Positions 1 through 64,000 of a stretch of DNA of 64,000 bases are shown here, one piece after another. The stretch is from a beta proteobacterium KB13 (GTDB lineage Bacteria; Pseudomonadota; Gammaproteobacteria; Burkholderiales; Methylophilaceae): NCBI GenBank assembly GCA_000156155.1, contig DS995299.1:273827-337826 (forward strand), in the 5' to 3' direction. The notes under the pieces were generated by a model that was not told the DNA's origin, ran no database searches, and saw only the letters and a list, made by a program, of their open reading frames with translations. Position numbers and translations under genes: made by a program. Positions within the stretch are counted from its first letter, which is position 1. Each line of letters starts with the position of its first letter.

Positions 1-48
1 AACATTTTAATTAGATTATAGTCATTCATTTGAAAATTTGTAATAAGT

Positions 49-477
49 ATGACAGTTAAATATATTTTTCCTTTGTTGATGATGTTTCCAATTCATCAGC
101 TTTCAGCAGATCAGTCAGATTTAAGCAATTCAAATCTCAAGGATAAAAGTTTAAAAATAATCATTAATGAATTTACCAATTCTAGTAACGAAGAATTCAA
201 TGCTTATCTCCAAGAAAAGAGAGATGAGATGTTATCTAGTGTTGAACAGCGTTTTTTAAACTGTGATGCAGATAATGATGATACCTTGGATGTTTTTGAG
301 ACAACCGTGTGTCTTCCCCAGGTAGCTAGACAGTTTAGAAAAGTTGACTCAAATAAGGATAATTTAATTTCACTGGATGAATTATCAATTATGGCGAAAG
401 AATATTACTCAGATACAAAGCAAGAGGCTTCAAAAAAAGAGAATTCTAATTCCGAAAAATTTGCAAAAGAACAATAA
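49..477 (+). CDS. Secreted EF-hand calcium-binding protein
   Basis: A 142-residue protein with a probable Sec signal peptide (residues 1-20, hydrophobic core ending SA before DQ), so it should be exported. Two EF-hand loops are visible. The first, residues 73-84, carries D, D, D, T, D and E at the calcium-ligand positions. The second, residues 100-111, carries D, N, D, L, S and E. The spacing (27 residues between loop starts) is a little short for a classic paired EF-hand. The C-terminal tail is Lys/Glu-rich and low complexity. The family is recognised only by the EF-hand motif; partner and role are unknown. The next gene follows after 44 bp on the same strand. Confidence 0.8.
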   Translation: MTVKYIFPLLMMFPIHQLSADQSDLSNSNLKDKSLKIIINEFTNSSNEEFNAYLQEKRDEMLSSVEQRFLNCDADNDDTLDVFETTVCLPQVARQFRKVDSNKDNLISLDELSIMAKEYYSDTKQEASKKENSNSEKFAKEQ

Positions 478-521
478 ACAATAGCAATCTCTGATCTCTA
501 AAAATATGTTTAAATGACCTT

Positions 522-1643
522 ATGGTTTCATTTAAAGAATATGAATCTTTCCTCAATCTTCCAAACTCCGTTGACCAATTAATTGGAGATAACTATTTTT
601 GGAATTTAAATCTTTTAAAAGAGTTAGAATCTTCTAAGTCTATCGGAGGCGACACAGGCTGGATAATCAAATCTATATGCATATTTGATCATGAAGAATT
701 GGTGGGTTTTATTCCAATGTTTATTAAGCATCACTCCTATGGAGAGTATGTATTTGATTGGTCATGGGCTGAAGCACATCAACGATTGGGTTTATCATAC
801 TTCCCAAAGCTTTTTATTGGCATTCCATTTTCACCGGTAAATGCAAATAAATTCATTGTCAAAAATGCAAAGTATAGAGATCTTGCAATTGAGTACATTG
901 AAAAGTTCATGGTGAATGAAAATCTATCATCAATTCATTACGTTTTCTCAAGATATGACGATGAATTAAATTATCTTTTTAAAGCCCGAGGTTGGGCAAA
1001 CAGAAAGACTATTCAGTATGTATGGGATAACGAAAATTATTCAAATTTTGATGATTTTTTGAAGATTTTGAGATCGGAAAAAAGGAAAAAAATAAAACAA
1101 GATAGAAAGAAAGTTGCATTAGAAAAAGTATCATTTAAAACCATTACTGGTAATGATATTAATGAGGATTTGATCTCTTTTTTTTACAAGTGTTACTCAA
1201 TGACTTATTATCAGCATGGATCTCCTCCATATATAAATAAATCTTTCTTTGAATCCTATTTTATTAAAAACTCTGAGAGGGTGGTTATTTTTGTAGCATA
1301 CAAAGATCAACTACCAGTTGCCTGTTCTTTCTCATTGCAAGCAAATAATATTCTTTATGGACGATACTGGGGAGCAGTCCAATTTATTCCATCTTTACAT
1401 TTTGAATTAAGTTATTACCAAGGAATTCAATATTGTATTAATAATAAATTTGATAGATTTTATGCTGGCATACAGGGTGAACATAAATTATCTCGAGGCT
1501 TTAATCCTGAATTTTCCGATTCATTTCACTTTCTAAAGCACCCTCAATTTAAAAAGGCAATTGATGATTTTGTTGAAAGAGAAGCAGATCTGAATGAATT
1601 ATATAAAAAAGAACTTGAACAAAGATCTTCTATTAAAAGTTAG
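522..1643 (+). CDS. FemAB/GNAT-like acyltransferase, peptidogalycan biosynthesis family (COG3146-like)
   Basis: A 373-residue soluble protein resembling the FemAB-like / COG3146 family, which has a double GNAT fold and is annotated without firm biochemistry as a peptidogalycan biosynthesis or GNAT acyltransferase. Recognisable family blocks are the N-terminal stretch around residues 10-25 (FLN...NYFWNLNLLKELE), the basic RSEKRKKIKQDRKK segment in the middle, and the C-terminal RFYAGIQGEHKLSRGFNP block near residues 310-330, the most conserved part. No signal peptide or membrane segment is seen. It converges on the waaG-like gene with an 11-bp tail overlap. The substrate cannot be told from sequence. 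Confidence 0.8.
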   Translation: MVSFKEYESFLNLPNSVDQLIGDNYFWNLNLLKELESSKSIGGDTGWIIKSICIFDHEELVGFIPMFIKHHSYGEYVFDWSWAEAHQRLGLSYFPKLFIGIPFSPVNANKFIVKNAKYRDLAIEYIEKFMVNENLSSIHYVFSRYDDELNYLFKARGWANRKTIQYVWDNENYSNFDDFLKILRSEKRKKIKQDRKKVALEKVSFKTITGNDINEDLISFFYKCYSMTYYQHGSPPYINKSFFESYFIKNSERVVIFVAYKDQLPVACSFSLQANNILYGRYWGAVQFIPSLHFELSYYQGIQYCINNKFDRFYAGIQGEHKLSRGFNPEFSDSFHFLKHPQFKKAIDDFVEREADLNELYKKELEQRSSIKS

Positions 1644-2724
1644 TCAGTATTTTTTCATCAAGTTGATAGTTTGTATATTGCTTGTAATCATTATTGATTG
1701 CATACGAGCGATTATTTTTACTTAAAATTCTCTCTAAAGATAAATTTAACTCATGCTGTGAGAATGGTGAATTTAGAACAATTGATTTTTTATCATCCTG
1801 GACGTAAGAGCTGTAACCACAATTATCTGTAGTTATAATTGGTAAGTTTTGAGACAGTGCTTCAATCAGAATCAACCCTGTATTTTCATATCTTGCTGGA
1901 TGTATAAGCGCGCTTGCCTCTCTCATGAGGTGAGGAACATTGTCATGTCCATGAAAGATTTTAATAGAATTCTCAAGATCATAGCGAGCAATCAGTTTTC
2001 GATATGATTTTTCTTTATCTTTACCAAAAATGGCAAAGTTATAATTATTTCTAATTTTCTCTGGCAGGCTCGAGAAAGCAATAATTGCACGATCCAAACC
2101 TTTGGTCTTAAATCCAGAACCAATAAAAATAAGTAATTTGTTATTTTTTTTGAAATATCTATTTATTGACGATATAGATTTACTTGAATCAATGAAAAAA
2201 TTTTTATCAATATAAGGTGGGATGAATATAAATTTACTATGAGGGGTTTTATAAATTGATTTATAAATTTCGTTTTCTTTTTTTGATATAGATAGTATCT
2301 TTGTTTTCGATTTTGGATTAAAAATTTGAAATTCTTCTTCATGAAAAAATTGGTATCTTGGCGATAGGTTTTTTAGAAAGTTTTTATTTTTACTAGCAAA
2401 ACAGGAGTCAGCAGCATAATAAAAATCAAACCCAGAAATTTTACTAAAACTAATTGATATAACATTAGTTTTGTTTTTAATATATTGTGAAACCTTATGT
2501 TTAAATTCTAAGTATCGACGGTAATTAAAAAAACAGTTCGATTGAATAATTTTTACAGAAATATTTTTTTCTTTTGGGTAGTTTCCATCCCAATCCATAC
2601 AAACTATTTCAACTAAATTTTTTTTACATAATGTTTTAGCTAATTGTAATAAATCTCTTTGAGCTCCACCGTATGGAAAATACTTAAAGATGATTAAAAC
2701 AAATTTTTTGGATTCTTTAATCAA
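1633..2724 (-). CDS. waaG: WaaG-like lipopolysaccharide core glycosyltransferase (GT4)
   Basis: A 363-residue GT-B glycosyltransferase. The N-terminal KYFPYGGAQRD block, the FDFYYAADSCFA block near residue 105, GSGFKTKGLDRAI near 200 and the HPARYENTGLILIEALSQNLPII nucleotide-sugar motif match WaaG/RfaG, which adds glucose to heptose II of the LPS core at the inner membrane. The Glu-rich EX7E-type motif typical of GT4 retaining enzymes is present (E...LILIEAL). It lies away from the main LPS cluster in this window and overlaps the upstream DUF2970 gene by 8 bp. Membership of the WaaG group is clear; the exact sugar and acceptor are inferred. Confidence 0.82.
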   Translation of the reverse strand: MIKESKKFVLIIFKYFPYGGAQRDLLQLAKTLCKKNLVEIVCMDWDGNYPKEKNISVKIIQSNCFFNYRRYLEFKHKVSQYIKNKTNVISISFSKISGFDFYYAADSCFASKNKNFLKNLSPRYQFFHEEEFQIFNPKSKTKILSISKKENEIYKSIYKTPHSKFIFIPPYIDKNFFIDSSKSISSINRYFKKNNKLLIFIGSGFKTKGLDRAIIAFSSLPEKIRNNYNFAIFGKDKEKSYRKLIARYDLENSIKIFHGHDNVPHLMREASALIHPARYENTGLILIEALSQNLPIITTDNCGYSSYVQDDKKSIVLNSPFSQHELNLSLERILSKNNRSYAINNDYKQYTNYQLDEKILTNF

Positions 2725-2908
2725 GAATGATTGATACCACAGTTACAATTGAGATTATAAAAATAAGAGCTAACACTAGACCAACGAGCAGATAAGGCAT
2801 AAATCCATTTTTTTCAATAAATTTATCATCATCTTTAAATTTACTATTTTTTTGAATTCCAATAAATGCTGCAAGAACACTTTGGATTATATTAAGCAAT
2901 GTTTTCAT
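2717..2908 (-). CDS. DUF2970 small membrane protein
   Basis: A 63-residue protein with the DUF2970 pattern: an amphipathic N-terminus (LLNIIQSVLAAFIGIQ), a short charged polar middle, and one C-terminal transmembrane helix (about residues 38-62). DUF2970 proteins are widespread small single-pass membrane proteins in Beta- and Gammaproteobacteria with no established function. The stop overlaps the start of the waaG-like gene by 8 bp, so the two are probably cotranslated. The gene begins about 110 bp downstream of the tRNA-Met remnant. Confidence 0.75.
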   Translation of the reverse strand: MKTLLNIIQSVLAAFIGIQKNSKFKDDDKFIEKNGFMPYLLVGLVLALIFIISIVTVVSIILD

Positions 2909-2996
2909 TTAAGTACTAGCATAAGAAGTTAACTATTTAATATACTGAATTATATTATTTTTTCAATAAATATCTGTTAAATTTTAATATTAAGTA

Positions 2997-3067
2997 ATTG
3001 ATTTTAAATGAATTAGTGGTGGTGATGGAGAGACTTGAACTCTCAACCTCAGGATTATGAATCCTGC
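2997..3067. repeat. Direct repeat copy 1 (distal, tRNA-Met 3' half plus flank)
   Basis: This 71-bp segment matches 3680-3750 with a single mismatch (A at 3045, G at 3728). It covers the 3' half of tRNA-Met from the anticodon stem to CCA plus about 20 bp of downstream flank. It lies at the far side of the single methyltransferase gene, in the same orientation as the intact tRNA. This is the geometry left by site-specific integration into a tRNA 3' end. Confidence 0.9.
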
Positions 3068-3085
3068 AGCATAATCAGTTAGTAT
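3017..3085 (-). pseudogene. Decayed partial tRNA-Met copy
   Basis: The 3' half of a tRNA-Met (anticodon arm, variable loop, T arm, acceptor 3' strand and CCA) is preserved and nearly identical to the functional gene at 3700-3776. The 5' half is degenerate: residual D-arm similarity (CTGATTA where the intact gene has CTGGTTA) is visible up to about 3085, but no 5' acceptor strand remains, so no cloverleaf can form. The degenerate part overlaps the last codons and the TGA stop of the methyltransferase gene. Confidence 0.8.
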
Positions 3086-3614
3086 TTTTCTTAGGTTTTA
3101 CAACTAACCAAAAACCATTACCCATCATTTGATGTTCCATTAGGCGAATAATATCAAAATATTTTATAAATTTTTCTAACCACCATGATGTTGGTTCCTG
3201 AATGAGGTGTGCATTTCGCCCATCTGAAAGAACTTTTCCGGCTGGACCCATGTGAACGGTATAAAAACCAATATTTTTTGTTATTAAGGATAACTCCTTA
3301 ATAACATTATCAACAAGATCTGGTTCAATATGTTCTAAGACATCAATACAACACACAAGATCTGCTTCTTTTGGTTCGCCGTATTCTGGAAATGCTGGGT
3401 CATATGGAAAATATTCTTTTGGAGTATTGTTTAATTTTTCAAGAGATTCAAATAACCTTTTTTTACCTGCACCGTAGTCTGTAAGACTATTAATTTTAAA
3501 AACCTTAATTATCTCAGAGACTATTGGGGCAAAATGAGTAGAGGCAATTCCATAATTGGGATTTTCATGTAACTCTTGTTGTAATTTTCTATATTCTTCT
3601 GAAATAGTTTTCAT
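3075..3614 (-). CDS. Class I SAM-dependent methyltransferase-like protein
   Basis: A 179-residue protein with a Rossmann methyltransferase core: SAM-binding motif I at about residues 46-52 (DYGAGKK) and a motif at 88-95 (CCIDVLEH) typical of Methyltransf_11/23 proteins. The order of elements fits a small, complete class I domain without added domains. The substrate is not predictable. It is the only gene between two direct copies of the tRNA-Met 3' half, and its stop codon lies in the decayed tRNA copy. This suggests recent acquisition. A ribosomal or small-molecule methyltransferase role is possible but unsupported. Confidence 0.75.
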   Translation of the reverse strand: MKTISEEYRKLQQELHENPNYGIASTHFAPIVSEIIKVFKINSLTDYGAGKKRLFESLEKLNNTPKEYFPYDPAFPEYGEPKEADLVCCIDVLEHIEPDLVDNVIKELSLITKNIGFYTVHMGPAGKVLSDGRNAHLIQEPTSWWLEKFIKYFDIIRLMEHQMMGNGFWLVVKPKKNTN

Positions 3615-3679
3615 AAAATTATTATACTTTATTATACTTTTTAAAATCTATTAACTAAGATTAATTTTATTTACAAGGG

Positions 3680-3750
3680 ATTGATTTTAAATGAATTAGT
3701 GGTGGTGATGGAGAGACTTGAACTCTCGACCTCAGGATTATGAATCCTGC
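3680..3750. repeat. Direct repeat copy 2 (proximal, inside tRNA-Met)
   Basis: This is the partner of the repeat at 2997-3067, offset by 683 bp. It contains the 3' half of the intact tRNA-Met gene and about 20 bp of its downstream flank. It would be the attachment-site half retained at the tRNA after integration. Confidence 0.9.
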
Positions 3751-3776
3751 GCTCTAACCAGCTGAGCTACATCACC
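3700..3776 (-). tRNA. tRNA-Met (CAT)
   Basis: A 77-nt cloverleaf with encoded CCA. The 7-bp acceptor stem is GGTGATG / CATCACC with discriminator A. The anticodon stem CAGGA / TCCTG encloses loop TTCATAA, giving anticodon CAT, and the T arm is GAGAG-TTCAAGT-CTCTC. The acceptor starts GG/CC, not the initiator-type mismatch, so elongator Met is preferred. A tRNA-Ile2 read through lysidine at C34 has the same anticodon and cannot be wholly excluded. The gene lies upstream of the methyltransferase on the same strand and its 3' half is duplicated at 2997-3067. Confidence 0.93.
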
Positions 3777-3818
3777 AAAGAACTGAGCATTATATTTTTT
3801 TCATGAATTAATGTAAAG

Positions 3819-4904
3819 CTAAACATTAAATTTGAAGTGAATAACATCCCCATCTTTAACTATGTAATCTTTTCCTTCTAACCTTTGCTTTCCTGCTTCC
3901 TTCGATTTTTGCTCTCCTCCAAAATTTATGTAGTCTTCAAAGGAAATTACTTCTGCTTTAATGAAACCTCGTTGGAAGTCAGTGTGGATAACACCAGCAG
4001 ACTCTGGAGCTGTGTAACCATTTTTAATGGTCCATGCTCTTACTTCTTTCACTCCGGCTGTAAAATAAGTTTGTAAGTTTAAAAGGGCATAGGTTTCTCT
4101 AATGATAAGATTTAAACCAGGCTCCTCAACATTTAATTCTGATAAAAATAATTCTTTTTCTTCATCAGTTAAATCTGCAATCTCTGATTCAATTTTTGCG
4201 CATATGGGAATGCATTTTGATCCATTTGTTGCGGCAAAATCCATTACTTTTTGTAAATACTCATTATTTTTAAATCCACTCTCATCAACATTCGCAACAT
4301 ACATGACGGGCTTTAATGTGATTAAGAATAATGGCTGAAGAAGTTTTAAATCATCCTTTTCAAGGCCCATATCTTTTAATAACGTACCTTGATTAAGTTT
4401 TTCCAGAACTAATTCGTATAAATTAAGTTTTTTTAAAGCCTCTTTATCACCTGATTTTGATTTCTTTTTTTCTTTTTCAATGGCTTTTGATACTGACTCC
4501 ATGTCTGCTAAGATCAATTCAGTATTGATGGTCTCTATATCTCCAAGTGGATCAATTTTTCCATCCACATGCACGATGTTTTCATCATCAAAGCATCTGA
4601 CGACATGCAGGATAGCGTTCGTTTCCCTAATATTAGCGAGAAACTTATTTCCTAAGCCTTCTCCTTTTGAAGCCCCAGCCACTAGCCCAGCGATATCAAC
4701 AAACTCAACAATAGCTGGCATAATTTTTTCAGGGTTCACAATAGCTGCTAATTTGTTGAGTCTTAAATCTGGAACTTCAACAATGCCTGAGTTTGGTTCA
4801 ATTGTGCAAAAAGGGTAATTTGCAGCTTCAATTCCAGACTTTGTAATTGCGTTAAATAATGTTGATTTGCCAACATTAGGTAATCCAACTATGCCACATT
4901 TCAT
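3819..4904 (-). CDS. ychF: Ribosome-binding GTPase/ATPase YchF
   Basis: A 361-residue Obg-family P-loop protein of usual length. The G1 motif [14 protein letters not shown] is at residues 7-20, followed by the YPFCTIEPN switch and the [18 protein letters not shown]3 region. NVDE replaces the usual NKxD, consistent with YchF preferring ATP. A helical insert and a C-terminal TGS domain ([10 protein letters not shown] end) follow. YchF/OLA1 binds ribosomes and is linked to translation and oxidative stress. It directly follows pth (4-bp gap) in an order conserved across Betaproteobacteria. Confidence 0.97.
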
Positions 4905-4908
4905 TTCA

Positions 4909-5484
4909 CTATTCCTTTGTGTGTAAATTCAATATTGCTTTTTCAAACTCGCCATGAATCATATAGGATAGATTTTGGTAGCCTTTGAGAATGGCGTCAT
5001 TAATTTGATCTTCCTCGATCTTTTGTGGACGGTTTAAAACATAACTTTTTACTTTATTTTTATCACCTGGGTGACCGATACCTATTCTTAAACGCCAAAA
5101 GGCATTTGTTCCAATATTGGCAATAATACTTTTGAGACCATTATGTCCACCGTGACCACCCCCATTCTTAAGGCGAATATCTCCTGGCATGAGGTCTAAT
5201 TCATCATGAATGATAAGGATTTCATGAGGTTTAAACTTATAAAAATTTACGATTTTTGCGACCGATAGACCAGATTCATTCATAAATGTGGCAGGATTAA
5301 GAAGGTGTATGTTTTCTAGGTCAGCAATTTTTTTATAGAAACCTAGAAATTTAGAGTTCTCATCGAGCGTTTGTTTTATGTTGTTCGCGATAAGATGATT
5401 AAACCAGAATCCAACATTATGTCTTGTTGCCTCATATTCAGAACCAGGATTACCAAGACCGATAAATAATTTTATTCCACTCAT
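4909..5484 (-). CDS. pth: Peptidyl-tRNA hydrolase
   Basis: A 191-residue monomeric hydrolase that releases peptides from peptidyl-tRNA dropped by stalled ribosomes. Visible motifs are [18 protein letters not shown] at residues 9-26, with the catalytic His in TRHNVG, then [21 protein letters not shown] (catalytic Asp) and [13 protein letters not shown], all intact. The ATG is used because the GLGNPG motif sits at the expected distance from it. A perfect 10-bp hairpin with a T-rich tail ends just upstream of this ATG, so no normal ribosome-binding site is present. It is followed by ychF. Confidence 0.97.
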
Positions 5485-5517
5485 ATAAACAAAAACACCC
5501 TTTTAACAAAGGGTGTT
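5485..5517 (-). terminator. Rho-independent terminator/attenuator between rplY and pth
   Basis: A perfect 10-bp inverted repeat (arms 5494-5503 and 5508-5517, AACACCCTTT with AAAGGGTGTT, 4-nt loop) is followed on the minus strand by a T-rich tract running to the pth ATG. It should end most rplY transcripts, leaving pth-ychF to readthrough or to a promoter close by or upstream. Confidence 0.75.
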
Positions 5518-5541
5518 AAGTCTATTGCAAAAAATTTAATT

Positions 5542-6231
5542 TTACTCTTCTTTTGGCTCTTCATTAGAACCCTCATCAGAAGCTTCTGTTGATGAATCAC
5601 CATCAGATGCATCATCTTCTCCTGCCTCCTCAGATGCTGCTACTGGTTCATCAGCTTTCTGAACTTTAGGTTTAACAATTGAAGTGATTGCAGGATCATT
5701 TTCTTCAGTTAATGCCGTTAATTCAACGCCTTCAGGTAAATTTAATTCAGATAAATGCACAGATTCCCCTAGGCCTAGGTCTACCAAGTCGACTTCAATA
5801 AATTGAGGAAGATCTTTAGGTAAACATGCAATGTCAACTTCTGTCATGATATGAGAGATTACGCCACCCTCAAGCTTAACCCCTTTGGCGATATCCTCAT
5901 TAATGAAGTGAAAAGGAACGTTAACGTGAATTTTCTCATTTTGATTAACTCTTTGGAAATCAACATGAAGGATTGTGCCTTTGACAGGCTCAAGTTGATA
6001 ATCTCTTAAGAGTACAGATTCCTTTGTACCATCAGTAGATAATTCCAAAATGGAGGCATGGAAAGCCTCTTTATGAAATTGTTGATGAAGCGTTTTGCTG
6101 TCTAAGACAATTGAAACCGCATCCTTATGGTTTCCATAAAGAATACCTGGCACTTTGCCATTTCTGCGAAGACGGCGGCTCGCACCCGTACCTTTCACAT
6201 CTCTTTTTTCTGCTGTAACAGTAATTTTCAT
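5542..6231 (-). CDS. rplY: Ribosomal protein bL25 of the CTC/TL5 type
   Basis: A 229-residue general-stress-type bL25. The N-terminal L25 5S-rRNA-binding domain (about residues 1-95, starting MKITVTAEKRDVKGTGASRRLR and including VPGILYG) is followed by the TL5 beta domain (about 96-190). The C-terminal tail of about 40 residues is strongly acidic and Ser-rich. Short E. coli-type L25 lacks the second domain; the long form is usual in Betaproteobacteria. It lies downstream of prs and is separated from pth by a strong terminator hairpin. A good ribosome-binding site (ACGGAG) precedes the ATG. Confidence 0.95.
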   Translation of the reverse strand: MKITVTAEKRDVKGTGASRRLRRNGKVPGILYGNHKDAVSIVLDSKTLHQQFHKEAFHASILELSTDGTKESVLLRDYQLEPVKGTILHVDFQRVNQNEKIHVNVPFHFINEDIAKGVKLEGGVISHIMTEVDIACLPKDLPQFIEVDLVDLGLGESVHLSELNLPEGVELTALTEENDPAITSIVKPKVQKADEPVAASEEAGEDDASDGDSSTEASDEGSNEEPKEE

Positions 6232-6284
6232 AATATAACTCCGTTAGTTAGAAGATTTCGCGACCAAATTCTTCTAAATTTAAA

Positions 6285-7235
6285 TTAATCAATAAACAAT
6301 GAGCTTACTGAGTCCTCGTGGCTAATTCTTTTAATTGTTTCTGCTAATAAACTTGCCACAGATATTTGTCTGATTTTTTTACATTGCTGTGAAATTTCAG
6401 AGAGCGTAATTGTATCAGTTACTACAATTTCATCAAGCTCTGATGCATCAATATTTTCAATCGCATTTCCAGATAAGATGGGGTGAGTGATGAATGCTTT
6501 GACTTCAGTAGCACCCTTATTTTTTAATGCTAAAGCGGCTTTTGTTAATGTATCAGCCGTATCGACAATATCATCCACAATCACACATGAGCGACCTTCA
6601 ACATCTCCAATAATATTCATAACTTCAGAAACGTTTGGTTTTGGACGTCTTTTATCAATAATGGCTAGGTCTGAACCTAGAATTTTTGACCAGGCTCTTG
6701 CTCGCACTACCCCACCGACATCAGGTGAAACAATAACTAAGTTTTCAGGTTTTTTGGTAGTTAAATCTTCAAGTAATACCGGTGTGGCATAAATGTTATC
6801 CACGGGGATATCAAAAAAACCTTGAATTTGATCTGAATGTAAATCCATGGTGAGTAACCGATCGACACCAGCACTTGATAACATATTTGCAACAACTTTT
6901 GCTGTGATAGCAACTCGAGCAGATCTTGGTCTTCTGTCTTGTCTAGAGTATCCAAGATAAGGAATCGCAGCAGTAATTCGGGCAGCAGAAGATCTTTTTA
7001 ATGCATCAACCATGACCATTATTTCCATCAAGTGATCATTCGTAGGCATGCTGGTTGATTGAAGGATAAAAACGTCTTTACCTCTGACGTTTTCTAATAA
7101 TTCAACCATTGTTTCACCATCACTAAAGGTACCAACATTAGCTTTACCAAGCTTAATATTAAGGTGATCGGTCACTTTTTTGGCGAGATTAGGGTTAGCA
7201 TTTCCAGTAAAAACCATCAAACTATGGTTATCCAT
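6285..7235 (-). CDS. prs: Ribose-phosphate pyrophosphokinase
   Basis: A 316-residue PRPP synthetase of normal length that makes 5-phosphoribosyl 1-pyrophosphate for nucleotide, His, Trp and NAD synthesis. Characteristic segments are [10 protein letters not shown] near residue 37, [10 protein letters not shown] (catalytic flexible-loop region) near 95, [16 protein letters not shown] (metal and ribose phosphate), [14 protein letters not shown] and the PRPP loop [12 protein letters not shown]. It lies directly downstream of tRNA-Gln on the same strand and upstream of rplY. It may be expressed from the ispE-tRNA transcript. Confidence 0.98.
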
Positions 7236-7251
7236 AAACCCTCCTTAAAAA

Positions 7252-7328
7252 TGGCAGGGGAGGAAGGATTCGAACCTTCGCATGCAGGGATCAAAACCCT
7301 GTGCCTTAACCAGCTTGGCGACTCCCCT
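7252..7328 (-). tRNA. tRNA-Gln (TTG)
   Basis: A 77-nt cloverleaf with encoded CCA: acceptor AGGGGAG / CTCCCCT with discriminator G, anticodon stem CAGGG / CCCTG around loop TTTTGAT (anticodon TTG), and T arm GAAGG-TTCGAAT-CCTTC. Its first two nucleotides are the last two bases of the ispE TAG stop codon. It therefore must be cut from an ispE-containing transcript or started inside ispE. The ispE / tRNA-Gln / prs order is widespread in Betaproteobacteria. Confidence 0.96.
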
Positions 7329-8175
7329 AATGTTGAGCATCATAAGCAATATTATAATTGACACTTGAAACTTCATAAATTCTGACATTTTTTGGTAAAT
7401 TTTGTTTCACCTCATCCAAATTTATTGTTTCATTTAGAATTAAAAAACAACTCGATCCAGTACCAGTTAATTTAGCCACGCCAAACTTTTGAAGGTAGCT
7501 TAGCAGATCGTCTATCGTTGAGTTTTTTTGTCTCACAAAAGCTTCTAAATCATTTCCAAGCCCATCAATTAGATCTTCATAATTGCTGAGAGCCGTAATT
7601 TTCAACTCTTTTGATTTATTTGTCAATTTATAACTGGTAAAAATATCTTTTGTGGAGATTTTTACGCTTGGACAGCACAACAAAAATTTTATTGGGGCTA
7701 AATCTATTGGTGTGATTTTGTCTCCGATACCTTCTACAATGGCTGAGTTGTTATAAATAAAAAACGGCACATCCGCACCTAAATTCGCGCCAATATTTGC
7801 TAACTCTTTTTTTGAGAGATTCAAGCTGCATAAATCATTGATTGCGATCAGTATTGTGGCAGCATTCGAGCTTCCTCCTCCAAGACCAGCTCCATCAGGG
7901 ATGTTTTTGTTAACATCAATTTCAATAGAAAAGTTCTTTGGCAGGATTTTTTTACACGCCATGAATATTAAGTCTTCATCTGCGGGACAGTCTATAGATG
8001 GATTATTAACTATAATTTGGTTTTTATTATCTTTGTGTAATGACACTTTTATTTCGTCATAAAGATCAATGTAAGTAAATAAGCTTTGTAAATTATGATA
8101 GCCATCTTCTCTTTGGTTAATAACTTTTAAAAAGAGATTTATTTTTGCAGGTGAGTATAAAATTTTTGAAGTCAT
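7327..8175 (-). CDS. ispE: 4-diphosphocytidyl-2-C-methyl-D-erythritol kinase
   Basis: A 282-residue GHMP kinase of the MEP isoprenoid pathway. The N-terminal SPAKINLFLKVINQREDGYHNL block (catalytic Lys and substrate contacts) is at about residues 7-28. The ATP-binding loop PDGAGLGGGSSNAATIL is near 91-107, with catalytic D in GANLGADVPFF. The C-terminal LTGTGSSCFLI motif is present. All hallmarks are intact. Its TAG stop shares two bases with the start of tRNA-Gln, and lolB ends 10 bp upstream. It probably belongs to a TPR-lolB-ispE operon. Confidence 0.97.
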   Translation of the reverse strand: MTSKILYSPAKINLFLKVINQREDGYHNLQSLFTYIDLYDEIKVSLHKDNKNQIIVNNPSIDCPADEDLIFMACKKILPKNFSIEIDVNKNIPDGAGLGGGSSNAATILIAINDLCSLNLSKKELANIGANLGADVPFFIYNNSAIVEGIGDKITPIDLAPIKFLLCCPSVKISTKDIFTSYKLTNKSKELKITALSNYEDLIDGLGNDLEAFVRQKNSTIDDLLSYLQKFGVAKLTGTGSSCFLILNETINLDEVKQNLPKNVRIYEVSSVNYNIAYDAQH

Positions 8176-8185
8176 GCTTATTGTA

Positions 8186-8734
8186 TCAACGAAGAAATAT
8201 AGTTAATTCTATATCTTTATTTTTAACCTTTATAGTTTTTGGTTTGAAGCTCGATGATGTTTCCATCTTTGATAATTCTTCAATAGCTATTTCAAAATAA
8301 CTTGTGACAATCTTTACTGGCTTCTCATTGTATTGAGTGTATAAAATTCTTTTAAATTCTTTGATAGGTAAGTCTTTAATAAAATCTTTAAGGTTTTGAT
8401 CATCTTTATTCTGATATTCAAATAAAATTTCTTCACCCAAGGAGATTTTGCTAATGATTTGATTAAGAGGGGATAACAAAATCATTTCATGACCTTCATC
8501 GCTTGGATAAAATTTAAAAGATCCTGTGTAACCTTTGTTTTTTACAAAGATTTTAAATTTTCCATTAAATTTTTTTTCTTCAGACGTTGGATTATATATA
8601 TTTACGAAATCAGCGTAAGCAAATGTCTCTTGATTGGATTTTATATTAAGAGTTTGACATCCTGAAAGAAGCGTGAAGCTAATTAATAGCAAATAACAAA
8701 AGAAACTATTGGAATAATCTATTTTTTGTTTCAA
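8186..8734 (-). CDS. lolB: Outer membrane lipoprotein localization factor LolB
   Basis: LolB accepts lipoproteins from LolA and inserts them in the outer membrane. The chosen TTG start gives about 182 residues beginning MKQKIDYSNSFF, a hydrophobic signal and the lipobox LLSGC. The body matches LolB (FNGKFKIFVKNKGYTGSFKFYP, then EMILLSPLNQIISKI). An in-frame ATG at 8824 would add 30 residues ahead of the signal peptide and overlap the upstream TPR gene by 119 bp, which is unlikely for a lipoprotein. With the TTG the overlap is 29 bp. The start is inferred; the gene identity rests on context plus sequence pattern. Confidence 0.8.
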   Translation of the reverse strand: MKQKIDYSNSFFCYLLLISFTLLSGCQTLNIKSNQETFAYADFVNIYNPTSEEKKFNGKFKIFVKNKGYTGSFKFYPSDEGHEMILLSPLNQIISKISLGEEILFEYQNKDDQNLKDFIKDLPIKEFKRILYTQYNEKPVKIVTSYFEIAIEELSKMETSSSFKPKTIKVKNKDIELTIFLR

Positions 8735-10400
8735 TGAGAACGGAGTTTTCTGGGAATTTCTCAAGAGAACCTTGCCATACTGACATTGCTTCATTTTCTT
8801 TACCTTGCTTCCATAAAACTTCACCTAAATGCGCAGCAATTTCAGGATCTTCCTGAATAGCGTATGCTTTCGTAATAAATTCATAAGCGATATCGTAGTT
8901 TCCAAGTCTGAAGTGAACCCACCCCATGCTATCCAGGATATAGTGATTTTGTGGTTCAATAGATAAAGCTATTTCGATATATTTCTTGGCATCATCAAGT
9001 TTAACATTCCTATCAGCATATGAATAACCCAGAGCATTATAGGCAATTGCATAGTCTGGTTTCAGAGAAATTGCTTTTTTTAAATTGGTTTCCATTGAAT
9101 CAAAGTCTTTATTTTTTTCATAAAGTAAGCCGAAGTCAAAATAGAATTCTGCAGAATCTGCATACTTTTCTTCTTCGCTAAGCATTAAGTTGATAGCTTT
9201 TTGGTACTGGTTGTCGTTATACCAAAAAGATGTTTTTAGCTGTAAAAATTTCAACTTTTCTTGTCGATCAAGTGATTTATACTGATCGAGGTACTCAACA
9301 GCTTGGTCGATACCTTTTTCAACCCTTATAGCTTGTGCTGCAAAAATTCTTGAGTCAACAAATAAGGGCCCAGTACTGATCTTCTCAACAAGGTTAATGA
9401 CTTTATCAATATTCTGTCTTTGTGCATAAATTCTCGCTAGATACATATTGACTTGATCTGGGTTGTAATATTTTCTTTCTAGGCTTTGATTAAGAAACTG
9501 TTCAGCCATGATGTCATCGCCTGTTTCAAGAGCTAAAAGCGCAACAGTAAAGCTGATTTCAGCAGAAGCTAGTGGACTATTCACCAACTTTTCAAAATGT
9601 TTTTTAGCGGCAGGGTACTGTTCTGTTTGTACAAGCGCCTTTGCAAGCTCAAGTCTCACTGTATTAGATTTCGGATTATTTTTTACAAATTTTTGGTATG
9701 TTTCAATAGCCTTCATTGGGTCTTCATCAAACTGAATTGCTCCAATGAACAGAGTGCTGGTTTCCCAGTTAGGGTTAAGTTTATTTATGGTTGCCAATTC
9801 TTTATCACGAATGCTGATATTTCCTGCCATGTGGGCTGTGTGAGCGACTGCAAAATGGGCTTCTACCATTTTGGCATATGGCTTAGCAATATCAATAATA
9901 AATCTTAGAGCATTGCTTTTATTTTCAACTCTTGTGAGGATATTATTTAGATATAAAAAGCCATCACCCTTAGAATCTTCGCTTTCAAGTATTTCTTTAA
10001 CTAGCGGCTTGGCTTTGGATAGGTTGCCACTGGCTATGTACATTTCTGCTAACACTTTTTTTGCATCTCTTGATTCAGGATCGAGCTTACTCCAAATATC
10101 TGCGGCATCTAGGGCTAATCTTCCATTACGAACCATGCCACCCAGTTGCGCTGCGCTTTGGGCAAAGCCAGTATTTTTTGTTAACTTAGCTAAATCGAGA
10201 TAAAGATGACCAGCCGAATTTATGTCATTTCGCTGGATCGCAAGTTCAGCGAGCAAAAATTTGTAGACAAATTCAGCATTTGCTTCAGTAATTTGAGCTG
10301 GAAGATTTGGATTGAATTCTTCAAGCTGTTCTTCAGATATTCCTATTGCAGGAATAATTAAGATTAAAAAAGTAATTAATAAATTGTTTAAATATTTCAT
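8706..10400 (-). CDS. Exported TPR-repeat protein
   Basis: A 564-residue protein with an N-terminal signal peptide (about residues 1-22, ending AIGISEE) and helical tetratricopeptide repeats through most of its length. Clear repeats occur near residues 430-540, for example YFDFGLLYEKNKDFDSMETNLKKAI, then YAIAYNALGYSYADRN and HYILDSMGWVHFRLGNYDIAYEF. TPR proteins are protein-interaction scaffolds. This one is in the conserved betaproteobacterial slot upstream of lolB and ispE, suggesting a periplasmic or envelope assembly role, but no function is established. It is divergent from the ABC transporter operon across 146 bp. Confidence 0.9.
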   Translation of the reverse strand: MKYLNNLLITFLILIIPAIGISEEQLEEFNPNLPAQITEANAEFVYKFLLAELAIQRNDINSAGHLYLDLAKLTKNTGFAQSAAQLGGMVRNGRLALDAADIWSKLDPESRDAKKVLAEMYIASGNLSKAKPLVKEILESEDSKGDGFLYLNNILTRVENKSNALRFIIDIAKPYAKMVEAHFAVAHTAHMAGNISIRDKELATINKLNPNWETSTLFIGAIQFDEDPMKAIETYQKFVKNNPKSNTVRLELAKALVQTEQYPAAKKHFEKLVNSPLASAEISFTVALLALETGDDIMAEQFLNQSLERKYYNPDQVNMYLARIYAQRQNIDKVINLVEKISTGPLFVDSRIFAAQAIRVEKGIDQAVEYLDQYKSLDRQEKLKFLQLKTSFWYNDNQYQKAINLMLSEEEKYADSAEFYFDFGLLYEKNKDFDSMETNLKKAISLKPDYAIAYNALGYSYADRNVKLDDAKKYIEIALSIEPQNHYILDSMGWVHFRLGNYDIAYEFITKAYAIQEDPEIAAHLGEVLWKQGKENEAMSVWQGSLEKFPENSVLIETKNRLFQ

Positions 10401-10546
10401 GTAAATCCAAGTTTATTTCATTGAAAGATTACTATCAATAGAAATGACTATCGAATTAGAATATAATTCAGCATATTTTTAAAAAATACATAAACTTTTT
10501 TGACAATTAACTTGTCATTTAAGCTGAATTAGAATTAACACAAATT

Positions 10547-11464
10547 ATGGCTACTACATTAAAAGCATTAGGATTAACGAGATTATTTGGCCCAAATAAG
10601 GCGGTCAATAATGTTTCATTTGATTTGTCAAAAGGAGAGGTGTTAGGATTCTTAGGGCCCAATGGAGCTGGTAAATCCACTACCATGCGGATGCTCACAG
10701 GTAACTTAGCTCCAACAGAAGGCCAAGTTGAAATTTGTGGCATCAATATTATTGAAGAACCAAAACTAGCCAAAGCAAATATCGGTTACCTTCCAGAGAT
10801 GAGACCTCTTTATAAAGAATTTAGAGTAAACGAATTTTTGAGAATAGCCGCAAAGCTACACAACATTCCAGCCAAAAAAATTAATTCATCTATCGACATT
10901 GCCATGGAAAAATGTGGTCTAACTCATATGAGTAATCGATTGATTGAAAATTTATCAAATGGATATCAACAGCGGGTAGGTATTGCTCAAGCTATTATTC
11001 ACAACCCAGAAATCGTGATTCTGGATGAACCAACTGTTGGATTAGATCCAATCCAGATTAGAGAAATTAGAAAACTGATCAAAGAAATTGGCAAGGAACA
11101 CAGCGTTATTTTATCTACACATATCCTTCCTGAAGTAGAGATTGTGTGTGATCGAGTCCAAATTATTGATAAAGGAAATTTGGTATTTCATGGATCAATA
11201 GATGATTTGAAACAGCAAAGAAGAGGAAATAAATTATTAGTTGGCTTTAAAAAGACGCCAACGTTAAAGAAATTACAATCTTTGTTCGACATTGTAAAAA
11301 TAGAAAAACAGGAAGACTTACTTCATGTTATTCAATTTAAAAATCTAGATTTTGATATGGAGAAGTTTATTCAGGTGTGTGTTAAAGAAAAGCTAGGTTT
11401 GTTTCAAGTTTCTCCACATATTACAAGTCTTGAGGACACCTTTGTACAATTAACTAATAAGTAA
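10547..11464 (+). CDS. ABC transporter ATP-binding protein (GldA-like)
   Basis: A 305-residue ATPase: Walker A GPNGAGKST (residues 37-45), signature LSNGYQQRVGIAQA near 137, Walker B VILDEPTVGLD near 158 and switch HILPEVE. It is of the drug/Gld exporter class with a C-terminal extension of about 90 residues after the ATPase core. It forms a tight operon with an ABC-2 permease, a GldG-like protein and a DUF4340 protein. This gene set resembles the gliding-associated GldA-GldF-GldG transporter, which also occurs in many non-gliding Proteobacteria. The cargo is unknown. Confidence 0.92.
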   Translation: MATTLKALGLTRLFGPNKAVNNVSFDLSKGEVLGFLGPNGAGKSTTMRMLTGNLAPTEGQVEICGINIIEEPKLAKANIGYLPEMRPLYKEFRVNEFLRIAAKLHNIPAKKINSSIDIAMEKCGLTHMSNRLIENLSNGYQQRVGIAQAIIHNPEIVILDEPTVGLDPIQIREIRKLIKEIGKEHSVILSTHILPEVEIVCDRVQIIDKGNLVFHGSIDDLKQQRRGNKLLVGFKKTPTLKKLQSLFDIVKIEKQEDLLHVIQFKNLDFDMEKFIQVCVKEKLGLFQVSPHITSLEDTFVQLTNK

Positions 11465-11469
11465 AAAAT

Positions 11470-12222
11470 ATGAAGATGATTATAAATATTGCCTCTAAGG
11501 AGATTAAAAGTTTTTTTGTGACCCCAATGGGTTGGATTATATTGGCTTTAATAACTGCAGCTTTTGGCACCTACTACCTTGAAGGAGTTAATAGTTATTT
11601 TGAAGTTATGTCTGGAGCAATTCGACCTGCGGAAAGAGTTGGAGTGACTATTTATGTCGGTCAAACAGTTTATGGCGCAGCTTTTTTTCTTATGTTATTT
11701 GCTGTTCCACTGATGTCAATGAGACTAATTAGTGAAGAAAGACGACAGCAAACTCTTCCATTTTTATTTACCGCACCAGTTTCTATAGTTGAGATTGTTT
11801 TAGGAAAATTCTTTGGACTGTTTGCTTTTTTAGCTCTCATGGTTGTTTACATATTTTTAATGCTTTCTACCTTAAATATATGGGCAGATATTGATTTTGG
11901 TTATCTCTTCTCTAATACATTTGGGTTGTTACTTCTTGTCGGAAGTTTTGCAGCCATTGGTATATATTTTTCAAGTCTGACCAGTCAACCAATTATCGCT
12001 GCAATTTTAAGTTTTATTTTTGCATTTTTACTTTTAGGTTTGGAAAGCTACTTTGCCAGTCAGCCTAATCATTGGTTTCATCATGTTTCATTGTTAAAAC
12101 ATTTCCAGACTTTTTCCAGAGGGGTGATCAGTTCAAAGGATATTATTTATTTCTTACTCTTTATCTCAACTTTCATAGTTTTAACAATTCGCCGTTTAGA
12201 TGCAGATAGGTTGAGAGGTTAA
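11470..12222 (+). CDS. ABC-2 type permease (GldF-like)
   Basis: A 250-residue integral membrane protein with about six transmembrane helices: about 20-40, 68-90, 108-132, 148-168, 172-192 and 225-243. The conserved ABC-2 loop MRLISEERRQQTLPFLFTAPVS between the second and third helices contacts the ATPase. It is the membrane partner of the preceding ATPase (5-bp gap) and overlaps the next gene by one base (TAATG). The substrate is unknown. Confidence 0.9.
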   Translation: MKMIINIASKEIKSFFVTPMGWIILALITAAFGTYYLEGVNSYFEVMSGAIRPAERVGVTIYVGQTVYGAAFFLMLFAVPLMSMRLISEERRQQTLPFLFTAPVSIVEIVLGKFFGLFAFLALMVVYIFLMLSTLNIWADIDFGYLFSNTFGLLLLVGSFAAIGIYFSSLTSQPIIAAILSFIFAFLLLGLESYFASQPNHWFHHVSLLKHFQTFSRGVISSKDIIYFLLFISTFIVLTIRRLDADRLRG

Positions 12223-13604
12223 TGAAAAAAACAAAAAATATTAAACAAAAGTTACAACTTCTACTTCAGAATTGGGTATTTGTTGTTCTATTCATCATTC
12301 TTGTTTTGCTGCTTGGTTTTATTTCTAATCAGTATGAATTTTCAAAAGACATTACCCAAGCCAATAGAAATACTTTGACTGAGGGAAGTATTGGTGTTCT
12401 AAAAGAAATGGATGGCCCAATTAATCTTACAGTCTTTGCGACCAAAGATGATGTCAATAAAGGTGATAAATTTCGACAAGGAATTATTAACTTTATTGCT
12501 CGCTATCAGCGCTCAAAACCTGACATCAATATAAAGTTTATTAGCCCAGTTGAGGAGCCAAAATTGGCTCAGGACATGGGTATCCGAGTTGATGGTGAGG
12601 TCGTTGTTGAATATAACAAAAGAACAGAACACATTACCCCACCTTTTGCCGAACAAGAGCTAACGAACTTGTTAGTGAGACTAACCAGAACCAATGAAAA
12701 GCCAATAATGTATTTGGATGGTCATGGAGAAAAAAATCTTCTGGGTTTAAAAAATTCAGATTTAGGTGAATTTGGTAAACAATTAGAAAATAAAGGATTT
12801 AAATTTTCAAACCCTGATTTAACTGTATTACCATCAGTGCCTGAAGAAGGGTCAATGCTAGTGATTGCTAGTCCGAAAAAAGATGTTTCTGATCTTGAGG
12901 CCAAAAAGATTGTGAAATATCTTGAGTCAGGTGGAAATCTTTTGTGGCTTTTAGATGATAGTAACTTTAAAGGTCTTGACGAGATTGCACAATATATTGG
13001 CCTGACAGTATTGGATGGCAAGATTTACGATCCAAGTTCTGAGCAGTACGGTTCAACTCCAGGTTTGACTTTCGCTCTTCGCTACGGTGACCATCCGATA
13101 ACAAGAAATTTTATGTTAAGAACATTGTTTTCAAATCCGAAGGCCTTAAATGCTAAGGGTACTTACGAAAACGGATGGGAAGTGACTGAATTAGTAGACG
13201 TTGCAGCCGGGGGATGGCTTGAACGTGGCAATGAAACTAATCCTACCTTTGAAGAAGATCAGGATCAATCTGGACCTATCAATATAGCGGTAGCATTAAA
13301 GCGTGAATATGGCGAAGTCGGTCAGCGAGTTGTTGTTGTAGGTAATTCTGAGTTTCTATCTAATGCTTTTATTACATCGGGTGGTAACTTAGACCTAGGT
13401 GTCAATTTGGTGAACTGGCTCAGCGGCGATGATAAGCTTATTAACATTCAACCCATGCCACTCAAAGATGTAAATGTTACAATTCCAGAAACACGAACAT
13501 CATTTGTTATAGCTTGGACTATTTTTCATAGCTTCCAATATTTTATTCCTGTTGGATTATTTATTGGAGGTATTTGGTTGTGGCTCAGAAGAAGAAAGAG
13601 ATAA
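12222..13604 (+). CDS. GldG-family ABC transporter auxiliary protein
   Basis: A 460-residue protein anchored by an N-terminal helix (about residues 17-33) and a C-terminal helix (about 435-452, ending in the basic WLRRRKR). Between them lies a large, presumably periplasmic domain of the GldG / ABC_transp_aux family (COG3225-like), including the NRNTLTEGS start, YLDGHGEKNLLGLKNSDLG and GNLLWLLDD blocks, the last two typical of the family. It pairs with the ATPase and permease upstream. The domain is thought to bind a ligand, but none is proven. Confidence 0.88.
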   Translation: MKKTKNIKQKLQLLLQNWVFVVLFIILVLLLGFISNQYEFSKDITQANRNTLTEGSIGVLKEMDGPINLTVFATKDDVNKGDKFRQGIINFIARYQRSKPDINIKFISPVEEPKLAQDMGIRVDGEVVVEYNKRTEHITPPFAEQELTNLLVRLTRTNEKPIMYLDGHGEKNLLGLKNSDLGEFGKQLENKGFKFSNPDLTVLPSVPEEGSMLVIASPKKDVSDLEAKKIVKYLESGGNLLWLLDDSNFKGLDEIAQYIGLTVLDGKIYDPSSEQYGSTPGLTFALRYGDHPITRNFMLRTLFSNPKALNAKGTYENGWEVTELVDVAAGGWLERGNETNPTFEEDQDQSGPINIAVALKREYGEVGQRVVVVGNSEFLSNAFITSGGNLDLGVNLVNWLSGDDKLINIQPMPLKDVNVTIPETRTSFVIAWTIFHSFQYFIPVGLFIGGIWLWLRRRKR

Positions 13605-13615
13605 ACTAATTTCAT

Positions 13616-14506
13616 ATGAATAAAAGATGGTTGCCAATCATAATCCTCATTTTAGTCATTGCACCTTTGGCGTGGTTTTCTTTAAGTTTTAAAAATCAAG
13701 ATATAACAGATAGCAGTTATGAATTATCTAATTTAAAGTTATCTGAATTTGATGAGATTTTTATCGATTTTCCGTCTAAGGCTGCCACATCTTTTAAAAA
13801 AATTAATGGGTATTGGTACCAAACTAAACCTTATCAAACCAGAGCAGATCAAAATATTGTGTATCGATTGTTATCAATTTTGGCTGCGAAATCAAAAGAA
13901 AAACTTGAATCATTACAAATTGAAAAATATGGTTTAGATAAACCGAAACTTAAAATGACATTTAGTAATGAAAATCAAAAAGAAGTCTTTTCATTTGGAA
14001 CTTATAACCCAGTGACAGAGCAACAGTATGTACTGTATAACAATAGTGTTTATATCTTGGATGGTATTTTCTCAGAAATGGCTAGCTATCTGCCAGTTGA
14101 ATTAATTGATAAAAAGCCATTAGCACCCTTTGAAAAAGTTATGAAATTTGACTTCTCTAGGCTTGAACAGTGGCAAGAAAATTATTTGCGCGTTGAGATA
14201 GATGATATGGGAAAAATTAAGGCTGATGGGAAAAAAATAGACTTTGATGAGATGCAGCTTGCGGAATGGTTTACTGAAAATTGGTTGAAAGCAGTATCAA
14301 CCTCGGTTGAGCCTTATAAATTTGATGCAAGAATTGGATATAAGAGTTTTGATGTCTATTTGGATGACAAGGCAAAGATAACTTTTTATCGTATTCAAGA
14401 GTCACCAAAGTTATTGTTATTTAGAAAAGATGAAGGACTGCTGTATCACTTTCCACAGGATGTTGGATTTACGATGCTCAATCCGAATGTTTCCCGTCAA
14501 GATTAA
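13616..14506 (+). CDS. DUF4340 domain-containing membrane-anchored protein
   Basis: A 296-residue protein with an N-terminal membrane anchor (about residues 5-25) and a predicted periplasmic beta-rich DUF4340 domain, recognisable from YQTRADQNIVYRLLSILAA and the LEKYGLDKPKLKMTF-type block near 100-115. DUF4340 proteins commonly follow GldG-family genes, as here (11-bp gap), and are probably part of the same transporter assembly. No enzymatic motif is visible. The gene ends 2 bp before mutM. Confidence 0.82.
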   Translation: MNKRWLPIIILILVIAPLAWFSLSFKNQDITDSSYELSNLKLSEFDEIFIDFPSKAATSFKKINGYWYQTKPYQTRADQNIVYRLLSILAAKSKEKLESLQIEKYGLDKPKLKMTFSNENQKEVFSFGTYNPVTEQQYVLYNNSVYILDGIFSEMASYLPVELIDKKPLAPFEKVMKFDFSRLEQWQENYLRVEIDDMGKIKADGKKIDFDEMQLAEWFTENWLKAVSTSVEPYKFDARIGYKSFDVYLDDKAKITFYRIQESPKLLLFRKDEGLLYHFPQDVGFTMLNPNVSRQD

Positions 14507-14508
14507 TT

Positions 14509-15324
14509 GTGCCAGAGCTTCCCGAAGTTGAAACCACTGTCCGTGGAATAAAATCAATAGAGTCATCTGTCATTAAAAAGATTGACGTATTCAATCCAAA
14601 TTTAAGATGGCCTGTACCGAACGATTTACCAAACTTTTTAAGTGGTAAAAAAATATTAAGTGTCTATCGTCGAGCAAAGTACATTATTATCAAGTGTTCA
14701 AATGCTTATCTCGTTATTCATTTGGGCATGACAGGTAAATTAGTGTTTGCAAAACGCAGTGAAACCTTAAAGAAGCATGACCATATTCAAATAACATTTA
14801 TTAATAATGAACAAGTTATTCGATATAACGACCCTAGGAGATTTGGATCTGCACATTTAGTGAAAGATAAGCTGGATGATTTTAAACTACTGGCTAACCT
14901 AGGCTTAGAACCATTGGCAGTTGAATTTGATGGAAATTATCTTTTCACTAAAGCTCGAAAGAGAAATGTACCCATAAAAACTTTTATCATGAATCACCAT
15001 ATAGTTGTCGGTGTTGGAAATATCTATGCCAGTGAGGCATTATTTTTATCAGGAATCAGACCATCAGTTTCAGTGTGTAAGGTTACAAGAAGAAAAATGG
15101 AAATATTAGCAAAAAATATTAAACATGTTTTATCTGTAGCCATTGAAAAGGGCGGGTCAACTATCAGTGATTTTATGAACACAAAAGGGGAGCAGGGTTA
15201 CTTTCAAATTGACCATCAAGTTTATAATCGTGAAGACCAGCCGTGCAATAAATGTGGTGCTAAGATAAAAAAAACTATTATCGGCCAAAGATCAAGTTTT
15301 TTTTGCAGCACCTGTCAACGTTAA
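14509..15324 (+). CDS. mutM: Formamidopyrimidine-DNA glycosylase (Fpg/MutM)
   Basis: A 271-residue base-excision repair enzyme that removes 8-oxoguanine and formamidopyrimidines. It starts at GTG because the mature N-terminus must be PELPEVE (catalytic Pro and Glu). The Lys in HLGMTGKLVF, the DPRRFG loop and the C-terminal zinc finger with four cysteines (CNKCGAKIKK ... FFCSTCQ) are intact. The 3' end overlaps the convergent symporter gene by 33 bp, so the zinc-finger end of one gene is antisense to the C-terminus of the other. Confidence 0.97.
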   Translation: MPELPEVETTVRGIKSIESSVIKKIDVFNPNLRWPVPNDLPNFLSGKKILSVYRRAKYIIIKCSNAYLVIHLGMTGKLVFAKRSETLKKHDHIQITFINNEQVIRYNDPRRFGSAHLVKDKLDDFKLLANLGLEPLAVEFDGNYLFTKARKRNVPIKTFIMNHHIVVGVGNIYASEALFLSGIRPSVSVCKVTRRKMEILAKNIKHVLSVAIEKGGSTISDFMNTKGEQGYFQIDHQVYNREDQPCNKCGAKIKKTIIGQRSSFFCSTCQR

Positions 15325-16722
15325 TTTCTGAGTCATTAAAGAAACCAAAACCATTGATACCATACTCACAAATAGTCCAATTAACTGAGCGGGTATCAAC
15401 CCATCTTCACCATATATAATTTCAAAGAAGATCCAAGTTGCAATCCCAAAGCAAATGGATGCCAATGCACCATGATGATTGGCTTTTTTCCAAAAAATGC
15501 CAAAGATAAGAGGGGTGAATGCTCCAGCCAGGGTAACTTTATAAGCAGACTCCACCATTTGAAAAATAGATAAATTTGAAGCTAGAGCATAATTTAATAC
15601 TACAAAAGAGAATGCGACCAAACATATTCTCATCATTTTAAGAAATTCTTTATCTGTCATTCCAGGTCTTAGGGGTTTGATGACATTTTCGGCAAAAGTA
15701 ACAGACGGTGCTAAGAGTGTCGCAGACGAGCAACTCATAATCGCCGATATGACCGCTCCAAAAAATATTATTTGAGCGATTGGTGGAGTATATTTAATAA
15801 TGAATTCTGGGAGAACGTATTGGGAATCAAATTCAATAATTGACTGAAAATATACTGGATCGATTATTGTTGCTGAGTAAGCAATAAACATGGGAACAAA
15901 AGTAAAAGCAAAATAAATTGATGCGCCAAAAATGGAACCCCAGAATGCAATCTTAGCTGTTTTGGCAGAAGTTATTCTTTGAAATACATCTTGTTGGGGG
16001 ATGGAGCCAAGCATTAATGTGACCCACACACCAAAAAAGGAAATCCATGTAAAAATATCGCCCTTAGGCCAAAAATCGAATTTGTTATTTTCTCTCGCAT
16101 GATCAAGTACATTCATCACTCCACCCGACATGTCAGATACAATATAGCTGATAAAGAGCAGCCCAGAAATAATGACCAACATTTGAATAAAATCTAAAAT
16201 AGCAACTGATAACATGCCACCAAGGGTGGTGTATGAAACGACTATTAAAGTCCCAATAATCATACCTACTTCTTCAGAGACTTGATGATCAGTTAAGACA
16301 TTAATTATCAGGCCTAATGCCTTAATTTGAGCAGCCACCCAACCAAGATATGAAATCAAAATAGCAATGGAGGTAATGACTTCAATTTTACGATCATATC
16401 TTTTGCGATAAAAATCACCGAGAGTTATAAAATTGAGATGGTATAAATATTTTGAAAATAGAAAACCTGCAATAATTAGACACATGCTAGCCCCAAATGG
16501 GTCAGCAGCTAATCCATGCAGCCCCTCATTTACAAATGTAGATGAAACACCAAAGATGGCTTCAGCACCAAACCATGTGGCAAACACGGTTGCAATCACA
16601 ACAGGTAAGGGTAAATGCCTTCCTGCGATGGCAAAATCTCTCGTATTTTTAACTTTCGTTGATACGTAAAATCCGATACCTACAGATATCAGTATATAAA
16701 TACAGACAAAAGTGAGAAGCAT
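15292..16722 (-). CDS. Sodium:solute symporter family protein
   Basis: A 476-residue inner-membrane protein with about 13 hydrophobic helices in the SSS/SSF order. Visible family blocks are the KVKNTRDFAIAGRHLPL segment after helix 1, FGAEAIFG, and SYTTLGGMLSVAILDFIQM near residue 170, close to the sodium-solute-symporter signature. Members import substrates such as proline, pantothenate, acetate or sugars with sodium. The neighbours (mutM, ubiB) give no clue to the substrate. Its 3' end is antisense to mutM over 33 bp. Confidence 0.9.
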   Translation of the reverse strand: MLLTFVCIYILISVGIGFYVSTKVKNTRDFAIAGRHLPLPVVIATVFATWFGAEAIFGVSSTFVNEGLHGLAADPFGASMCLIIAGFLFSKYLYHLNFITLGDFYRKRYDRKIEVITSIAILISYLGWVAAQIKALGLIINVLTDHQVSEEVGMIIGTLIVVSYTTLGGMLSVAILDFIQMLVIISGLLFISYIVSDMSGGVMNVLDHARENNKFDFWPKGDIFTWISFFGVWVTLMLGSIPQQDVFQRITSAKTAKIAFWGSIFGASIYFAFTFVPMFIAYSATIIDPVYFQSIIEFDSQYVLPEFIIKYTPPIAQIIFFGAVISAIMSCSSATLLAPSVTFAENVIKPLRPGMTDKEFLKMMRICLVAFSFVVLNYALASNLSIFQMVESAYKVTLAGAFTPLIFGIFWKKANHHGALASICFGIATWIFFEIIYGEDGLIPAQLIGLFVSMVSMVLVSLMTQKLTLTGAAKKT

Positions 16723-16740
16723 GTTTTCGTGGTTTATTTA

Positions 16741-18264
16741 TTAAAAAAGAAAAATAATAATAAATAATTGAATGCACATCAATATAAAAAAAACAACAAT
16801 TATCCATTTCAAATAATTATTATTTATTTTATGACGCGCATTTGAGAGCTCTTGTTTTGCTAACTGATTCGATAAATCAACTTGTTGATTTTTAAGCTCC
16901 TCGTAGTGTGGTAAATTTTTAATTATATTGAGCCATTTTGGAAAATCTTTCTTTAACGATTTAATAAAGTATTTAATACCCAGCTGCTCTTTGAGCCACT
17001 TTTCTAAAAAAGGTCTAGCTGTTTTCCATAGGTCTAAATCTGGATTCAACTCTCTGCCAAGACCTTCAACATTTAATAGGGTTTTTTGTAACATTGTGAG
17101 CTGAGGTTGTATTTCCATATTAAATTGTCTTGAAGTTTGAAAAAGACGAATAAGCAATTTACCGAAAGATATTTCTTTGAGAGGTTTATTAAATATGGGC
17201 TCACAAACAGCTCTGATAGCATTCTCAAATTCATCTACTGAAGTGTCTGATGGCACCCAATTGGAATCTAAATGAGCTTGAGCTACTCCTCGGTAATCGC
17301 GATTAAAGAAACAGACAAAGTTTTTAGCTAAATAATATTTATCTTCTTCGTTAAGGGTTCCCATAATTCCAAAATCCATTGCCACATAACGTCCATCTTT
17401 GGCAACTTGAATATTTCCTGGATGCATATCGGCATGAAAAAATCCATCTCTAAAGACTTGTGTAAAGAAAATGGTGACCCCATTTTCTGAGAGTTTGACA
17501 AGATCTATTTTATTTTTCTTTAATACTTCGATCTGCGAGATCGGAATACCATCCATCGCTTCCATTACCATCACTTTTTCGTGACAGAAATCCCAATACA
17601 CTTTGGGCACAATTAATAATTTTTTATCTTTAAAGTTTTCTCCAAGGTGTTCACAATGACCAGCCTCTAGAAGGAGATTTAATTCAGATTTGGTGTGTTT
17701 CTCAAACTCATTTACCACCTCAACAGGCTTTAAACGTTTTCCTTCAGACCATAAAATTTTTAACAAACCAGCAATCCACTTTAGGAGTTTGATGTTATTT
17801 TTAACTTGCTCTTCTATATTGGGCCTTAAGATTTTAATGGCCACTTTCGAACCATCCATTAATTCACCAAGATATACTTGAGCAACAGAGGCGCTGGCAA
17901 CGGGTTGGTCCGAAATATGCCTAAATATTTTTTCATAACCTTCCGGATACGCTTCATTAAGAATTATTTTTGTTTCTCTAAAAGTAAAAGGTGGGACTTT
18001 GTCCTGAAGTTTTGCAAGTTCATTGGCAATATCAGTAGGTAACAAATCTCTTCTTGTAGATAACATTTGTCCAAATTTTACAAATATTGGTCCTGCTACC
18101 TCAAGAGCTCTTCTTAAGTTTTCAGATTTAGTCCCACTTTTAAAAATTCGCAATGGGAAAAGTAAATATGAAAGAAATCTTACGTAAATATTAGAATTAA
18201 AAAATAAATCTAACTTATAGAATAAGGCGATGCCTATAAATCTTAAAAATTTAAAGACGGTCAT
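16741..18264 (-). CDS. ubiB: Ubiquinone biosynthesis protein UbiB
   Basis: A 507-residue member of the atypical ABC1/ADCK/UbiB kinase-like family needed for ubiquinone synthesis. The FVKFGQMLSTRRDLLP (KxGQ) motif is near residue 61, the A-rich loop SVAQVYLGEL near 126, and the catalytic-type HADMHPGNIQV with AMDFGIMG near 285-310. One or two C-terminal membrane helices (about 482-506) anchor it to the membrane, as in other UbiB proteins. It overlaps ubiJ by one base and forms an operon with ubiJ and ubiE. Confidence 0.96.
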   Translation of the reverse strand: MTVFKFLRFIGIALFYKLDLFFNSNIYVRFLSYLLFPLRIFKSGTKSENLRRALEVAGPIFVKFGQMLSTRRDLLPTDIANELAKLQDKVPPFTFRETKIILNEAYPEGYEKIFRHISDQPVASASVAQVYLGELMDGSKVAIKILRPNIEEQVKNNIKLLKWIAGLLKILWSEGKRLKPVEVVNEFEKHTKSELNLLLEAGHCEHLGENFKDKKLLIVPKVYWDFCHEKVMVMEAMDGIPISQIEVLKKNKIDLVKLSENGVTIFFTQVFRDGFFHADMHPGNIQVAKDGRYVAMDFGIMGTLNEEDKYYLAKNFVCFFNRDYRGVAQAHLDSNWVPSDTSVDEFENAIRAVCEPIFNKPLKEISFGKLLIRLFQTSRQFNMEIQPQLTMLQKTLLNVEGLGRELNPDLDLWKTARPFLEKWLKEQLGIKYFIKSLKKDFPKWLNIIKNLPHYEELKNQQVDLSNQLAKQELSNARHKINNNYLKWIIVVFFILMCIQLFIIIFLF

Positions 18265-18836
18265 TAAATGATCTCATTATATTTACGTTGTAAATTTTCA
18301 AATCTTATTAAAAGCTCATCAACATCGTTATTAAATTCTTTTACTTGATAGGGCTTAGCGAAAATTTTATTTTCTTCTTGATAATATTCCACAGTTGTTT
18401 CCATTATATTTTTGGTAATATCACGGATTCGAGTGATGATTTTGTTCGATAACCTTTGATAGAGTCCTGCAGCTTGAGGGCCTAGGTATCTATCTATCTC
18501 TAAACTTAGATCCCACTCTAAGTTTTTTAAAACTTCACTTAATTTTTTTGCTAATTTCATGTCACCTTGGATTTCAATATCATCAAGGTCTTGCTTTGTT
18601 ATCATTTGAAAGACGGTTCTATTAGAAACTTTGATAGTTAAGCTTGGTTGCGACTCAGCATTTTTAACTAATGAGAGTGATCCGTCATTATTGATCTGCA
18701 TTAACTGAATGAAAAGATCATTGCCGTAATTCAATTCAATTACTTTTCCTGCAAAATTTACTAAATGGGGTTTTGTCCAGTCATTTTGATGAAGAATATG
18801 ATTTACTCCATCGATAATTTTAGTTTTTACCATCAT
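18264..18836 (-). CDS. ubiJ: Ubiquinone biosynthesis accessory factor UbiJ (SCP2 domain)
   Basis: A 190-residue protein with an SCP2-like lipid-binding N-terminal domain (about residues 1-105: VIELNYGNDLFIQL, then SLTIKVSNRTVFQMI and DIEIQGDMKLAKKL) and a helical C-terminal tail. UbiJ binds ubiquinone intermediates and scaffolds the Ubi complex. The assignment rests on the SCP2 pattern together with the ubiE-ubiJ-ubiB order, which is diagnostic in Proteobacteria. It overlaps ubiE by 4 bp (ATGA type). Confidence 0.88.
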   Translation of the reverse strand: MMVKTKIIDGVNHILHQNDWTKPHLVNFAGKVIELNYGNDLFIQLMQINNDGSLSLVKNAESQPSLTIKVSNRTVFQMITKQDLDDIEIQGDMKLAKKLSEVLKNLEWDLSLEIDRYLGPQAAGLYQRLSNKIITRIRDITKNIMETTVEYYQEENKIFAKPYQVKEFNNDVDELLIRFENLQRKYNEII

Positions 18837-19567
18837 GATTTATATCCAGAGTGAACGGCGATTACTCCTGCAGATAAATTGGTGTAAGAGGTTTTACAAA
18901 ACCCAGCCTCATTAAGCATGTGTAACAATGTTTCTTGGTCCGGGTGCATGCGGATTGATTCTGCTAAATATTGATAACTTTTTTCATCATTTGCAATTTG
19001 CTTACCAATTTTAGGAATGATCTTAAATGAAAAGAGGTCATAAATTTTTTCAAGTGAGGAGTGAATTTTAGAAAATTCAAGAATCACAATCTGACCTCCT
19101 GGCATGAGACATCTAAGAACTTCGTTTAACACAGACTGTTTGTTGGTCATATTTCTTAATCCAAAACCAATACTGACCAAATTAAATGAATTGTCAGGGA
19201 ATGGAATTTGTTCTGCTTTAATGAGCATGGAGGGAATTATTAAGCCATGATCAATAATTTTTTTTTGACCCTCTTCGAGCATGCTTTGATTTATGTCGCT
19301 GTGAATGATAGTTGCTTTTGGATTCTTTTTTTTGAATAAAATTGACAGATCTCCAGATCCTGCCGCAAGATCTAAAATATGATCATTGTCTTTTATAGTA
19401 ATATTTGTAGCAACATATCGCTTCCAAAAACGATGAAGCCCAAAAGACATGAGGTCATTCATTAAATCATATTTGGAAGCAACTGATGAAAATACTTCTT
19501 TGACTAATGGTTCTTTTTCTTCAATGTTGATTTCACTAAATCCAAAATGCGTTTTATTTTTTTTCAA
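18833..19567 (-). CDS. ubiE: Ubiquinone/menaquinone methyltransferase UbiE
   Basis: A 244-residue SAM-dependent C-methyltransferase of the quinone pathway. The N-terminal FSSVASKYDLMNDLMSFGLHRFWKR block and the motif I region HILDLAAGSGDLSILF (about 64-79) are present. VSIGFGLRNMTNKQSVLNEVLRCLMPGG and the C-terminal ANDEKSYQYLAESIRMHPDQ complete the UbiE signature. It overlaps the upstream DUF971 gene by 14 bp and the downstream ubiJ gene by 4 bp. Confidence 0.97.
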   Translation of the reverse strand: MKKNKTHFGFSEINIEEKEPLVKEVFSSVASKYDLMNDLMSFGLHRFWKRYVATNITIKDNDHILDLAAGSGDLSILFKKKNPKATIIHSDINQSMLEEGQKKIIDHGLIIPSMLIKAEQIPFPDNSFNLVSIGFGLRNMTNKQSVLNEVLRCLMPGGQIVILEFSKIHSSLEKIYDLFSFKIIPKIGKQIANDEKSYQYLAESIRMHPDQETLLHMLNEAGFCKTSYTNLSAGVIAVHSGYKS

Positions 19568-19907
19568 AATGTTGTTTCAGTTTTATTTGATAGTCATGCC
19601 ATAAAATATCATAATTTGATGCCAATTCATAAAGATAATCCCATGTATACAAGCCCGTATCGTGTCCATCGCTGAAAATCAGTTTGACAGCATAATTTCC
19701 AACAGGCTCAATAGCTTGAATTTCAACATTTTCTTTTCCTATCTGCAATACAGCCTCAGATGGGTGATGCCCTTGTACTTCTGCAGAAGGAGAATAAACT
19801 CTCAAAAACTCAGCTGAGAGCATGCATTCAGTGTTGTTGTTGAAGTTGATTTTTAGAAGCTTTTGTTCTTGATGATAATTAATTTCAACAGGGACGGGGG
19901 CAGCCAC
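19554..19907 (-). CDS. DUF971 (GBBH-like N-terminal domain) protein
   Basis: A 117-residue DUF971 protein. The family pattern is clear: ECMLSAEFLRVYSPSAEVQGH in the first half and GNYAVKLIFSDGHDTGLYTWDYLYEL in the second, the SDGHDTGIYTW-type motif being the family hallmark. DUF971 domains resemble the N-terminal domain of gamma-butyrobetaine hydroxylase. They are repeatedly found next to ubiE in Betaproteobacteria and linked to Fe-S or metal handling, but no function is proven. It ends 14 bp inside ubiE and starts 7 bp after rpoH. Confidence 0.88.
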   Translation of the reverse strand: MAAPVPVEINYHQEQKLLKINFNNNTECMLSAEFLRVYSPSAEVQGHHPSEAVLQIGKENVEIQAIEPVGNYAVKLIFSDGHDTGLYTWDYLYELASNYDILWHDYQIKLKQHFEKK

Positions 19908-19914
19908 AATAAAA

Positions 19915-20760
19915 CTACATTAAGCTTTTTAATTTTTTTAAAGCGTTTTGCTCTATTTGTCTAATTCTTTCTGCAGACACACCCAGCTCATCGGCTAATT
20001 CATGGAGTGTTTTAGATTTTTCTTCATTTAACCATCTAGATTCTAGAATATAACGACTGCGCTCATCAATCGATTTAATTGCATTGGATAATGCTGAAAG
20101 ATTATTAGATTCTGACTCTTTGGAAATTAATTGTTTAACTGGATCTGCATTTTCATCTTGCAAATAAGATATTGGACGAAATACTTCATCTTCATTATCT
20201 TCATCTTGGTAGTCAAGAGCAATTTCATTGCCGTTGAAACGATATTCCATTTCTTTGACATCGGATTCTTTAACATTTAACTCTTTTGCTATTTCTTTGA
20301 TTTCTTCTTGCTTTAGAGGTTGTAATGTTTTTTTCATGCTGCGCAGATTAAAGAATAATTTTCTTTGCGCTTTGGTGGTGGCTGTTTTAACCAAGCGCCA
20401 ATTACGGACGACAAACTCCTGAATCTCTGCCTTAATCCAGTACATCGCAAATGAGACCAGCCTGACCCCTCGAGATGGATCAAATCGTTTAACAGCCTTC
20501 ATTAAACCAATATTTCCTTCTTGGACAAGATCTGCTTGATTTAAACCATAACCGGAATAGGAGCGTGCAATTTTTATTACCAGTCTTAAATGAGACATAA
20601 TTAGCTGTCGTGCTGCATTGAGATCGTTTTCTTCATGAAGTTTTTTTGCTAAATTCATCTCTTCATGTTCAGTAAGTAAAGGAATCGCCTGCACTTGCTG
20701 TTGGTACAAGTCAAAGCTATCCAAAGACGGACTTAAAGGTATGGTTAAAGCGTTATTCAT
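19915..20760 (-). CDS. rpoH: RNA polymerase heat-shock sigma factor sigma32
   Basis: A 281-residue sigma70-family factor. Region 2 (SYSGYGLNQADLVQEGNIGLMKAVKRFDPSRG...FAMYWIKAEIQEFV) and the RpoH-specific box QRKLFFNLRSMKK near residue 132 identify it as sigma32, not RpoD or RpoS. Region 4 (LHELADELGVSAERIRQIEQNALKKLK) is complete. It directs transcription of chaperone and protease genes. Its promoter carries a perfect CIRCE inverted repeat, implying repression by HrcA, which is encoded at 45.9 kb. The gene follows ftsX on the same strand. Confidence 0.97.
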   Translation of the reverse strand: MNNALTIPLSPSLDSFDLYQQQVQAIPLLTEHEEMNLAKKLHEENDLNAARQLIMSHLRLVIKIARSYSGYGLNQADLVQEGNIGLMKAVKRFDPSRGVRLVSFAMYWIKAEIQEFVVRNWRLVKTATTKAQRKLFFNLRSMKKTLQPLKQEEIKEIAKELNVKESDVKEMEYRFNGNEIALDYQDEDNEDEVFRPISYLQDENADPVKQLISKESESNNLSALSNAIKSIDERSRYILESRWLNEEKSKTLHELADELGVSAERIRQIEQNALKKLKSLM

Positions 20761-20790
20761 AAAGTATATCCCTTAATTTCTTATATTATT

Positions 20791-20817
20791 TTAGCACTCT
20801 ATAACTAAGAGTGCTAA
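20791..20817. promoter_or_regulatory. CIRCE operator upstream of rpoH
   Basis: A perfect 9-9-9 inverted repeat, TTAGCACTC-N9-GAGTGCTAA, identical in both arms to the CIRCE consensus bound by the HrcA repressor. It lies 30 bp upstream of the rpoH ATG and one base into the predicted -10 box, so it would cover the transcription start. CIRCE normally controls groE or dnaK operons; here it sits at the sigma32 gene. Confidence 0.93.
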
Positions 20818-20845
20818 TTTTAGATAAAAGTTCACTTAAAATCAA
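20817..20845 (-). promoter_or_regulatory. rpoH: Predicted sigma70 promoter of rpoH
   Basis: On the minus strand TTGATT (20840-20845) and TAAAAT (20817-20822) are separated by exactly 17 bp, a good vegetative promoter. The CIRCE element begins at the last base of the -10 box, in the position where a bound repressor would block initiation. The -35 box ends 5 bp before the ftsX stop codon. Confidence 0.7.
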
Positions 20846-20849
20846 TGAT

Positions 20850-21758
20850 TTAACTATTATTTTTTACTTTTGATAGGGTGCGATTTGTAGAAAAATATGA
20901 GGCGAGCCAACCGATGACAATAGTAAGAATTATCATTGTCAAATAATGCGTAGTGAGTAAATCGTTAATAGAGATATTGAAGCCAAGTATAGACTCGATA
21001 ACGTAGGCATAATAGTTAAAAATAAAGATCATTAACTTGATGATCGCTATTGCGACAATGGCACCGCCGATTCCATAAAATATTCCTGTGTAAAGGAAAG
21101 GCCTTCTAATAAACGCATTTGATGCTCCAATGAGCTTGCTGACTTCTATTTCATCTTTAAATGATAAAGCTTGCAATCTAATGGTATTGCCAATAATGAC
21201 AGCCAATACACTTAATAATAATATTCCTAAAAAGTTAATAATGAGCTCACCTAAAGATAAAAGGGAATTCAGTTTATTTACCCAAGCAGAGTCCAGTAAA
21301 ACATCATCTATGATGGCAAATTCTTTTAGTTCTTTCACAAGATAATCAATTTCATTTTCATCCAGGGTTGCTAAGGATAAGTAGAAACTATCCGGTAATG
21401 GGTTTTTTTCAATCAGGCTATCCCCGTCAATCATAATTTTTTTCTGTAATTTAACCCAAGCGTCTTCTTTTTTTTCAAAGGTAATTTTACTAACAATGGG
21501 TTGTTCTTTCAGGAAGCTGGTAAACGTTTTGAGGTCATCATCTTTATAATCATTAGTTAAAAAGATGCTGATTTCCGCAGAGTATTCAATTTGTGAGGAA
21601 GCTTGCTTTATATTTTCTAAAAATAGTAGCGCAGACATTGGCAGGCAGGTTGTGATGCCAATAATGAGAAACATCACAAGGCTCCCGGCCTTGGCAAAAA
21701 ATAATCGGCGCAAGGCCACTTTAAGTGCTTCGATGTGATTAAGCAGGTAGTTGATCAT
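20850..21758 (-). CDS. ftsX: Cell division protein FtsX
   Basis: A 302-residue permease-like protein with four transmembrane helices (about residues 20-42, 173-197, 222-246, 271-291) and a large periplasmic loop between the first two (about 43-170). This is the FtsX layout. With FtsE it links septum constriction to peptidoglycan hydrolase activation. The cytoplasmic EIEVSKLIGASNAFIRRPFLYTG coupling segment is conserved. It overlaps ftsE by 20 bp within an ftsY-ftsE-ftsX operon followed by rpoH. Confidence 0.95.
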   Translation of the reverse strand: MINYLLNHIEALKVALRRLFFAKAGSLVMFLIIGITTCLPMSALLFLENIKQASSQIEYSAEISIFLTNDYKDDDLKTFTSFLKEQPIVSKITFEKKEDAWVKLQKKIMIDGDSLIEKNPLPDSFYLSLATLDENEIDYLVKELKEFAIIDDVLLDSAWVNKLNSLLSLGELIINFLGILLLSVLAVIIGNTIRLQALSFKDEIEVSKLIGASNAFIRRPFLYTGIFYGIGGAIVAIAIIKLMIFIFNYYAYVIESILGFNISINDLLTTHYLTMIILTIVIGWLASYFSTNRTLSKVKNNS

Positions 21759-22419
21759 AAGGCTGTTGATTTAATTTGAGTTGTCCATTTTCTAAATGTA
21801 TATGTTTAAAACGCATAGGAATATTTGGTAGCTCGTGAGTTGAAATAATTACTGTGACCCCAACTTGTTGAAAGCTGAAAAAAATATTCATAATGTCGTT
21901 TGCGTAACCTTTATCTAGGTTTCCTGTAGGTTCATCGGCAATAATAATACTCGGACGACACACAATCGCTCTTGCTATGGCCAAACGCTGTTGCTCTCCT
22001 CCTGATAAAGTTATTGGCATCATTCTCTCTTTATTAAGGAGACCTACTTTATCTAAAGCAGCCCTTATCCTTTTTTCTGCTTCCTGACCAAAGATATTGT
22101 TAACCGCTAAGGGCAGGGCAACATTTTCATAGCAATTCCGGTCATACAATAATTTATGATCTTGAAACACCATGCCAAACTTCTTTCTGATCCTGTTGAG
22201 AGTATTGTCTTTTGCTTGTGCAAGGTTAAAATTTTCAAAGATGACTGTTCCTGATGATGGTTTTTCAATAGAGGATAGTACTTTTAATAGTGTTGATTTG
22301 CCGGCACCAGAAGGTCCTGTAACAAACACTAACTCCCCAGGAAGTATTTCCAGGCTTATATTCTGAAGCGCCTCTTGATAACCTGGATACCTTTTATAAA
22401 CTTGATCAAAGCGAATCAT
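21739..22419 (-). CDS. ftsE: Cell division ATP-binding protein FtsE
   Basis: A 226-residue ABC ATPase with Walker A GPSGAGKS at residues 35-42, signature LSGGEQQRLAIARA near 138, Walker B IIIADEPTGNLD near 158 and the switch His in ISTHELPNI. FtsE works with FtsX at the divisome in the inner membrane. It overlaps ftsY by 4 bp and ftsX by 20 bp, which suggests strict cotranslation. Confidence 0.97.
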   Translation of the reverse strand: MIRFDQVYKRYPGYQEALQNISLEILPGELVFVTGPSGAGKSTLLKVLSSIEKPSSGTVIFENFNLAQAKDNTLNRIRKKFGMVFQDHKLLYDRNCYENVALPLAVNNIFGQEAEKRIRAALDKVGLLNKERMMPITLSGGEQQRLAIARAIVCRPSIIIADEPTGNLDKGYANDIMNIFFSFQQVGVTVIISTHELPNIPMRFKHIHLENGQLKLNQQPYDQLPA

Positions 22420-23570
22420 TCCAGCATTCCCTCTGCATAATCTTCAGCACTAAATATTTTAAGGTCATCGATTTTCTCTCCAACACCAATAAATCTCAAG
22501 GGTATCGGTTGTTCTTTTGCTATCGCAGCAACAATTCCTCCCTTAGCTGTACCATCTAACTTAGTCATGATTAATCCTGTCAATGAAACAGCCTCATTGA
22601 AAACTTTTATTTGATTGATGGCATTTTGACCTGTATTTGCATCTAAAACTAAGATGGTTTCATGCGGAGCTGTTTCGTCGAATTTCTTAATAACTTTTTT
22701 TATTTTAGCCAGTTCGTCTATAAGGTGTTTTTGAGTTGGGAGGCGACCAGCAGTATCAGCAATAACAATATCTATAGCCTTAGCTTTAGCTGACTGCATC
22801 GCATCAAAAATAACAGCACTTGGATCTCCGGTGTCTTGAGATATTACGGTGACATTATTTCGATCGCCCCAAACTTGAAGTTGCTCTTTTGCCGCAGCAC
22901 GGAAAGTATCGCCAGCCGCGATTAAAACACTCTTACCCTCATCCAATAGTAGTTTAGTTAATTTACCAATGGTGGTCGTTTTACCAGCACCATTAACCCC
23001 TACAACCAGAATCACAAAAGGAGTGGTTTCAATATGAATTAATGGCTTTTCTATGTGCTGCAGAAGCTCCGATAGGATTTTTTTAAGCAAACTTTTTAAT
23101 TGTGCACCATCCTCTAACTTTTCCTTTTTTACTCTGTCTTTTAACTCAGAAATAATTTGTTGAGTGGCAGCATAACCAACGTCTGCTGCAATCAAAGTCA
23201 TTTCAAGTTCATCATAAAATTCTTGATCAATATTTTTTGTAAATGATAAAGCAGACAAATTGCCACTTATGGCGTCTCTTGTTTTTTTTAGACCTTGCTT
23301 AATTTTTTCAGAAAATGAAAGTTTTTCATCTTTCTTAGGCGTGTCATCTTGATCTGCCGAAGGCTTTGTTTCAGTTTTTTTAGCTGGTTTTAATTGCGCT
23401 TCTTCATTTTTTGGCTTGGTTTTTTTGTTAGGCTCTTTTATTAATGTTTTTGATTTTGTAACTGCAGGTTTTTTTGGCTCTGTTTTCGGCTTGCTTGTTT
23501 TTTTGAAAGGTTTTGAATCAATTTTCTTTGATTCATCACCTTTAAAAATTTTTTTTAGGAAATCAAACAT
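22416..23570 (-). CDS. ftsY: Signal recognition particle receptor FtsY
   Basis: A 384-residue SRP receptor GTPase that brings ribosomes making membrane proteins to the translocon. The NG domain has P-loop GVNGAGKTT at residues 191-199, DTFRAAAKEQL, DTAGRLPTQ, TKLDGTAKGG and GVGEKIDDL. The N-terminal A region (about residues 15-85) is an almost pure Lys/Pro/Thr/Ala linker with net positive charge, unlike the acidic A domain of E. coli FtsY. A short amphipathic N-terminus (MFDFLKKIFKG) could bind lipid. It is the first gene of the ftsYEX operon. Confidence 0.96.
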   Translation of the reverse strand: MFDFLKKIFKGDESKKIDSKPFKKTSKPKTEPKKPAVTKSKTLIKEPNKKTKPKNEEAQLKPAKKTETKPSADQDDTPKKDEKLSFSEKIKQGLKKTRDAISGNLSALSFTKNIDQEFYDELEMTLIAADVGYAATQQIISELKDRVKKEKLEDGAQLKSLLKKILSELLQHIEKPLIHIETTPFVILVVGVNGAGKTTTIGKLTKLLLDEGKSVLIAAGDTFRAAAKEQLQVWGDRNNVTVISQDTGDPSAVIFDAMQSAKAKAIDIVIADTAGRLPTQKHLIDELAKIKKVIKKFDETAPHETILVLDANTGQNAINQIKVFNEAVSLTGLIMTKLDGTAKGGIVAAIAKEQPIPLRFIGVGEKIDDLKIFSAEDYAEGMLE

Positions 23571-23660
23571 AATTTCTTTGTGATGTGAACGAACTTACTT
23601 TATGTTTAACGGTCATTGATAATGATTATAGCAAACATTAACCTTTATCATTTCAATATT

Positions 23661-24977
23661 ATGCGAATTTTATTAAGTCTTTTTTCATTGTTATTTTGTT
23701 TTTCACCGTCAGCCGCTGTTCAAGAATTAAAACTTGAGAATGGCATGAGAATTATTGTTAATGAAGATCATAGAGCGCCTGTTGTGGTATCACAAGTCTG
23801 GTATCAAGCTGGTAGTGTCGATGAAGTCAATGGCAAAACAGGTGTGGCTCATGTATTAGAGCACATGATGTTTAAGGGAACCAAGTCAACTAAGCCGGGC
23901 GAATTTTCAGAAATTATAGCTCGTGCGGGCGGTAGAGAAAATGCTTTTACTGGCACTGACTACACATGCTACTTTCAAACAATGGAGAAATCTCAGCTAG
24001 AACTGTCATTTAAGATGGAATCAGATCGGATGCAAAACCTTGTGATCTCAGCTGAAGAGTTTGACAAAGAAATTAAGGTTGTTATGGAAGAACGTCGCTG
24101 GAGAACTGAAGACAAACCTGAAGGAAAATTAAATGAAACATTTAATGCGCTAGCGTTCAAGGCTCATCCTTATGGAAGACCAATTGTTGGGTGGATGAAT
24201 GATTTGGAATCCATGACATATGAAGATGCATTGGAGTGGTATAACAATTGGTATGCACCAAACAATGCCATATTGGTTGTCTCTGGCGATGTAAACCCAA
24301 CAGAAGTTTTTGATTTAGCAAAAAAATATTTTGTTAAGCTGCCGTCCAAAGAAATACCTTCCAGAAAACCACAGTTAGAGCCAGTTCAAAGAGGAATGGT
24401 TCGTGCTGAACTGAAAGCAGCAAGCAAATTACCCATGCTCCAAATGGGTTATAAAGTCCCATTGCTTAGCAAAGAAGATGTTAATAACGATACAACCGCA
24501 TTTGCCTTGGAAGTTCTCGCTGGTGTTTTATCAGGAACTTCAACAGCAAGAATACAAAAAGAATTAGTGCAGTCTGGTAAATCACTCAGTGCTTATGCAA
24601 GCTATCCAATGTTGTCGAGAGGAGATGTTGGAACTTTCGAATTTGTTGTGACCTTAAATAATGATGTAGAGGTTAGTGATGTTGAAAAAATTATCAAGAC
24701 GGAATTAAAAAAAATAGCTAGCGAAGGTGTTACTGATCAAGAATTAGCTCGCGTGAAGGCTAATGTGATTGCAGGTGATGTTTATGAAAAAGATTCAATG
24801 TTCTATCAAGCAATGATTATTGGGCAGCTAGAAACAATGGGCTACTCATATAAGATCAAAGATGATTACATTGAAAATATCAAAAAGATTACATCTGATG
24901 ATGTCAAAAAGGTTGTTGAGGAGTTTTTTAAAGACGACACCTTAACGGTTGTTCATCTGAAACCAGAATCGGTTTAA
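23661..24977 (+). CDS. M16 zinc peptidase, catalytic subunit, exported
   Basis: A 438-residue pitrilysin/MPP-type metallopeptidase. The zinc motif HVLEH is at residues 64-68 and the third ligand Glu at 144 (VVMEERRWR), matching the HxxEH-x75-E arrangement. The start at 23661 gives a signal peptide (residues 1-19, ending SAA); an ATG 45 bp upstream would extend the protein ahead of it. The second M16 domain includes LEVLAGVLSGTSTARIQKELV. The adjacent gene encodes the non-catalytic partner, a common periplasmic pair in Proteobacteria. The substrate is unknown. Confidence 0.92.
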   Translation: MRILLSLFSLLFCFSPSAAVQELKLENGMRIIVNEDHRAPVVVSQVWYQAGSVDEVNGKTGVAHVLEHMMFKGTKSTKPGEFSEIIARAGGRENAFTGTDYTCYFQTMEKSQLELSFKMESDRMQNLVISAEEFDKEIKVVMEERRWRTEDKPEGKLNETFNALAFKAHPYGRPIVGWMNDLESMTYEDALEWYNNWYAPNNAILVVSGDVNPTEVFDLAKKYFVKLPSKEIPSRKPQLEPVQRGMVRAELKAASKLPMLQMGYKVPLLSKEDVNNDTTAFALEVLAGVLSGTSTARIQKELVQSGKSLSAYASYPMLSRGDVGTFEFVVTLNNDVEVSDVEKIIKTELKKIASEGVTDQELARVKANVIAGDVYEKDSMFYQAMIIGQLETMGYSYKIKDDYIENIKKITSDDVKKVVEEFFKDDTLTVVHLKPESV

Positions 24978-24995
24978 GTCAAACTTAGGAGTTTT

Positions 24996-26285
24996 ATGAG
25001 AGTTTTATTATCAATTTTTTGTTTATTTTTTTCATCGATTCTTTATGCAAATATCAACATCGATTTTTGGAAGACAGAAAATGGAGTCAGAGTATATTTT
25101 GTCGAATCTCATGAGCTACCAATTGTTGATATCAAAATTAACTTTGATGCTGGTTCAGCAAGAGATCCCAAGGGACAATATGGCGTTGCTAACCTGACAA
25201 ATTACTTAATGTTACTTGGCGCCGGAGATTTGGATGAAAATCAGATAAGTAATCGTTTTTCTGATATCGGGGCTTCCCTTGGAGGCGGCATCGACCGCGA
25301 TCATGCTCAGCTGTCAATAAGAACTTTATCTGATAAAAAAATATTTTCTCAGGCAGTGGACACTTTTAAGCTTGTGCTGACAAAACCATCCTTTGCGGAT
25401 GATGTTTTTGAGCGGGAGAAAAAAAGTACATTATCCTTAATTGATCAATCAAAAACTCAGCCTGATTCATTAGGTAAGAATGCATATTCTAAAGCACTCT
25501 ATGGAGACCATCCTTATGGCCATCCTGAAGAAGGACTCACTGAGTCAGTATTAAAATTAACTCGAAAGAATATTATTAATTTTTACAATCTGTTCTACTC
25601 CTCTCAAAATGCATCTATTGTGATTGTTGGAGATTTAAGCAAAACCGAAGCACAAAAAGTTGTCAGTGATCTAACGTCGCATCTAAAAGATTATGGACAT
25701 GCTCCTATTCCTGAGGTGGCAGAAAATGAGCCTCAAAATGTTTCGATAGAGCATCCGGCACAACAGGCTCATTTATTTTATGGGATGCCTTCAATGGTGA
25801 GATTAGATAAAGACTTCTATCCCTTATATGTTGGCAATTACATTGTTGGAGGTGGAGGTTTTGTTTCTCGTCTGACTGGTGAGGTCAGAGAGAAAAATGG
25901 GTTAGTTTACAGTGTGTACTCATACTTTATGCCCCTAACTCAGAAAGGACCTTTTCAAATTGGCCTGCAGACCAAAAAATCTCAAATGAATGATGCTCTT
26001 AACTTGGTAAATCAGGTAATGAAAGATTTTATTGAGAAAGGACCAACCAAGGAAGAATTAAAAGATGCGAAGATGAATTTAATTGGTGGATTCCCTCTAA
26101 GACTCGATAGTAATAAAAAAATCGCTGAGTATATTTCAATGATGGCCATCTATAATTACCCTATTGATTATCTTGAAAGCTTTGTTAAAAATATCGATAA
26201 GGTGACCGTCGAAGATATCAAAGATGCTTTTCAAAGAAGAATAGATATGTCAAGATTCTCAACAGTTATTGTTGGGAATTCTTAA
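24996..26285 (+). CDS. M16 peptidase family, non-catalytic partner
   Basis: A 429-residue protein with a signal peptide (about residues 1-18, ending LYA) and the two-lobed M16 fold. Where the active subunit has HVLEH, this one has LTNYLMLLG, so zinc ligands are missing. The C-terminal lobe keeps the conserved GGGGFVSRLTGEVREKNGLVYSVYS block, which in M16 proteins shapes the substrate chamber. It probably forms a heterodimer with the preceding peptidase. A clear ribosome-binding site (TAGGAG) precedes the ATG. Its TAA stop is followed without a gap by the rsmD reading frame in the same phase. Confidence 0.92.
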   Translation: MRVLLSIFCLFFSSILYANINIDFWKTENGVRVYFVESHELPIVDIKINFDAGSARDPKGQYGVANLTNYLMLLGAGDLDENQISNRFSDIGASLGGGIDRDHAQLSIRTLSDKKIFSQAVDTFKLVLTKPSFADDVFEREKKSTLSLIDQSKTQPDSLGKNAYSKALYGDHPYGHPEEGLTESVLKLTRKNIINFYNLFYSSQNASIVIVGDLSKTEAQKVVSDLTSHLKDYGHAPIPEVAENEPQNVSIEHPAQQAHLFYGMPSMVRLDKDFYPLYVGNYIVGGGGFVSRLTGEVREKNGLVYSVYSYFMPLTQKGPFQIGLQTKKSQMNDALNLVNQVMKDFIEKGPTKEELKDAKMNLIGGFPLRLDSNKKIAEYISMMAIYNYPIDYLESFVKNIDKVTVEDIKDAFQRRIDMSRFSTVIVGNS

Positions 26286-26822
26286 ATCACAAGCACAGTT
26301 AAAATTATTGCAGGGTCATTAAAAGGAAGAAATATTTCTTTTCATGACAATGAAAATACAAGGCCTACTTTAGGAAGGGTCAAAGAAACCTTATTTAATT
26401 GGTTATCCCCCTTCATTGATGGTGCTTCTTGTCTTGATTTATTTGCAGGTTCTGGAAGTCTGGGTTTTGAAGCTATATCAAGAGGCGCACATGCCTGCCA
26501 ATTTATAGATCATTCAAAAACAAATATTGAGCAAATAAATTTAAACATCAAATCACTCCAACTTGCAGATTGCACAACTGAGATTTCTGAATCACATAAA
26601 TATGTAACTCGCACCAACCAAAGATATGACATCATTTTCTTTGATCCCCCATACAAATCTAATTGCTATGATTGGCTAGACCTGGTATTAGAAAAATTAT
26701 TAAAACCTGACGGTATAATATACATTGAATCAGCAACTAAAATTGAATTAGAGAGTTTATGTATGATTCGTGAAAAAAAGACCAAAACTTTGTTTTATGG
26801 AATTTATAAATATGATCGATAA
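26286..26822 (+). CDS. rsmD: 16S rRNA (guanine966-N2)-methyltransferase RsmD, no standard start codon
   Basis: An intact 178-codon frame encodes RsmD, which methylates G966 of 16S rRNA: VKIIAGSLKGRNI near the N-terminus, RPTLGRVKETLFNW at 26-39, motif I LDLFAGSGSLGFEA at 50-63 and the catalytic DPPY at 120-123. There is no ATG, GTG or TTG between the M16 stop and the SAM motif. The best start is the ATC directly after the M16 TAA, 8 bp after GGGA; the codons that follow (TSTVKII) fit a family N-terminus. Alternatives are the ATT codons at 26304 or 26307, or readthrough of the TAA. No frameshift or internal stop is present. Confidence 0.88.
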   Translation: MTSTVKIIAGSLKGRNISFHDNENTRPTLGRVKETLFNWLSPFIDGASCLDLFAGSGSLGFEAISRGAHACQFIDHSKTNIEQINLNIKSLQLADCTTEISESHKYVTRTNQRYDIIFFDPPYKSNCYDWLDLVLEKLLKPDGIIYIESATKIELESLCMIREKKTKTLFYGIYKYDR

Positions 26823-27288
26823 GATTATTTATCCTGGCTCATTTGATCCAATTACAAAAGGGCATGAAGATATCATCAATCAACTACAGAACCTAGCATC
26901 TGTCGTTATCGTTGCTGTTGCAAAAGATAATGATAAAAATTCTTTATATAGCATTGATCAACGACTAAATCTTCTTAAGGAGTTATACCAAAACCATGCA
27001 AATATTGAAGTAATATCCTACTCAGGGTTGACTGTTGATTTGGCCAAAAAAAATAATGTCAGTGTTATTGCAAGGGGTTTAAGAAATGAAATTGATTTTG
27101 CTTATGAGAGAGACTTAAGTGATATGAATCAAAAAATTGATGAGAATATAAGAACAATATTTTTTCAATCTGATCCAGCTTTAAGATCTATCTCGTCCTC
27201 CCTGGTGAGGCAACTTATTCATCTAAATAAAGACTTTTCTCCTTTTTTGTCAAAAAAAATTACTAATTTGATTAACGCATGGCGCTAA
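26812..27288 (+). CDS. coaD: Phosphopantetheine adenylyltransferase
   Basis: A 158-residue enzyme of coenzyme A synthesis that joins 4'-phosphopantetheine and ATP. The start MIDKIIYPGSFDPITKGHEDII gives the family length and places the T/HxGH nucleotidyl-transferase motif (TKGH) correctly. An ATG at 26770 would only add residues overlapping rsmD. RGLRNEIDFAYERDLSDMN and the late ISSSLVRQLI (ISST/S-type) motif are intact. It overlaps the rsmD stop by 11 bp, so rsmD and coaD are cotranscribed, as in many bacteria. Confidence 0.96.
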   Translation: MIDKIIYPGSFDPITKGHEDIINQLQNLASVVIVAVAKDNDKNSLYSIDQRLNLLKELYQNHANIEVISYSGLTVDLAKKNNVSVIARGLRNEIDFAYERDLSDMNQKIDENIRTIFFQSDPALRSISSSLVRQLIHLNKDFSPFLSKKITNLINAWR

Positions 27289-27536
27289 AAATTACAGAAG
27301 AGTGCATTAATTGTGATGTTTGTGAACCCGTTTGTCCTAATCAGGCAATCTTTATGGGCGAACAAATATATGAGATTAATCCTAATTTATGTACAGAGTG
27401 TGTTGGACATTTTGAAATTCCGCAATGCGTAGATATTTGTCCCATTGACTGCATTCCAAAAGATGAAAACTATTTTGAGACAAATGTTGAGCTATATCAG
27501 AAATACTTACAATTAAGTAAAAAGGAGCCTAAATGA
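27279..27536 (+). CDS. YfhL-family 4Fe-4S dicluster ferredoxin
   Basis: An 85-residue small ferredoxin with two cluster motifs: CINCDVCEPVCP near residues 9-20 and CTECVGHFEIPQCVDICP near 39-56, where the longer spacing in the second is typical of the YfhL/Alvin group. These cytoplasmic electron carriers often lie beside coaD in Proteobacteria, as here (10-bp overlap). The redox partner is unknown. The stop overlaps gloA by 4 bp (ATGA). Confidence 0.92.
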   Translation: MALKITEECINCDVCEPVCPNQAIFMGEQIYEINPNLCTECVGHFEIPQCVDICPIDCIPKDENYFETNVELYQKYLQLSKKEPK

Positions 27537-27922
27537 GAATTTTACATACAATGCTGAGGGTAAATAACCTTCATGAGTCAGTTGAGTTTTATAAGAATTT
27601 TTTTGGAATGCAATTGTTGAGGAAACATGATTTTCCAGAGGGTAAATTTTCATTAGCATTTATAGGGTATGGGAATGAGCAAGATCATACGGTTATAGAA
27701 TTAACTCATAACTGGGATACAAGCGCTTATGATCTTGGTAATGGATATGGGCATATTGCCATTGAAGTCGATGATGCCTATAAAGTGTGCGAGGAAATTA
27801 AATCAAAAGGCGGTAAAGTTGTGAGAGAAGCTGGTCCCATGATGCATGGTACAACAGTGATTGCATTTATTGAGGATCCTAATGGTTATAAGGTTGAGCT
27901 AATTCAAAAGGGGACGTATTAA
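27533..27922 (+). CDS. gloA: Lactoylglutathione lyase (glyoxalase I)
   Basis: A 129-residue vicinal-oxygen-chelate enzyme that isomerises the methylglyoxal-glutathione adduct. It begins MRILHTMLRVNNLHESVEFYKNFFGM, with metal ligands expected at H5, E56 (TVIELTHNW), H74 (GYGHIAIEV) and E122 (YKVELIQ). Both half domains are intact and length is normal. It ends one base before the end of the convergent dnaJ gene and is cotranslated with the ferredoxin gene. Confidence 0.96.
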   Translation: MRILHTMLRVNNLHESVEFYKNFFGMQLLRKHDFPEGKFSLAFIGYGNEQDHTVIELTHNWDTSAYDLGNGYGHIAIEVDDAYKVCEEIKSKGGKVVREAGPMMHGTTVIAFIEDPNGYKVELIQKGTY

Positions 27923-29056
27923 TTAATCAAAAAAGTCTCTGACTTTATCAACCCAGCTTTTTGACCTTGGGCTGTGTTTTCCGCTATCAGCTTGATTTAG
28001 GTCTTCAAGTTCCCTTAAAATTTCTTTCTGTCTTTCGGTCAGTTTTACAGGAGTTTCAACGACCACATGGCATAAAAGATCACCTGTGTAATTTTCCCGA
28101 ACAGGCTTAACACCTTTACCTTTTAGTCTAAAAGTTGCCCCTGTTTGGGTTTCCTGTGGAATTTTCATCTTTGCATTACCACCTAGTGTAGGAATCTCAA
28201 CATCTCCACCCAAAGCAGCTACTGAAAAACTTATCGGTAATTCGCAGTGTAAGTCAGCTCCATCTCTTTCAAAAATGGCATGCTTTTTTAATCCAACAAC
28301 CACATACAGGTCGCCAGATGGACCACCATTAACTCCAGCCTCACCTTCATTACTGAGGCGAATTCTATCTCCCTCATCCACACCGGCTGGTATTTTTACA
28401 GATAGTGTTTTAGATTCTTTAACTCTTCCTGAACCTGAGCAATCATTGCATGGATCATTGATGACCTTTCCGGAACCCTGACATTTTGGACATGTTTGTT
28501 GTACTGAAAAAAATCCTTGTTGCATTCTGACTTGTCCATGACCGCCGCAAGTTCCGCATGTGGATGGTTGCGTTCCTTTTTTTGCACCGCTTCCTGAACA
28601 TGTTTTACATTGTGACAACACAGGAATTCTAATTTTCTTCTCAGTTCCTTGAGCTGCTTCTTCAAGAGTTATTTCTAGGTTGTATCTTAAATCTGCTCCT
28701 CGATACACATTTGATTTTCCTGATCCTGATCGACCACCACCAAATATATCGCCAAAAATATCTCCGAAAGCATCTCCAAAATCTGAAAATCCGCCTTGAA
28801 AACCTCCTTGACCTCCACCCATCGATTGATCGACGCCAGCATGACCAAATTGATCATAAGCAGATTTTTTTTGAGGATCGCTTAAAATTTCATAGGCTTC
28901 TTTGACCTCTTTAAAGCTTTCTTCGGCTTTTGGATTATCTGGATTTCTATCTGGATGAAATTTCATTGCAAGCTTTTTAAACGCTTTTTTGATTTCATCT
29001 CCAGATGCGTCTCGGTTAAGTCCAAGAATCTCGTAATAATCTCTTTTTGAAGCCAT
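27923..29056 (-). CDS. dnaJ: Chaperone protein DnaJ
   Basis: A 377-residue type I J-protein. The J domain (residues 1-70) has the HPD motif in [13 protein letters not shown] Gly/Phe-rich linker (about 75-115), four CxxCxGxG zinc-finger repeats (about 145-205: [32 protein letters not shown]) and the substrate-binding C-terminal domains follow. It stimulates DnaK ATP hydrolysis and delivers substrates. It lies 57 bp downstream of dnaK behind a strong hairpin and is the last gene of the grpE-dnaK-dnaJ cluster. Confidence 0.98.
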
Positions 29057-29073
29057 ATTTACCTAAATTTTGA

Positions 29074-29094
29074 TGGCCTGGAGTTTCCAGGCCA
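29074..29094 (-). other. Hairpin in the dnaK-dnaJ intergenic region
   Basis: A perfect 9-bp inverted repeat (TGGCCTGGA with TCCAGGCCA, 3-nt loop) lies between dnaK and dnaJ. It is not followed by a T tract on the minus strand, so it is unlikely to be an intrinsic terminator. It could instead be an mRNA processing or stability element that sets the DnaK to DnaJ ratio. Confidence 0.55.
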
Positions 29095-29113
29095 GATTGA
29101 TTCTATAAGGATA

Positions 29114-31060
29114 CTACTTATCCTCTTCTTTTTTTTCTTCGTTTACTTCTTCAAATTCAGCATCAACTACATCACCATCAACTGTTTTTTCTGAATTTGC
29201 GTCAGCAGAGTCTGCCTGTTGATTTTGACCAGATTGATTTTGCTGAGAGGCATAAACTTTTTCACCAAATTTTTGTGCTGACTCGGCCAATGCTTTTGAT
29301 TTTTCTTCAATTCTGGCTTTATCATCTGATGAAATCGCCTCTTCTAAATCTTTAACAGCAGCCTCAATTTTTTCTTTTTCACCATCTTCTAATTTATCAG
29401 CATGATCAGTCATTGATTTTTTAGTACCGTGGATTAGTGCCTCTGCAGAATTTTTTGCATCAACAAGCTCTTTTAGCTTTTTATCCTCTTCTGCATATTT
29501 TGCCGCATCTTCTTCCATTTTCTTAATTTCTTCTTCACTTAATCCACTATTGGCCTTAATGGTAATTTTATTTTCTTTACCTGTTGCCTTATCTTTTGCT
29601 GATACGTTTAATATACCGTTAGCATCAATATCAAATGTCACCTCAATTTGTGGAGTTCCTCTAGCAGCAGGTGGAATATCGGTTAAATTAAACTGCCCAA
29701 GACTCTTGTTACCACTCGCCATTTCTCTCTCACCCTGGAGGACATGGATAGTTACAGCACTTTGATTGTCTTCAGCAGTCGAGAAGACTTGCGAAGCCTT
29801 GGTTGGAATTGTGGTGTTTTTCTTGATTAACTTGGTACAAACACCACCTAATGTTTCAATACCAAGACTTAATGGCGTTACATCCAGCAATAGAACATCT
29901 TTAACATCTCCCTGAAGGACACCGCCCTGAACTGCAGCACCGACTGCAACAGCCTCGTCGGGGTTAACGTCTTTTCTTGGGTCAACATTAAAAATCGACT
30001 TAACTTTTTCTTGCACTTTTGGCATACGGGTTTGACCGCCAACAAGAATGACATCTGAAATATCTGAACTGGATAAGCCGGCATCTTGCATTGCTTGCTC
30101 ACATGGCGCAGCAGTTCTTTCAATTAAATCTTCAACTAATGATTCAAATTTTGAGCGAGTGAGTTTTACAACCAAGTGTTTAGGACCGGATGCGTCTGCA
30201 GTGATGTATGGTAAGTTCACCTCAGTCTGAGAACTGCTTGATAGTTCAATTTTTGCTTTTTCGGCAGCCTCTTTAAGACGCTGTTTTGCAAGCATATCCT
30301 GGGTTAAATCTACCCCATTTTCTTTTTTAAATTCTTCAGCGAGGAAGTCAATAATTCTATTGTCAAAATCTTCACCACCTAAGAAAGTATCTCCGTTCGT
30401 TGATAGAACTTCAAACTGATGTTCACCGTCTACGCTTGATATTTCAATGATAGACACGTCAAATGTTCCGCCACCAAGGTCATAAACAGCAATTTTTCTG
30501 TCACCCTCTTGTTTGTCTAGACCAAAAGCTAGTGCAGCAGCAGTTGGTTCGTTAATAATTCTTTTGACCTCAAGACCAGCAATTCGTCCAGCATCTTTTG
30601 TCGCCTGTCTTTGACTGTCATTAAAATATGCAGGAACAGTGATAACGGCCTCTGTTACCTCTTCGCCCAGATATTCTTCTGCTGTTATTTTCATTTTTTT
30701 TAAGATTTCAGCTGAAACTTGTGGCGGAGCTACTTTTTCTCCATTAACTTCAACCCAAGCATCACCGTTATCAGCTTTGGCAATGGTGTATGGCATTAAT
30801 TTAATATCTTTTTGAACCTCGTCTTCTTCAAAACGTCTTCCGATAAGTCGCTTTACAGCATAAAGGGTATTTTTAGGGTTTGTCACCGCTTGACGTTTAG
30901 CAGGGGCACCTGTCAGAATTTCACCACCATCTTGATAAGCGATAATAGAAGGCGTTGTTCTATTTCCTTCTGAGTTCTCGATTACCTTTGGCTTTCCACT
31001 CTCCATGACCGCTACGCAAGAGTTAGTTGTTCCTAAATCAATTCCAATAATTTTTGCCAT
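29114..31060 (-). CDS. dnaK: Chaperone protein DnaK (Hsp70)
   Basis: A 648-residue Hsp70. The ATPase domain starts [15 protein letters not shown] (residues 4-18) and includes [14 protein letters not shown], the phosphate loop [12 protein letters not shown], and [12 protein letters not shown]. The linker [19 protein letters not shown] leads to the substrate-binding domain and a helical lid. The tail is Gln/Asn-rich then acidic (ending [12 protein letters not shown]), typical of proteobacterial DnaK. It is preceded by grpE with 65 bp between them. Confidence 0.99.
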
Positions 31061-31116
31061 TATATTTTTTCCTTCAAATATTTATTACTTATTAATGTTG
31101 AGATGATTAATAAAAT

Positions 31117-31123
31117 TTTCAAG
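31117..31123 (-). promoter_or_regulatory. dnaK: Possible sigma32 -35 element before dnaK
   Basis: A perfect CTTGAAA heptamer reads toward dnaK just beyond the grpE stop. The matching -10 region is poor: CTCAACAT at 14-bp spacing keeps about half of the CCCCATNT consensus. It may be a secondary heat-shock start for dnaK, or chance in AT-rich sequence. Confidence 0.3.
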
Positions 31124-31125
31124 TG

Positions 31126-31680
31126 TTAATCATTATTTTTAACTACTGAGACCATTGCTGGTCTGATAACTCTGTCATTAAGCTTGTAACCCTTTTGTAA
31201 TACGCTTAATACCGTGTTAGGTTCTTGCTCTTTTGATTCAACCATTGACATCGCTTGATGTTCATTTGGATCAAATTTTTCACCTATCGGATAGATTTCA
31301 GCAATATTAAATTTTTCAAAAACAGCATTGAGCTGTTTTAGTGTTAATTCAACACCATCCATTAAGATCTTGTTGTCCACATTATCAGATTCTAGTGAGG
31401 CTTCTAAACTATCTTTTACTGATAATAATTCTTGACTAAAACCTTCGATTGCAAACTTTCTCGTTTTATCAGCCTCTTCGTAGCTTCTTCTTCGAATATT
31501 TTCTGCTTCAGCTTTCGCATATAAAACTTGATTTTTAAGCTCCTCAATTTGCTCTAATAAGTCATCAGATTGAGCGTCAATCTCTTGATTTTCCTGATTA
31601 GCATTTTCCTTTGATAAATCTTGATCTTCATTTTGATCAAGTTCTTCAGTGAGATTTTTTTCTTTTTTGTCGTTTGCCAT
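31126..31680 (-). CDS. grpE: Nucleotide exchange factor GrpE
   Basis: A 184-residue GrpE with a Glu/Asn/Gln-rich disordered N-terminus (about 1-40), a long coiled coil (about 41-90, ending AENIRRRSYEEADKTRKFA) and a C-terminal beta domain with KFDPNEHQAMSMVE and VLQKGYKLNDRVIRPAMVSV, the family signature. It releases ADP from DnaK. It is the first gene of the chaperone cluster and has a candidate sigma32 promoter 37 bp upstream. Confidence 0.97.
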   Translation of the reverse strand: MANDKKEKNLTEELDQNEDQDLSKENANQENQEIDAQSDDLLEQIEELKNQVLYAKAEAENIRRRSYEEADKTRKFAIEGFSQELLSVKDSLEASLESDNVDNKILMDGVELTLKQLNAVFEKFNIAEIYPIGEKFDPNEHQAMSMVESKEQEPNTVLSVLQKGYKLNDRVIRPAMVSVVKNND

Positions 31681-31716
31681 ATACCTAACCGAATTTAAAA
31701 ATTAATTACAATCTAT

Positions 31717-31744
31717 ATATAGGTATGGAAAGGTAAATTTCAAG
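31717..31744 (-). promoter_or_regulatory. grpE: Candidate sigma32 promoter of grpE-dnaK-dnaJ
   Basis: On the minus strand CTTGAAA (31738-31744) is a perfect sigma32 -35 box. ACCTATAT (31717-31724) lies 13 bp downstream and keeps five of seven defined positions of the -10 consensus CCCCATNT. The -35 box overlaps the last bases of the waaC gene. The site suits control by the RpoH factor encoded at 19.9 kb. Confidence 0.55.
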
Positions 31745-32675
31745 CTAAATCATTAAATTTTTTGAAAATATCTTCAGGGAGGGGGGTGTTGCTTAATGAG
31801 CCCATGTTGAATGCAGGGGTTTTGGTACTTTTAACCCCAGTGAGATCAGGATTGCTGAATGTATAAATTCCAATTGTAGGTATATCCAGTGATGAGGCAA
31901 GATGCGTTAGGCCGGTATCAACCCCAATTGCAAAACGTGTGGATGCAATTTTTTTTGCCAGTTGATCAATATTCATTTTTTCGAGAATTTCACAATTTGT
32001 TGTTTGATCATAGATCGCCAAACATTCTTCATATTCTTTAACACTTCCCCAGGGAAGAAAAATTTTATAATTATTTCGCTCAAATAAGCCAGCCAACTTA
32101 ATCCAGTATTCAAGAGGCCATTTCTTTTGAACATTGCTTGTCCCTGTAATAAATACAATACCATGTGGGTCCGTTTGATCTTTTTTAAAATTATAAGAAA
32201 AAGAAATATTGTTTTGGTCTATTTCATAATTCATTGATTTTGCTAAAAGCAATCTATTTCTATTGATTGCATGAATTTTTTTTTCAATTTGAATGGGATT
32301 TTTATAAAAATAACTCGCAAAGCTCTCTTTAATTGAATTCTTATTAAAACCAAATGAGTTTAATGATCTACACATGATTCCAGTTCTAATTAAACCTTGT
32401 AGATCAATGACGTAATCATAATTTTCTTTTTTAATTAAATGTCTTAATTGAAAGAATTCGTTGTATGAAATTTTTTTAAATAAGTTTTTTTTCCAACTTC
32501 GAAATTTACTGATCAAAGTTTTTTGAACTGGAAATAAATTTAATAAACTTGAAAATGATTCTTCAACAAGCCAATGTATCTCAACATCAACATGATTTTT
32601 CCTTAAATCACTTATAATAGAGTTAGCATGGACAATGTCACCTAATGATGATGTTTTGATAATAAGGACTTTCAT
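31740..32675 (-). CDS. waaC: Lipopolysaccharide heptosyltransferase I (GT9)
   Basis: A 311-residue GT9 enzyme that adds the first heptose to Kdo of lipid A-Kdo. The start MKVLIIKTSSLGDIVHANSII is the standard heptosyltransferase N-terminus; an upstream in-frame ATG at 32729 would add 18 residues overlapping the divergent gene. FITGTSNVQKKWPLEYW and the nucleotide-sugar motif FAIGVDTGLTHLASSLDIPTIGIY are intact. The latter, with D-T-G-L-x-H, separates GT9 from GT4. Only 18 bp separate it from the divergent glycosyltransferase gene, so their promoters must overlap coding sequence. Confidence 0.92.
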   Translation of the reverse strand: MKVLIIKTSSLGDIVHANSIISDLRKNHVDVEIHWLVEESFSSLLNLFPVQKTLISKFRSWKKNLFKKISYNEFFQLRHLIKKENYDYVIDLQGLIRTGIMCRSLNSFGFNKNSIKESFASYFYKNPIQIEKKIHAINRNRLLLAKSMNYEIDQNNISFSYNFKKDQTDPHGIVFITGTSNVQKKWPLEYWIKLAGLFERNNYKIFLPWGSVKEYEECLAIYDQTTNCEILEKMNIDQLAKKIASTRFAIGVDTGLTHLASSLDIPTIGIYTFSNPDLTGVKSTKTPAFNMGSLSNTPLPEDIFKKFNDLA

Positions 32676-32693
32676 AAAGAAATTATAAACTAA

Positions 32694-33668
32694 ATGACAA
32701 AAATTCTTATTCTTACTAAGGGGGTACAAGCTTCATCTTCAAGAGAGAGAGCACTTGTTTATAGTGATTTACTTAGAAGCAATAAGGTACTTTATCAGCA
32801 CCTAGGCCTATCCAAAAGACCTTTGAATTATATCAAAGCAATTATTAAGGCACCTTCTTTTGATATCATATTTTTACAAAGAAAATTAGTACCAAGATTT
32901 TTTTTTAAAATTCTAAGAATTTTGTCAAAAAAAATTATTTATGATTTTGATGATGCAATTTTTTTAGATTCAAATGGCGAAATATCAAACCATAAGCTCA
33001 AAAAATTTTCATACATATGTAGCAATAGTGACTTGATTTTTGCAGGAAATGATTTTTTGAAAAACCATGCAAATAAATTTAATAAAAACACGTTTTTAAT
33101 TCCAACATGCCTTGATATATCCAAATATAAATTATCAGTTAGGAAAGATAAAAATTTTTTTGATCTGGTTTGGATTGGTTCAAAAAGTACAAGCAAATAT
33201 TTAATTGAAATAATTCCATTACTCGAGAGAGCAAATAAAAAATTAAAAGATTTAAGACTGATCAATATTTCAAATGTTGTTTTAAAAAGCAAATTTATAC
33301 CGATCAAAAATATATTATGGTCAGAGCAGGTTCAATATAAAGAGTTAAAATCTGCAAAATTAGGTTTAGCACCATTGGATGATTCAAATTGGAGCAAGGG
33401 TAAATGTGCTTTTAAAGTCCTTCAATATGCGTCTGCAGGAATTCCAATAATTTCATCTAATGTGGGTGTTAATTCCATTTTAATAAAGCAATTTGACGCT
33501 GGTTTATTAGTTAAACAAGAAAATGATTGGATTAAGCATATTCAAAAACTGAGATCAAACCCAAATTTATATAAAATATATAAAAAAAATGCCGAGAGAA
33601 TGTCAAATTTGTTTGATTTAAGAGTTAATTATAAAAAAATGAAAAAGATAGTTAAAGATGCTATGTAG
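32694..33668 (+). CDS. Glycosyltransferase, GT4-like
   Basis: A 324-residue GT-B type protein. The N-terminal half has the loosely conserved SSSRERALVYSDLLR and IIYDFDDAIFLDSNG blocks; the C-terminal half has LGLAPLDDSNWSKGKCAFKVLQYASAGIPIISSNVG, a clear GT4 donor-binding motif. It begins 18 bp from waaC and precedes two kinase genes, which places it in LPS core assembly. The sugar and acceptor are not predictable. The gene is markedly A-rich, more so than the housekeeping genes, suggesting a variable region. Confidence 0.8.
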   Translation: MTKILILTKGVQASSSRERALVYSDLLRSNKVLYQHLGLSKRPLNYIKAIIKAPSFDIIFLQRKLVPRFFFKILRILSKKIIYDFDDAIFLDSNGEISNHKLKKFSYICSNSDLIFAGNDFLKNHANKFNKNTFLIPTCLDISKYKLSVRKDKNFFDLVWIGSKSTSKYLIEIIPLLERANKKLKDLRLINISNVVLKSKFIPIKNILWSEQVQYKELKSAKLGLAPLDDSNWSKGKCAFKVLQYASAGIPIISSNVGVNSILIKQFDAGLLVKQENDWIKHIQKLRSNPNLYKIYKKNAERMSNLFDLRVNYKKMKKIVKDAM

Positions 33669-33685
33669 GTTTTGTATTAAAGGGT

Positions 33686-33708
33686 CAAACTATTATTTAA
33701 ATAGTTTG
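33686..33708 (+). other. Hairpin between glycosyltransferase and kinase genes
   Basis: A 9-bp inverted repeat, CAAACTATT with AATAGTTTG around a 5-nt loop, lies in the 48-bp gap and ends 10 bp before the kinase ATG. It has no following T tract and low GC, so it is a weak terminator candidate at most; it may limit translation of the kinase gene. Confidence 0.35.
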
Positions 33709-33716
33709 TATTAGTA

Positions 33717-34487
33717 ATGTTAAATTTTTATTCAAATATAAAAAGTTTCGAAGATGTTAGTTTTGATGAACTTTTCAACGTCAAAGGAAACATCGTTCGC
33801 TCAAGTAAAAATAGAGAAACAGTAGAATTTCTTTTCAAAAATAAAAAATATTTTATTAAGAGATTTTCAAAAGGATCGGTTTTTCAAAATTTATTGAACA
33901 AACTTGGTATTCTTAAAGATATTAGCAATGCTGTAAATGAACATAGTGCTTATGAAATTTTGCAAGATATTGGTATTGAAACACCAAAATTAGTTTGTTA
34001 TGGAAATGAAAAAAAGATCTGGAATAATCGTTCATTTGTAATTTCCGAGGAGATTAAAAATTTTGAACAACTTGATTTTTTCTTTAGTAAAAAGAAATAC
34101 CAAAAAGACAAAAAAAACTACCAAGATCGGATTTATAAAAAAGTAGTTCATATCATTAATAAACTTCATCAGAACGGAATTGTTCATCATGACCTATATC
34201 TGTGTCATTTTTTACTTGATCTTAATTCATTGGATAATAAAAAAAATATTAAAATATATTTAATTGATTTCCATAGGCTTGAAAAAAAGACAAAAGTTTC
34301 CTCAAAGTGGATTAGTAAAGAATTAGGTGATTTATTATTTTCTATAAAATTTTTTGGTAATGAGGATCGTTTCCAAAAAATATTAAAGACTAACTACTTC
34401 AATAAGAACTTCCTGGAAAACCATAAAATGGATATTCATGAGAGAGCCACTTTAATGTTAAAGAAATATAAAAATAAATATGCTTGA
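33717..34487 (+). CDS. WaaP-type lipopolysaccharide core heptose kinase
   Basis: A 256-residue protein kinase-like enzyme of the WaaP/InaA family. The phosphate-anchoring Lys is at K48 (YFIKRF). The catalytic loop VHHDLYLCHFLLD has D159, and the metal-binding Asp is D184 in YLIDFHRL. The late KELGDLLFSI block matches the WaaP signature. WaaP phosphorylates heptose in the inner core, stabilising the outer membrane. It overlaps the following two-kinase gene by 8 bp. WaaP itself is the nearest known relative, but another core kinase (WapP/WapQ type) is possible. Confidence 0.85.
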   Translation: MLNFYSNIKSFEDVSFDELFNVKGNIVRSSKNRETVEFLFKNKKYFIKRFSKGSVFQNLLNKLGILKDISNAVNEHSAYEILQDIGIETPKLVCYGNEKKIWNNRSFVISEEIKNFEQLDFFFSKKKYQKDKKNYQDRIYKKVVHIINKLHQNGIVHHDLYLCHFLLDLNSLDNKKNIKIYLIDFHRLEKKTKVSSKWISKELGDLLFSIKFFGNEDRFQKILKTNYFNKNFLENHKMDIHERATLMLKKYKNKYA

Positions 34488-35766
34488 TATAAATAATTTT
34501 AAATTTACAAAAGTGCTAAGAGAAATTCCTGGTAAAAGAAGAGTTGTTGAGGCTAGCTCTAGAGGGAAAAACTATATAGTAAAATTTTTTAAAAAAAAGA
34601 ACTTGTATGCAAAAGAAATAAGAGGTTCGTTTTATTTTAATCAAGCGGAAATACTAACTCCAAAAGTTTTATCATTTGGAAAATTAAATGATGAATATTA
34701 TATTATTTTTGAAAAAATCAACGATGCAATTACTGTTGAAGAATTTTTACATAGCGATGAACCATTAACAAAAAAGTACAATATTGTTAATGAAGTTTTG
34801 TTACTAAATAAAAAATTATTTAAAAAAAACTTTATTCAGCTAGATAATTATTTTAAAAATTATTTAATCTCTCATGAAAAAATATACATGATTGATGGAG
34901 GCTTAGTTAAAAAAATTATTTTTTTTAAAGCTTTGCGAAAGTTTTTAAATTTCAGTCTAATTTCATCAAAAATCGATCCGGATATTCTTTCCAATGAGAC
35001 CTCATTTTATAACTTTAAAATTTTAGATTTTATCCATAAAAAAATTGTTAGTTATAATGTGCACAAATCATTAATGAAGTTTCAATTAAAAACATTAAGA
35101 AACTCATCTCAATTTGAGAAGATTTTAACGTTTAGATCTTTAATTTATAAGCAAAAAGATTTTAACTTTGATTTTCGAAAGATCGACAATTTATTACAAA
35201 ATGCTGAAATTATTAAAAAAGGTAATACTTGCACAGTCTTTTGTCATAAAAATTTAGTAGTAAAAAGATACAATATTAAAAGTTTTATACATTTTATTAA
35301 GTTGCAATTTATTAAGTCAAGGGGTAAAAACTCTTGGCAGATATCAAATACTCTTCAGTTAATAAATATTCCATGTCCAAAACCATATTTTTACTATGAG
35401 AAAAAATTTCTTTTTTTTAGACTAGCTAGTTACTTTGCAATGGAAAAAATTGATGGCATAGACATTGTCAGTTACCAAGAATTTATTAAAAATAATTCTG
35501 AGACTAAAGTTTTAAAAGAAAAAATTTTTAATCTTTTTGATAAATTTATTTATTTTAAATTTATCCATGGTGACTTTAAGAAAACAAATATTTTAGTCGA
35601 TAATAAAATGCAAATAAGGTTGATTGACTTTGATAAATCATTTTTCTCAATGAGCCAATCCATATATAATTACAAAGTTAAAAAACAGTTAGCTCGTTTT
35701 CTCTCGAATTGGAAAAACAAATCAAAATTTCTAACAGCGATTAGATCTTTGGAAAAAATAATATGA
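34480..35766 (+). CDS. Tandem double kinase-like protein (WaaP/InaA superfamily)
   Basis: A 428-residue protein with two kinase-like units in tandem. Unit 1 (about 1-200) keeps Lys35 (YIVKFF), a catalytic-loop Asp122 (QLDNYFKNYLI) and Asp139 (MIDGG), but has lost the His of the loop. Unit 2 (about 240-428) keeps Lys262, the full HGDFKKTNILVD loop (D365, N370) and D383 (LIDFDKS), so it looks fully active. Placement after the WaaP-like gene (8-bp overlap) and before a carbamoyltransferase (4-bp overlap) suggests LPS core modification. The acceptor is unknown. The gene is very AT-rich. Confidence 0.75.
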   Translation: MLDINNFKFTKVLREIPGKRRVVEASSRGKNYIVKFFKKKNLYAKEIRGSFYFNQAEILTPKVLSFGKLNDEYYIIFEKINDAITVEEFLHSDEPLTKKYNIVNEVLLLNKKLFKKNFIQLDNYFKNYLISHEKIYMIDGGLVKKIIFFKALRKFLNFSLISSKIDPDILSNETSFYNFKILDFIHKKIVSYNVHKSLMKFQLKTLRNSSQFEKILTFRSLIYKQKDFNFDFRKIDNLLQNAEIIKKGNTCTVFCHKNLVVKRYNIKSFIHFIKLQFIKSRGKNSWQISNTLQLINIPCPKPYFYYEKKFLFFRLASYFAMEKIDGIDIVSYQEFIKNNSETKVLKEKIFNLFDKFIYFKFIHGDFKKTNILVDNKMQIRLIDFDKSFFSMSQSIYNYKVKKQLARFLSNWKNKSKFLTAIRSLEKII

Positions 35767-37487
35767 AAATTTTAGGTATATCAGGCGTCCTTGGACACGA
35801 TGCTTCGGCTGCATTGATTATAGATGGTAAAATTGTAGCGGCTGCCGAAGAAGAGAGGTTTATTCGAGACAAGCATGCTAAAAATTTATTCCCTGTTGAA
35901 GCAGCTAAATATTGTTTAACTGAAGGTGGATTAAATCCTGAAGATGTCGATATTGTGACATTCCCCTACGCAAAAATACCTTTTTTCAGCAAAGCTCGTT
36001 GGCATTATGCAAAAAGATATTGGTATGCACCTGATAGAGCTCTTGATGCTATCTTTAATGGTAATCGCAGATTCAGAAGGAACTTAAACAAAGCAAAAGA
36101 TTTAATGACTTCATTAAATATTAATAAAGCAGAAATAATACCTGTGGAGCACCATTTATCACATGCATCAAGCGCTTATCATTTGTCAGGGTTCAAAGAA
36201 AAAACTGCTATCGTTGGGATTGATGGAAAAGGGGAGTATGCAACGACTTTCTTTGGCTATGGAGAAAATGGAAAAATACATAAAATAAAGGAATTTTATG
36301 ACCCTGAATCACTTGGCGGTCTTTATGGTGCCATTACTGAATTTTTAGGCTTTGACATGCTTGACGGTGAGTTCAAAGTTATGGGCATGGCCCCATATGG
36401 AGATCCATCATTGTATGATTTTTCGAATTTAGTTTCTTTTAAAAAAGGTCAATTAAAAGTTAATACGGATCTAGTTAACGTCATTGGCTTGAGAAGATTC
36501 AAAGAAAATGGAAAAGGATATTATTTTTCACCAAAGTTTGTGGATATGTATGGCAAAAAAAGAAGTGGCGATGAAATTGATTTACCTTATATTCATTATG
36601 CAGCATCCATTCAAAATAAACTTGAGGAAATTGCTCTTCAAATGATCGACTACTACCTTGGGGACATCATAAGGGAAACTGGAAAAATATGCATGGCCGG
36701 TGGCGTCGCGCTAAATGTAAAACTTAACCAAAAAATTATTGATCTTCCTCACGTTAAAGAATTATTTGTGCAACCTGCTTCAGGGGATTCTGGAACTTCA
36801 CTTGGAGCCGCCACATATGTTTCATCAATCCATGATAATAAAATTAATTCCATTAAAAAAATGGAACATGTTTACTTGGGACCTAGTTATTCATCAAAAG
36901 AATGCTTAGATGCTTGTAAAAATCATAGCTCTAAACCAAAATTTACTAAAATTAGTGATCCGGCAAAAGTTGGTGCAGAAATTTTAGCTGCTGGGAATCC
37001 TTTAGCATGGTTTCAAGGTCGAATGGAGTTTGGACCAAGAGCGCTTGGATGTCGAAGTATCCTGGGCGATCCAACAACACCTAAGATATCGGATAAAATC
37101 AACGAGCAAATAAAATATAGAGAGCGTTGGAGACCTTTTTGTCCAAGCATTTTAGAAGAATATGCTGAGTCTATTATTGGATCCAAGCATCCTTCGCCAT
37201 TTATGACATTCACATTTAATGTTCAGCCGGAGTGGATAAAAAAAATACCTGAGGTAGTGCATGAAGATAAAACAATCAGAGTGCAGGTTGTGAATGAAAA
37301 AACAAATAAAGTATACTATCAGCTCCTTAAAAACTTTATGTCGCTCAAGGGCGTCCCGGTTGTTTTAAATACATCATTAAATAGAAGAGGTGAACCAATG
37401 GTTTGTTCGCCTGAAGATGCCTTAAATATGTTTTTTGGATGCGACTTAGAATTTATGATTATGGAAAATATACTAGTAACAAAATAA
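35763..37487 (+). CDS. NodU/CmcH-family carbamoyltransferase, probably LPS core
   Basis: A 574-residue O-carbamoyltransferase. The N-terminal ASKHA-like Kae1-type domain starts ILGISGVLGHDASAALI and has metal-binding HHLSHASSAYHLSG near residue 130. The C-terminal YrdC-like part includes GRMEFGPRALGCRSILGDP near 420 and VVLNTSLNRRGEPMVCSPEDAL near 535. Such enzymes transfer the carbamoyl group of carbamoyl phosphate to sugar hydroxyls. Next to WaaP-type kinases it resembles WapO, which carbamoylates core heptose in Pseudomonas. The role here is inferred from this context. Its substrate could come from CarAB, encoded at 52-56 kb. Confidence 0.9.
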   Translation: MKILGISGVLGHDASAALIIDGKIVAAAEEERFIRDKHAKNLFPVEAAKYCLTEGGLNPEDVDIVTFPYAKIPFFSKARWHYAKRYWYAPDRALDAIFNGNRRFRRNLNKAKDLMTSLNINKAEIIPVEHHLSHASSAYHLSGFKEKTAIVGIDGKGEYATTFFGYGENGKIHKIKEFYDPESLGGLYGAITEFLGFDMLDGEFKVMGMAPYGDPSLYDFSNLVSFKKGQLKVNTDLVNVIGLRRFKENGKGYYFSPKFVDMYGKKRSGDEIDLPYIHYAASIQNKLEEIALQMIDYYLGDIIRETGKICMAGGVALNVKLNQKIIDLPHVKELFVQPASGDSGTSLGAATYVSSIHDNKINSIKKMEHVYLGPSYSSKECLDACKNHSSKPKFTKISDPAKVGAEILAAGNPLAWFQGRMEFGPRALGCRSILGDPTTPKISDKINEQIKYRERWRPFCPSILEEYAESIIGSKHPSPFMTFTFNVQPEWIKKIPEVVHEDKTIRVQVVNEKTNKVYYQLLKNFMSLKGVPVVLNTSLNRRGEPMVCSPEDALNMFFGCDLEFMIMENILVTK

Positions 37488-37499
37488 ATACCTTGGATT

Positions 37500-39317
37500 A
37501 TGAAAAATTTAATACTTGAATTAGCTGAAAAAATTAAAGAGAAAAGTAGACCGACACGATCGGCTTACCTTAAAAGATTAAAAACAATGAAAAATAGAGA
37601 TCGAGGTTCTGATCGTCTCGGTTGCGCAAATGTGGCTCATGCATTTGCATCATTATCACCTGATAAGAGACTCACTATTGTTCAAGAAAAGAGGCCTAAT
37701 TTAGCAGTTGTTACTGCCTACAACGATATGCTGTCCGCCCATAAACCCTACGAGGATTACCCTGAGCTAATCAGAGCGGTTGCCAGCGAAAATGGTTCTA
37801 CAGTGCAAGTTGCAGCTGGTGTTCCAGCTATGTGTGATGGTGTGACCCAGGGCGAACCTGGAATGGAATTAAGTTTATTTTCAAGAGACACAATTGCCAT
37901 GAGCACTTCAGTTGGTTTGTCGCATGATGTTTTTGACGGATCATTACTGCTAGGCATTTGTGACAAAATTGTTCCTGGACTACTCATAGGAGCTTTACAT
38001 TTTGGACACTTGCCAGCCATATTTATTCCAGCTGGCCCTATGTCAACTGGTATAGATAACACATCAAAATCTAAGGTTCGCGAGCAATATGCTCTTGGCA
38101 AGGTTGGCAGAAAAGAGTTGTTGGATTCTGAATCAAAAGCATATCACGGCGAGGGTACATGCACGTTTTATGGAACGGCAAATAGTAATCAAATGTTGTT
38201 AGAGGCGATGGGTCTTCATGTTCCTGGAGCAGCATTTATTCATCCAAGAGACGATGCACGAAATGAGTTAACTTCTGAAGCTGTTCGGATGTTGATAAAA
38301 AATGTTAACGACACCAAAACATCATTTGCCTTAGGTGAAATGGTTGACGAGAAAGTGATTATTAACGCAATGGCTGCTTTATTGGCGACTGGTGGATCAA
38401 CAAATCACTTAATTCATTGGGTTGCAATTGCGAGAGCTGCAGGAATAATGATTGATTGGACAGATTTTCATGAGCTTGCTAAAGCTGTGCCTTTATTAGC
38501 CAGTGTCTACCCAAATGGCGTAGCCGATGTTAATCAGTTTCAAGAAGCAGGTGGCCCAAGTTTTGTTATCAGAGAATTATTAGAAAATGGCTGCATGTTT
38601 AATGATGTGTTAACTGTTGCTGGACCTGGTATGGAAAAATACGGACAAAAATTATCTGTAGCCGGAAAGACTCTATCATGGACAGATTTTCCTAAGTCAT
38701 CTGGTGATGACACTATTGTGAGAACACATGAAAAACCATTCTCAGAAACTGGTGGTTTAAAACTATTAAAAGGAAATGTCGGTCGGTCTGTTATGAAGAC
38801 ATCTGCGATCCCAGAAGACAAATATATAATTGAAGGACCAGCTATGATCTTTGATTCTCAGGAGGAATTGCTTGAGGCATTTGATGAAGGAAAGCTGGAA
38901 AAAGATTTTATTGCGGTTGTTCGTTTTCAAGGGCCCAAAGCAAATGGGATGCCTGAGCTTCATAAACTGACGCCACCATTATCTGTTTTGCAAAATAAGG
39001 GATTTAAGGTGGCTATTGTGACCGATGGCAGAATGAGTGGCGCCTCAGGAAAAGTTCCTGCAGCCATTCATATGAGCCCAGAGGCTGCATTAGGTGGAGC
39101 CATTGCCAAAATTCGTGAGGGTGATATGTTAAGAATTAATGCCACCGTTGGCTCATTAAATGTCTTAGTGGATGAAGATACATGGTTTGAAAGAAAGGTT
39201 GAAACACTTTCTGAAAACAAAAAACAAAATAATAGCCACGGCATGGGTCGAGAGCTTTTTGGAGCCCTAAGAAAAAATGTGCTAACCGCCGAAGAAGGCG
39301 CAGTCACTTGGATTTAA
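37500..39317 (+). CDS. edd: Phosphogluconate dehydratase
   Basis: A 605-residue IlvD/Edd-family dehydratase that converts 6-phosphogluconate to KDPG. The family's [4Fe-4S] cysteines are present in GCANVAHA (near residue 41), CDGVTQGEPGMELS (near 120) and GICDKIVPG. The Edd-type segments GTCTFYGTANSNQMLLEAMG, GGSTNHLIHW and DGRMSGASGKVPAAIH are intact, and length matches Edd (about 603) more than the shorter IlvD. It is coupled to eda 13 bp downstream. In methylotrophs the same pair cleaves hexose phosphate in the KDPG variant of the ribulose monophosphate cycle. Confidence 0.95.
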   Translation: MKNLILELAEKIKEKSRPTRSAYLKRLKTMKNRDRGSDRLGCANVAHAFASLSPDKRLTIVQEKRPNLAVVTAYNDMLSAHKPYEDYPELIRAVASENGSTVQVAAGVPAMCDGVTQGEPGMELSLFSRDTIAMSTSVGLSHDVFDGSLLLGICDKIVPGLLIGALHFGHLPAIFIPAGPMSTGIDNTSKSKVREQYALGKVGRKELLDSESKAYHGEGTCTFYGTANSNQMLLEAMGLHVPGAAFIHPRDDARNELTSEAVRMLIKNVNDTKTSFALGEMVDEKVIINAMAALLATGGSTNHLIHWVAIARAAGIMIDWTDFHELAKAVPLLASVYPNGVADVNQFQEAGGPSFVIRELLENGCMFNDVLTVAGPGMEKYGQKLSVAGKTLSWTDFPKSSGDDTIVRTHEKPFSETGGLKLLKGNVGRSVMKTSAIPEDKYIIEGPAMIFDSQEELLEAFDEGKLEKDFIAVVRFQGPKANGMPELHKLTPPLSVLQNKGFKVAIVTDGRMSGASGKVPAAIHMSPEAALGGAIAKIREGDMLRINATVGSLNVLVDEDTWFERKVETLSENKKQNNSHGMGRELFGALRKNVLTAEEGAVTWI

Positions 39318-39330
39318 ATAAAGGAAATTA

Positions 39331-39954
39331 ATGAATACAAAAGATTTAGCTAGTTACGGTCCCGTTATACCAGTTATTGTGATTAACAAAATTGACGATG
39401 CATTACCTATCGCAGAAGCGCTTTTAGAAGGCGGAATTAGGGTTCTTGAAGTAACTATGCGTTCAGAATGTGCCCTTGATGCAATAGAATTAATCTCAAG
39501 CAAACTGCCTGAGGCAATTACTGGAGCTGGAACTTTAAGGACTAAGTCTGACGCTGTTCAAGCGAAAAATGCCGGATCAAAATTTGCGGTCAGCCCAGGA
39601 TTTACTTCAGATTTATCAAATGAATGTAAAAGAATTGAGCTTCCTTTACTTCCAGGCGTATCCACTGGGAGTGAGGTCATGATGGCTGCAGATGAAGGCT
39701 ATGATTTCTTAAAACTTTTTCCTGCCGTAGCCGTTGGCGGTATAAATTTATTGAAAGGATTTGCAGGACCTTTCTCAAATATTCAATTCTGCCCAACAGG
39801 TGGAGTAAAGGTAGAAACAGCGCCTGATTTTTTGAGATTACCTAATGTACCAGTTTGTGGTGGAACTTGGTTAACGCCTAATCAGTTAGTTGATAATAAA
39901 GATTGGGCTGGAATTACCAAGCTTGCTGCCGAGGCTGCATCTATAAAAGTGTAA
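39331..39954 (+). CDS. eda: KHG/KDPG aldolase
   Basis: A 207-residue trimeric class I aldolase that splits KDPG into pyruvate and glyceraldehyde 3-phosphate. The catalytic Glu (EVTMRS), the GAGTLRT phosphate loop, VSPGFTSD and the Schiff-base Lys in FLKLFPA are all present. It completes the Entner-Doudoroff pair with edd. A ribosome-binding site (AAAGGAAA) precedes the ATG. Its TAA stop overlaps the HAD hydrolase start (TAATG). Confidence 0.96.
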   Translation: MNTKDLASYGPVIPVIVINKIDDALPIAEALLEGGIRVLEVTMRSECALDAIELISSKLPEAITGAGTLRTKSDAVQAKNAGSKFAVSPGFTSDLSNECKRIELPLLPGVSTGSEVMMAADEGYDFLKLFPAVAVGGINLLKGFAGPFSNIQFCPTGGVKVETAPDFLRLPNVPVCGGTWLTPNQLVDNKDWAGITKLAAEAASIKV

Positions 39955-40610
39955 TGGATCTCACAAAATACAACACCATCATATTTGATTGTGATGGTGT
40001 GTTATTAAATTCAAACTTTAAAAAATCTGAAGCCTATCGTTACGCAGCTATTGATTTTGGTGCAACAGAAGAACAAGCAGAAGAATTAGTTCAATATCAT
40101 GTTGAAAATACCGGTATTTCAAGATATGTAAAATTTGAATATTTCCTTACAAATATATTGCAACAGTCATTTAATGAAGAAGACTTTAGCTTTCTAATTA
40201 AATCTTTAAATCATCATGTATTAAAAATATTATATGATTGTGAAGTAGCAACTGGATTAGATGAGTTAAGAGACTTGACGAGAAATCAGCATTGGATGGT
40301 GATGAGTGGAGGAGATCAGGAAGAGGTAAGAACAATTTTAGCCTCAAAGCATCTTGACCATCTGTTTGATTATGGGATTTACGGCAGCCCAGATTCAAAA
40401 CACAAGATAGTAAAACATCATCTTGAAAATAACCATGATTTTATGCCAGCTATATTTTTAGGTGATGCGGAATATGACATTAAAACTGCTAAAAATTTTA
40501 ATCTCGATTTTATTTTTATTTCAGGATGGAGTGATTTTGGTGCCTGGGAAGAAACAGTAAAGAGGGAAAACATTATGTCTGTGAAGCATCTGAAAGATTT
40601 AATTATCTAG
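39954..40610 (+). CDS. HAD-IA family hydrolase (phosphatase)
   Basis: A 218-residue haloacid dehalogenase hydrolase. Motif I is IIFDCDGVLLNSN at 9-21 (nucleophile and acid Asp), followed by a cap (about 22-95), motif II MSGGDQEE and motif IV FLGDAEYDIKTAK. The start at the ATG overlapping the eda stop gives MDLTKYNTIIFD; an upstream in-frame ATG lies inside eda and is rejected. Substrate unknown: it could dephosphorylate a sugar phosphate of the ED/RuMP route or a nucleotide-sugar precursor. It converges with the GT2 gene, overlapping by 12 bp. Confidence 0.85.
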   Translation: MDLTKYNTIIFDCDGVLLNSNFKKSEAYRYAAIDFGATEEQAEELVQYHVENTGISRYVKFEYFLTNILQQSFNEEDFSFLIKSLNHHVLKILYDCEVATGLDELRDLTRNQHWMVMSGGDQEEVRTILASKHLDHLFDYGIYGSPDSKHKIVKHHLENNHDFMPAIFLGDAEYDIKTAKNFNLDFIFISGWSDFGAWEETVKRENIMSVKHLKDLII

Positions 40611-41387
40611 AGTATCATCCTTCAGTATTTCTTTAATTTCATTTTTATTCATGTAGCCGAAATAATCTTTGATTACTTTGTTAGCAGAACGAATTCCAAA
40701 TTCATCATTGATTGCCTGGGTGGCATGATTGATATGATTCACATATTTATTTAAATAATTAGATTCCAAAAAAATCATCTTATATCCAGCATGGATTAGT
40801 TTTTTATGAAGAACTTTACCGGCACTTTCATTATGATCTGAAAAAGATGAGTTAACTTTTTTAATAAGATCTGTTTTGTAAATTGCACAATGGCTCCTGA
40901 GATAATGATAGTCTTTATTAAAACGTTGATTGTTGATCTTATTTTTTTGTAATTTTTTGAATAGGTATTCGATATATTTACCTAACCTTTGAAAAATATT
41001 TTTGTATTCAAGCTTCCAGGATCCAACGCCAGCAACAGCAGGATCATCAAAAGGTTGCATTAAAATATTAAGCCAGTCTGGATGGATCATAAGGGTATCC
41101 GTATGAATTACAATGACATATGGGCTTTTTGTTTTTTTTAATGCTAAATCTAATGCTCTGGCATGGGACATTGGCCCCCCTTCGTTTGGAATACCATCCC
41201 TATGAATAAATTTAATCCATTTTAAACTTTTAAGATATTTTGAGGATTCATCATTTGAATTGTTATCAACGACAATAACATCTGCATGATTTAAATCTGT
41301 ATTTTTTCTAAGCAATCTGAGACAAACTTTTGTTAATTGGTATGTTTTGTAGTTTGGAACGATTATTGTTACTTGTTTAGAAGGCAT
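40599..41387 (-). CDS. Family 2 glycosyltransferase
   Basis: A 262-residue GT-A enzyme. QVTIIVPNYKTYQLTKVCLRLL begins the nucleotide-binding fold; VIVVDNNSNDESSKYL binds uridine nucleotides; HTDTLMIHPDWLN near residue 95 stands in place of the DxD metal motif. No membrane segment is seen. It overlaps waaF by 19 bp and is the last gene of a hrcA-hemH-hldD-hldE-waaF series on this strand, so a role in LPS core assembly is likely. The donor sugar is unknown. Confidence 0.85.
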   Translation of the reverse strand: MPSKQVTIIVPNYKTYQLTKVCLRLLRKNTDLNHADVIVVDNNSNDESSKYLKSLKWIKFIHRDGIPNEGGPMSHARALDLALKKTKSPYVIVIHTDTLMIHPDWLNILMQPFDDPAVAGVGSWKLEYKNIFQRLGKYIEYLFKKLQKNKINNQRFNKDYHYLRSHCAIYKTDLIKKVNSSFSDHNESAGKVLHKKLIHAGYKMIFLESNYLNKYVNHINHATQAINDEFGIRSANKVIKDYFGYMNKNEIKEILKDDTLDN

Positions 41388-42373
41388 ATGATTCTTTTAC
41401 AAATTTCTTTTTCATCGACTTTATTCATACAGTCAAAATGTTTCAGTGGACAGCGTCTTTCAAAGCAAGGGCTGCAATCAAGATTTAAATAATTAATTAC
41501 TGCTTCACTGTTTAGTGGGGGTGTATTGTTTGGGTCTGAGGATCCAAAGAAGCTATCCTGAGGAATATTAAGAGCTGCTGCAATGTGCATTAACCCAGAA
41601 TCATTGCTCAAAAAATATTGAGCACAAGCAATTACATCAATGCATTCACCTAGAGATGTTTTACCGGTAATATCAAAACATCTATATTTTGTAAGTTTAT
41701 TTATTTCATGATTTATTGTTTTGTCATTTGCAGAACCGATAAGTAAAATATTGTAATTCTCTTTAATTAAATTATTTGCTATATAAGCATATTTTTCTGA
41801 AGGTAAGATTTTGGCAGGGCCGTATTCTGCGCCACCAGAGATAATGATAAGATTTTCTATTGGAATTCTATTTTTTTTTAAAAAATTTTCACCATTTTTT
41901 TTATTGCTTACAATTTTTGGATTAATTAATTTAGGTGACGGGTATGAATTATTTTTTGATAGTTTTGTAAATTTGCGAATCGTAGGGTCGGAATTATTTT
42001 TAAGAACATTATTCAAAAAAAATGTCCTTAATTCACCAACATACCCAGTTCGTAATGGTATATTAGAAAAAGCAATATTCAGTAACGATTTAAAGGTATT
42101 GATGAGGAATATACATTCACTATAGCCTTCCTGCCTTAGTTCAAAACTTAACCTTAGCCTTTTAAATAAATCAAACTTCCCATGTTTAAATTCAAGAGGT
42201 ATTAATTTATCGATTTCAGGAAATCTTGATCCGATATCCATAGACCATCTGGGAGCCGCCAAATGAATTTCACTGTGGGGGTTTCTTTTTTTTAAATTTA
42301 CAAATAAGGAATGGGCCATTACCATATCACCCACCCAGGATGGACCAAAAATTAGAATCTTTTCATTTTTCAC
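41369..42373 (-). CDS. waaF: Lipopolysaccharide heptosyltransferase II (GT9)
   Basis: A 334-residue GT9 enzyme that adds heptose II. It starts at GTG with KILIFGPSWVGDMVMAHSLF, the WaaF-type N-terminus. IIISGGAEYGPAKILPSEKYAYIA (PGAE-like block) and the donor motif YFLSNDSGLMHIAAALNIPQDSFFGSSDP are intact. The C-terminal LDCSPCFERRCPLKHFDCM cysteine cluster is characteristic of WaaF. It overlaps hldE by 11 bp and the GT2 gene by 19 bp. Confidence 0.94.
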   Translation of the reverse strand: MKNEKILIFGPSWVGDMVMAHSLFVNLKKRNPHSEIHLAAPRWSMDIGSRFPEIDKLIPLEFKHGKFDLFKRLRLSFELRQEGYSECIFLINTFKSLLNIAFSNIPLRTGYVGELRTFFLNNVLKNNSDPTIRKFTKLSKNNSYPSPKLINPKIVSNKKNGENFLKKNRIPIENLIIISGGAEYGPAKILPSEKYAYIANNLIKENYNILLIGSANDKTINHEINKLTKYRCFDITGKTSLGECIDVIACAQYFLSNDSGLMHIAAALNIPQDSFFGSSDPNNTPPLNSEAVINYLNLDCSPCFERRCPLKHFDCMNKVDEKEICKRIICLLNK

Positions 42374-43823
42374 TATGGTTTATTTTTTTTATTATATTTG
42401 TGCTACTTTGACCTGGAATAAGATCAATTAACATTACCTTCCCAGCCCATTTTTTTACTTCTTTATGTCCAACCACCCCTTCTACTTTGTAGTCATTTCC
42501 TTTAATTAGAAAATGAGGTTGGATTGTTTTAATTAGTTTAATCGGTGTATTTTCATTAAAAAATACTATGGCATCAACTGAGGATAAACCGGATAGCACC
42601 TGAGCTCGATTTTGCTGATCAACAATTGGTCTTGATGACCCTTTAATCTTTTTAATTGAGTGATCTGTATTTAGACCCAGTATTAAAAAATCAACATTCT
42701 TTTTAGCTTTGTTAAGATAGGAAACATGACCGGAGTGGAGAATATCGAAGCAGCCATTAGTAAATCCAATGGTTTTTCCTTGCTTTTTGAGTTGGACGGC
42801 TTTACTTTTCATTTCATCAAGCTTGAATATTTTATTACTCGCAAGATTAGTGTCCTTAGTTACAAAAAAGTCCCTGAGATCATCAAGAGACACAGGCTCT
42901 GTTCCAATTTTGCTGATGACTGTTCCTGCCGCGATATTGGCCAAAGTTAATGAACTTTCAATATTAAAGCCTGCATACAATGAGGCAGCAATTGAGGAAA
43001 TAACTGAATCTCCAGCCCCAGATACATCAAATACTTGTTTAGGTGAGACAGCAGGAAATTTCTTATGACATTCATCTGAGTAAAGGTTAATCCCATTTTC
43101 ACCATTTGTTTCGATTATATTTTTAATATTATTTTCTTTTCTTAATTTATTTAGGGTTTTTTCATGAGGGACGCCGTCTTCCATATTAGTAAAAGATAAT
43201 GCTTCTTTTTTGTTGGGCGTAACAGCAAAAGCATTTTTGTATTTAGAAATATCATTCCCTTTAGGATCAACAAGCACCGGAATGTTTTCTTTATTAGCTT
43301 TAGAAATGATTTTTTGACACAATGCAGGGGATAAGAAGCCTTTGCCATAATCTGATAGGATTATGACTGATATATTTTTGTTAATTTTGTTTATTATTTT
43401 TGATTCTTCTAATTTTGTTAAGGAAATTAGTTTTGCATCAAAGTCTTGTCTTAATAATTGTTGACTTCCAACCACGCTCCTTATTTTTGTGGTAGTTACA
43501 TCATTTTTTTTAAAAATAATATTTGAGGTAATTTTTCTTTGCTTCAGAAGTTCCAACAATATTTCACCACTTTTATCTTTCGCGACTGATGAAATAAGTG
43601 AGGTTTTGACTCCAAAATTAATAATATTGTTAACAACATTTGCAGCACCACCTAATTTATTTTCAATCTCTTTAACGCTAAATACTGGAACTGGAGCCTC
43701 CGGTGATATTCGATCAATAGAACCAAAGAAATACTGATCAAGCATTACATCACCTATCACTAAAATATTTTTTTTATTTTGTTTTATTCGAGTGAGAAAA
43801 TCGTTAAAGATTAATTTGTTCAT
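42363..43823 (-). CDS. hldE: Bifunctional heptose 7-phosphate kinase / heptose 1-phosphate adenylyltransferase
   Basis: A 486-residue two-domain enzyme of ADP-heptose synthesis. The N-terminal PfkB kinase (about 1-325) has GDVMLDQYFFGSIDRISPEAPVPVF, GGAANVVNN and DVSGAGDSVISSIAASLYAG with the catalytic Asp. The C-terminal cytidylyltransferase-like domain (about 350-486) has TNGCFDILHSGHVSYL with the HxGH motif. In many Betaproteobacteria the two activities are on separate genes, so the fused form is worth noting. It sits between hldD and waaF with 4- and 11-bp overlaps. Confidence 0.96.
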   Translation of the reverse strand: MNKLIFNDFLTRIKQNKKNILVIGDVMLDQYFFGSIDRISPEAPVPVFSVKEIENKLGGAANVVNNIINFGVKTSLISSVAKDKSGEILLELLKQRKITSNIIFKKNDVTTTKIRSVVGSQQLLRQDFDAKLISLTKLEESKIINKINKNISVIILSDYGKGFLSPALCQKIISKANKENIPVLVDPKGNDISKYKNAFAVTPNKKEALSFTNMEDGVPHEKTLNKLRKENNIKNIIETNGENGINLYSDECHKKFPAVSPKQVFDVSGAGDSVISSIAASLYAGFNIESSLTLANIAAGTVISKIGTEPVSLDDLRDFFVTKDTNLASNKIFKLDEMKSKAVQLKKQGKTIGFTNGCFDILHSGHVSYLNKAKKNVDFLILGLNTDHSIKKIKGSSRPIVDQQNRAQVLSGLSSVDAIVFFNENTPIKLIKTIQPHFLIKGNDYKVEGVVGHKEVKKWAGKVMLIDLIPGQSSTNIIKKINHSEK

Positions 43824-44800
43824 AGATATTGATCTTTTTGTGATAAATAATTTTGGTAATAATCTGACACTCCAGAGTTAAGATCATTAAACTTCAAATC
43901 GTATCCAGTTTCAATAAGCTTATCAATTTTTGCTTCAGTAAAATACTGGTATTTTCCATCCAGATCAGAAGGCATATCAATGAATTTAATTTGTTCGATT
44001 GAAGCTTGATGATTTTTTATGAGAGATTGAGCTAATTCATAAAAAGTTTGAGCTTTGCCTGTGCCTATATTAAATAACCCGCATATTTTTTTTGTATTAA
44101 GTAAATGGATCATGGCTGAGACAGCATCTTTGACATAAATAAAATCTCTTAACTGACCACCATCTTCATATTGTGGATTATTACTTTTAAAAAGCTTAAT
44201 TAATCCCTCACTACTAATTTGATTGAACGCATGATAAACAACGCTCGCCATGCGACCTTTATGATATTCATTTGGACCATATACATTAAAAAATTTACAG
44301 CCAGCCCAGTAAGGTGGACATAGATTATTTTCTGCCATACCCAAGGCCCAGCCATCAAAAAAATATTTGGAGTACCCGTAGGCATTTAATGGCTTTAAGC
44401 CAGAATTTAAAACATCATCATATCCTTGTGAACCATCTCCATATGTTGCTGCTGAACTGGCATAGATAAAGGGTATTTTTTTTTCAGTACAGTATGACCA
44501 TAATTTTTGTGAAAAACGAATATTATCTTTAATGAGCTTAGAAAAAACTTTTTCAGTGGTGGCGCTGATTGCACCCATGTGAATAATGGCATCAATTTTT
44601 TTTGCATCAATTTGTCCTAATGATGTTAATAATTGATCTTTTTTGACAAAATCCAGGTACTTTCTTTTATTAAAATTCTTTTCTTGATTCTCGTGGGCAA
44701 GATCATCGCAAAGAATAAGATCATTTTCACCTAAGATGCTATTAAGATGCCATGCAGTAACACTTCCAATCATCCCTGCGGCGCCAGTGATGATAATCAT
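43820..44800 (-). CDS. hldD: ADP-L-glycero-D-manno-heptose 6-epimerase
   Basis: A 326-residue NAD(P)-dependent SDR epimerase that makes the last precursor, ADP-L-glycero-heptose. The N-terminal GAAGMIGSVTAWHLN Rossmann loop, IIHMGAISATTEK, YASSAATYGDG and the catalytic YGYSKYFFD (YxxxK) are seen. FFNVYGPNEYHKGRMASVVYHAF is the HldD-type substrate region. It supplies WaaC and WaaF. It overlaps hldE and hemH by 4 bp each. Confidence 0.96.
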   Translation of the reverse strand: MIIITGAAGMIGSVTAWHLNSILGENDLILCDDLAHENQEKNFNKRKYLDFVKKDQLLTSLGQIDAKKIDAIIHMGAISATTEKVFSKLIKDNIRFSQKLWSYCTEKKIPFIYASSAATYGDGSQGYDDVLNSGLKPLNAYGYSKYFFDGWALGMAENNLCPPYWAGCKFFNVYGPNEYHKGRMASVVYHAFNQISSEGLIKLFKSNNPQYEDGGQLRDFIYVKDAVSAMIHLLNTKKICGLFNIGTGKAQTFYELAQSLIKNHQASIEQIKFIDMPSDLDGKYQYFTEAKIDKLIETGYDLKFNDLNSGVSDYYQNYLSQKDQYL

Positions 44801-45909
44801 GATAGTTTTTTCACCTTTTCAAAAGCCATTTTTGTTTCTTTGGATACTTTAGTCATTTTAGATGCTGAGTATTTGTGATCAATCCATCCTTGAAGATGGG
44901 ATTTTGCGATTTCAAACATGGCATTAATCCACTCTTCGGAATCATTCAATGCTGGAATGTATCTGTATTTTTTTGGATCCCCTCCATGTTCTGCGAATAT
45001 CTCTCTGCCTTCCATATTGATTTCTTCTAGAGTTTCAAGACAATCACTTGAAAAGCCCGGACATAAGACATCTACACGAATATCTTTTTCACTTCCCAAT
45101 TCTTTTATAACTTCTGAAAAGTATGGTTTGAGCCATTCTGCTTTGCCAAACCGTGATTGGAAAGTTACTTGATATTGCTGATCCTTTAATTTCAGAGCTG
45201 TAGTCAGCAATCTTGCAGTTTTGTAACATTCACAATGATAGGGGTCGCCTTGTAAAAGCGATTTTTTTGGAACCCCATGAAAACTCATAATAAGCTTATT
45301 TGGCTTTGACTTTTTCTGCCAAAATTTTGTAATGGAATGTTTCAGTGCATCGATATAAGCAGGATGGTCATGGTAGTTACGAATTACTCTTATTTCTGGA
45401 ATATTTCGTGTTTTTATTAACTTTTTGAATAAACCATCCATGGCAGCTCCAGTCGAGGATGAAGCATATTGTGGATAAAGAGGAAAAAAAAGAATCTTAT
45501 TACAATTTTTTTCTTTAAGCTTATCAATTGCGTTTGCGATTGAAGGTTGTCCATAACTCATGCCGATTTCAATTTCAATCGGCTGTTTTGTATTTTTTTG
45601 AATAAGTTTCTTAAAGGCTTCTTTTTGTTTTTTTAAATTGACATAAAGAGGCGATCCTTGCTTGGTCCATATCGATTCATATTTTGCTGCACTTGCTTTA
45701 GGACGAAAAACCAAGATAATGAAATGAAGAATCCAGCACCAAATGAATCGAGGAATCTCTACAACTCTTCTGTCCATAAGAAATTGTTGAAGGTATTTTC
45801 GCAACGCTCCTGAGGTTGGTTTTTCTGGTGTACCAAGATTAGCTAAGATGATTCCAACTTTGGGCTCGTCTCCGTGGGTGTATTTAGGTTCCTTGTTGTA
45901 ATAGGCCAT
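44797..45909 (-). CDS. hemH: Ferrochelatase
   Basis: A 370-residue enzyme that inserts Fe2+ into protoporphyrin IX to give protoheme. GIILANLGTPEKPTSGALRKYL opens the fold. The catalytic His lies in LIMSFHGVPKKSL, and the CECYKTARLL and VTFQSRFGKAEWLKPY segments are typical. PGFSSDCLETLEEINMEGREIF supplies the second conserved acidic patch. It sits between hrcA (start and stop directly adjacent) and hldD, and follows hrcA transcriptionally. Confidence 0.96.
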   Translation of the reverse strand: MAYYNKEPKYTHGDEPKVGIILANLGTPEKPTSGALRKYLQQFLMDRRVVEIPRFIWCWILHFIILVFRPKASAAKYESIWTKQGSPLYVNLKKQKEAFKKLIQKNTKQPIEIEIGMSYGQPSIANAIDKLKEKNCNKILFFPLYPQYASSSTGAAMDGLFKKLIKTRNIPEIRVIRNYHDHPAYIDALKHSITKFWQKKSKPNKLIMSFHGVPKKSLLQGDPYHCECYKTARLLTTALKLKDQQYQVTFQSRFGKAEWLKPYFSEVIKELGSEKDIRVDVLCPGFSSDCLETLEEINMEGREIFAEHGGDPKKYRYIPALNDSEEWINAMFEIAKSHLQGWIDHKYSASKMTKVSKETKMAFEKVKKLS

Positions 45910-46914
45910 TTATATTTTTTTTTGGTGATTCAAGCTTAGCAGTTTAGCAGTTATGTCAACAATTGGAATAACCCTTTCATAGGCCATTCTTGTTGGACCT
46001 ATAACACCCAAAGACCCAATAACCTCTCCATCAACTTCATATGGTGATGTAATAATGCTACATTCATCAAGGCCGTGATAGCCCGATTCTTCTCCAATAA
46101 AAATTTGCACGCCAGAAGAATTCTGACTTTTTTCAAGAAGATCCATGAGCGTATTTTTTTTGTCAAAAATTTGAATAATTTTTTTTAAGCTGCCTAAATC
46201 TTTAGCAAGCTCTTCATTATCAATTAAATTTTCTTTACCGCTAATAAAAATATTTTCATAATTATTGGGATTGGTGTTATCCATTGCGGATTGCATCAGA
46301 TCGTACATTCTTTTCTTTGTTTCATTGATTTCCTGAGCGATCTTTTCAAATGATTCCTCAATCGTTAGTCCTGAGTAATTCTTGGTAAAGTAGTTTGAAA
46401 TTTCAACCAACTCATGTGGTGAGTACTCTTTATCTGCATTGAGAATCTTATTCATCACCTGCCCATCGCTAGTAACTAAAATCGCCAAAATTTGATTGGA
46501 AGATAAATTTATAAATTCAATATGTTTAAACGTATTCTTTTTCACCTTTGGGATGAGTATCAATCCTGCATGATGAGTGAGGCTGGATAAAGTATCTGCA
46601 ATAGTATTTGAGACGTTTTGCATATTATTCATCTTTTCAGAGATAAGATTTATCTCTTCCGCAGTTGGTTTTTTGTAGGTAAGTAAAGTATCCACAAAGT
46701 ACCTGTAACCTTTTTTTGTAGGAATTCTCCCTGCAGATGTGTGAGGACTAGATATAAACCCCTGATCTTCAAGAGTTTTCATAATGTTTCTTATACTTGC
46801 TGGACTTAAATCAACCTCAGCATGGCTGGATAAAGTTTTTGAACCGACAGGTACTCCATCAGCAATATGTTGGCTTATTAAAACTTTTAGAAGCTGTTGT
46901 GATCTTGCATCCAT
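45910..46914 (-). CDS. hrcA: Heat-inducible transcription repressor HrcA
   Basis: A 334-residue repressor. The N-terminal winged-helix domain (about 1-75) shows RSQQLLKVLISQHIADGVPVGSKTLS and DLSPASIRNIMKTLEDQGFISSPHTSAGRIPTKKGYRYFVD, the HrcA signature. A GAF-like core and the EVDGEVIGSLGVIGPTRMAYERVIP C-terminal block follow. HrcA binds CIRCE elements and needs GroEL to be active. The only CIRCE site I can see in this window is at rpoH, 25 kb away. No CIRCE is present upstream of hrcA or grpE. Confidence 0.97.
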   Translation of the reverse strand: MDARSQQLLKVLISQHIADGVPVGSKTLSSHAEVDLSPASIRNIMKTLEDQGFISSPHTSAGRIPTKKGYRYFVDTLLTYKKPTAEEINLISEKMNNMQNVSNTIADTLSSLTHHAGLILIPKVKKNTFKHIEFINLSSNQILAILVTSDGQVMNKILNADKEYSPHELVEISNYFTKNYSGLTIEESFEKIAQEINETKKRMYDLMQSAMDNTNPNNYENIFISGKENLIDNEELAKDLGSLKKIIQIFDKKNTLMDLLEKSQNSSGVQIFIGEESGYHGLDECSIITSPYEVDGEVIGSLGVIGPTRMAYERVIPIVDITAKLLSLNHQKKI

Positions 46915-47007
46915 CTATTATTAAATATTGAATAATTAGTAGTTATTATTTAAATAGATTAAAATTGTTGATTCAATTATATCAAGTAAATACATTTGGT
47001 TACTTTA

Positions 47008-47868
47008 ATGAACTTTAAAAAAATTGCCATTATTGGAAAATACAACAACTTAAAAGAGGACCCCAGCTTTTTGGACAAGCTAAAAGGCCTTATAAAGTTT
47101 ATAGACGATCAAGGACTTCAGGTATTTATTGAGGAAAAAACAGAGCAACAATTCAAAATCAACCAGTATCAATCCATTACCCTATCTGAGTGTAGTAATG
47201 TAGATTTAATTATTGTGTTAGGTGGAGATGGCACTATGCTGGGGGTCGCGAGAGCTGTTTCGCATCTCAATGTTCCTATTGTAGGAATCAATCAAGGACG
47301 TTTTGGTTTTTTAGCGGATGTTAGTTTTGATGGTATGGAAAATGAGCTTTCTCAAATCTTACAAGGCGCATATGAGCTGGATAAGCGCATGCTTTTGCAG
47401 GTAAAAGTAACAAGAGATGATAATTTAATATATGAATCTATTGCCTTCAATGATGTTGTTATTAAAAGTGGTTCGCGATTAATTGAATTGGAATTGAGCG
47501 TGGATCAGAAATTGCTTCATAAACAAAGATCGGATGGAATAATCATTGCTACCCCTACAGGAACAACAGCTTATGCTCTGTCTGCAGGTGGCCCGATTCT
47601 ACATCCGACAATTGATGCCGTTTCGATAGTTCCCATTAGTCCTCATACTCTCAGTAATAGGCCCATCGCATTAGATGCAAAAAAATCCATTTCTGCAAAA
47701 ATTATTGATATGGATGAGGGTTTTTTGAGTGTGGATGGTCAAATAAAATTTCCATTAGACTTGAGAGATAAAATTTCAATTAATAAGTCGAAAAATACAA
47801 TTACTATTCTACATCCCAAAGAGTATTGTTACTTTGAGATGCTCAGAAACAAATTAAACTGGGGTTAA
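47008..47868 (+). CDS. nadK: NAD kinase
   Basis: A 286-residue ATP-NAD kinase that makes NADP. The LGGDGTML motif and NQGRFGFLADV (substrate) are in the N-terminal half, SDGIIIATPTGTTAYALSAGGPI in the C-terminal half, all intact. The ATG at 47008 gives MNFKKIAIIGKYNN, the normal N-terminus; a TTG 12 bp upstream adds only four residues. It is divergent from hrcA and followed by recN after 4 bp, a frequent pairing. Confidence 0.96.
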   Translation: MNFKKIAIIGKYNNLKEDPSFLDKLKGLIKFIDDQGLQVFIEEKTEQQFKINQYQSITLSECSNVDLIIVLGGDGTMLGVARAVSHLNVPIVGINQGRFGFLADVSFDGMENELSQILQGAYELDKRMLLQVKVTRDDNLIYESIAFNDVVIKSGSRLIELELSVDQKLLHKQRSDGIIIATPTGTTAYALSAGGPILHPTIDAVSIVPISPHTLSNRPIALDAKKSISAKIIDMDEGFLSVDGQIKFPLDLRDKISINKSKNTITILHPKEYCYFEMLRNKLNWG

Positions 47869-47872
47869 AGCG

Positions 47873-49519
47873 GTGTTAACCAATCTGCACATTCAGGATT
47901 ATGTCATCGTAGATGAGCTTAATCTTTCATTTGAAAAGGGGTTTATTGGGCTGACCGGTGAAACTGGTGCAGGTAAATCAATTTTGATTGATGCACTGTC
48001 CCTATCTTTAGGTGCTAGAAGTGAAAGTGGATTAATCAGAAAAGGGTGTGAAAAAGCTGAAATTATTACTGAGTTTGATATAAAAAATAATCAAGCTGTC
48101 ATCGAATGGTTAAAAGACAATGATTTGTATGATGATGATTCTTTGTTACTCAGGCGCATTATATTTTCTGATGGCAGATCCAAGGCCTATATTAACTCAA
48201 TCCCCAGCCCAATATCTAAATTAAAAGACGTTAGTGAGTTATTAATTGATATTTATAGTCAGAACTCATTTCATTCTTTGACTCAAGCCAAAACCCAATT
48301 AAATATTCTGGATGAGTATGCAGACACAACAAATCTTGAAAAAAAATCACAACAACTTTTTCATGAATGGAAAAGTTTAGAAAAAAGAAAAAAAGAATTT
48401 GATGAGAATAAGATAAAAATTCATGAAGAATACGAGGATCTTCAAATCAAAATCAAGGAATACAAAGATCTAAATTTTAGCTTTGATCATTGGGAACAAG
48501 TTCAGTCCGAGCATAAGAAATTATCCAATGCAAAAGAATTAATCAGCCTCATTCAGCAGAGCCTTAGTTATATTAGTAATGAAGATTTTTCAGCCTCTGG
48601 TATTTTAAAAGATTTAAATAAATTGTTATCTGATGCCGCCCAACTTGACGAGCATCTTAACGAGGACTTAAATCTTTCCAATGAGTTGCTAATTCAAGCT
48701 AGCGAGCTGGAAAGAAATTTAAATAATTATTTAAGTAAATTCAATGATGATGAAGAAAAAGTTAGAGAAATTGAAGATTATATTCAAAGTGTCTTTGACT
48801 TTTCCCGAAAACATCACATACAACCTGAGTTGTTCGAAAATGAATCATTAAATTGGTTTAAGAGATTCGATGAAATTGCAACATTATTTGAGGAAAATCA
48901 ATTTGCAGAATTAGAAAAAAAAGCATTTGATGATTATTTAATTAATGCAAAAAATTTATCTGAAAAGAGAATGATAGCGGCTAAAAAATTAGGCAGTGAA
49001 ATCTCACTCTTGTTAAATCAACTTTCTTTTTCTAATGCTGATTTTAAAATTGATTTAGAAAAAACAGAACCTGTAGCCTCAGGGATCGATCAAGTTAAAT
49101 TTTTAATCAAAACATACAAAGGCGCTGATTTTTCTCCAATTTCAAAAACAGCCTCAGGTGGCGAGTTATCAAGAATAAGCTTAGCAATTAGAGTAGCCTC
49201 AGCTAAAAATACAAATGTTCCAGTGATGATTTTTGACGAGGTCGATGTTGGTATCGGGGGAGGCGTTGCAGAAGTAGTTGGGAATCTATTAAATCAATTA
49301 GGTAGTCAGCATCAAGTCTTTTCAATTACCCACTTAGCTCAAGTTGTATCAAAGGCCAATTTCCATTTTAAAGTTCATAAAGAAGAATCTGGAGAGACGG
49401 CGATTTCTAAAATATTTATTCTTAATGATGAGGAAAGGATTAAAGAAACGGCCAGAATGATTGGTGGATTAGAAATTACTGAAACAACCTTGATGCATGC
49501 CAGAGAGCTTTTAAGTTAA
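47873..49519 (+). CDS. recN: DNA repair protein RecN
   Basis: A 548-residue SMC-like ATPase for double-strand break repair. The N-terminal head has GETGAGKSILIDALSLSLG (about 29-47), followed by about 200 residues of coiled coil (about 155-345) and the C-terminal head with ASGGELSRISLAIRVA signature and VMIFDEVDVGIGGGVAEVVG Walker B. It starts at GTG, 4 bp after nadK. The gene ends 2 bp before the end of convergent fur. Confidence 0.96.
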   Translation: MLTNLHIQDYVIVDELNLSFEKGFIGLTGETGAGKSILIDALSLSLGARSESGLIRKGCEKAEIITEFDIKNNQAVIEWLKDNDLYDDDSLLLRRIIFSDGRSKAYINSIPSPISKLKDVSELLIDIYSQNSFHSLTQAKTQLNILDEYADTTNLEKKSQQLFHEWKSLEKRKKEFDENKIKIHEEYEDLQIKIKEYKDLNFSFDHWEQVQSEHKKLSNAKELISLIQQSLSYISNEDFSASGILKDLNKLLSDAAQLDEHLNEDLNLSNELLIQASELERNLNNYLSKFNDDEEKVREIEDYIQSVFDFSRKHHIQPELFENESLNWFKRFDEIATLFEENQFAELEKKAFDDYLINAKNLSEKRMIAAKKLGSEISLLLNQLSFSNADFKIDLEKTEPVASGIDQVKFLIKTYKGADFSPISKTASGGELSRISLAIRVASAKNTNVPVMIFDEVDVGIGGGVAEVVGNLLNQLGSQHQVFSITHLAQVVSKANFHFKVHKEESGETAISKIFILNDEERIKETARMIGGLEITETTLMHARELLS

Positions 49520-49520
49520 A

Positions 49521-49946
49521 TTACTTTTTGTGTGGGCACGGTTTTTTGTTGCAGTCTCCATAAAGATACAATGAGTGATCAATAATCGTAAATCCATTGT
49601 CTTCTGCAATTGTTTTTTGTCTTTTTTCAATTTCACTATCAACAAATTCAACAACGTGACCACATTGGAGGCAAACAATATGATCATGGTGAGATTCTTC
49701 ATTGAGCTCATAAACTGCTTTACCACTTTCAAAATGGTGTTTTAGGAGTAATCCGGCTTGTTCAAATTGGGTTAGTACTCGATAAATGGTGGCCAGACCA
49801 ATATCCTCGCCATTATTAATCATTATTTTGTAAATTTCTTCAGCAGAGAGATGTTTTTCACGGTTATTCTCAAATATATTCAAAACTCGTAAACGAGGAA
49901 TGGTTGCTTTTAAGCCTGTTTTTTTAAAATCAACATGATCTTCCAT
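49521..49946 (-). CDS. fur: Ferric uptake regulator Fur
   Basis: A 141-residue metal-responsive repressor. The ATG start gives MEDHVDFKKTGLKATIPR, aligning with known Fur N-termini; an upstream in-frame TTG at 49961 would add five residues. The winged helix ATIYRVLTQFEQAGLL, the metal site SHHDHIVCLQCGHVVEF and the C-terminal cysteine pair in GDCNKKPCPHKK are intact. It is divergent from bamE, the common fur-bamE arrangement in Betaproteobacteria, with a partial Fur-box in between. Confidence 0.95.
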   Translation of the reverse strand: MEDHVDFKKTGLKATIPRLRVLNIFENNREKHLSAEEIYKIMINNGEDIGLATIYRVLTQFEQAGLLLKHHFESGKAVYELNEESHHDHIVCLQCGHVVEFVDSEIEKRQKTIAEDNGFTIIDHSLYLYGDCNKKPCPHKK

Positions 49947-49972
49947 AATTTTTCCAGACAATGAATTTATTT

Positions 49973-49985
49973 AATAATCATCATG
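49973..49985. promoter_or_regulatory. Partial Fur-box between fur and bamE
   Basis: AATAATCATCATG matches 10 of 13 positions of a Fur-box segment (GATAATCATTATC). It lies in the 84-bp divergent gap, 27 bp upstream of the fur ATG. Fur autoregulation is common in Proteobacteria, but AT-rich sequence makes chance matches likely. Confidence 0.35.
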
Positions 49986-50030
49986 GTATATTATTCAGGC
50001 TTAATGTTCAAAAATTTTATAAATCATAAA

Positions 50031-50909
50031 ATGCGCTACAGTAATTTCATATTTTTTCTTGCTTTCATTTTTTTAACAGCTTGCTCAGTTAAAAGTCCAA
50101 TAGATTATTTTGAGGCTAAGATATATAAATTAGACGTTCAGCAAGGAAATATTATTACGGCTGAAATGCTCATGGGTTTAAAGCCAGGGATGACCAGGGC
50201 ACAAGTAAAGTATGTTCTTGGGACCCCATTGATTCAAGATTCTTTCCATGAAAATCGCTGGGATTATATTTATAAGATGATCAAAGATGATCGCTTAATT
50301 GAAGAGCGACATGTTGTGGTCCGTTTTGAAGATGATGAATTAGTTGATGTTAAAGGAGATATTATTCAATCTAATGATATATTGATTGGTGCTGAAACAG
50401 AAAAACAATCTAAAATCATTACTCTTTCAGAGGCTGACTACGAAGAGCAAAAAAAGGATAAAAATTCTTTACTAAGTCGACTTAAATTTTGGGAAGATGG
50501 AGCTGATCAAAAGTCCAAGGAATCAACCATAAAGATTTCGAAGGAGGAGCTAGAGGAAGAGAAAAAAGATAGTAAATCCCTATTAAGCCGTCTTAAATTC
50601 TGGGAAAGTGAAAATGAAGATGGGTTGATAAAAGATCTGCAAGTTGAGAAAGAGTCTAAAGTTGTTGCAAACGAAGAAAAGTCTGTTGATGTGATTCAAG
50701 AAGATGAGAATTTACATGGCAAGGAGGAGCCTGAGAAGATTATTTCAGAGCAGGATGGTATTGATGTGGTTGACAGTAAAGAGGAAAAATATGCTATTGA
50801 TGAAACTCAATCGATGAGCTCATCGGTCAAGGACGATATAATAAAATCATTGCCCGATGAATCCGACCCCAAATATTTTGAGTTATTATTGGAAAAAATT
50901 GGTTTTTAA
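50031..50909 (+). CDS. bamE: Outer membrane assembly lipoprotein BamE with extended tail
   Basis: A 292-residue BamE/SmpA-family lipoprotein. The ATG at 50031 gives a signal peptide with lipobox LTAC at 15-18; ATGs upstream (49983, 50004) would put residues before it. The BamE domain (about 24-110) shows GMTRAQVKYVLGTPLIQD and FHENRWDYIYKM, as in the Bam complex subunit. Unlike the usual 110-150 residue protein, there is a tail of about 180 acidic residues, including a repeated block (KK-D-xxSLLSRLKFWE at about 141-155 and 178-192). The tail is probably disordered. It is followed by dapB after 2 bp. Confidence 0.88.
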   Translation: MRYSNFIFFLAFIFLTACSVKSPIDYFEAKIYKLDVQQGNIITAEMLMGLKPGMTRAQVKYVLGTPLIQDSFHENRWDYIYKMIKDDRLIEERHVVVRFEDDELVDVKGDIIQSNDILIGAETEKQSKIITLSEADYEEQKKDKNSLLSRLKFWEDGADQKSKESTIKISKEELEEEKKDSKSLLSRLKFWESENEDGLIKDLQVEKESKVVANEEKSVDVIQEDENLHGKEEPEKIISEQDGIDVVDSKEEKYAIDETQSMSSSVKDDIIKSLPDESDPKYFELLLEKIGF

Positions 50910-50911
50910 TT

Positions 50912-51715
50912 ATGAATAAAATAAAAGTTATTATTTTAGGCGCCTCTGGCAAAATGGGGCAAATGTTAATTCAAGAAACCATTACCGATGATGAATTAAT
51001 ATTGGTTGGAGCGCATGATATTGCGGGCAGTCATGCCATACGAAAAGATGCTGGTTATTTTATTGGCAAAGAAACTAAAGTCTTGATTCAAGACAACATT
51101 GATCATCTTCTCTCTGAGTGTGATGCTATTATTGACTTTACACGACCTGAAGGAACATTGGAATTTCTTAAAAAAGCTTCTGACAACAAAACTTCTTATG
51201 TAATTGGTACAACAGGATTCAAACCATCGGAGTTGGATTTGATCCAACAGTATAGTCAACACATTCCAATTTGTATGGCTCCGAATATGAGTGTTGGTGT
51301 GAATGTCCTCATCTCTTTGGTTGAGAAAGCTGCTGAACTTCTACCTGAATATGATTTTGAAGTGGTTGAGGCTCATCATAAACACAAAGTAGATGCACCG
51401 TCAGGAACCGCATTAAGACTAGGTCAAGCGGCAGCTGATGGATTAAACATATCGTTAGAAAAAAATGCGATCTACACACGACATGGCCGTGAAGAGAAAA
51501 GAAGAAATAATGAAATCGGTTTTTCTACCATTAGGGCCGGGGATATTGTTGGCGAACATACGGTGCTCATCGCTGGCAATGGTGAGAGAATTGAATTGAC
51601 TCATAAAGCTACTAGCCGTTTAAATTTTGCATCAGGCGCTTTAAAGGCAGCTAAGTTTGTTGCAAATCAAAAACCAAAATTATTTGATATGCAGGAAGTG
51701 TTAAATTTAAAATAA
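50912..51715 (+). CDS. dapB: 4-hydroxy-tetrahydrodipicolinate reductase
   Basis: A 267-residue enzyme of lysine and diaminopimelate synthesis. The NAD(P)-binding GASGKMGQMLIQ motif starts at residue 9, IDFTRPEGTLEFL follows, and the catalytic EAHHKHKVDAPSGTALRLG block is intact. HKATSRLNFASGALKAAKF near the C-terminus is conserved. It lies 2 bp after bamE and is followed by the carA promoter, so it ends the bamE-dapB unit. Confidence 0.97.
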   Translation: MNKIKVIILGASGKMGQMLIQETITDDELILVGAHDIAGSHAIRKDAGYFIGKETKVLIQDNIDHLLSECDAIIDFTRPEGTLEFLKKASDNKTSYVIGTTGFKPSELDLIQQYSQHIPICMAPNMSVGVNVLISLVEKAAELLPEYDFEVVEAHHKHKVDAPSGTALRLGQAAADGLNISLEKNAIYTRHGREEKRRNNEIGFSTIRAGDIVGEHTVLIAGNGERIELTHKATSRLNFASGALKAAKFVANQKPKLFDMQEVLNLK

Positions 51716-51739
51716 GTTAGATTTTATTAATCCAATTTA

Positions 51740-51768
51740 TTGAACGACACCTAAATTTCTAATATAAT
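51740..51768 (+). promoter_or_regulatory. carA: Predicted sigma70 promoter of carAB
   Basis: TTGAAC (51740-51745) and a consensus TATAAT (51763-51768) are separated by exactly 17 bp. It lies in the 113-bp gap between dapB and carA, about 60 bp before the carA start, leaving a short leader. No PyrR- or ArgR-like site is obvious. Confidence 0.72.
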
Positions 51769-51828
51769 TCAGAAGTTTGAAAGTTATTCTTTTAAACACC
51801 CCTAGATTAATTAACGCAGGAGTGTTCT

Positions 51829-52968
51829 TTGTCGGAAAAATTACCGGCTCTTCTAATTCTTAAAGATGGAACAAGGTTCCATGGCACATCAATTGGCGCT
51901 AACACTTCTTCAGTTGGTGAAGTTGTATTTAATACTTCAATTACTGGCTACCAAGAAATTCTTACAGACCCATCCTATGCAGAGCAGATTGTCACCTTAA
52001 CCTATCCCCATATTGGGAATACAGGAACAAATAATGAAGATTATGAAAGTAACCTTCCTTATTGCAAAGGGTTGATTGTTCATAGTGTGTCACCATTGAG
52101 TTCAAATTTTAGGAATCAAAAAGATCTTGTTGTGTTTTTGAAAGAACATAACATTCCAGCGATTACTGACTTAGATACCAGAAAATTAACTAGACACATC
52201 AGAAACAATGGAGCTCAGCCAGGATTAATTTTAATAGGAGAAGATCAAGACGATTTAAGCATGTTAGATTCTTTCCCCGGATTGTCAGGCATGGATCTTG
52301 CAAAGGTGGTTTCAACAAAAAAACAATACGCTTTTAATGAGGGAGAGTGGTCTTTAGGTGAAGGACACAAACACATCTCTGAAACACAATTCAAGGTTGT
52401 GGCATATGATTTCGGAATTAAAAAAAATATTTTAAGGATGCTAGCTTCCCGTGGAGCTGATTTAATTGTTGTTCCTGCTGAAACGGACTATAAAGAAGTT
52501 TTAAAATTAAATCCTGATGGAATTTTTCTATCTAATGGACCCGGCGATCCAGAACCATGCGAATATGCCATCAAAAATATTAAAGAATTTTTAAAGCAAT
52601 CCATTCCAATTTTCGGAATTTGTTTAGGACATCAATTGCTCTCATTAGCTCTTGGAGCACATACCAAAAAGATGAAATTTGGTCATCATGGCGCCAACCA
52701 TCCTGTCCAAGATTTAAACTCAAAGAAAGTTTTTATTACCAGTCAAAATCACGGATTTACGGTTGATGAAAGTTCTTTGAACGATAATATTGTAGTGACC
52801 CATAAATCACTCTTTGATCAAACAATACAAGGGATTGAGTCAAAAAATAAATTAGCTTTTAGTTTTCAGGGTCACCCAGAAGCTAGTCCAGGACCTACCG
52901 AGATGGCTTATTTATTTGATCAGTTTTTTTCTAATATGCAAGCCCACAAAGGAGAGTTGATTGGCTAA
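51829..52968 (+). CDS. carA: Carbamoyl-phosphate synthase small subunit
   Basis: A 379-residue glutaminase subunit. The N-terminal domain ([18 protein letters not shown], then [17 protein letters not shown]) is followed by a class I amidotransferase domain with nucleophile Cys in GICLGHQLL (about 265) and His in [11 protein letters not shown]. It starts at TTG, with AGGAG upstream. It supplies ammonia to CarB for arginine and pyrimidine synthesis. Its last 8 bp overlap carB. Confidence 0.97.
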
Positions 52969-55900
52969 AAGAGAAGATATTCAATCTATCCTAATTATTG
53001 GCGCAGGTCCGATAGTGATTGGCCAGGCATGTGAGTTTGATTATTCTGGCGCACAAGCGTGTAAAGCATTAAAAGAAGAAGGCTATAGAGTGATTCTGGT
53101 TAATTCTAATCCAGCTACCATCATGACCGACCCCAACCTTGCAGATGCCACTTACATTGAGCCAATTCAATGGGACATTGTTGAAAAGATTATTGCCAAA
53201 GAAAATCCCGATGCCATTTTGCCAACCATGGGAGGTCAGACTGCGTTAAATTGTGCCCTTGATCTTGATCGGCATGGAATTTTAGAAAAATACAATGTAG
53301 AACTCATCGGTGCTTCAAAACAAGCGATCGATAAAGCGGAAGACCGTCAATTGTTTAAAGAAGCCATGAATAAAATCGGTTTATCTTCTGCTCGATCAGC
53401 AATTGCTCACAGCATGGAAGAGGCTCATCAGGTCCAGGCTTCCATCGGATATCCTGTCATTATCAGACCATCTTTCACTATGGGTGGTAGTGGTGGAGGG
53501 ATTGCCTACAATAAGGATGAATTTATTGAAATCTGCGAGCGTGGGCTAGACGCGTCACCAACCAATGAGCTTCTGATTGAAGAGTCCTTATTGGGTTGGA
53601 AAGAATATGAAATGGAAGTTGTCAGGGATAAAAATGATAACTGCATTATTATCTGCTCCATTGAAAATCTCGATCCTATGGGTGTTCATACGGGTGACTC
53701 GATTACGATTGCTCCAGCTCAAACACTAACGGATAAAGAGTATCAAATCATGCGATCTGCCTCAATTGCAGTTCTCAGAGAAATTGGAGTAGATACAGGT
53801 GGTTCAAACGTTCAATTTGCTATCAATCCTTCAGATGGTCGGATGGTGGTGATTGAGATGAATCCAAGAGTATCTCGTTCATCGGCCTTGGCGTCTAAGG
53901 CAACTGGTTTCCCTATAGCCAAAATTGCCGCAAAGTTGGCGGTTGGTTATACGCTGGATGAATTAAAAAATGATATTACCGGAGGTCAAACACCAGCATC
54001 GTTTGAACCAACCATAGACTATGTTGTAACCAAAATTCCACGCTTTGCTTTTGAAAAGTTTCCCAAAGCGGATAGCCATTTAACGACACAAATGAAGTCT
54101 GTTGGTGAGGTCATGGCCATTGGCAGAACGTTTCAGGAGTCATTTCAGAAAGCATTAAGAGGGTTAGAAATTGGAGTTGACGGTCTTGATTCAACTACTG
54201 ATGATAAAGATTTAATCATTAAGGAACTCAGACAGCCTGGGCCCGAAAGAATCTGGTATTTGTCTGATGGGTTTAGACTGGGGATGACGGTTGAAGAAAT
54301 TCACGAGCAATCAAAAATTGATCCATGGTTTTTAATCCAAATACATGAAATTATTGATTTAGAAAAAGACCTTTATAATAAAGATTTAGATTCTTTAGAG
54401 CCTGAAACTTTGAAAGAATTAAAAAAGAAAGGTTTTTCTGATGCCCGATTGTCACATTTATTGAATACCACTCAATCAGCAATTCGATCCTTTCGTGAAC
54501 AGCATCATATTCGACCTATATACAAAAGAGTAGATACCTGTGCCTCAGAATTTGAGACTTCAACAGCATACATGTATTCCAGCTACGATGAAGAGTGCGA
54601 GGCTTCACCAAGTAAAAATAAAAAAGTTATGATCTTGGGCGGCGGACCAAATCGAATTGGGCAGGGTATCGAATTTGATTATTGTTGTGTTCATGCATCC
54701 TATGCTTTAAAAGAAGAAGGATACGAAACTATCATGGTCAATTGTAATCCAGAGACTGTGTCGACTGATTACGACACCTCGGATCGTTTGTATTTTGAGC
54801 CTGTAACCCTTGAAGATGTTTTGGAAATTATTCATATTGAAAATCCAGATGGGGTCATTGTTCAATATGGAGGACAAACGCCCCTAAAACTTGCTAAAGG
54901 CCTTGAAGCGGCCGGAGTAAAAATTGTTGGAACGACACCAGAAGACATTGATGTCGCCGAGGATAGAGAAAGGTTCCAAAAGATACTCGTTGATTTAGGC
55001 CTAAATCAACCTCCAAACCGAACCGCAAGAACCCCTGAGGAAGCCATTCAACTGGCTGCTGAAATAGGATATCCATTGGTGGTCAGACCGAGCTATGTCC
55101 TTGGCGGTCGCGCAATGGAAATTGTCCATGAAGAATCAGATTTACAAAGATACATGACTGAGGCAGTCAAAGTCTCTCATGAATCTCCAGTTTTGCTTGA
55201 TCGGTTTTTGAATGATGCCCAAGAAATTGATGTGGATGCGATATCTGATGGTGAGGATGTTGTTGTTGGTGGGATTATGCAACACATCGAGCAAGCTGGC
55301 GTCCACTCCGGCGACTCGGCATGCTCACTTCCTCCATTTGATTTGAGTGAAACGATCCAAAAAGATTTAATTAAACAGACGAAAATGCTTGCTAAGGCAC
55401 TTAAAGTTAATGGCTTGATGAATATTCAATTTGCCATCCAAGGAGATACAATTTACATTCTTGAAGTTAACCCTAGAGCCTCAAGAACAGTCCCCTTTGT
55501 GTCAAAGGCCATTGGAAAACCTCTTGCCAAAATTGCGGCCAAAGTCATGGTTGGGCAATCCCTCAAAAGTCAGAACTTTACTAAAGAAATTACCCCGCAA
55601 TTTTACTCAGTTAAAGAAGCTGTTTTCCCATTTATTAAATTCCCTGGCGTGGACACGATTCTTGGGCCAGAAATGAAATCAACAGGCGAAGTAATGGGGA
55701 CTGGAGATACCTTTGCTGAAGCATTTATTAAATCACAATTAGGTTCTAGTACGACATTGCCTTTCAAAGGCAAAGCTTTCTTGAGCGTTCGCAAGGAAGA
55801 TCATGAAAATATTATTGACATTGCGCAGGCTCTGGCAAAGTTAGGGTTTGATTTAGTAGCCACAGATGGGACAGCGAGATCTATTCAAAGCCATGGTTTA

Positions 55901-56155
55901 ATGGTCCAAAGAATCAACAAAGTAGCCCAAGGCAGACCTCATATTGTTGACATGATCAAAAATAAAGAAATTGATTTTATTGTTAACATCACTGAGGATA
56001 AAAAAGCGATTGCCGATTCTTATACAATTAGACGCAATGCATTGATGAATAAAGTAACTTATTACACCACTTTGGCTGGAGCGAAAGCTGCATGTATCGG
56101 GATGTCTTATGTGGATGAACTTCAAGTGAATAGCCTACAAAGCTTGCATAAGTAA
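52961..56155 (+). CDS. carB: Carbamoyl-phosphate synthase large subunit
   Basis: A 1064-residue protein with the duplicated ATP-grasp architecture: first half starting [28 protein letters not shown], second half starting [24 protein letters not shown] near residue 555, and a C-terminal MGS allosteric domain (about 930-1064). [17 protein letters not shown] and [15 protein letters not shown] are the two ATP-grasp loops. It starts at TTG and overlaps carA by 8 bp, with the ribosome-binding site GGAG inside carA. Carbamoyl phosphate could also feed the NodU-type carbamoyltransferase at 35.8 kb. Confidence 0.98.
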
Positions 56156-56230
56156 TATTCAATCTTTAAAATCCAGATATACTTCATAAGTATCAAATTA
56201 AGTTTTTAAATTATCTATTAAGGTTAATAA

Positions 56231-56710
56231 ATGGCAGGTCAAATCCCAATGACGCGAAATGGTGTTGAGCGTTTAAAAGAAGAATTACATCAGTTAAAGA
56301 GTCAAGATCGTCCTAATATTATTCAGGCGATTGCTGAAGCTCGTGCGCAGGGAGATTTGTCAGAAAACGCGGAATATGAGTCAGCCAAAGAGCGGCAAGG
56401 TTTTATTGAAGGCCGCATTGCAGAGATTGAGGCTAAATTATCTAATGTCCAGATTATTGACCCCTCAGTACTGAATGCAGATGGCAAGTGTGTGTTTGGT
56501 GCCACCATTGAACTAGAGGATTTGGATGAAGAAAAATCATTCACCTATCAAATTGTTGGTGAGGATGAAGCAGATATCAAGGCAAATAAAATTTCGATTA
56601 GTTCACCATTGGCTCGAGCATTAATTGGCAAAGAAGATGGCGATGTGGTTGAGGTGGAAACACCTGGTGGGCAAAAAACATATGAAATTACTAATGTAAG
56701 TTACATTTAA
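56231..56710 (+). CDS. greA: Transcription elongation factor GreA
   Basis: A 159-residue factor that rescues backtracked RNA polymerase. The N-terminal coiled coil begins [16 protein letters not shown] and carries the basic/acidic tip [24 protein letters not shown] (acidic D and E of the DLSENAEY loop). The C-terminal FKBP-like domain ends [26 protein letters not shown]. It follows carB by 75 bp and is followed by a DUF4149 protein after 4 bp, a frequent betaproteobacterial order. Confidence 0.98.
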
Positions 56711-56714
56711 CTTT

Positions 56715-57149
56715 ATGGGATATTTCCTTAAACTCTTTTTATCAATTTGGGCTGGGTCGCTCTGGTGGATGATTATTGTGGCCAAGGTGTTATTCGATAA
56801 AATCCCAACAGCTTTTTTAGCTGGAGTTGTTGCAGGGCAGCTATTTCATTACTTGAGTTACTTTAGTGTTGGGATGTCCGTTTTGATTTTTTTTCATTTA
56901 TTTAAATATCACGGATGGTCTATGATTAAGTCTGTCCAGTTTTGGCTTATTTTATTTATCGCTGTGATTGTCCTGATAAATTTTTTTGGAATTCAGCCCA
57001 CACTGGAAGCATTGAAAATCAATGCACAACCCAAAGAAGTTATGGAAAGTATCTTTGCTGATCGTTTTGCTATGTGGCATGGTATCTCTAGCATCTCTTT
57101 TTTGATTCAGACTATATTAGTCACTGTATTAATGCTCAGGTGGCGTTAA
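56715..57149 (+). CDS. DUF4149 membrane protein
   Basis: A 144-residue integral membrane protein with four predicted helices (about 5-25, 43-65, 73-93, 117-140). The IWAGSLWWMIIVAKVLFD opening and the spacing of helices match DUF4149, a family usually encoded next to greA, carB or yhbY in Betaproteobacteria. No function is established. It ends in a 4-bp tail overlap with convergent yhbY. Confidence 0.8.
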   Translation: MGYFLKLFLSIWAGSLWWMIIVAKVLFDKIPTAFLAGVVAGQLFHYLSYFSVGMSVLIFFHLFKYHGWSMIKSVQFWLILFIAVIVLINFFGIQPTLEALKINAQPKEVMESIFADRFAMWHGISSISFLIQTILVTVLMLRWR

Positions 57150-57433
57150 ATAGAGAACTTGCTTTCTTCGTTTTTTTGCTTAAAGATAACTGCCTGTTTG
57201 CCGATCAATTGAACGAATTCCGACTCTGTCGCTTGGCAAATTTGTTTGGCAATTTCTAATCGATCTTGTTTTGTATCCGACTGAATTTGTATTTTGATTA
57301 ACTCATGAAAATTTATAGTGTTGGCTATTTCAGAAATGACCTGATTTGTGATACCTTTTGAACCTACAGACACTGTTGTTTTGAGGTGGTGGGCTTCAGC
57401 TTTTAATGCCTTGATTTGTTTATTATTTAACAT
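57146..57433 (-). CDS. yhbY: YhbY, CRM-domain RNA-binding protein
   Basis: A 95-residue single CRM (CRS1-YhbY) domain protein. LNNKQIKALKAEAHHLKTTVSVGSKGITNQVISEI matches the family, including the GxxG-type VGSKG RNA-binding loop near residue 25. HELIKIQIQSD and VQLIGKQAVIFKQ complete the fold. It associates with pre-50S particles. It is divergent from rlmE across 31 bp, a conserved neighbourhood. Confidence 0.95.
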   Translation of the reverse strand: MLNNKQIKALKAEAHHLKTTVSVGSKGITNQVISEIANTINFHELIKIQIQSDTKQDRLEIAKQICQATESEFVQLIGKQAVIFKQKNEESKFSI

Positions 57434-57464
57434 GATTTCTTAAAAAAATAACATTGTATCAGAC

Positions 57465-58082
57465 ATGAAAAAAACAAGAACCAAAAAAAACTGGATTAAA
57501 GAGCATTTATCCGATGAATTTGTCAAGCGAGCGCAAAAAGATGGATTTCGGTCCCGTGCGGCGTATAAATTTATTGAAATGAATGACAAGTATCACTTAA
57601 TACGTCCTAATGATCGCATTGTGGATTTGGGTTCAGCACCTGGAAGCTGGTCTCAGGCAGCAAGCTCACTAATATCAAATAATGGAAAAATTTTTGCAAT
57701 CGACTTGTTGCCGATGGATGATGTTAAAAATACTACTTTTATTCAGGGTGATTTTCGTGAGCTTTCCATATTACAAAAACTTGAAGAATTACTTGAAAAT
57801 ACAGCTGTAGACCTTGTAATTTCTGATATGGCCCCCAATATTAGTGGTATAAAAAGTCGCGATCAGGCTATGATTAACGATTTGAATGACTTGTCATTGA
57901 AATTTGCCTCAGATTGGTTGAAACCAAAGGGGCATTTTATGGTCAAGACTTTCATGGGGAGCGGTTTTGAGGAATATGTTAAAAAATTAAGAAGTCTTTT
58001 TAACAAAGTAAAGATTGAAAAACCAGATTCCTCTCGAGACAGAAGTGCAGAATTCTTTTTAATTGGTCTCGAAAAAAGATAG
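57465..58082 (+). CDS. rlmE: 23S rRNA (uridine2552-2'-O)-methyltransferase RlmE
   Basis: A 205-residue FtsJ/RrmJ methyltransferase. The N-terminal RAQKDGFRSRAAYKFIEMNDKYHL carries the first catalytic Lys, motif I is VDLGSAPGSWSQAA (about 48-61), VISDMAPNISG gives the catalytic Asp and MVKTFMGSGFEEY the second Lys. These give the K-D-K-E set with a late Glu. It is heat-shock controlled in E. coli, where it also precedes ftsH. Here ftsH follows after 36 bp. Confidence 0.97.
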   Translation: MKKTRTKKNWIKEHLSDEFVKRAQKDGFRSRAAYKFIEMNDKYHLIRPNDRIVDLGSAPGSWSQAASSLISNNGKIFAIDLLPMDDVKNTTFIQGDFRELSILQKLEELLENTAVDLVISDMAPNISGIKSRDQAMINDLNDLSLKFASDWLKPKGHFMVKTFMGSGFEEYVKKLRSLFNKVKIEKPDSSRDRSAEFFLIGLEKR

Positions 58083-58118
58083 AATAAGAATAAATTACGC
58101 AAATTTAAAGGAAATGAT

Positions 58119-60014
58119 TTGAATAACAATACGTTAAAAACGATCTTAGTTTGGTTAGCCATTGGCGCACTTATGATGATGATCTTTAATCAATTTTCAC
58201 CAGCAAATCGCTTTGAAACCAAACTTGTCTATTCCCAGTTTATGGAGCAAGTAAAGTCCGGAAATATTTCTAAGGTTGAAATTGATGGTCGGAATATTAA
58301 TGGTATTACTGCAGATGGTAAGAGATTCTCAACTTACTCACCAACAGATCCATGGATGGTCTCTGATTTGTTAAAAAATAACGTGATTGTTGAGGCTAAA
58401 CCAGAAGAAAAACAATCTATGCTGATGAGTATTTTTATTTCTTGGTTCCCCATGATTCTACTTATTGGTGTATGGATTTTCTTTATGAAGCAAATGCAAG
58501 GCGGAGGTAAGGGTGGTGGTCCATTTTCATTTGGTAAAAGTAAGGCACGACAGCTCGACCAAACGACCAATAAAACAACATTTGCTGATGTCGCTGGATG
58601 CGATGAGGCCAAAGAAGAAGTCACTGAGTTGGTGGATTTCTTAAGAGATCCCAATAAATTCCATAAGTTAGGCGGCAGGATACCTCGTGGCGTTCTTATG
58701 GTAGGCCCTCCAGGTACCGGTAAGACATTGCTAGCACGCGCAATTGCGGGTGAAGCCAAAGTGCCTTTTTATACGATTTCTGGATCTGACTTTGTAGAGA
58801 TGTTCGTAGGTGTCGGTGCAGCTCGAGTAAGAGATATGTTTGAACAAGCTAAAAAAAATTCACCGTGTATTGTCTTCATTGACGAAATTGATGCAGTGGG
58901 TAGACACCGAGGTGCCGGTATGGGTGGTGGAAATGATGAGCGTGAACAAACCTTAAACCAACTTCTAGTTGAGATGGATGGCTTTGAGGCAAATTCAGGT
59001 GTGATTGTTATTGCGGCAACTAACCGTGCTGATGTTCTCGATAAAGCGTTATTACGTCCTGGACGATTTGACCGTCAAGTAGCCGTGTCTTTACCAGACA
59101 TCAAAGGTCGTGAGCAAATTCTTAATGTGCACATGAGAAAAATACCAAGCGATGCCGATGTGAAAGCAGATATTTTAGCGAGAGGTACTCCTGGATTCTC
59201 AGGCGCTGATTTGGCTAACTTAGTTAATGAAGCCGCTTTATTCGCTGCGCGGCGTTCACATCGTACCGTAACCATGCAGGATTTTGAAGACGCTAAAGAT
59301 AAAATCTATATGGGCCCTGAACGTAAATCACTCGTGATGCAAGAAGATGAAAGAATTAATACCGCTTATCATGAATCTGGACATGCAATTGTGGCTAAGT
59401 CCTTACCGAAGGCAGACCCTGTACACAAAGTGACCATCATGCCTCGAGGCTGGGCTTTAGGTTTGACATGGCAACTGCCGGAATTTGATCGATTTAGTAA
59501 CTTCAAAGATAAAATGCTTGAGGAAATCTCTATTTTATTTGGCGGTCGAATTGCGGAAGAAGTATTCATGAAGCAAATGTCGACAGGTGCATCGAATGAT
59601 TTTGAAAGAGCGACTAAATTAGCTCGTGATATGGTGACCAAATATGGTATGTCTGACAAGTTAGGAACCATGGTTTATAGCGATGATCAAAATGAATCAA
59701 CTTTTGGTATGCCATCCAAAACTATTTCAGAAGCAACTCAACAAAAAGTGGATGCTGAAGTAAGACGAATTTTGGATGAGCAGTATGCAGTAGCTAGAAA
59801 AATTATTGAAAAAAATAAAAAGAAGGTGGAAGCAATGGCTAAGGCCTTGCTGGAGTATGAGACCATCGATTTTGAACAAATCAATGACATCATGGCTGGT
59901 AAAAAAGTGAGAGCACCTAAGCCAGCAGATTCTGGCAAATCTCCATCTGGCGATAAAGGCACAGGTTCTGGTCCAGCGGTAACTTCTCCGCAACCATCCG
60001 CAAAATCCAAGTAA
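58119..60014 (+). CDS. ftsH: ATP-dependent zinc metalloprotease FtsH
   Basis: A 631-residue membrane-bound AAA protease. Two N-terminal helices (about 5-24 and 101-122) flank a periplasmic loop. The AAA domain has Walker A GPPGTGKT (about 194-201), Walker [13 protein letters not shown] and the SRH region; the protease domain has the zinc motif HESGH (about 415-419). The Pro/Ser/Gly-rich tail ([10 protein letters not shown] on) is disordered. It starts at TTG with AAAGGAA upstream. In many bacteria FtsH degrades sigma32, so it fits with rpoH in this window. Confidence 0.98.
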
Positions 60015-60019
60015 AATAT

Positions 60020-60042
60020 AGGGTAATTAATACGATTACCCT
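60020..60042 (+). other. Hairpin directly before the folP start
   Basis: A perfect 8-bp stem, AGGGTAAT with ATTACCCT around a 7-nt loop, ends 2 bp before the folP ATG and is followed by T5 inside the first codons. It could act as a weak intrinsic terminator after ftsH, or keep folP translation low by masking initiation. Confidence 0.5.
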
Positions 60043-60044
60043 GC

Positions 60045-60857
60045 ATGACTTTTTCATCATTCATTGAAAACTTGACCCGTCCAATCATTATGGGCGTGCT
60101 CAATATCACTCCTGATTCATTTTCTGATGGCGGACTCTTTATCGATCCAGACAACGCCATCAAGCAAGCAAAAAAAATGATTGATGAAGGCGCTGACATT
60201 ATAGATGTTGGTGGTGAGTCATCACGACCCGGAGCTCTTCCAGTGACTTTGGAAGAAGAGCTTAGAAGAATTGGACCAATTATTACAGCTCTAAAAAAAG
60301 AAACCTCAGTGTTTATTTCGGTCGACACTTATAAACCAGAGGCGATGAAGTTTGCCTTAGATCATGAGGTGGATGTGATTAACGACATCAAAGCATTGGT
60401 AGAAAAAGATTCGATTAAAACAGTAAAAGATTATCCCAACAGTATGGTCTGTTTGATGCACATGCAAGGCACACCAGAAACAATGCAAGACAATCCTCAT
60501 TATGCAACAAACATCACAGAGGAGATAAAACAGTTTCTTCTAGACCGAGTAGATCTATGTATCGCTGCTGGCATTAATAAAGATAGAGTCATTCTTGATC
60601 CAGGTTTTGGTTTTGGAAAAACTTTTGAAGATAACTGGGAAATTTATCAAAATCTTGAGACAATTGCAGAATTGAATACACCATTGCTTATCGCCATGTC
60701 GAGGAAAAGTATGTTAAAAAAAATAGTGGGCGATGATTTACAAAGATTAGATGATGCAACAGGTTTTTTTTCATCGATGGTAAATGTTAAAAATCCATTA
60801 ATTATCCGAACACATAATGTTGCTGTGACAAGAAAATATCTGGAAAGAAATATATGA
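60045..60857 (+). CDS. folP: Dihydropteroate synthase
   Basis: A 270-residue TIM-barrel enzyme of folate synthesis and the target of sulfonamides. The IIMGVLNITPDSFSDGG motif is at about 15-31, DVGGESSRPGA near 54 (pABA and pterin loops), VINDIKALVEKD and DPGFGFGKTFEDN follow. All are intact. It begins right after a hairpin downstream of ftsH and overlaps glmM by 4 bp (ATGA). The ftsH-folP-glmM order is conserved in Proteobacteria. Confidence 0.97.
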   Translation: MTFSSFIENLTRPIIMGVLNITPDSFSDGGLFIDPDNAIKQAKKMIDEGADIIDVGGESSRPGALPVTLEEELRRIGPIITALKKETSVFISVDTYKPEAMKFALDHEVDVINDIKALVEKDSIKTVKDYPNSMVCLMHMQGTPETMQDNPHYATNITEEIKQFLLDRVDLCIAAGINKDRVILDPGFGFGKTFEDNWEIYQNLETIAELNTPLLIAMSRKSMLKKIVGDDLQRLDDATGFFSSMVNVKNPLIIRTHNVAVTRKYLERNI

Positions 60858-62185
60858 GGAAGTATTTTGGTACTGATGGAATACGTGGCAGGGCAGGCAG
60901 GTTTCCAATTACAGTGGACTTTTTTACAAAGCTTGGTTTTGCCGCAGGTAAAGTCTTAACGAAAGATAATCAATCATCAAGTAAACCAAAAGTAATTATT
61001 GGAAAAGACACTCGCGAGTCAGGCTATATGTTGGAATCGGCTCTGGAGGCTGGTTTTTCTGCTGCTGGTGTGGATGTTTTTTTAACAGGACCTATCCCAA
61101 CCCCAGCCATAGCCTATCTTACAAAAGCCCTAAGAGCACAAATTGGGGTAGTGATTTCTGCATCCCATAATTTATATCAAGACAATGGGATTAAATTTTT
61201 TTCAAGCAATGGTCAGAAGCTAGATGATGAGATTGAATTAGAGATAGAAAAAACGATAGATGGTATTGAGAATTTAGATTCTGAAAATATTGGCAAAGCA
61301 AAAAGGGTGGATGATGCACAAGGTCGTTATGTAGAGTTTTGTAAAAACACATTCCCCAAAGACCTATCGCTTGAGGGGTTAAAAATCGTCCTGGATTGTT
61401 CGCATGGAGCCACTTATCAAGTTGCACCAAAAATTTTTACAGAATTAGGGGCTGATATTAATACTATTGGTGTTGGCCCTAATGGAACAAATATTAACGA
61501 TGGATGTGGGTCTACTTCACTTGAATTATTAAGGAGAGAAGTAAAGAAAATAAATGCTGATCTTGGTATCGCTTTTGATGGAGATGGCGATCGAGTGCTA
61601 ATGGTGAATTCCAATGGCGATAAAGTGGATGGAGATCAACTTCTGTTTATTATTGTTCGTGCTGCATTTGAGGAGAATCATTTTGATAGTGGTGTGGTTG
61701 GGACTCTGATGACTAATTTAGCTTTTGAGGAGAACATGAAAGAGCTAGGGATTGGTTTTTCTAGATCAGGAGTGGGTGATCGATACGTATCAGAATTGAT
61801 GCAAGAAAAAAATTGGATCTATGGCGGCGAAAATTCAGGCCACATCTTATTAAAAGATTTTCATACCACAGGTGATGGAATCATCTCTGCATTACAAGTA
61901 CTGAAAGCCATTAAAAAAAGGCAAATAAGTTTTGATCAGGCGGTATCAGAAATTAATTTATATCCTCAAATTTTATTAAATATTCCACTCGATAAAGAAA
62001 TTGATTTAGAAGCTGACGAAATACAAAGCTCAATTCATGAGGCTGAAAAATTAATGAACAATAATGGGCGAGTTTTGCTTAGAAAATCAGGAACAGAACC
62101 ATTGGTTAGAATTATGACAGAAGGAAAAGATAAAGACCTTGCTCTAAAAGCTGCTCAAGCGATTAAAAAAGTTATTGAAAATTAA
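60854..62185 (+). CDS. glmM: Phosphoglucosamine mutase
   Basis: A 443-residue alpha-phosphohexomutase making GlcN-1-P for UDP-GlcNAc. It begins RKYFGTDGIRGRAG, has the active-site serine loop ISASHNLYQDNGIKFFS near residue 100, metal loop AFDGDGDRVLMV near 240 and the C-terminal phosphate loop RKSGTEPLVRIM. The serine loop has Leu where GlmM usually has Pro (SASHNP). The product enters both peptidoglycan and LPS synthesis. It is convergent with the TPR-glycosyltransferase gene, with 6 bp between stops. Confidence 0.96.
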   Translation: MRKYFGTDGIRGRAGRFPITVDFFTKLGFAAGKVLTKDNQSSSKPKVIIGKDTRESGYMLESALEAGFSAAGVDVFLTGPIPTPAIAYLTKALRAQIGVVISASHNLYQDNGIKFFSSNGQKLDDEIELEIEKTIDGIENLDSENIGKAKRVDDAQGRYVEFCKNTFPKDLSLEGLKIVLDCSHGATYQVAPKIFTELGADINTIGVGPNGTNINDGCGSTSLELLRREVKKINADLGIAFDGDGDRVLMVNSNGDKVDGDQLLFIIVRAAFEENHFDSGVVGTLMTNLAFEENMKELGIGFSRSGVGDRYVSELMQEKNWIYGGENSGHILLKDFHTTGDGIISALQVLKAIKKRQISFDQAVSEINLYPQILLNIPLDKEIDLEADEIQSSIHEAEKLMNNNGRVLLRKSGTEPLVRIMTEGKDKDLALKAAQAIKKVIEN

Positions 62186-62191
62186 TCTTCT

Positions 62192-63838
62192 TTAGATCTG
62201 CTTATATATTAATTCAAAATCTCTAGCCCAGTTACCGTTTTTTTGTTGATTAACAATTTGAACACTCGGGTACCATAATGAGTTTGATGTTGGGCTCATC
62301 CAATAGTGAAATTGCTTTACCCCGGAAGCGCTTAATAAAAAGGTCTTCTTGTTCAATGCTCCGGCTAAATGCGCGTTTATATTGGATGCAGTTATAACGA
62401 ATTCACAGCAATCAATCAGTGCGGCAGCAGTGTCAATATCATCAAATAACTCTAAATCCAGGTATTTTATTCCCAAGGAATTTAACTCCTTTTTCTCTTT
62501 AATAGTTAACTGGTATTGGAGATTTATCATTTGATAATTTGGATGAATTAGTTTCTTGAATTCTTTTAAATCAATATTTTTGGAAACACTTGCATTACTC
62601 CTCCAACTAATTCCAATCAATGGCTTATTAAATTTTTCTTTTAATTTATTTTTTAGATCTTGATCAGCGAAAAGATATTTTTCATATTTCTCAAATGAAC
62701 CAGCATCAAGTCTGAAAAACTGTCCAAGACTTGCAACTGGAATATGATAGTCAAAAAAATCATCATTAGAGATTTCATCCATTGCTAATACTTTGATTTT
62801 TTTGAATGAATTTTTAAAGAGCGAGATGGTTTTTGTTGATAAACATGCGTAATAAATATTATCACAATATGTTTTTAAATCATTTAGCATTGATGAGTAG
62901 ATAATTTCGTCACCAAGACCTTGTTCACCCCAAACTAAAATAGACCGACATTCCGAACCATCCCAAAGAGGCTTTTTTGTTCTTATCATTTTTAATTTAA
63001 ATGAATTAATTTCCCAGCGTGATTCGTAATTCTTCCATCCATTTTTATAATCATGAACTTTAAGCTGAGCAATTCCTAAGTTGTATGAATTAGCAAAATT
63101 TTCTTGAAGATCCTTAGATTTTCTATAATACTCAACTGCTTTTTCTAATTGATTAGCCTCTTCATAAACCAACCCAAGGTTGTTTAATGTAAGCGCTACC
63201 CCTGGGTTTATTTTTATAGCCTCCAATAAAATATTCTTTGCTTGATTAAGCCCTCCATTGTCTTTATGAGAAATCGCCAGGTTATTCATAAACTCGATAT
63301 TATCTGGATCTAAATCTAATGCGCGTTTGAAAAGATTTATCGCTTGATTATAATTTTTACATCCATTCTGAATTAGGCCATATAAGTTATAAACATCCGC
63401 TGATTGTTCTAATCTAATCAATTTTGAGATATCAGCTAGTCCATCTTCATAAAGCTCTAAAGTTTCATAAATATTTGCACGATTAAATAAACAATTAATA
63501 TTTCTTGGGTCTAAATCTAATGCCTTGGATAAATGACCCACTGCCGACTTATAGTTTTTTTTATTTTCGTAAATAATTGAAAGGTTGTAATTAACTTCAA
63601 CTTGTTTCGGATCTAATTTATATGACTTGAGCAGCCAAGAAAATCCAATTTCATTTTTGTCTAGATTTAACGCTATTAATCCTGCAAGGTTTAGAAAGGA
63701 TATGTATTCTGAATCGTTAATCTCACTACATATAGGTGTAAGGAGTTCTAGAGCATCTTCTAATTTATTTTTATCACAGAGCTCTTGAGCTTGTTTCCAT
63801 AAAGCTGCAAGTTTATTTGGTGAATAAGACTTATCCAA
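62192..63838 (-). CDS. TPR-repeat protein with C-terminal GT9-like glycosyltransferase domain
   Basis: A protein of 548 residues from the chosen TTG start: tetratricopeptide repeats over about residues 10-260 (for example [32 protein letters not shown]), then a glycosyltransferase-like domain with [18 protein letters not shown] and [26 protein letters not shown], the GT9-like donor region. This class glycosylates proteins or surface sugars; the acceptor is unknown. An ATG at 63913 would add 25 residues and overlap pstB by 83 bp. The TTG has AGGA upstream and overlaps pstB by 8 bp, as carB does with carA. Confidence 0.82.
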
Positions 63839-64000
63839 ATTTTCCTGTAATGTAATCTTCGGTTTCTTTTTTTGAGGGTTTTGTGAAAATGGTGTCTGTT
63901 TCATCAAACTCAATCATTTCACCAAGGTACATATAGGCAGTGTAATCAGAAATACGAGCTGCTTGCTGCATATTGTGAGTTACAATCAAAATAGTTAATT
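63831..64000 (-). CDS. pstB: Phosphate import ATP-binding protein PstB, C-terminal part
   Basis: The frame is open from the window edge to a TAA at 63831 and encodes about 55 residues: [31 protein letters not shown], then [20 protein letters not shown] and the stop. The H-loop His (THNM) and the [10 protein letters not shown] ending are diagnostic of PstB, the ATPase of the high-affinity phosphate ABC transporter. The N-terminal ATP-binding part is outside the window. It is followed by the TPR-glycosyltransferase gene, so that gene may be expressed with the pst operon under phosphate limitation. Confidence 0.93.

Follow-up and report, generated by a model that had tools for sequence, protein, structure and literature searches.

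The tRNA-Met gene past ychF in OM43-type Methylophilaceae, which are streamlined marine methylotrophs, appears to serve as a site at which very small mobile cassettes, without a recombinase of their own, are exchanged. The locus described here probably belongs to a family of cassettes that are small, integrative and non-autonomous, enter at this tRNA and are moved in trans. An earlier note on this DNA had proposed insertion at the 3′ half of the tRNA gene, and the proposal is supported by empty sites, by alternative cargo and by ends shared between units.

Layout of the locus

The window, by which we mean the whole stretch of 64,000 nucleotides analysed, corresponds to G000:C1:273827-337826 in a genome of a single contig of 1,334,326 bp (G000); window coordinates are contig coordinates minus 273826. 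The layout given in the earlier note was confirmed by coordinates: one intact tRNA-Met, which we take from its sequence to be of the elongator type, is followed by one gene and by a 71-bp copy (2997-3067 against 3680-3750) with one mismatch, in the same orientation and at an offset of 683 bp. The single ORF of at least 80 aa between the copies encodes 179 aa, and the distal copy runs from the 5′ strand of the anticodon stem (GCAGGATTCATAATCC) through CCA and into about 20 bp of flank. A 40-bp pattern taken from the repeat, with up to three mismatches, gave two matches in the window and a mean of 0 in 100 dinucleotide shuffles. As for further copies, which the note had suggested looking for, an 82-bp query matched the whole G000 genome at only these two places (E ≤ 0.001). 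The features are as follows.

3819..4904, minus strand: ychF GTPase gene, a conserved gene of the host located upstream of the tRNA (Pfam and relatives)
3700..3776, minus strand: intact tRNA-Met (CAT), target gene and left, attL-like junction of the unit (ARAGORN and comparison)
3680..3750, minus strand: proximal 71-bp repeat copy, tRNA 3′ half plus 20 bp of flank (repeat comparison); this would be the half brought by the element
3735..3745, minus strand: presumed crossover core ATTCATAATCC, placed by inference, with the anticodon loop TTCATAA at 3738-3744
3641..3679, minus strand: left-end spacer of fixed length between the tRNA flank and the direct repeat, its sequence varying by element type
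3620..3640, minus strand: left-end direct repeat AAAGTATAATAAAGTATAATA with a 10-bp period, arm-site-like, 61 bp past the tRNA CCA (motif scan)
3075..3614, minus strand: cargo, a predicted 179-aa class I SAM methyltransferase (ORF, motifs, phrog match)
2997..3067, minus strand: distal 71-bp repeat copy, attR-like (repeat comparison); this would be the original host tRNA 3′ half and flank
3052..3062, minus strand: core ATTCATAATCC inside the distal copy (sequence)
2909..2996, minus strand: host flank past the distal copy (likeness to the G012 empty site)
2717..2908, minus strand: DUF2970-type small protein, 63 aa, the first conserved host gene past the site (sequence; Pfam match on the G015 counterpart only)

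Empty and filled sites in relatives

A tRNA-Met lies 3′ of ychF in each of an initial set of 20 genus members, G000 among them, and the tRNA part was matched in 27 of the 31 genus genomes, G002, G009, G021 and G028 giving no match. The contigs of G007 and G020 stop 7 and 6 bases past the tRNA, which leaves 25 genomes readable and 6 not. Of the readable sites, 14 have no insert, whereas cargo or the end of an element is present at 11. The small DUF2970-type gene stands directly past the tRNA in 13 of the 14 empty sites (the label comes from a Pfam match on the G015 protein, the remaining genomes being judged by sequence), and at the fourteenth, in G029, a 64-aa ORF loosely resembling it is followed by FemAB. 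Elsewhere in the family, outside this genus, G043, G140 and G142 have the order ychF, tRNA-Met and FemAB with no insert.

The filled sites differ in content. The 179-aa methyltransferase occupies the site in G000, G001 and G003, a 325-aa protein in G006, and an FkbM protein of 217 aa together with a protein of 324 aa in G008; each of these three configurations is followed by its own tRNA copy, as is the G008-type cargo of G011, which is split over two contigs with the middle not covered. The site in G026 holds an FkbM-like gene (judged by eye) before the contig ends, and that in G030 is represented by 86 bases of a left end only. Three further genomes have cargo with neither arm-like repeats nor a second tRNA copy: G018 with three genes, G025 with an FkbM-like gene (by eye) and a gene on the opposite strand, and G027 with the latter gene alone.

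Over the 110 bp past its tRNA, the empty site of G012 is 90% identical to the distal-copy flank of G000 and G003, 88% to that of G001 and 82% to that of G006. Beyond the first 20 bp these values are 88-89% for G000, G001 and G003 and 80% for G006, against 58-64% for the proximal flanks (60% in G000). The far closer likeness to the distal flank indicates that the proximal flank is derived from the element and the distal flank from the host, as site-specific insertion predicts.

The comparison with relatives that the earlier note had proposed thus yielded both empty sites, in G012, 13 other genus genomes and G043, G140 and G142, and alternative cargo between the same repeats, in G006, G008, G011 (on two contigs) and a tandem contig, L121. 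The locus accordingly has the features of a tRNA-targeted additive cassette, a distal tRNA 3′ repeat and empty or alternatively filled sites in relatives. An arrangement common to all relatives, with ancestral divergence and no empty site, which the note had named as evidence against insertion, is not what the genus presents, but it holds in part for the nearest kin: G001 and G003 share the methyltransferase and the tRNA copy, with divergence roughly like that of the genes on either side.

Conserved ends and a tandem contig

The left repeat AAAGTRTAWTAAAGTRTAWTA occurs in 8 places in 7 of the 31 genus genomes, two of them overlapping in G003 and all, positioned by coordinates, past the same tRNA-Met; a reversed-pattern control gave 0, and G026 carries the motif with one mismatch. 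Its first unit begins 61-62 bp past the CCA in nine of ten motif-bearing left ends and at 68 bp in the other, while the spacer before it is alike at 5 to 17 of 32 positions between types. A gapped-pattern scan of the genomes of 84,980 species found seven stretches, six of them at the ychF-linked tRNA-Met; the seventh, in a Flavobacteriales contig, was judged a chance match.

At the right end, G006, G008, G011 and L121 have in common a 144-bp block that is 83-96% alike and closes in a palindrome following the pattern GTRTAWTATWWTAYAC; after it come 43-44 bp and then by the core TTCATAATCC. This core, which sits in the anticodon loop and stem, is common to the right junctions read. The stretch from palindrome to core is 84-91% alike among G006, G008 and G011, and 41-43% in L121. 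With at most four candidates scored per genome, the right block was matched in 5 of 187 family genomes (E ≤ 0.01), three matches being the elements and the other two chance hits of 19-20 bp within other genes; it was absent from G000, G001 and G003 in the same search. The palindrome and block were matched in 15 of 158 loci, and all 15 overlap the right ends of G006, G008, G011 or L121. The blocks of L121 and G006 agree at 138 of 144 positions, and their glycosyltransferase-like cargo is 43% alike.

L121 (JAQBUY010000138.1) is a 3012-bp MAG contig with a low coverage figure. It contains most of a tRNA-Met, an element of three genes together with its right end, a tRNA 3′ half, and then the left end of a second element with the start of an FkbM gene, an array of the kind that repeated site-specific insertion would give. 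Both this tandem and the G030 left end come from MAG contig ends or short pieces and could be assembly errors. We considered whether the left and right motifs pair strictly and dropped the idea, as the first L121 element breaks such a rule. When the right block was examined as RNA, Rfam returned only tRNA- or tmRNA-like pieces and one sub-threshold hit, and its folding (z of −1.8, with 11 of 200 shuffles as good) gave no evidence of structure. A promoter scan of L121 scored 15, not above the 18.4 of the shuffles.

Lambda-type integrases bind attP at direct repeats spaced about 10 bp apart on one arm, and on this likeness we read the left repeat and the right palindrome as putative arm-type sites.

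The shared ends also bear on the alternative that the earlier note had named, a simple tandem duplication in which a gene was captured; here it would have copied the 3′ half of the tRNA once, in this lineage. The window itself, with one gene and one copy common to three close species, could have arisen so. A simple duplication does not, however, explain ends shared by elements with different cargo, and other species have the same structure with other cargo, the shared left repeat and an empty site, which makes this origin very improbable.

Cargo genes

The 179-aa protein contains the segments DYGAGKK and CIDVLEHIEP, which we take to be class I SAM methyltransferase motifs, and both motif regions of that class (motif I, D-x-G-x-G, and motif IV) are present. 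Across seven sequences, D46, Y47, G48 and G50 as well as D91, V92, L93, E94 and H95 are invariant. The protein falls below every Pfam cut-off and matches phrog_24759 ("methyltransferase", E = 1.8e-19). Judged from its sequence, it is a class I SAM methyltransferase. Relatives at 60-68% identity were found in G043, G002, G065 and G072, those of G043 and G002 at sites with neither the tRNA nor the motif. In viral contigs at least 600 stretches match the protein, of which 556 were confirmed, the best 80 reaching up to 63% identity; phage records gave 21 matches, all below 60%. With so many viral and phage relatives, this type of methyltransferase is common in phages. Of two viral-contig relatives inspected, one adjoins a terminase gene and one lies near a ribonucleotide reductase gene; in these stretches (L197 3998-6605 and L200 3319-4516) one relative is followed by an ORF and the terminase, and one stands after a GT8-like gene just under the Pfam cut-off.

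Among the other cargo, FkbM was assigned by Pfam and NCBIfam, and a 229-aa protein matches the methyltransferase family phrog_21658, with Pfam RMNT_CmcI just under the cut-off. The 322-325-aa proteins have no meaningful Pfam match, and their match of PglH type covers 41 residues and is weak (E = 0.0011); for this reason we use the cautious label "glycosyltransferase-like". From the company it keeps and from names, the methyltransferase may modify surface sugars.

The same cargo families were also seen in G004, G027, G146 and G043, with no clear att repeats around them. In G146 and G043, which belong to another genus of the family, one and the same pair of host genes flanks related cargo: methyltransferase-like ORFs with a 327-aa glycosyltransferase-like ORF (L153 5709-7934) and a 180-aa methyltransferase (L105 7385-7927), respectively. 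The pattern suggests a second swap site, one without a tRNA. Just past a tRNA-Leu(caa), G004 has a gene related to the glycosyltransferase-like cargo (L151 6116-7422), and no tRNA copy was found after that gene.

Search for a recombinase

The units read (the window unit, G006, G008 and the first L121 element) have attL-like and attR-like ends and, by ORF reading, no integrase gene. This agrees with the "integrase encoded elsewhere" of the earlier note; on the other hand, a PF00589 profile search of the 31 genus genomes found no helper for the tRNA-Met site, and mobilisation in trans is inferred. G000 has two PF00589 matches, of 301 and 296 aa, which are taken as XerC and XerD from their size and genus-wide presence; the tyrosine recombinase genes that the note had suggested seeking were thus found elsewhere in the genome, but none is tied to the site.

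We inspected 15 regions with extra or partial PF00589 matches, leaving out G011:C54, G024:C12 and G029:C1 near 255,500. Their recombinase genes adjoin a tRNA-Arg (G018, G008), a tRNA-His and a tRNA-Phe (G001) or a tmRNA (G026), lie some 1.5 kb away from another CAT tRNA (G006, L131), or stand by no RNA gene; in none of the 15 regions do they follow the ychF-linked tRNA-Met. The CAT tRNAs in L141 (G020) and L131 (G006), which ARAGORN reports as tRNA-Met, are distinct from the ychF-linked one. G001 offers a conventional island for comparison: in L128 (5665-9517) an integrase gene lies directly past tRNA-Phe, with an exact 48-bp copy of the tRNA 3′ end about 3.8 kb away. Five exact-pattern scans of viral contigs gave 0 hits to the site patterns, and the matches to the right plus left end listed from phages (10 of 33 records) and plasmids (10 of 44) were of the tRNA part or were weak matches to AT-rich left-end sequence.

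These results leave room for another reading, in which the units are what decay has left of a bigger island or prophage that once had an integrase: the integrase and other genes were lost, the ends persist, and nothing is moved now. Integrase genes do stand beside other tRNAs of the genus (tRNA-Arg in G018; tRNA-His and tRNA-Phe in G001), the window copy has no right block, and G018, G025 and G027 show neither arms nor copy. Yet units with different cargo are built on one short plan and have strongly conserved ends, an outcome hardly to be expected if each had decayed independently, and no large relative was seen at the ychF/tRNA-Met site in the genomes examined. We regard such decay as a credible but rather unlikely origin, and continue with mobile cassettes as the preferred reading.

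Proposed mechanism and comparison with known systems

A unit has at its left end a tRNA 3′ half and a short flank, followed 61-62 bp later by the direct repeat of 10-bp period; its cargo is one to three genes (for methyltransferases, FkbM methyltransferase or a glycosyltransferase-like protein), and the best-preserved units have a right end made of the 144-bp block closing in the palindrome, 43-44 bp and the core TTCATAATCC. Some other element or a phage might supply a tyrosine integrase that recombines at the anticodon loop, with the direct repeat and palindrome serving as its arm-type sites, and the half brought by the element would restore the tRNA after insertion. Integron gene cassettes likewise end each in a recombination site, are moved by a recombinase acting in trans and form arrays; here, in contrast, the sites are derived from the tRNA and insertion would restore the tRNA gene. 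No integron integrase was seen, the two PF00589 matches of G000 having the size of XerC and XerD. We tentatively propose, as an idea less likely than not to hold, an integrase-free cassette family with arm sites of its own, for which a single tRNA-Met is the standing acceptor: units would be stacked in tandem, and phage or island integrases would help to carry surface-sugar genes, one to three at a time, from one OM43 species to another, as a tRNA-based counterpart of integron cassettes. Streamlined OM43 genomes must still renew genes under phage pressure, and for this, units that measure only 0.7-2.7 kb, have conserved ends and lack a recombinase would, if mobile, be a cheap route. The fixed ends also provide a sequence tag for counting units in metagenomes and for seeking the helper integrase.

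Within the same family, tRNA 3′ repeats have been described next to islands ranging from 330 bp to 42 kb, with 1 to 63 CDS, tRNA-Met being named as an island border and fGI-3 of OM43 as a "tycheposon" (PMC10872708). That island lies at 0.01-0.1 Mb, contains xerD and ends at glmS (PMC10872708), unlike the ychF/tRNA-Met site, which lies at 0.28-0.30 Mb in G000, G003, G006 and G008 and at 0.93 Mb in G001. A tycheposon has a tyrosine recombinase gene within the element, and the units read here have none. The repeats of fGI-2 in "Ca. Methylopumilus" are the last 20 bp of a tRNA-Lys and are reported for two Methylopumilus species only (PMC10872708). That study also mentions small insertions genome-wide, and the present site may be among them.

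In "Ca. Actinomarinales", tRNA-targeted additive cassettes have partial tRNA repeats, and an island is tied to sugar decoration of the envelope (PMC7771536); those cassettes belong to another phylum and use several tRNAs, and the portions of PMC7771536 drawn on here mention neither arm-like repeats nor a right-end block. CIMEs are bounded by attL and attR, carry no recombinase gene and accrete in tandem at the 3′ end of their target (PMC5704250, in the part used). Units of the window type are likewise att-bounded without a recombinase, a tandem being seen in L121 only; CIMEs are, however, described as decayed ICEs or IMEs, whereas no such parent was found here and complete units measure about 0.7-2.7 kb. 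The ssrA islands of Dehalococcoides stand in tandem at one RNA gene with 20-bp repeats between them, 16 of 31 carry an integration module, and a conserved motif lies beside the repeat; they differ in their serine recombinase modules, their tmRNA site and a size of about 12 kb for vcr islands (PMC3146451, in the part used). The literature searched, which included few subscription papers, offered no account of the ychF/tRNA-Met site or of ends shared in this way, and the conserved ends look like a new feature among known tRNA-targeted cassettes.

Movement, age and selection

The left ends of G030 and G001 are 97.5% identical over 81 bp, with G030 ychF only 71% like that of G000. Between G008 and G011, the left part of the element with FkbM is 97.7% identical, against 90.6% for ychF and 85.3% for the downstream flank; within the 324-aa gene, identity is 72% at the start and 86.7% at the end with the right block. 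The uneven values indicate that exchange and mosaicism both occur.

Such mosaic identity (97.7%, 72%, 86.7%) would also be expected of a homologous recombination hotspot, where ordinary recombination in the conserved flanks exchanges the cargo lying between ychF/tRNA and DUF2970 and the tRNA copy is one further stretch of homology; the cargo of G018, G025 and G027, which has no att remnants, fits as well. Homologous recombination creates neither a tRNA 3′ copy nor fixed spacings nor a tandem, however, and the end shared by G030 and G001 despite the distant ychF of G030 also argues against it. As the account of the whole site we judge it unlikely, although, given the three genomes with neither arms nor copy, some content may arrive or persist in this way.

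Site-specific cassette insertion thus remains our preferred reading, and the window copy would have entered the ancestor of G000, G001 and G003. At fourfold sites, the methyltransferase differs at 10/61 (G000-G001), 1/61 (G000-G003) and 11/60 (G001-G003), and in the same order ychF at 18/129, 10/133 and 24/129 and the neighbouring GT4 glycosyltransferase gene at 21/94, 6/98 and 19/93; FemAB (28/102, 33/100 and 26/100) ranks the pairs differently from these three. The numbers are small, and they fit one insertion before the three species split and not a recent arrival. As it is common to the three genomes, has flank-like divergence and lacks the right block, the window copy is probably an old insertion, fixed and no longer mobile. 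Its methyltransferase has one amino-acid change against 19 third-position changes between G000 and G001, and four against two between G000 and G003; purifying selection is what the first pair points to, and the case rests on that pair.

The GT4 gene (window 1633-2724) lies between DUF2970 and the FemAB-like gene. It is absent there in G018, G025 and G027, and likewise before FemAB in G043, G140 and G142, so that it may be another gain at the locus.
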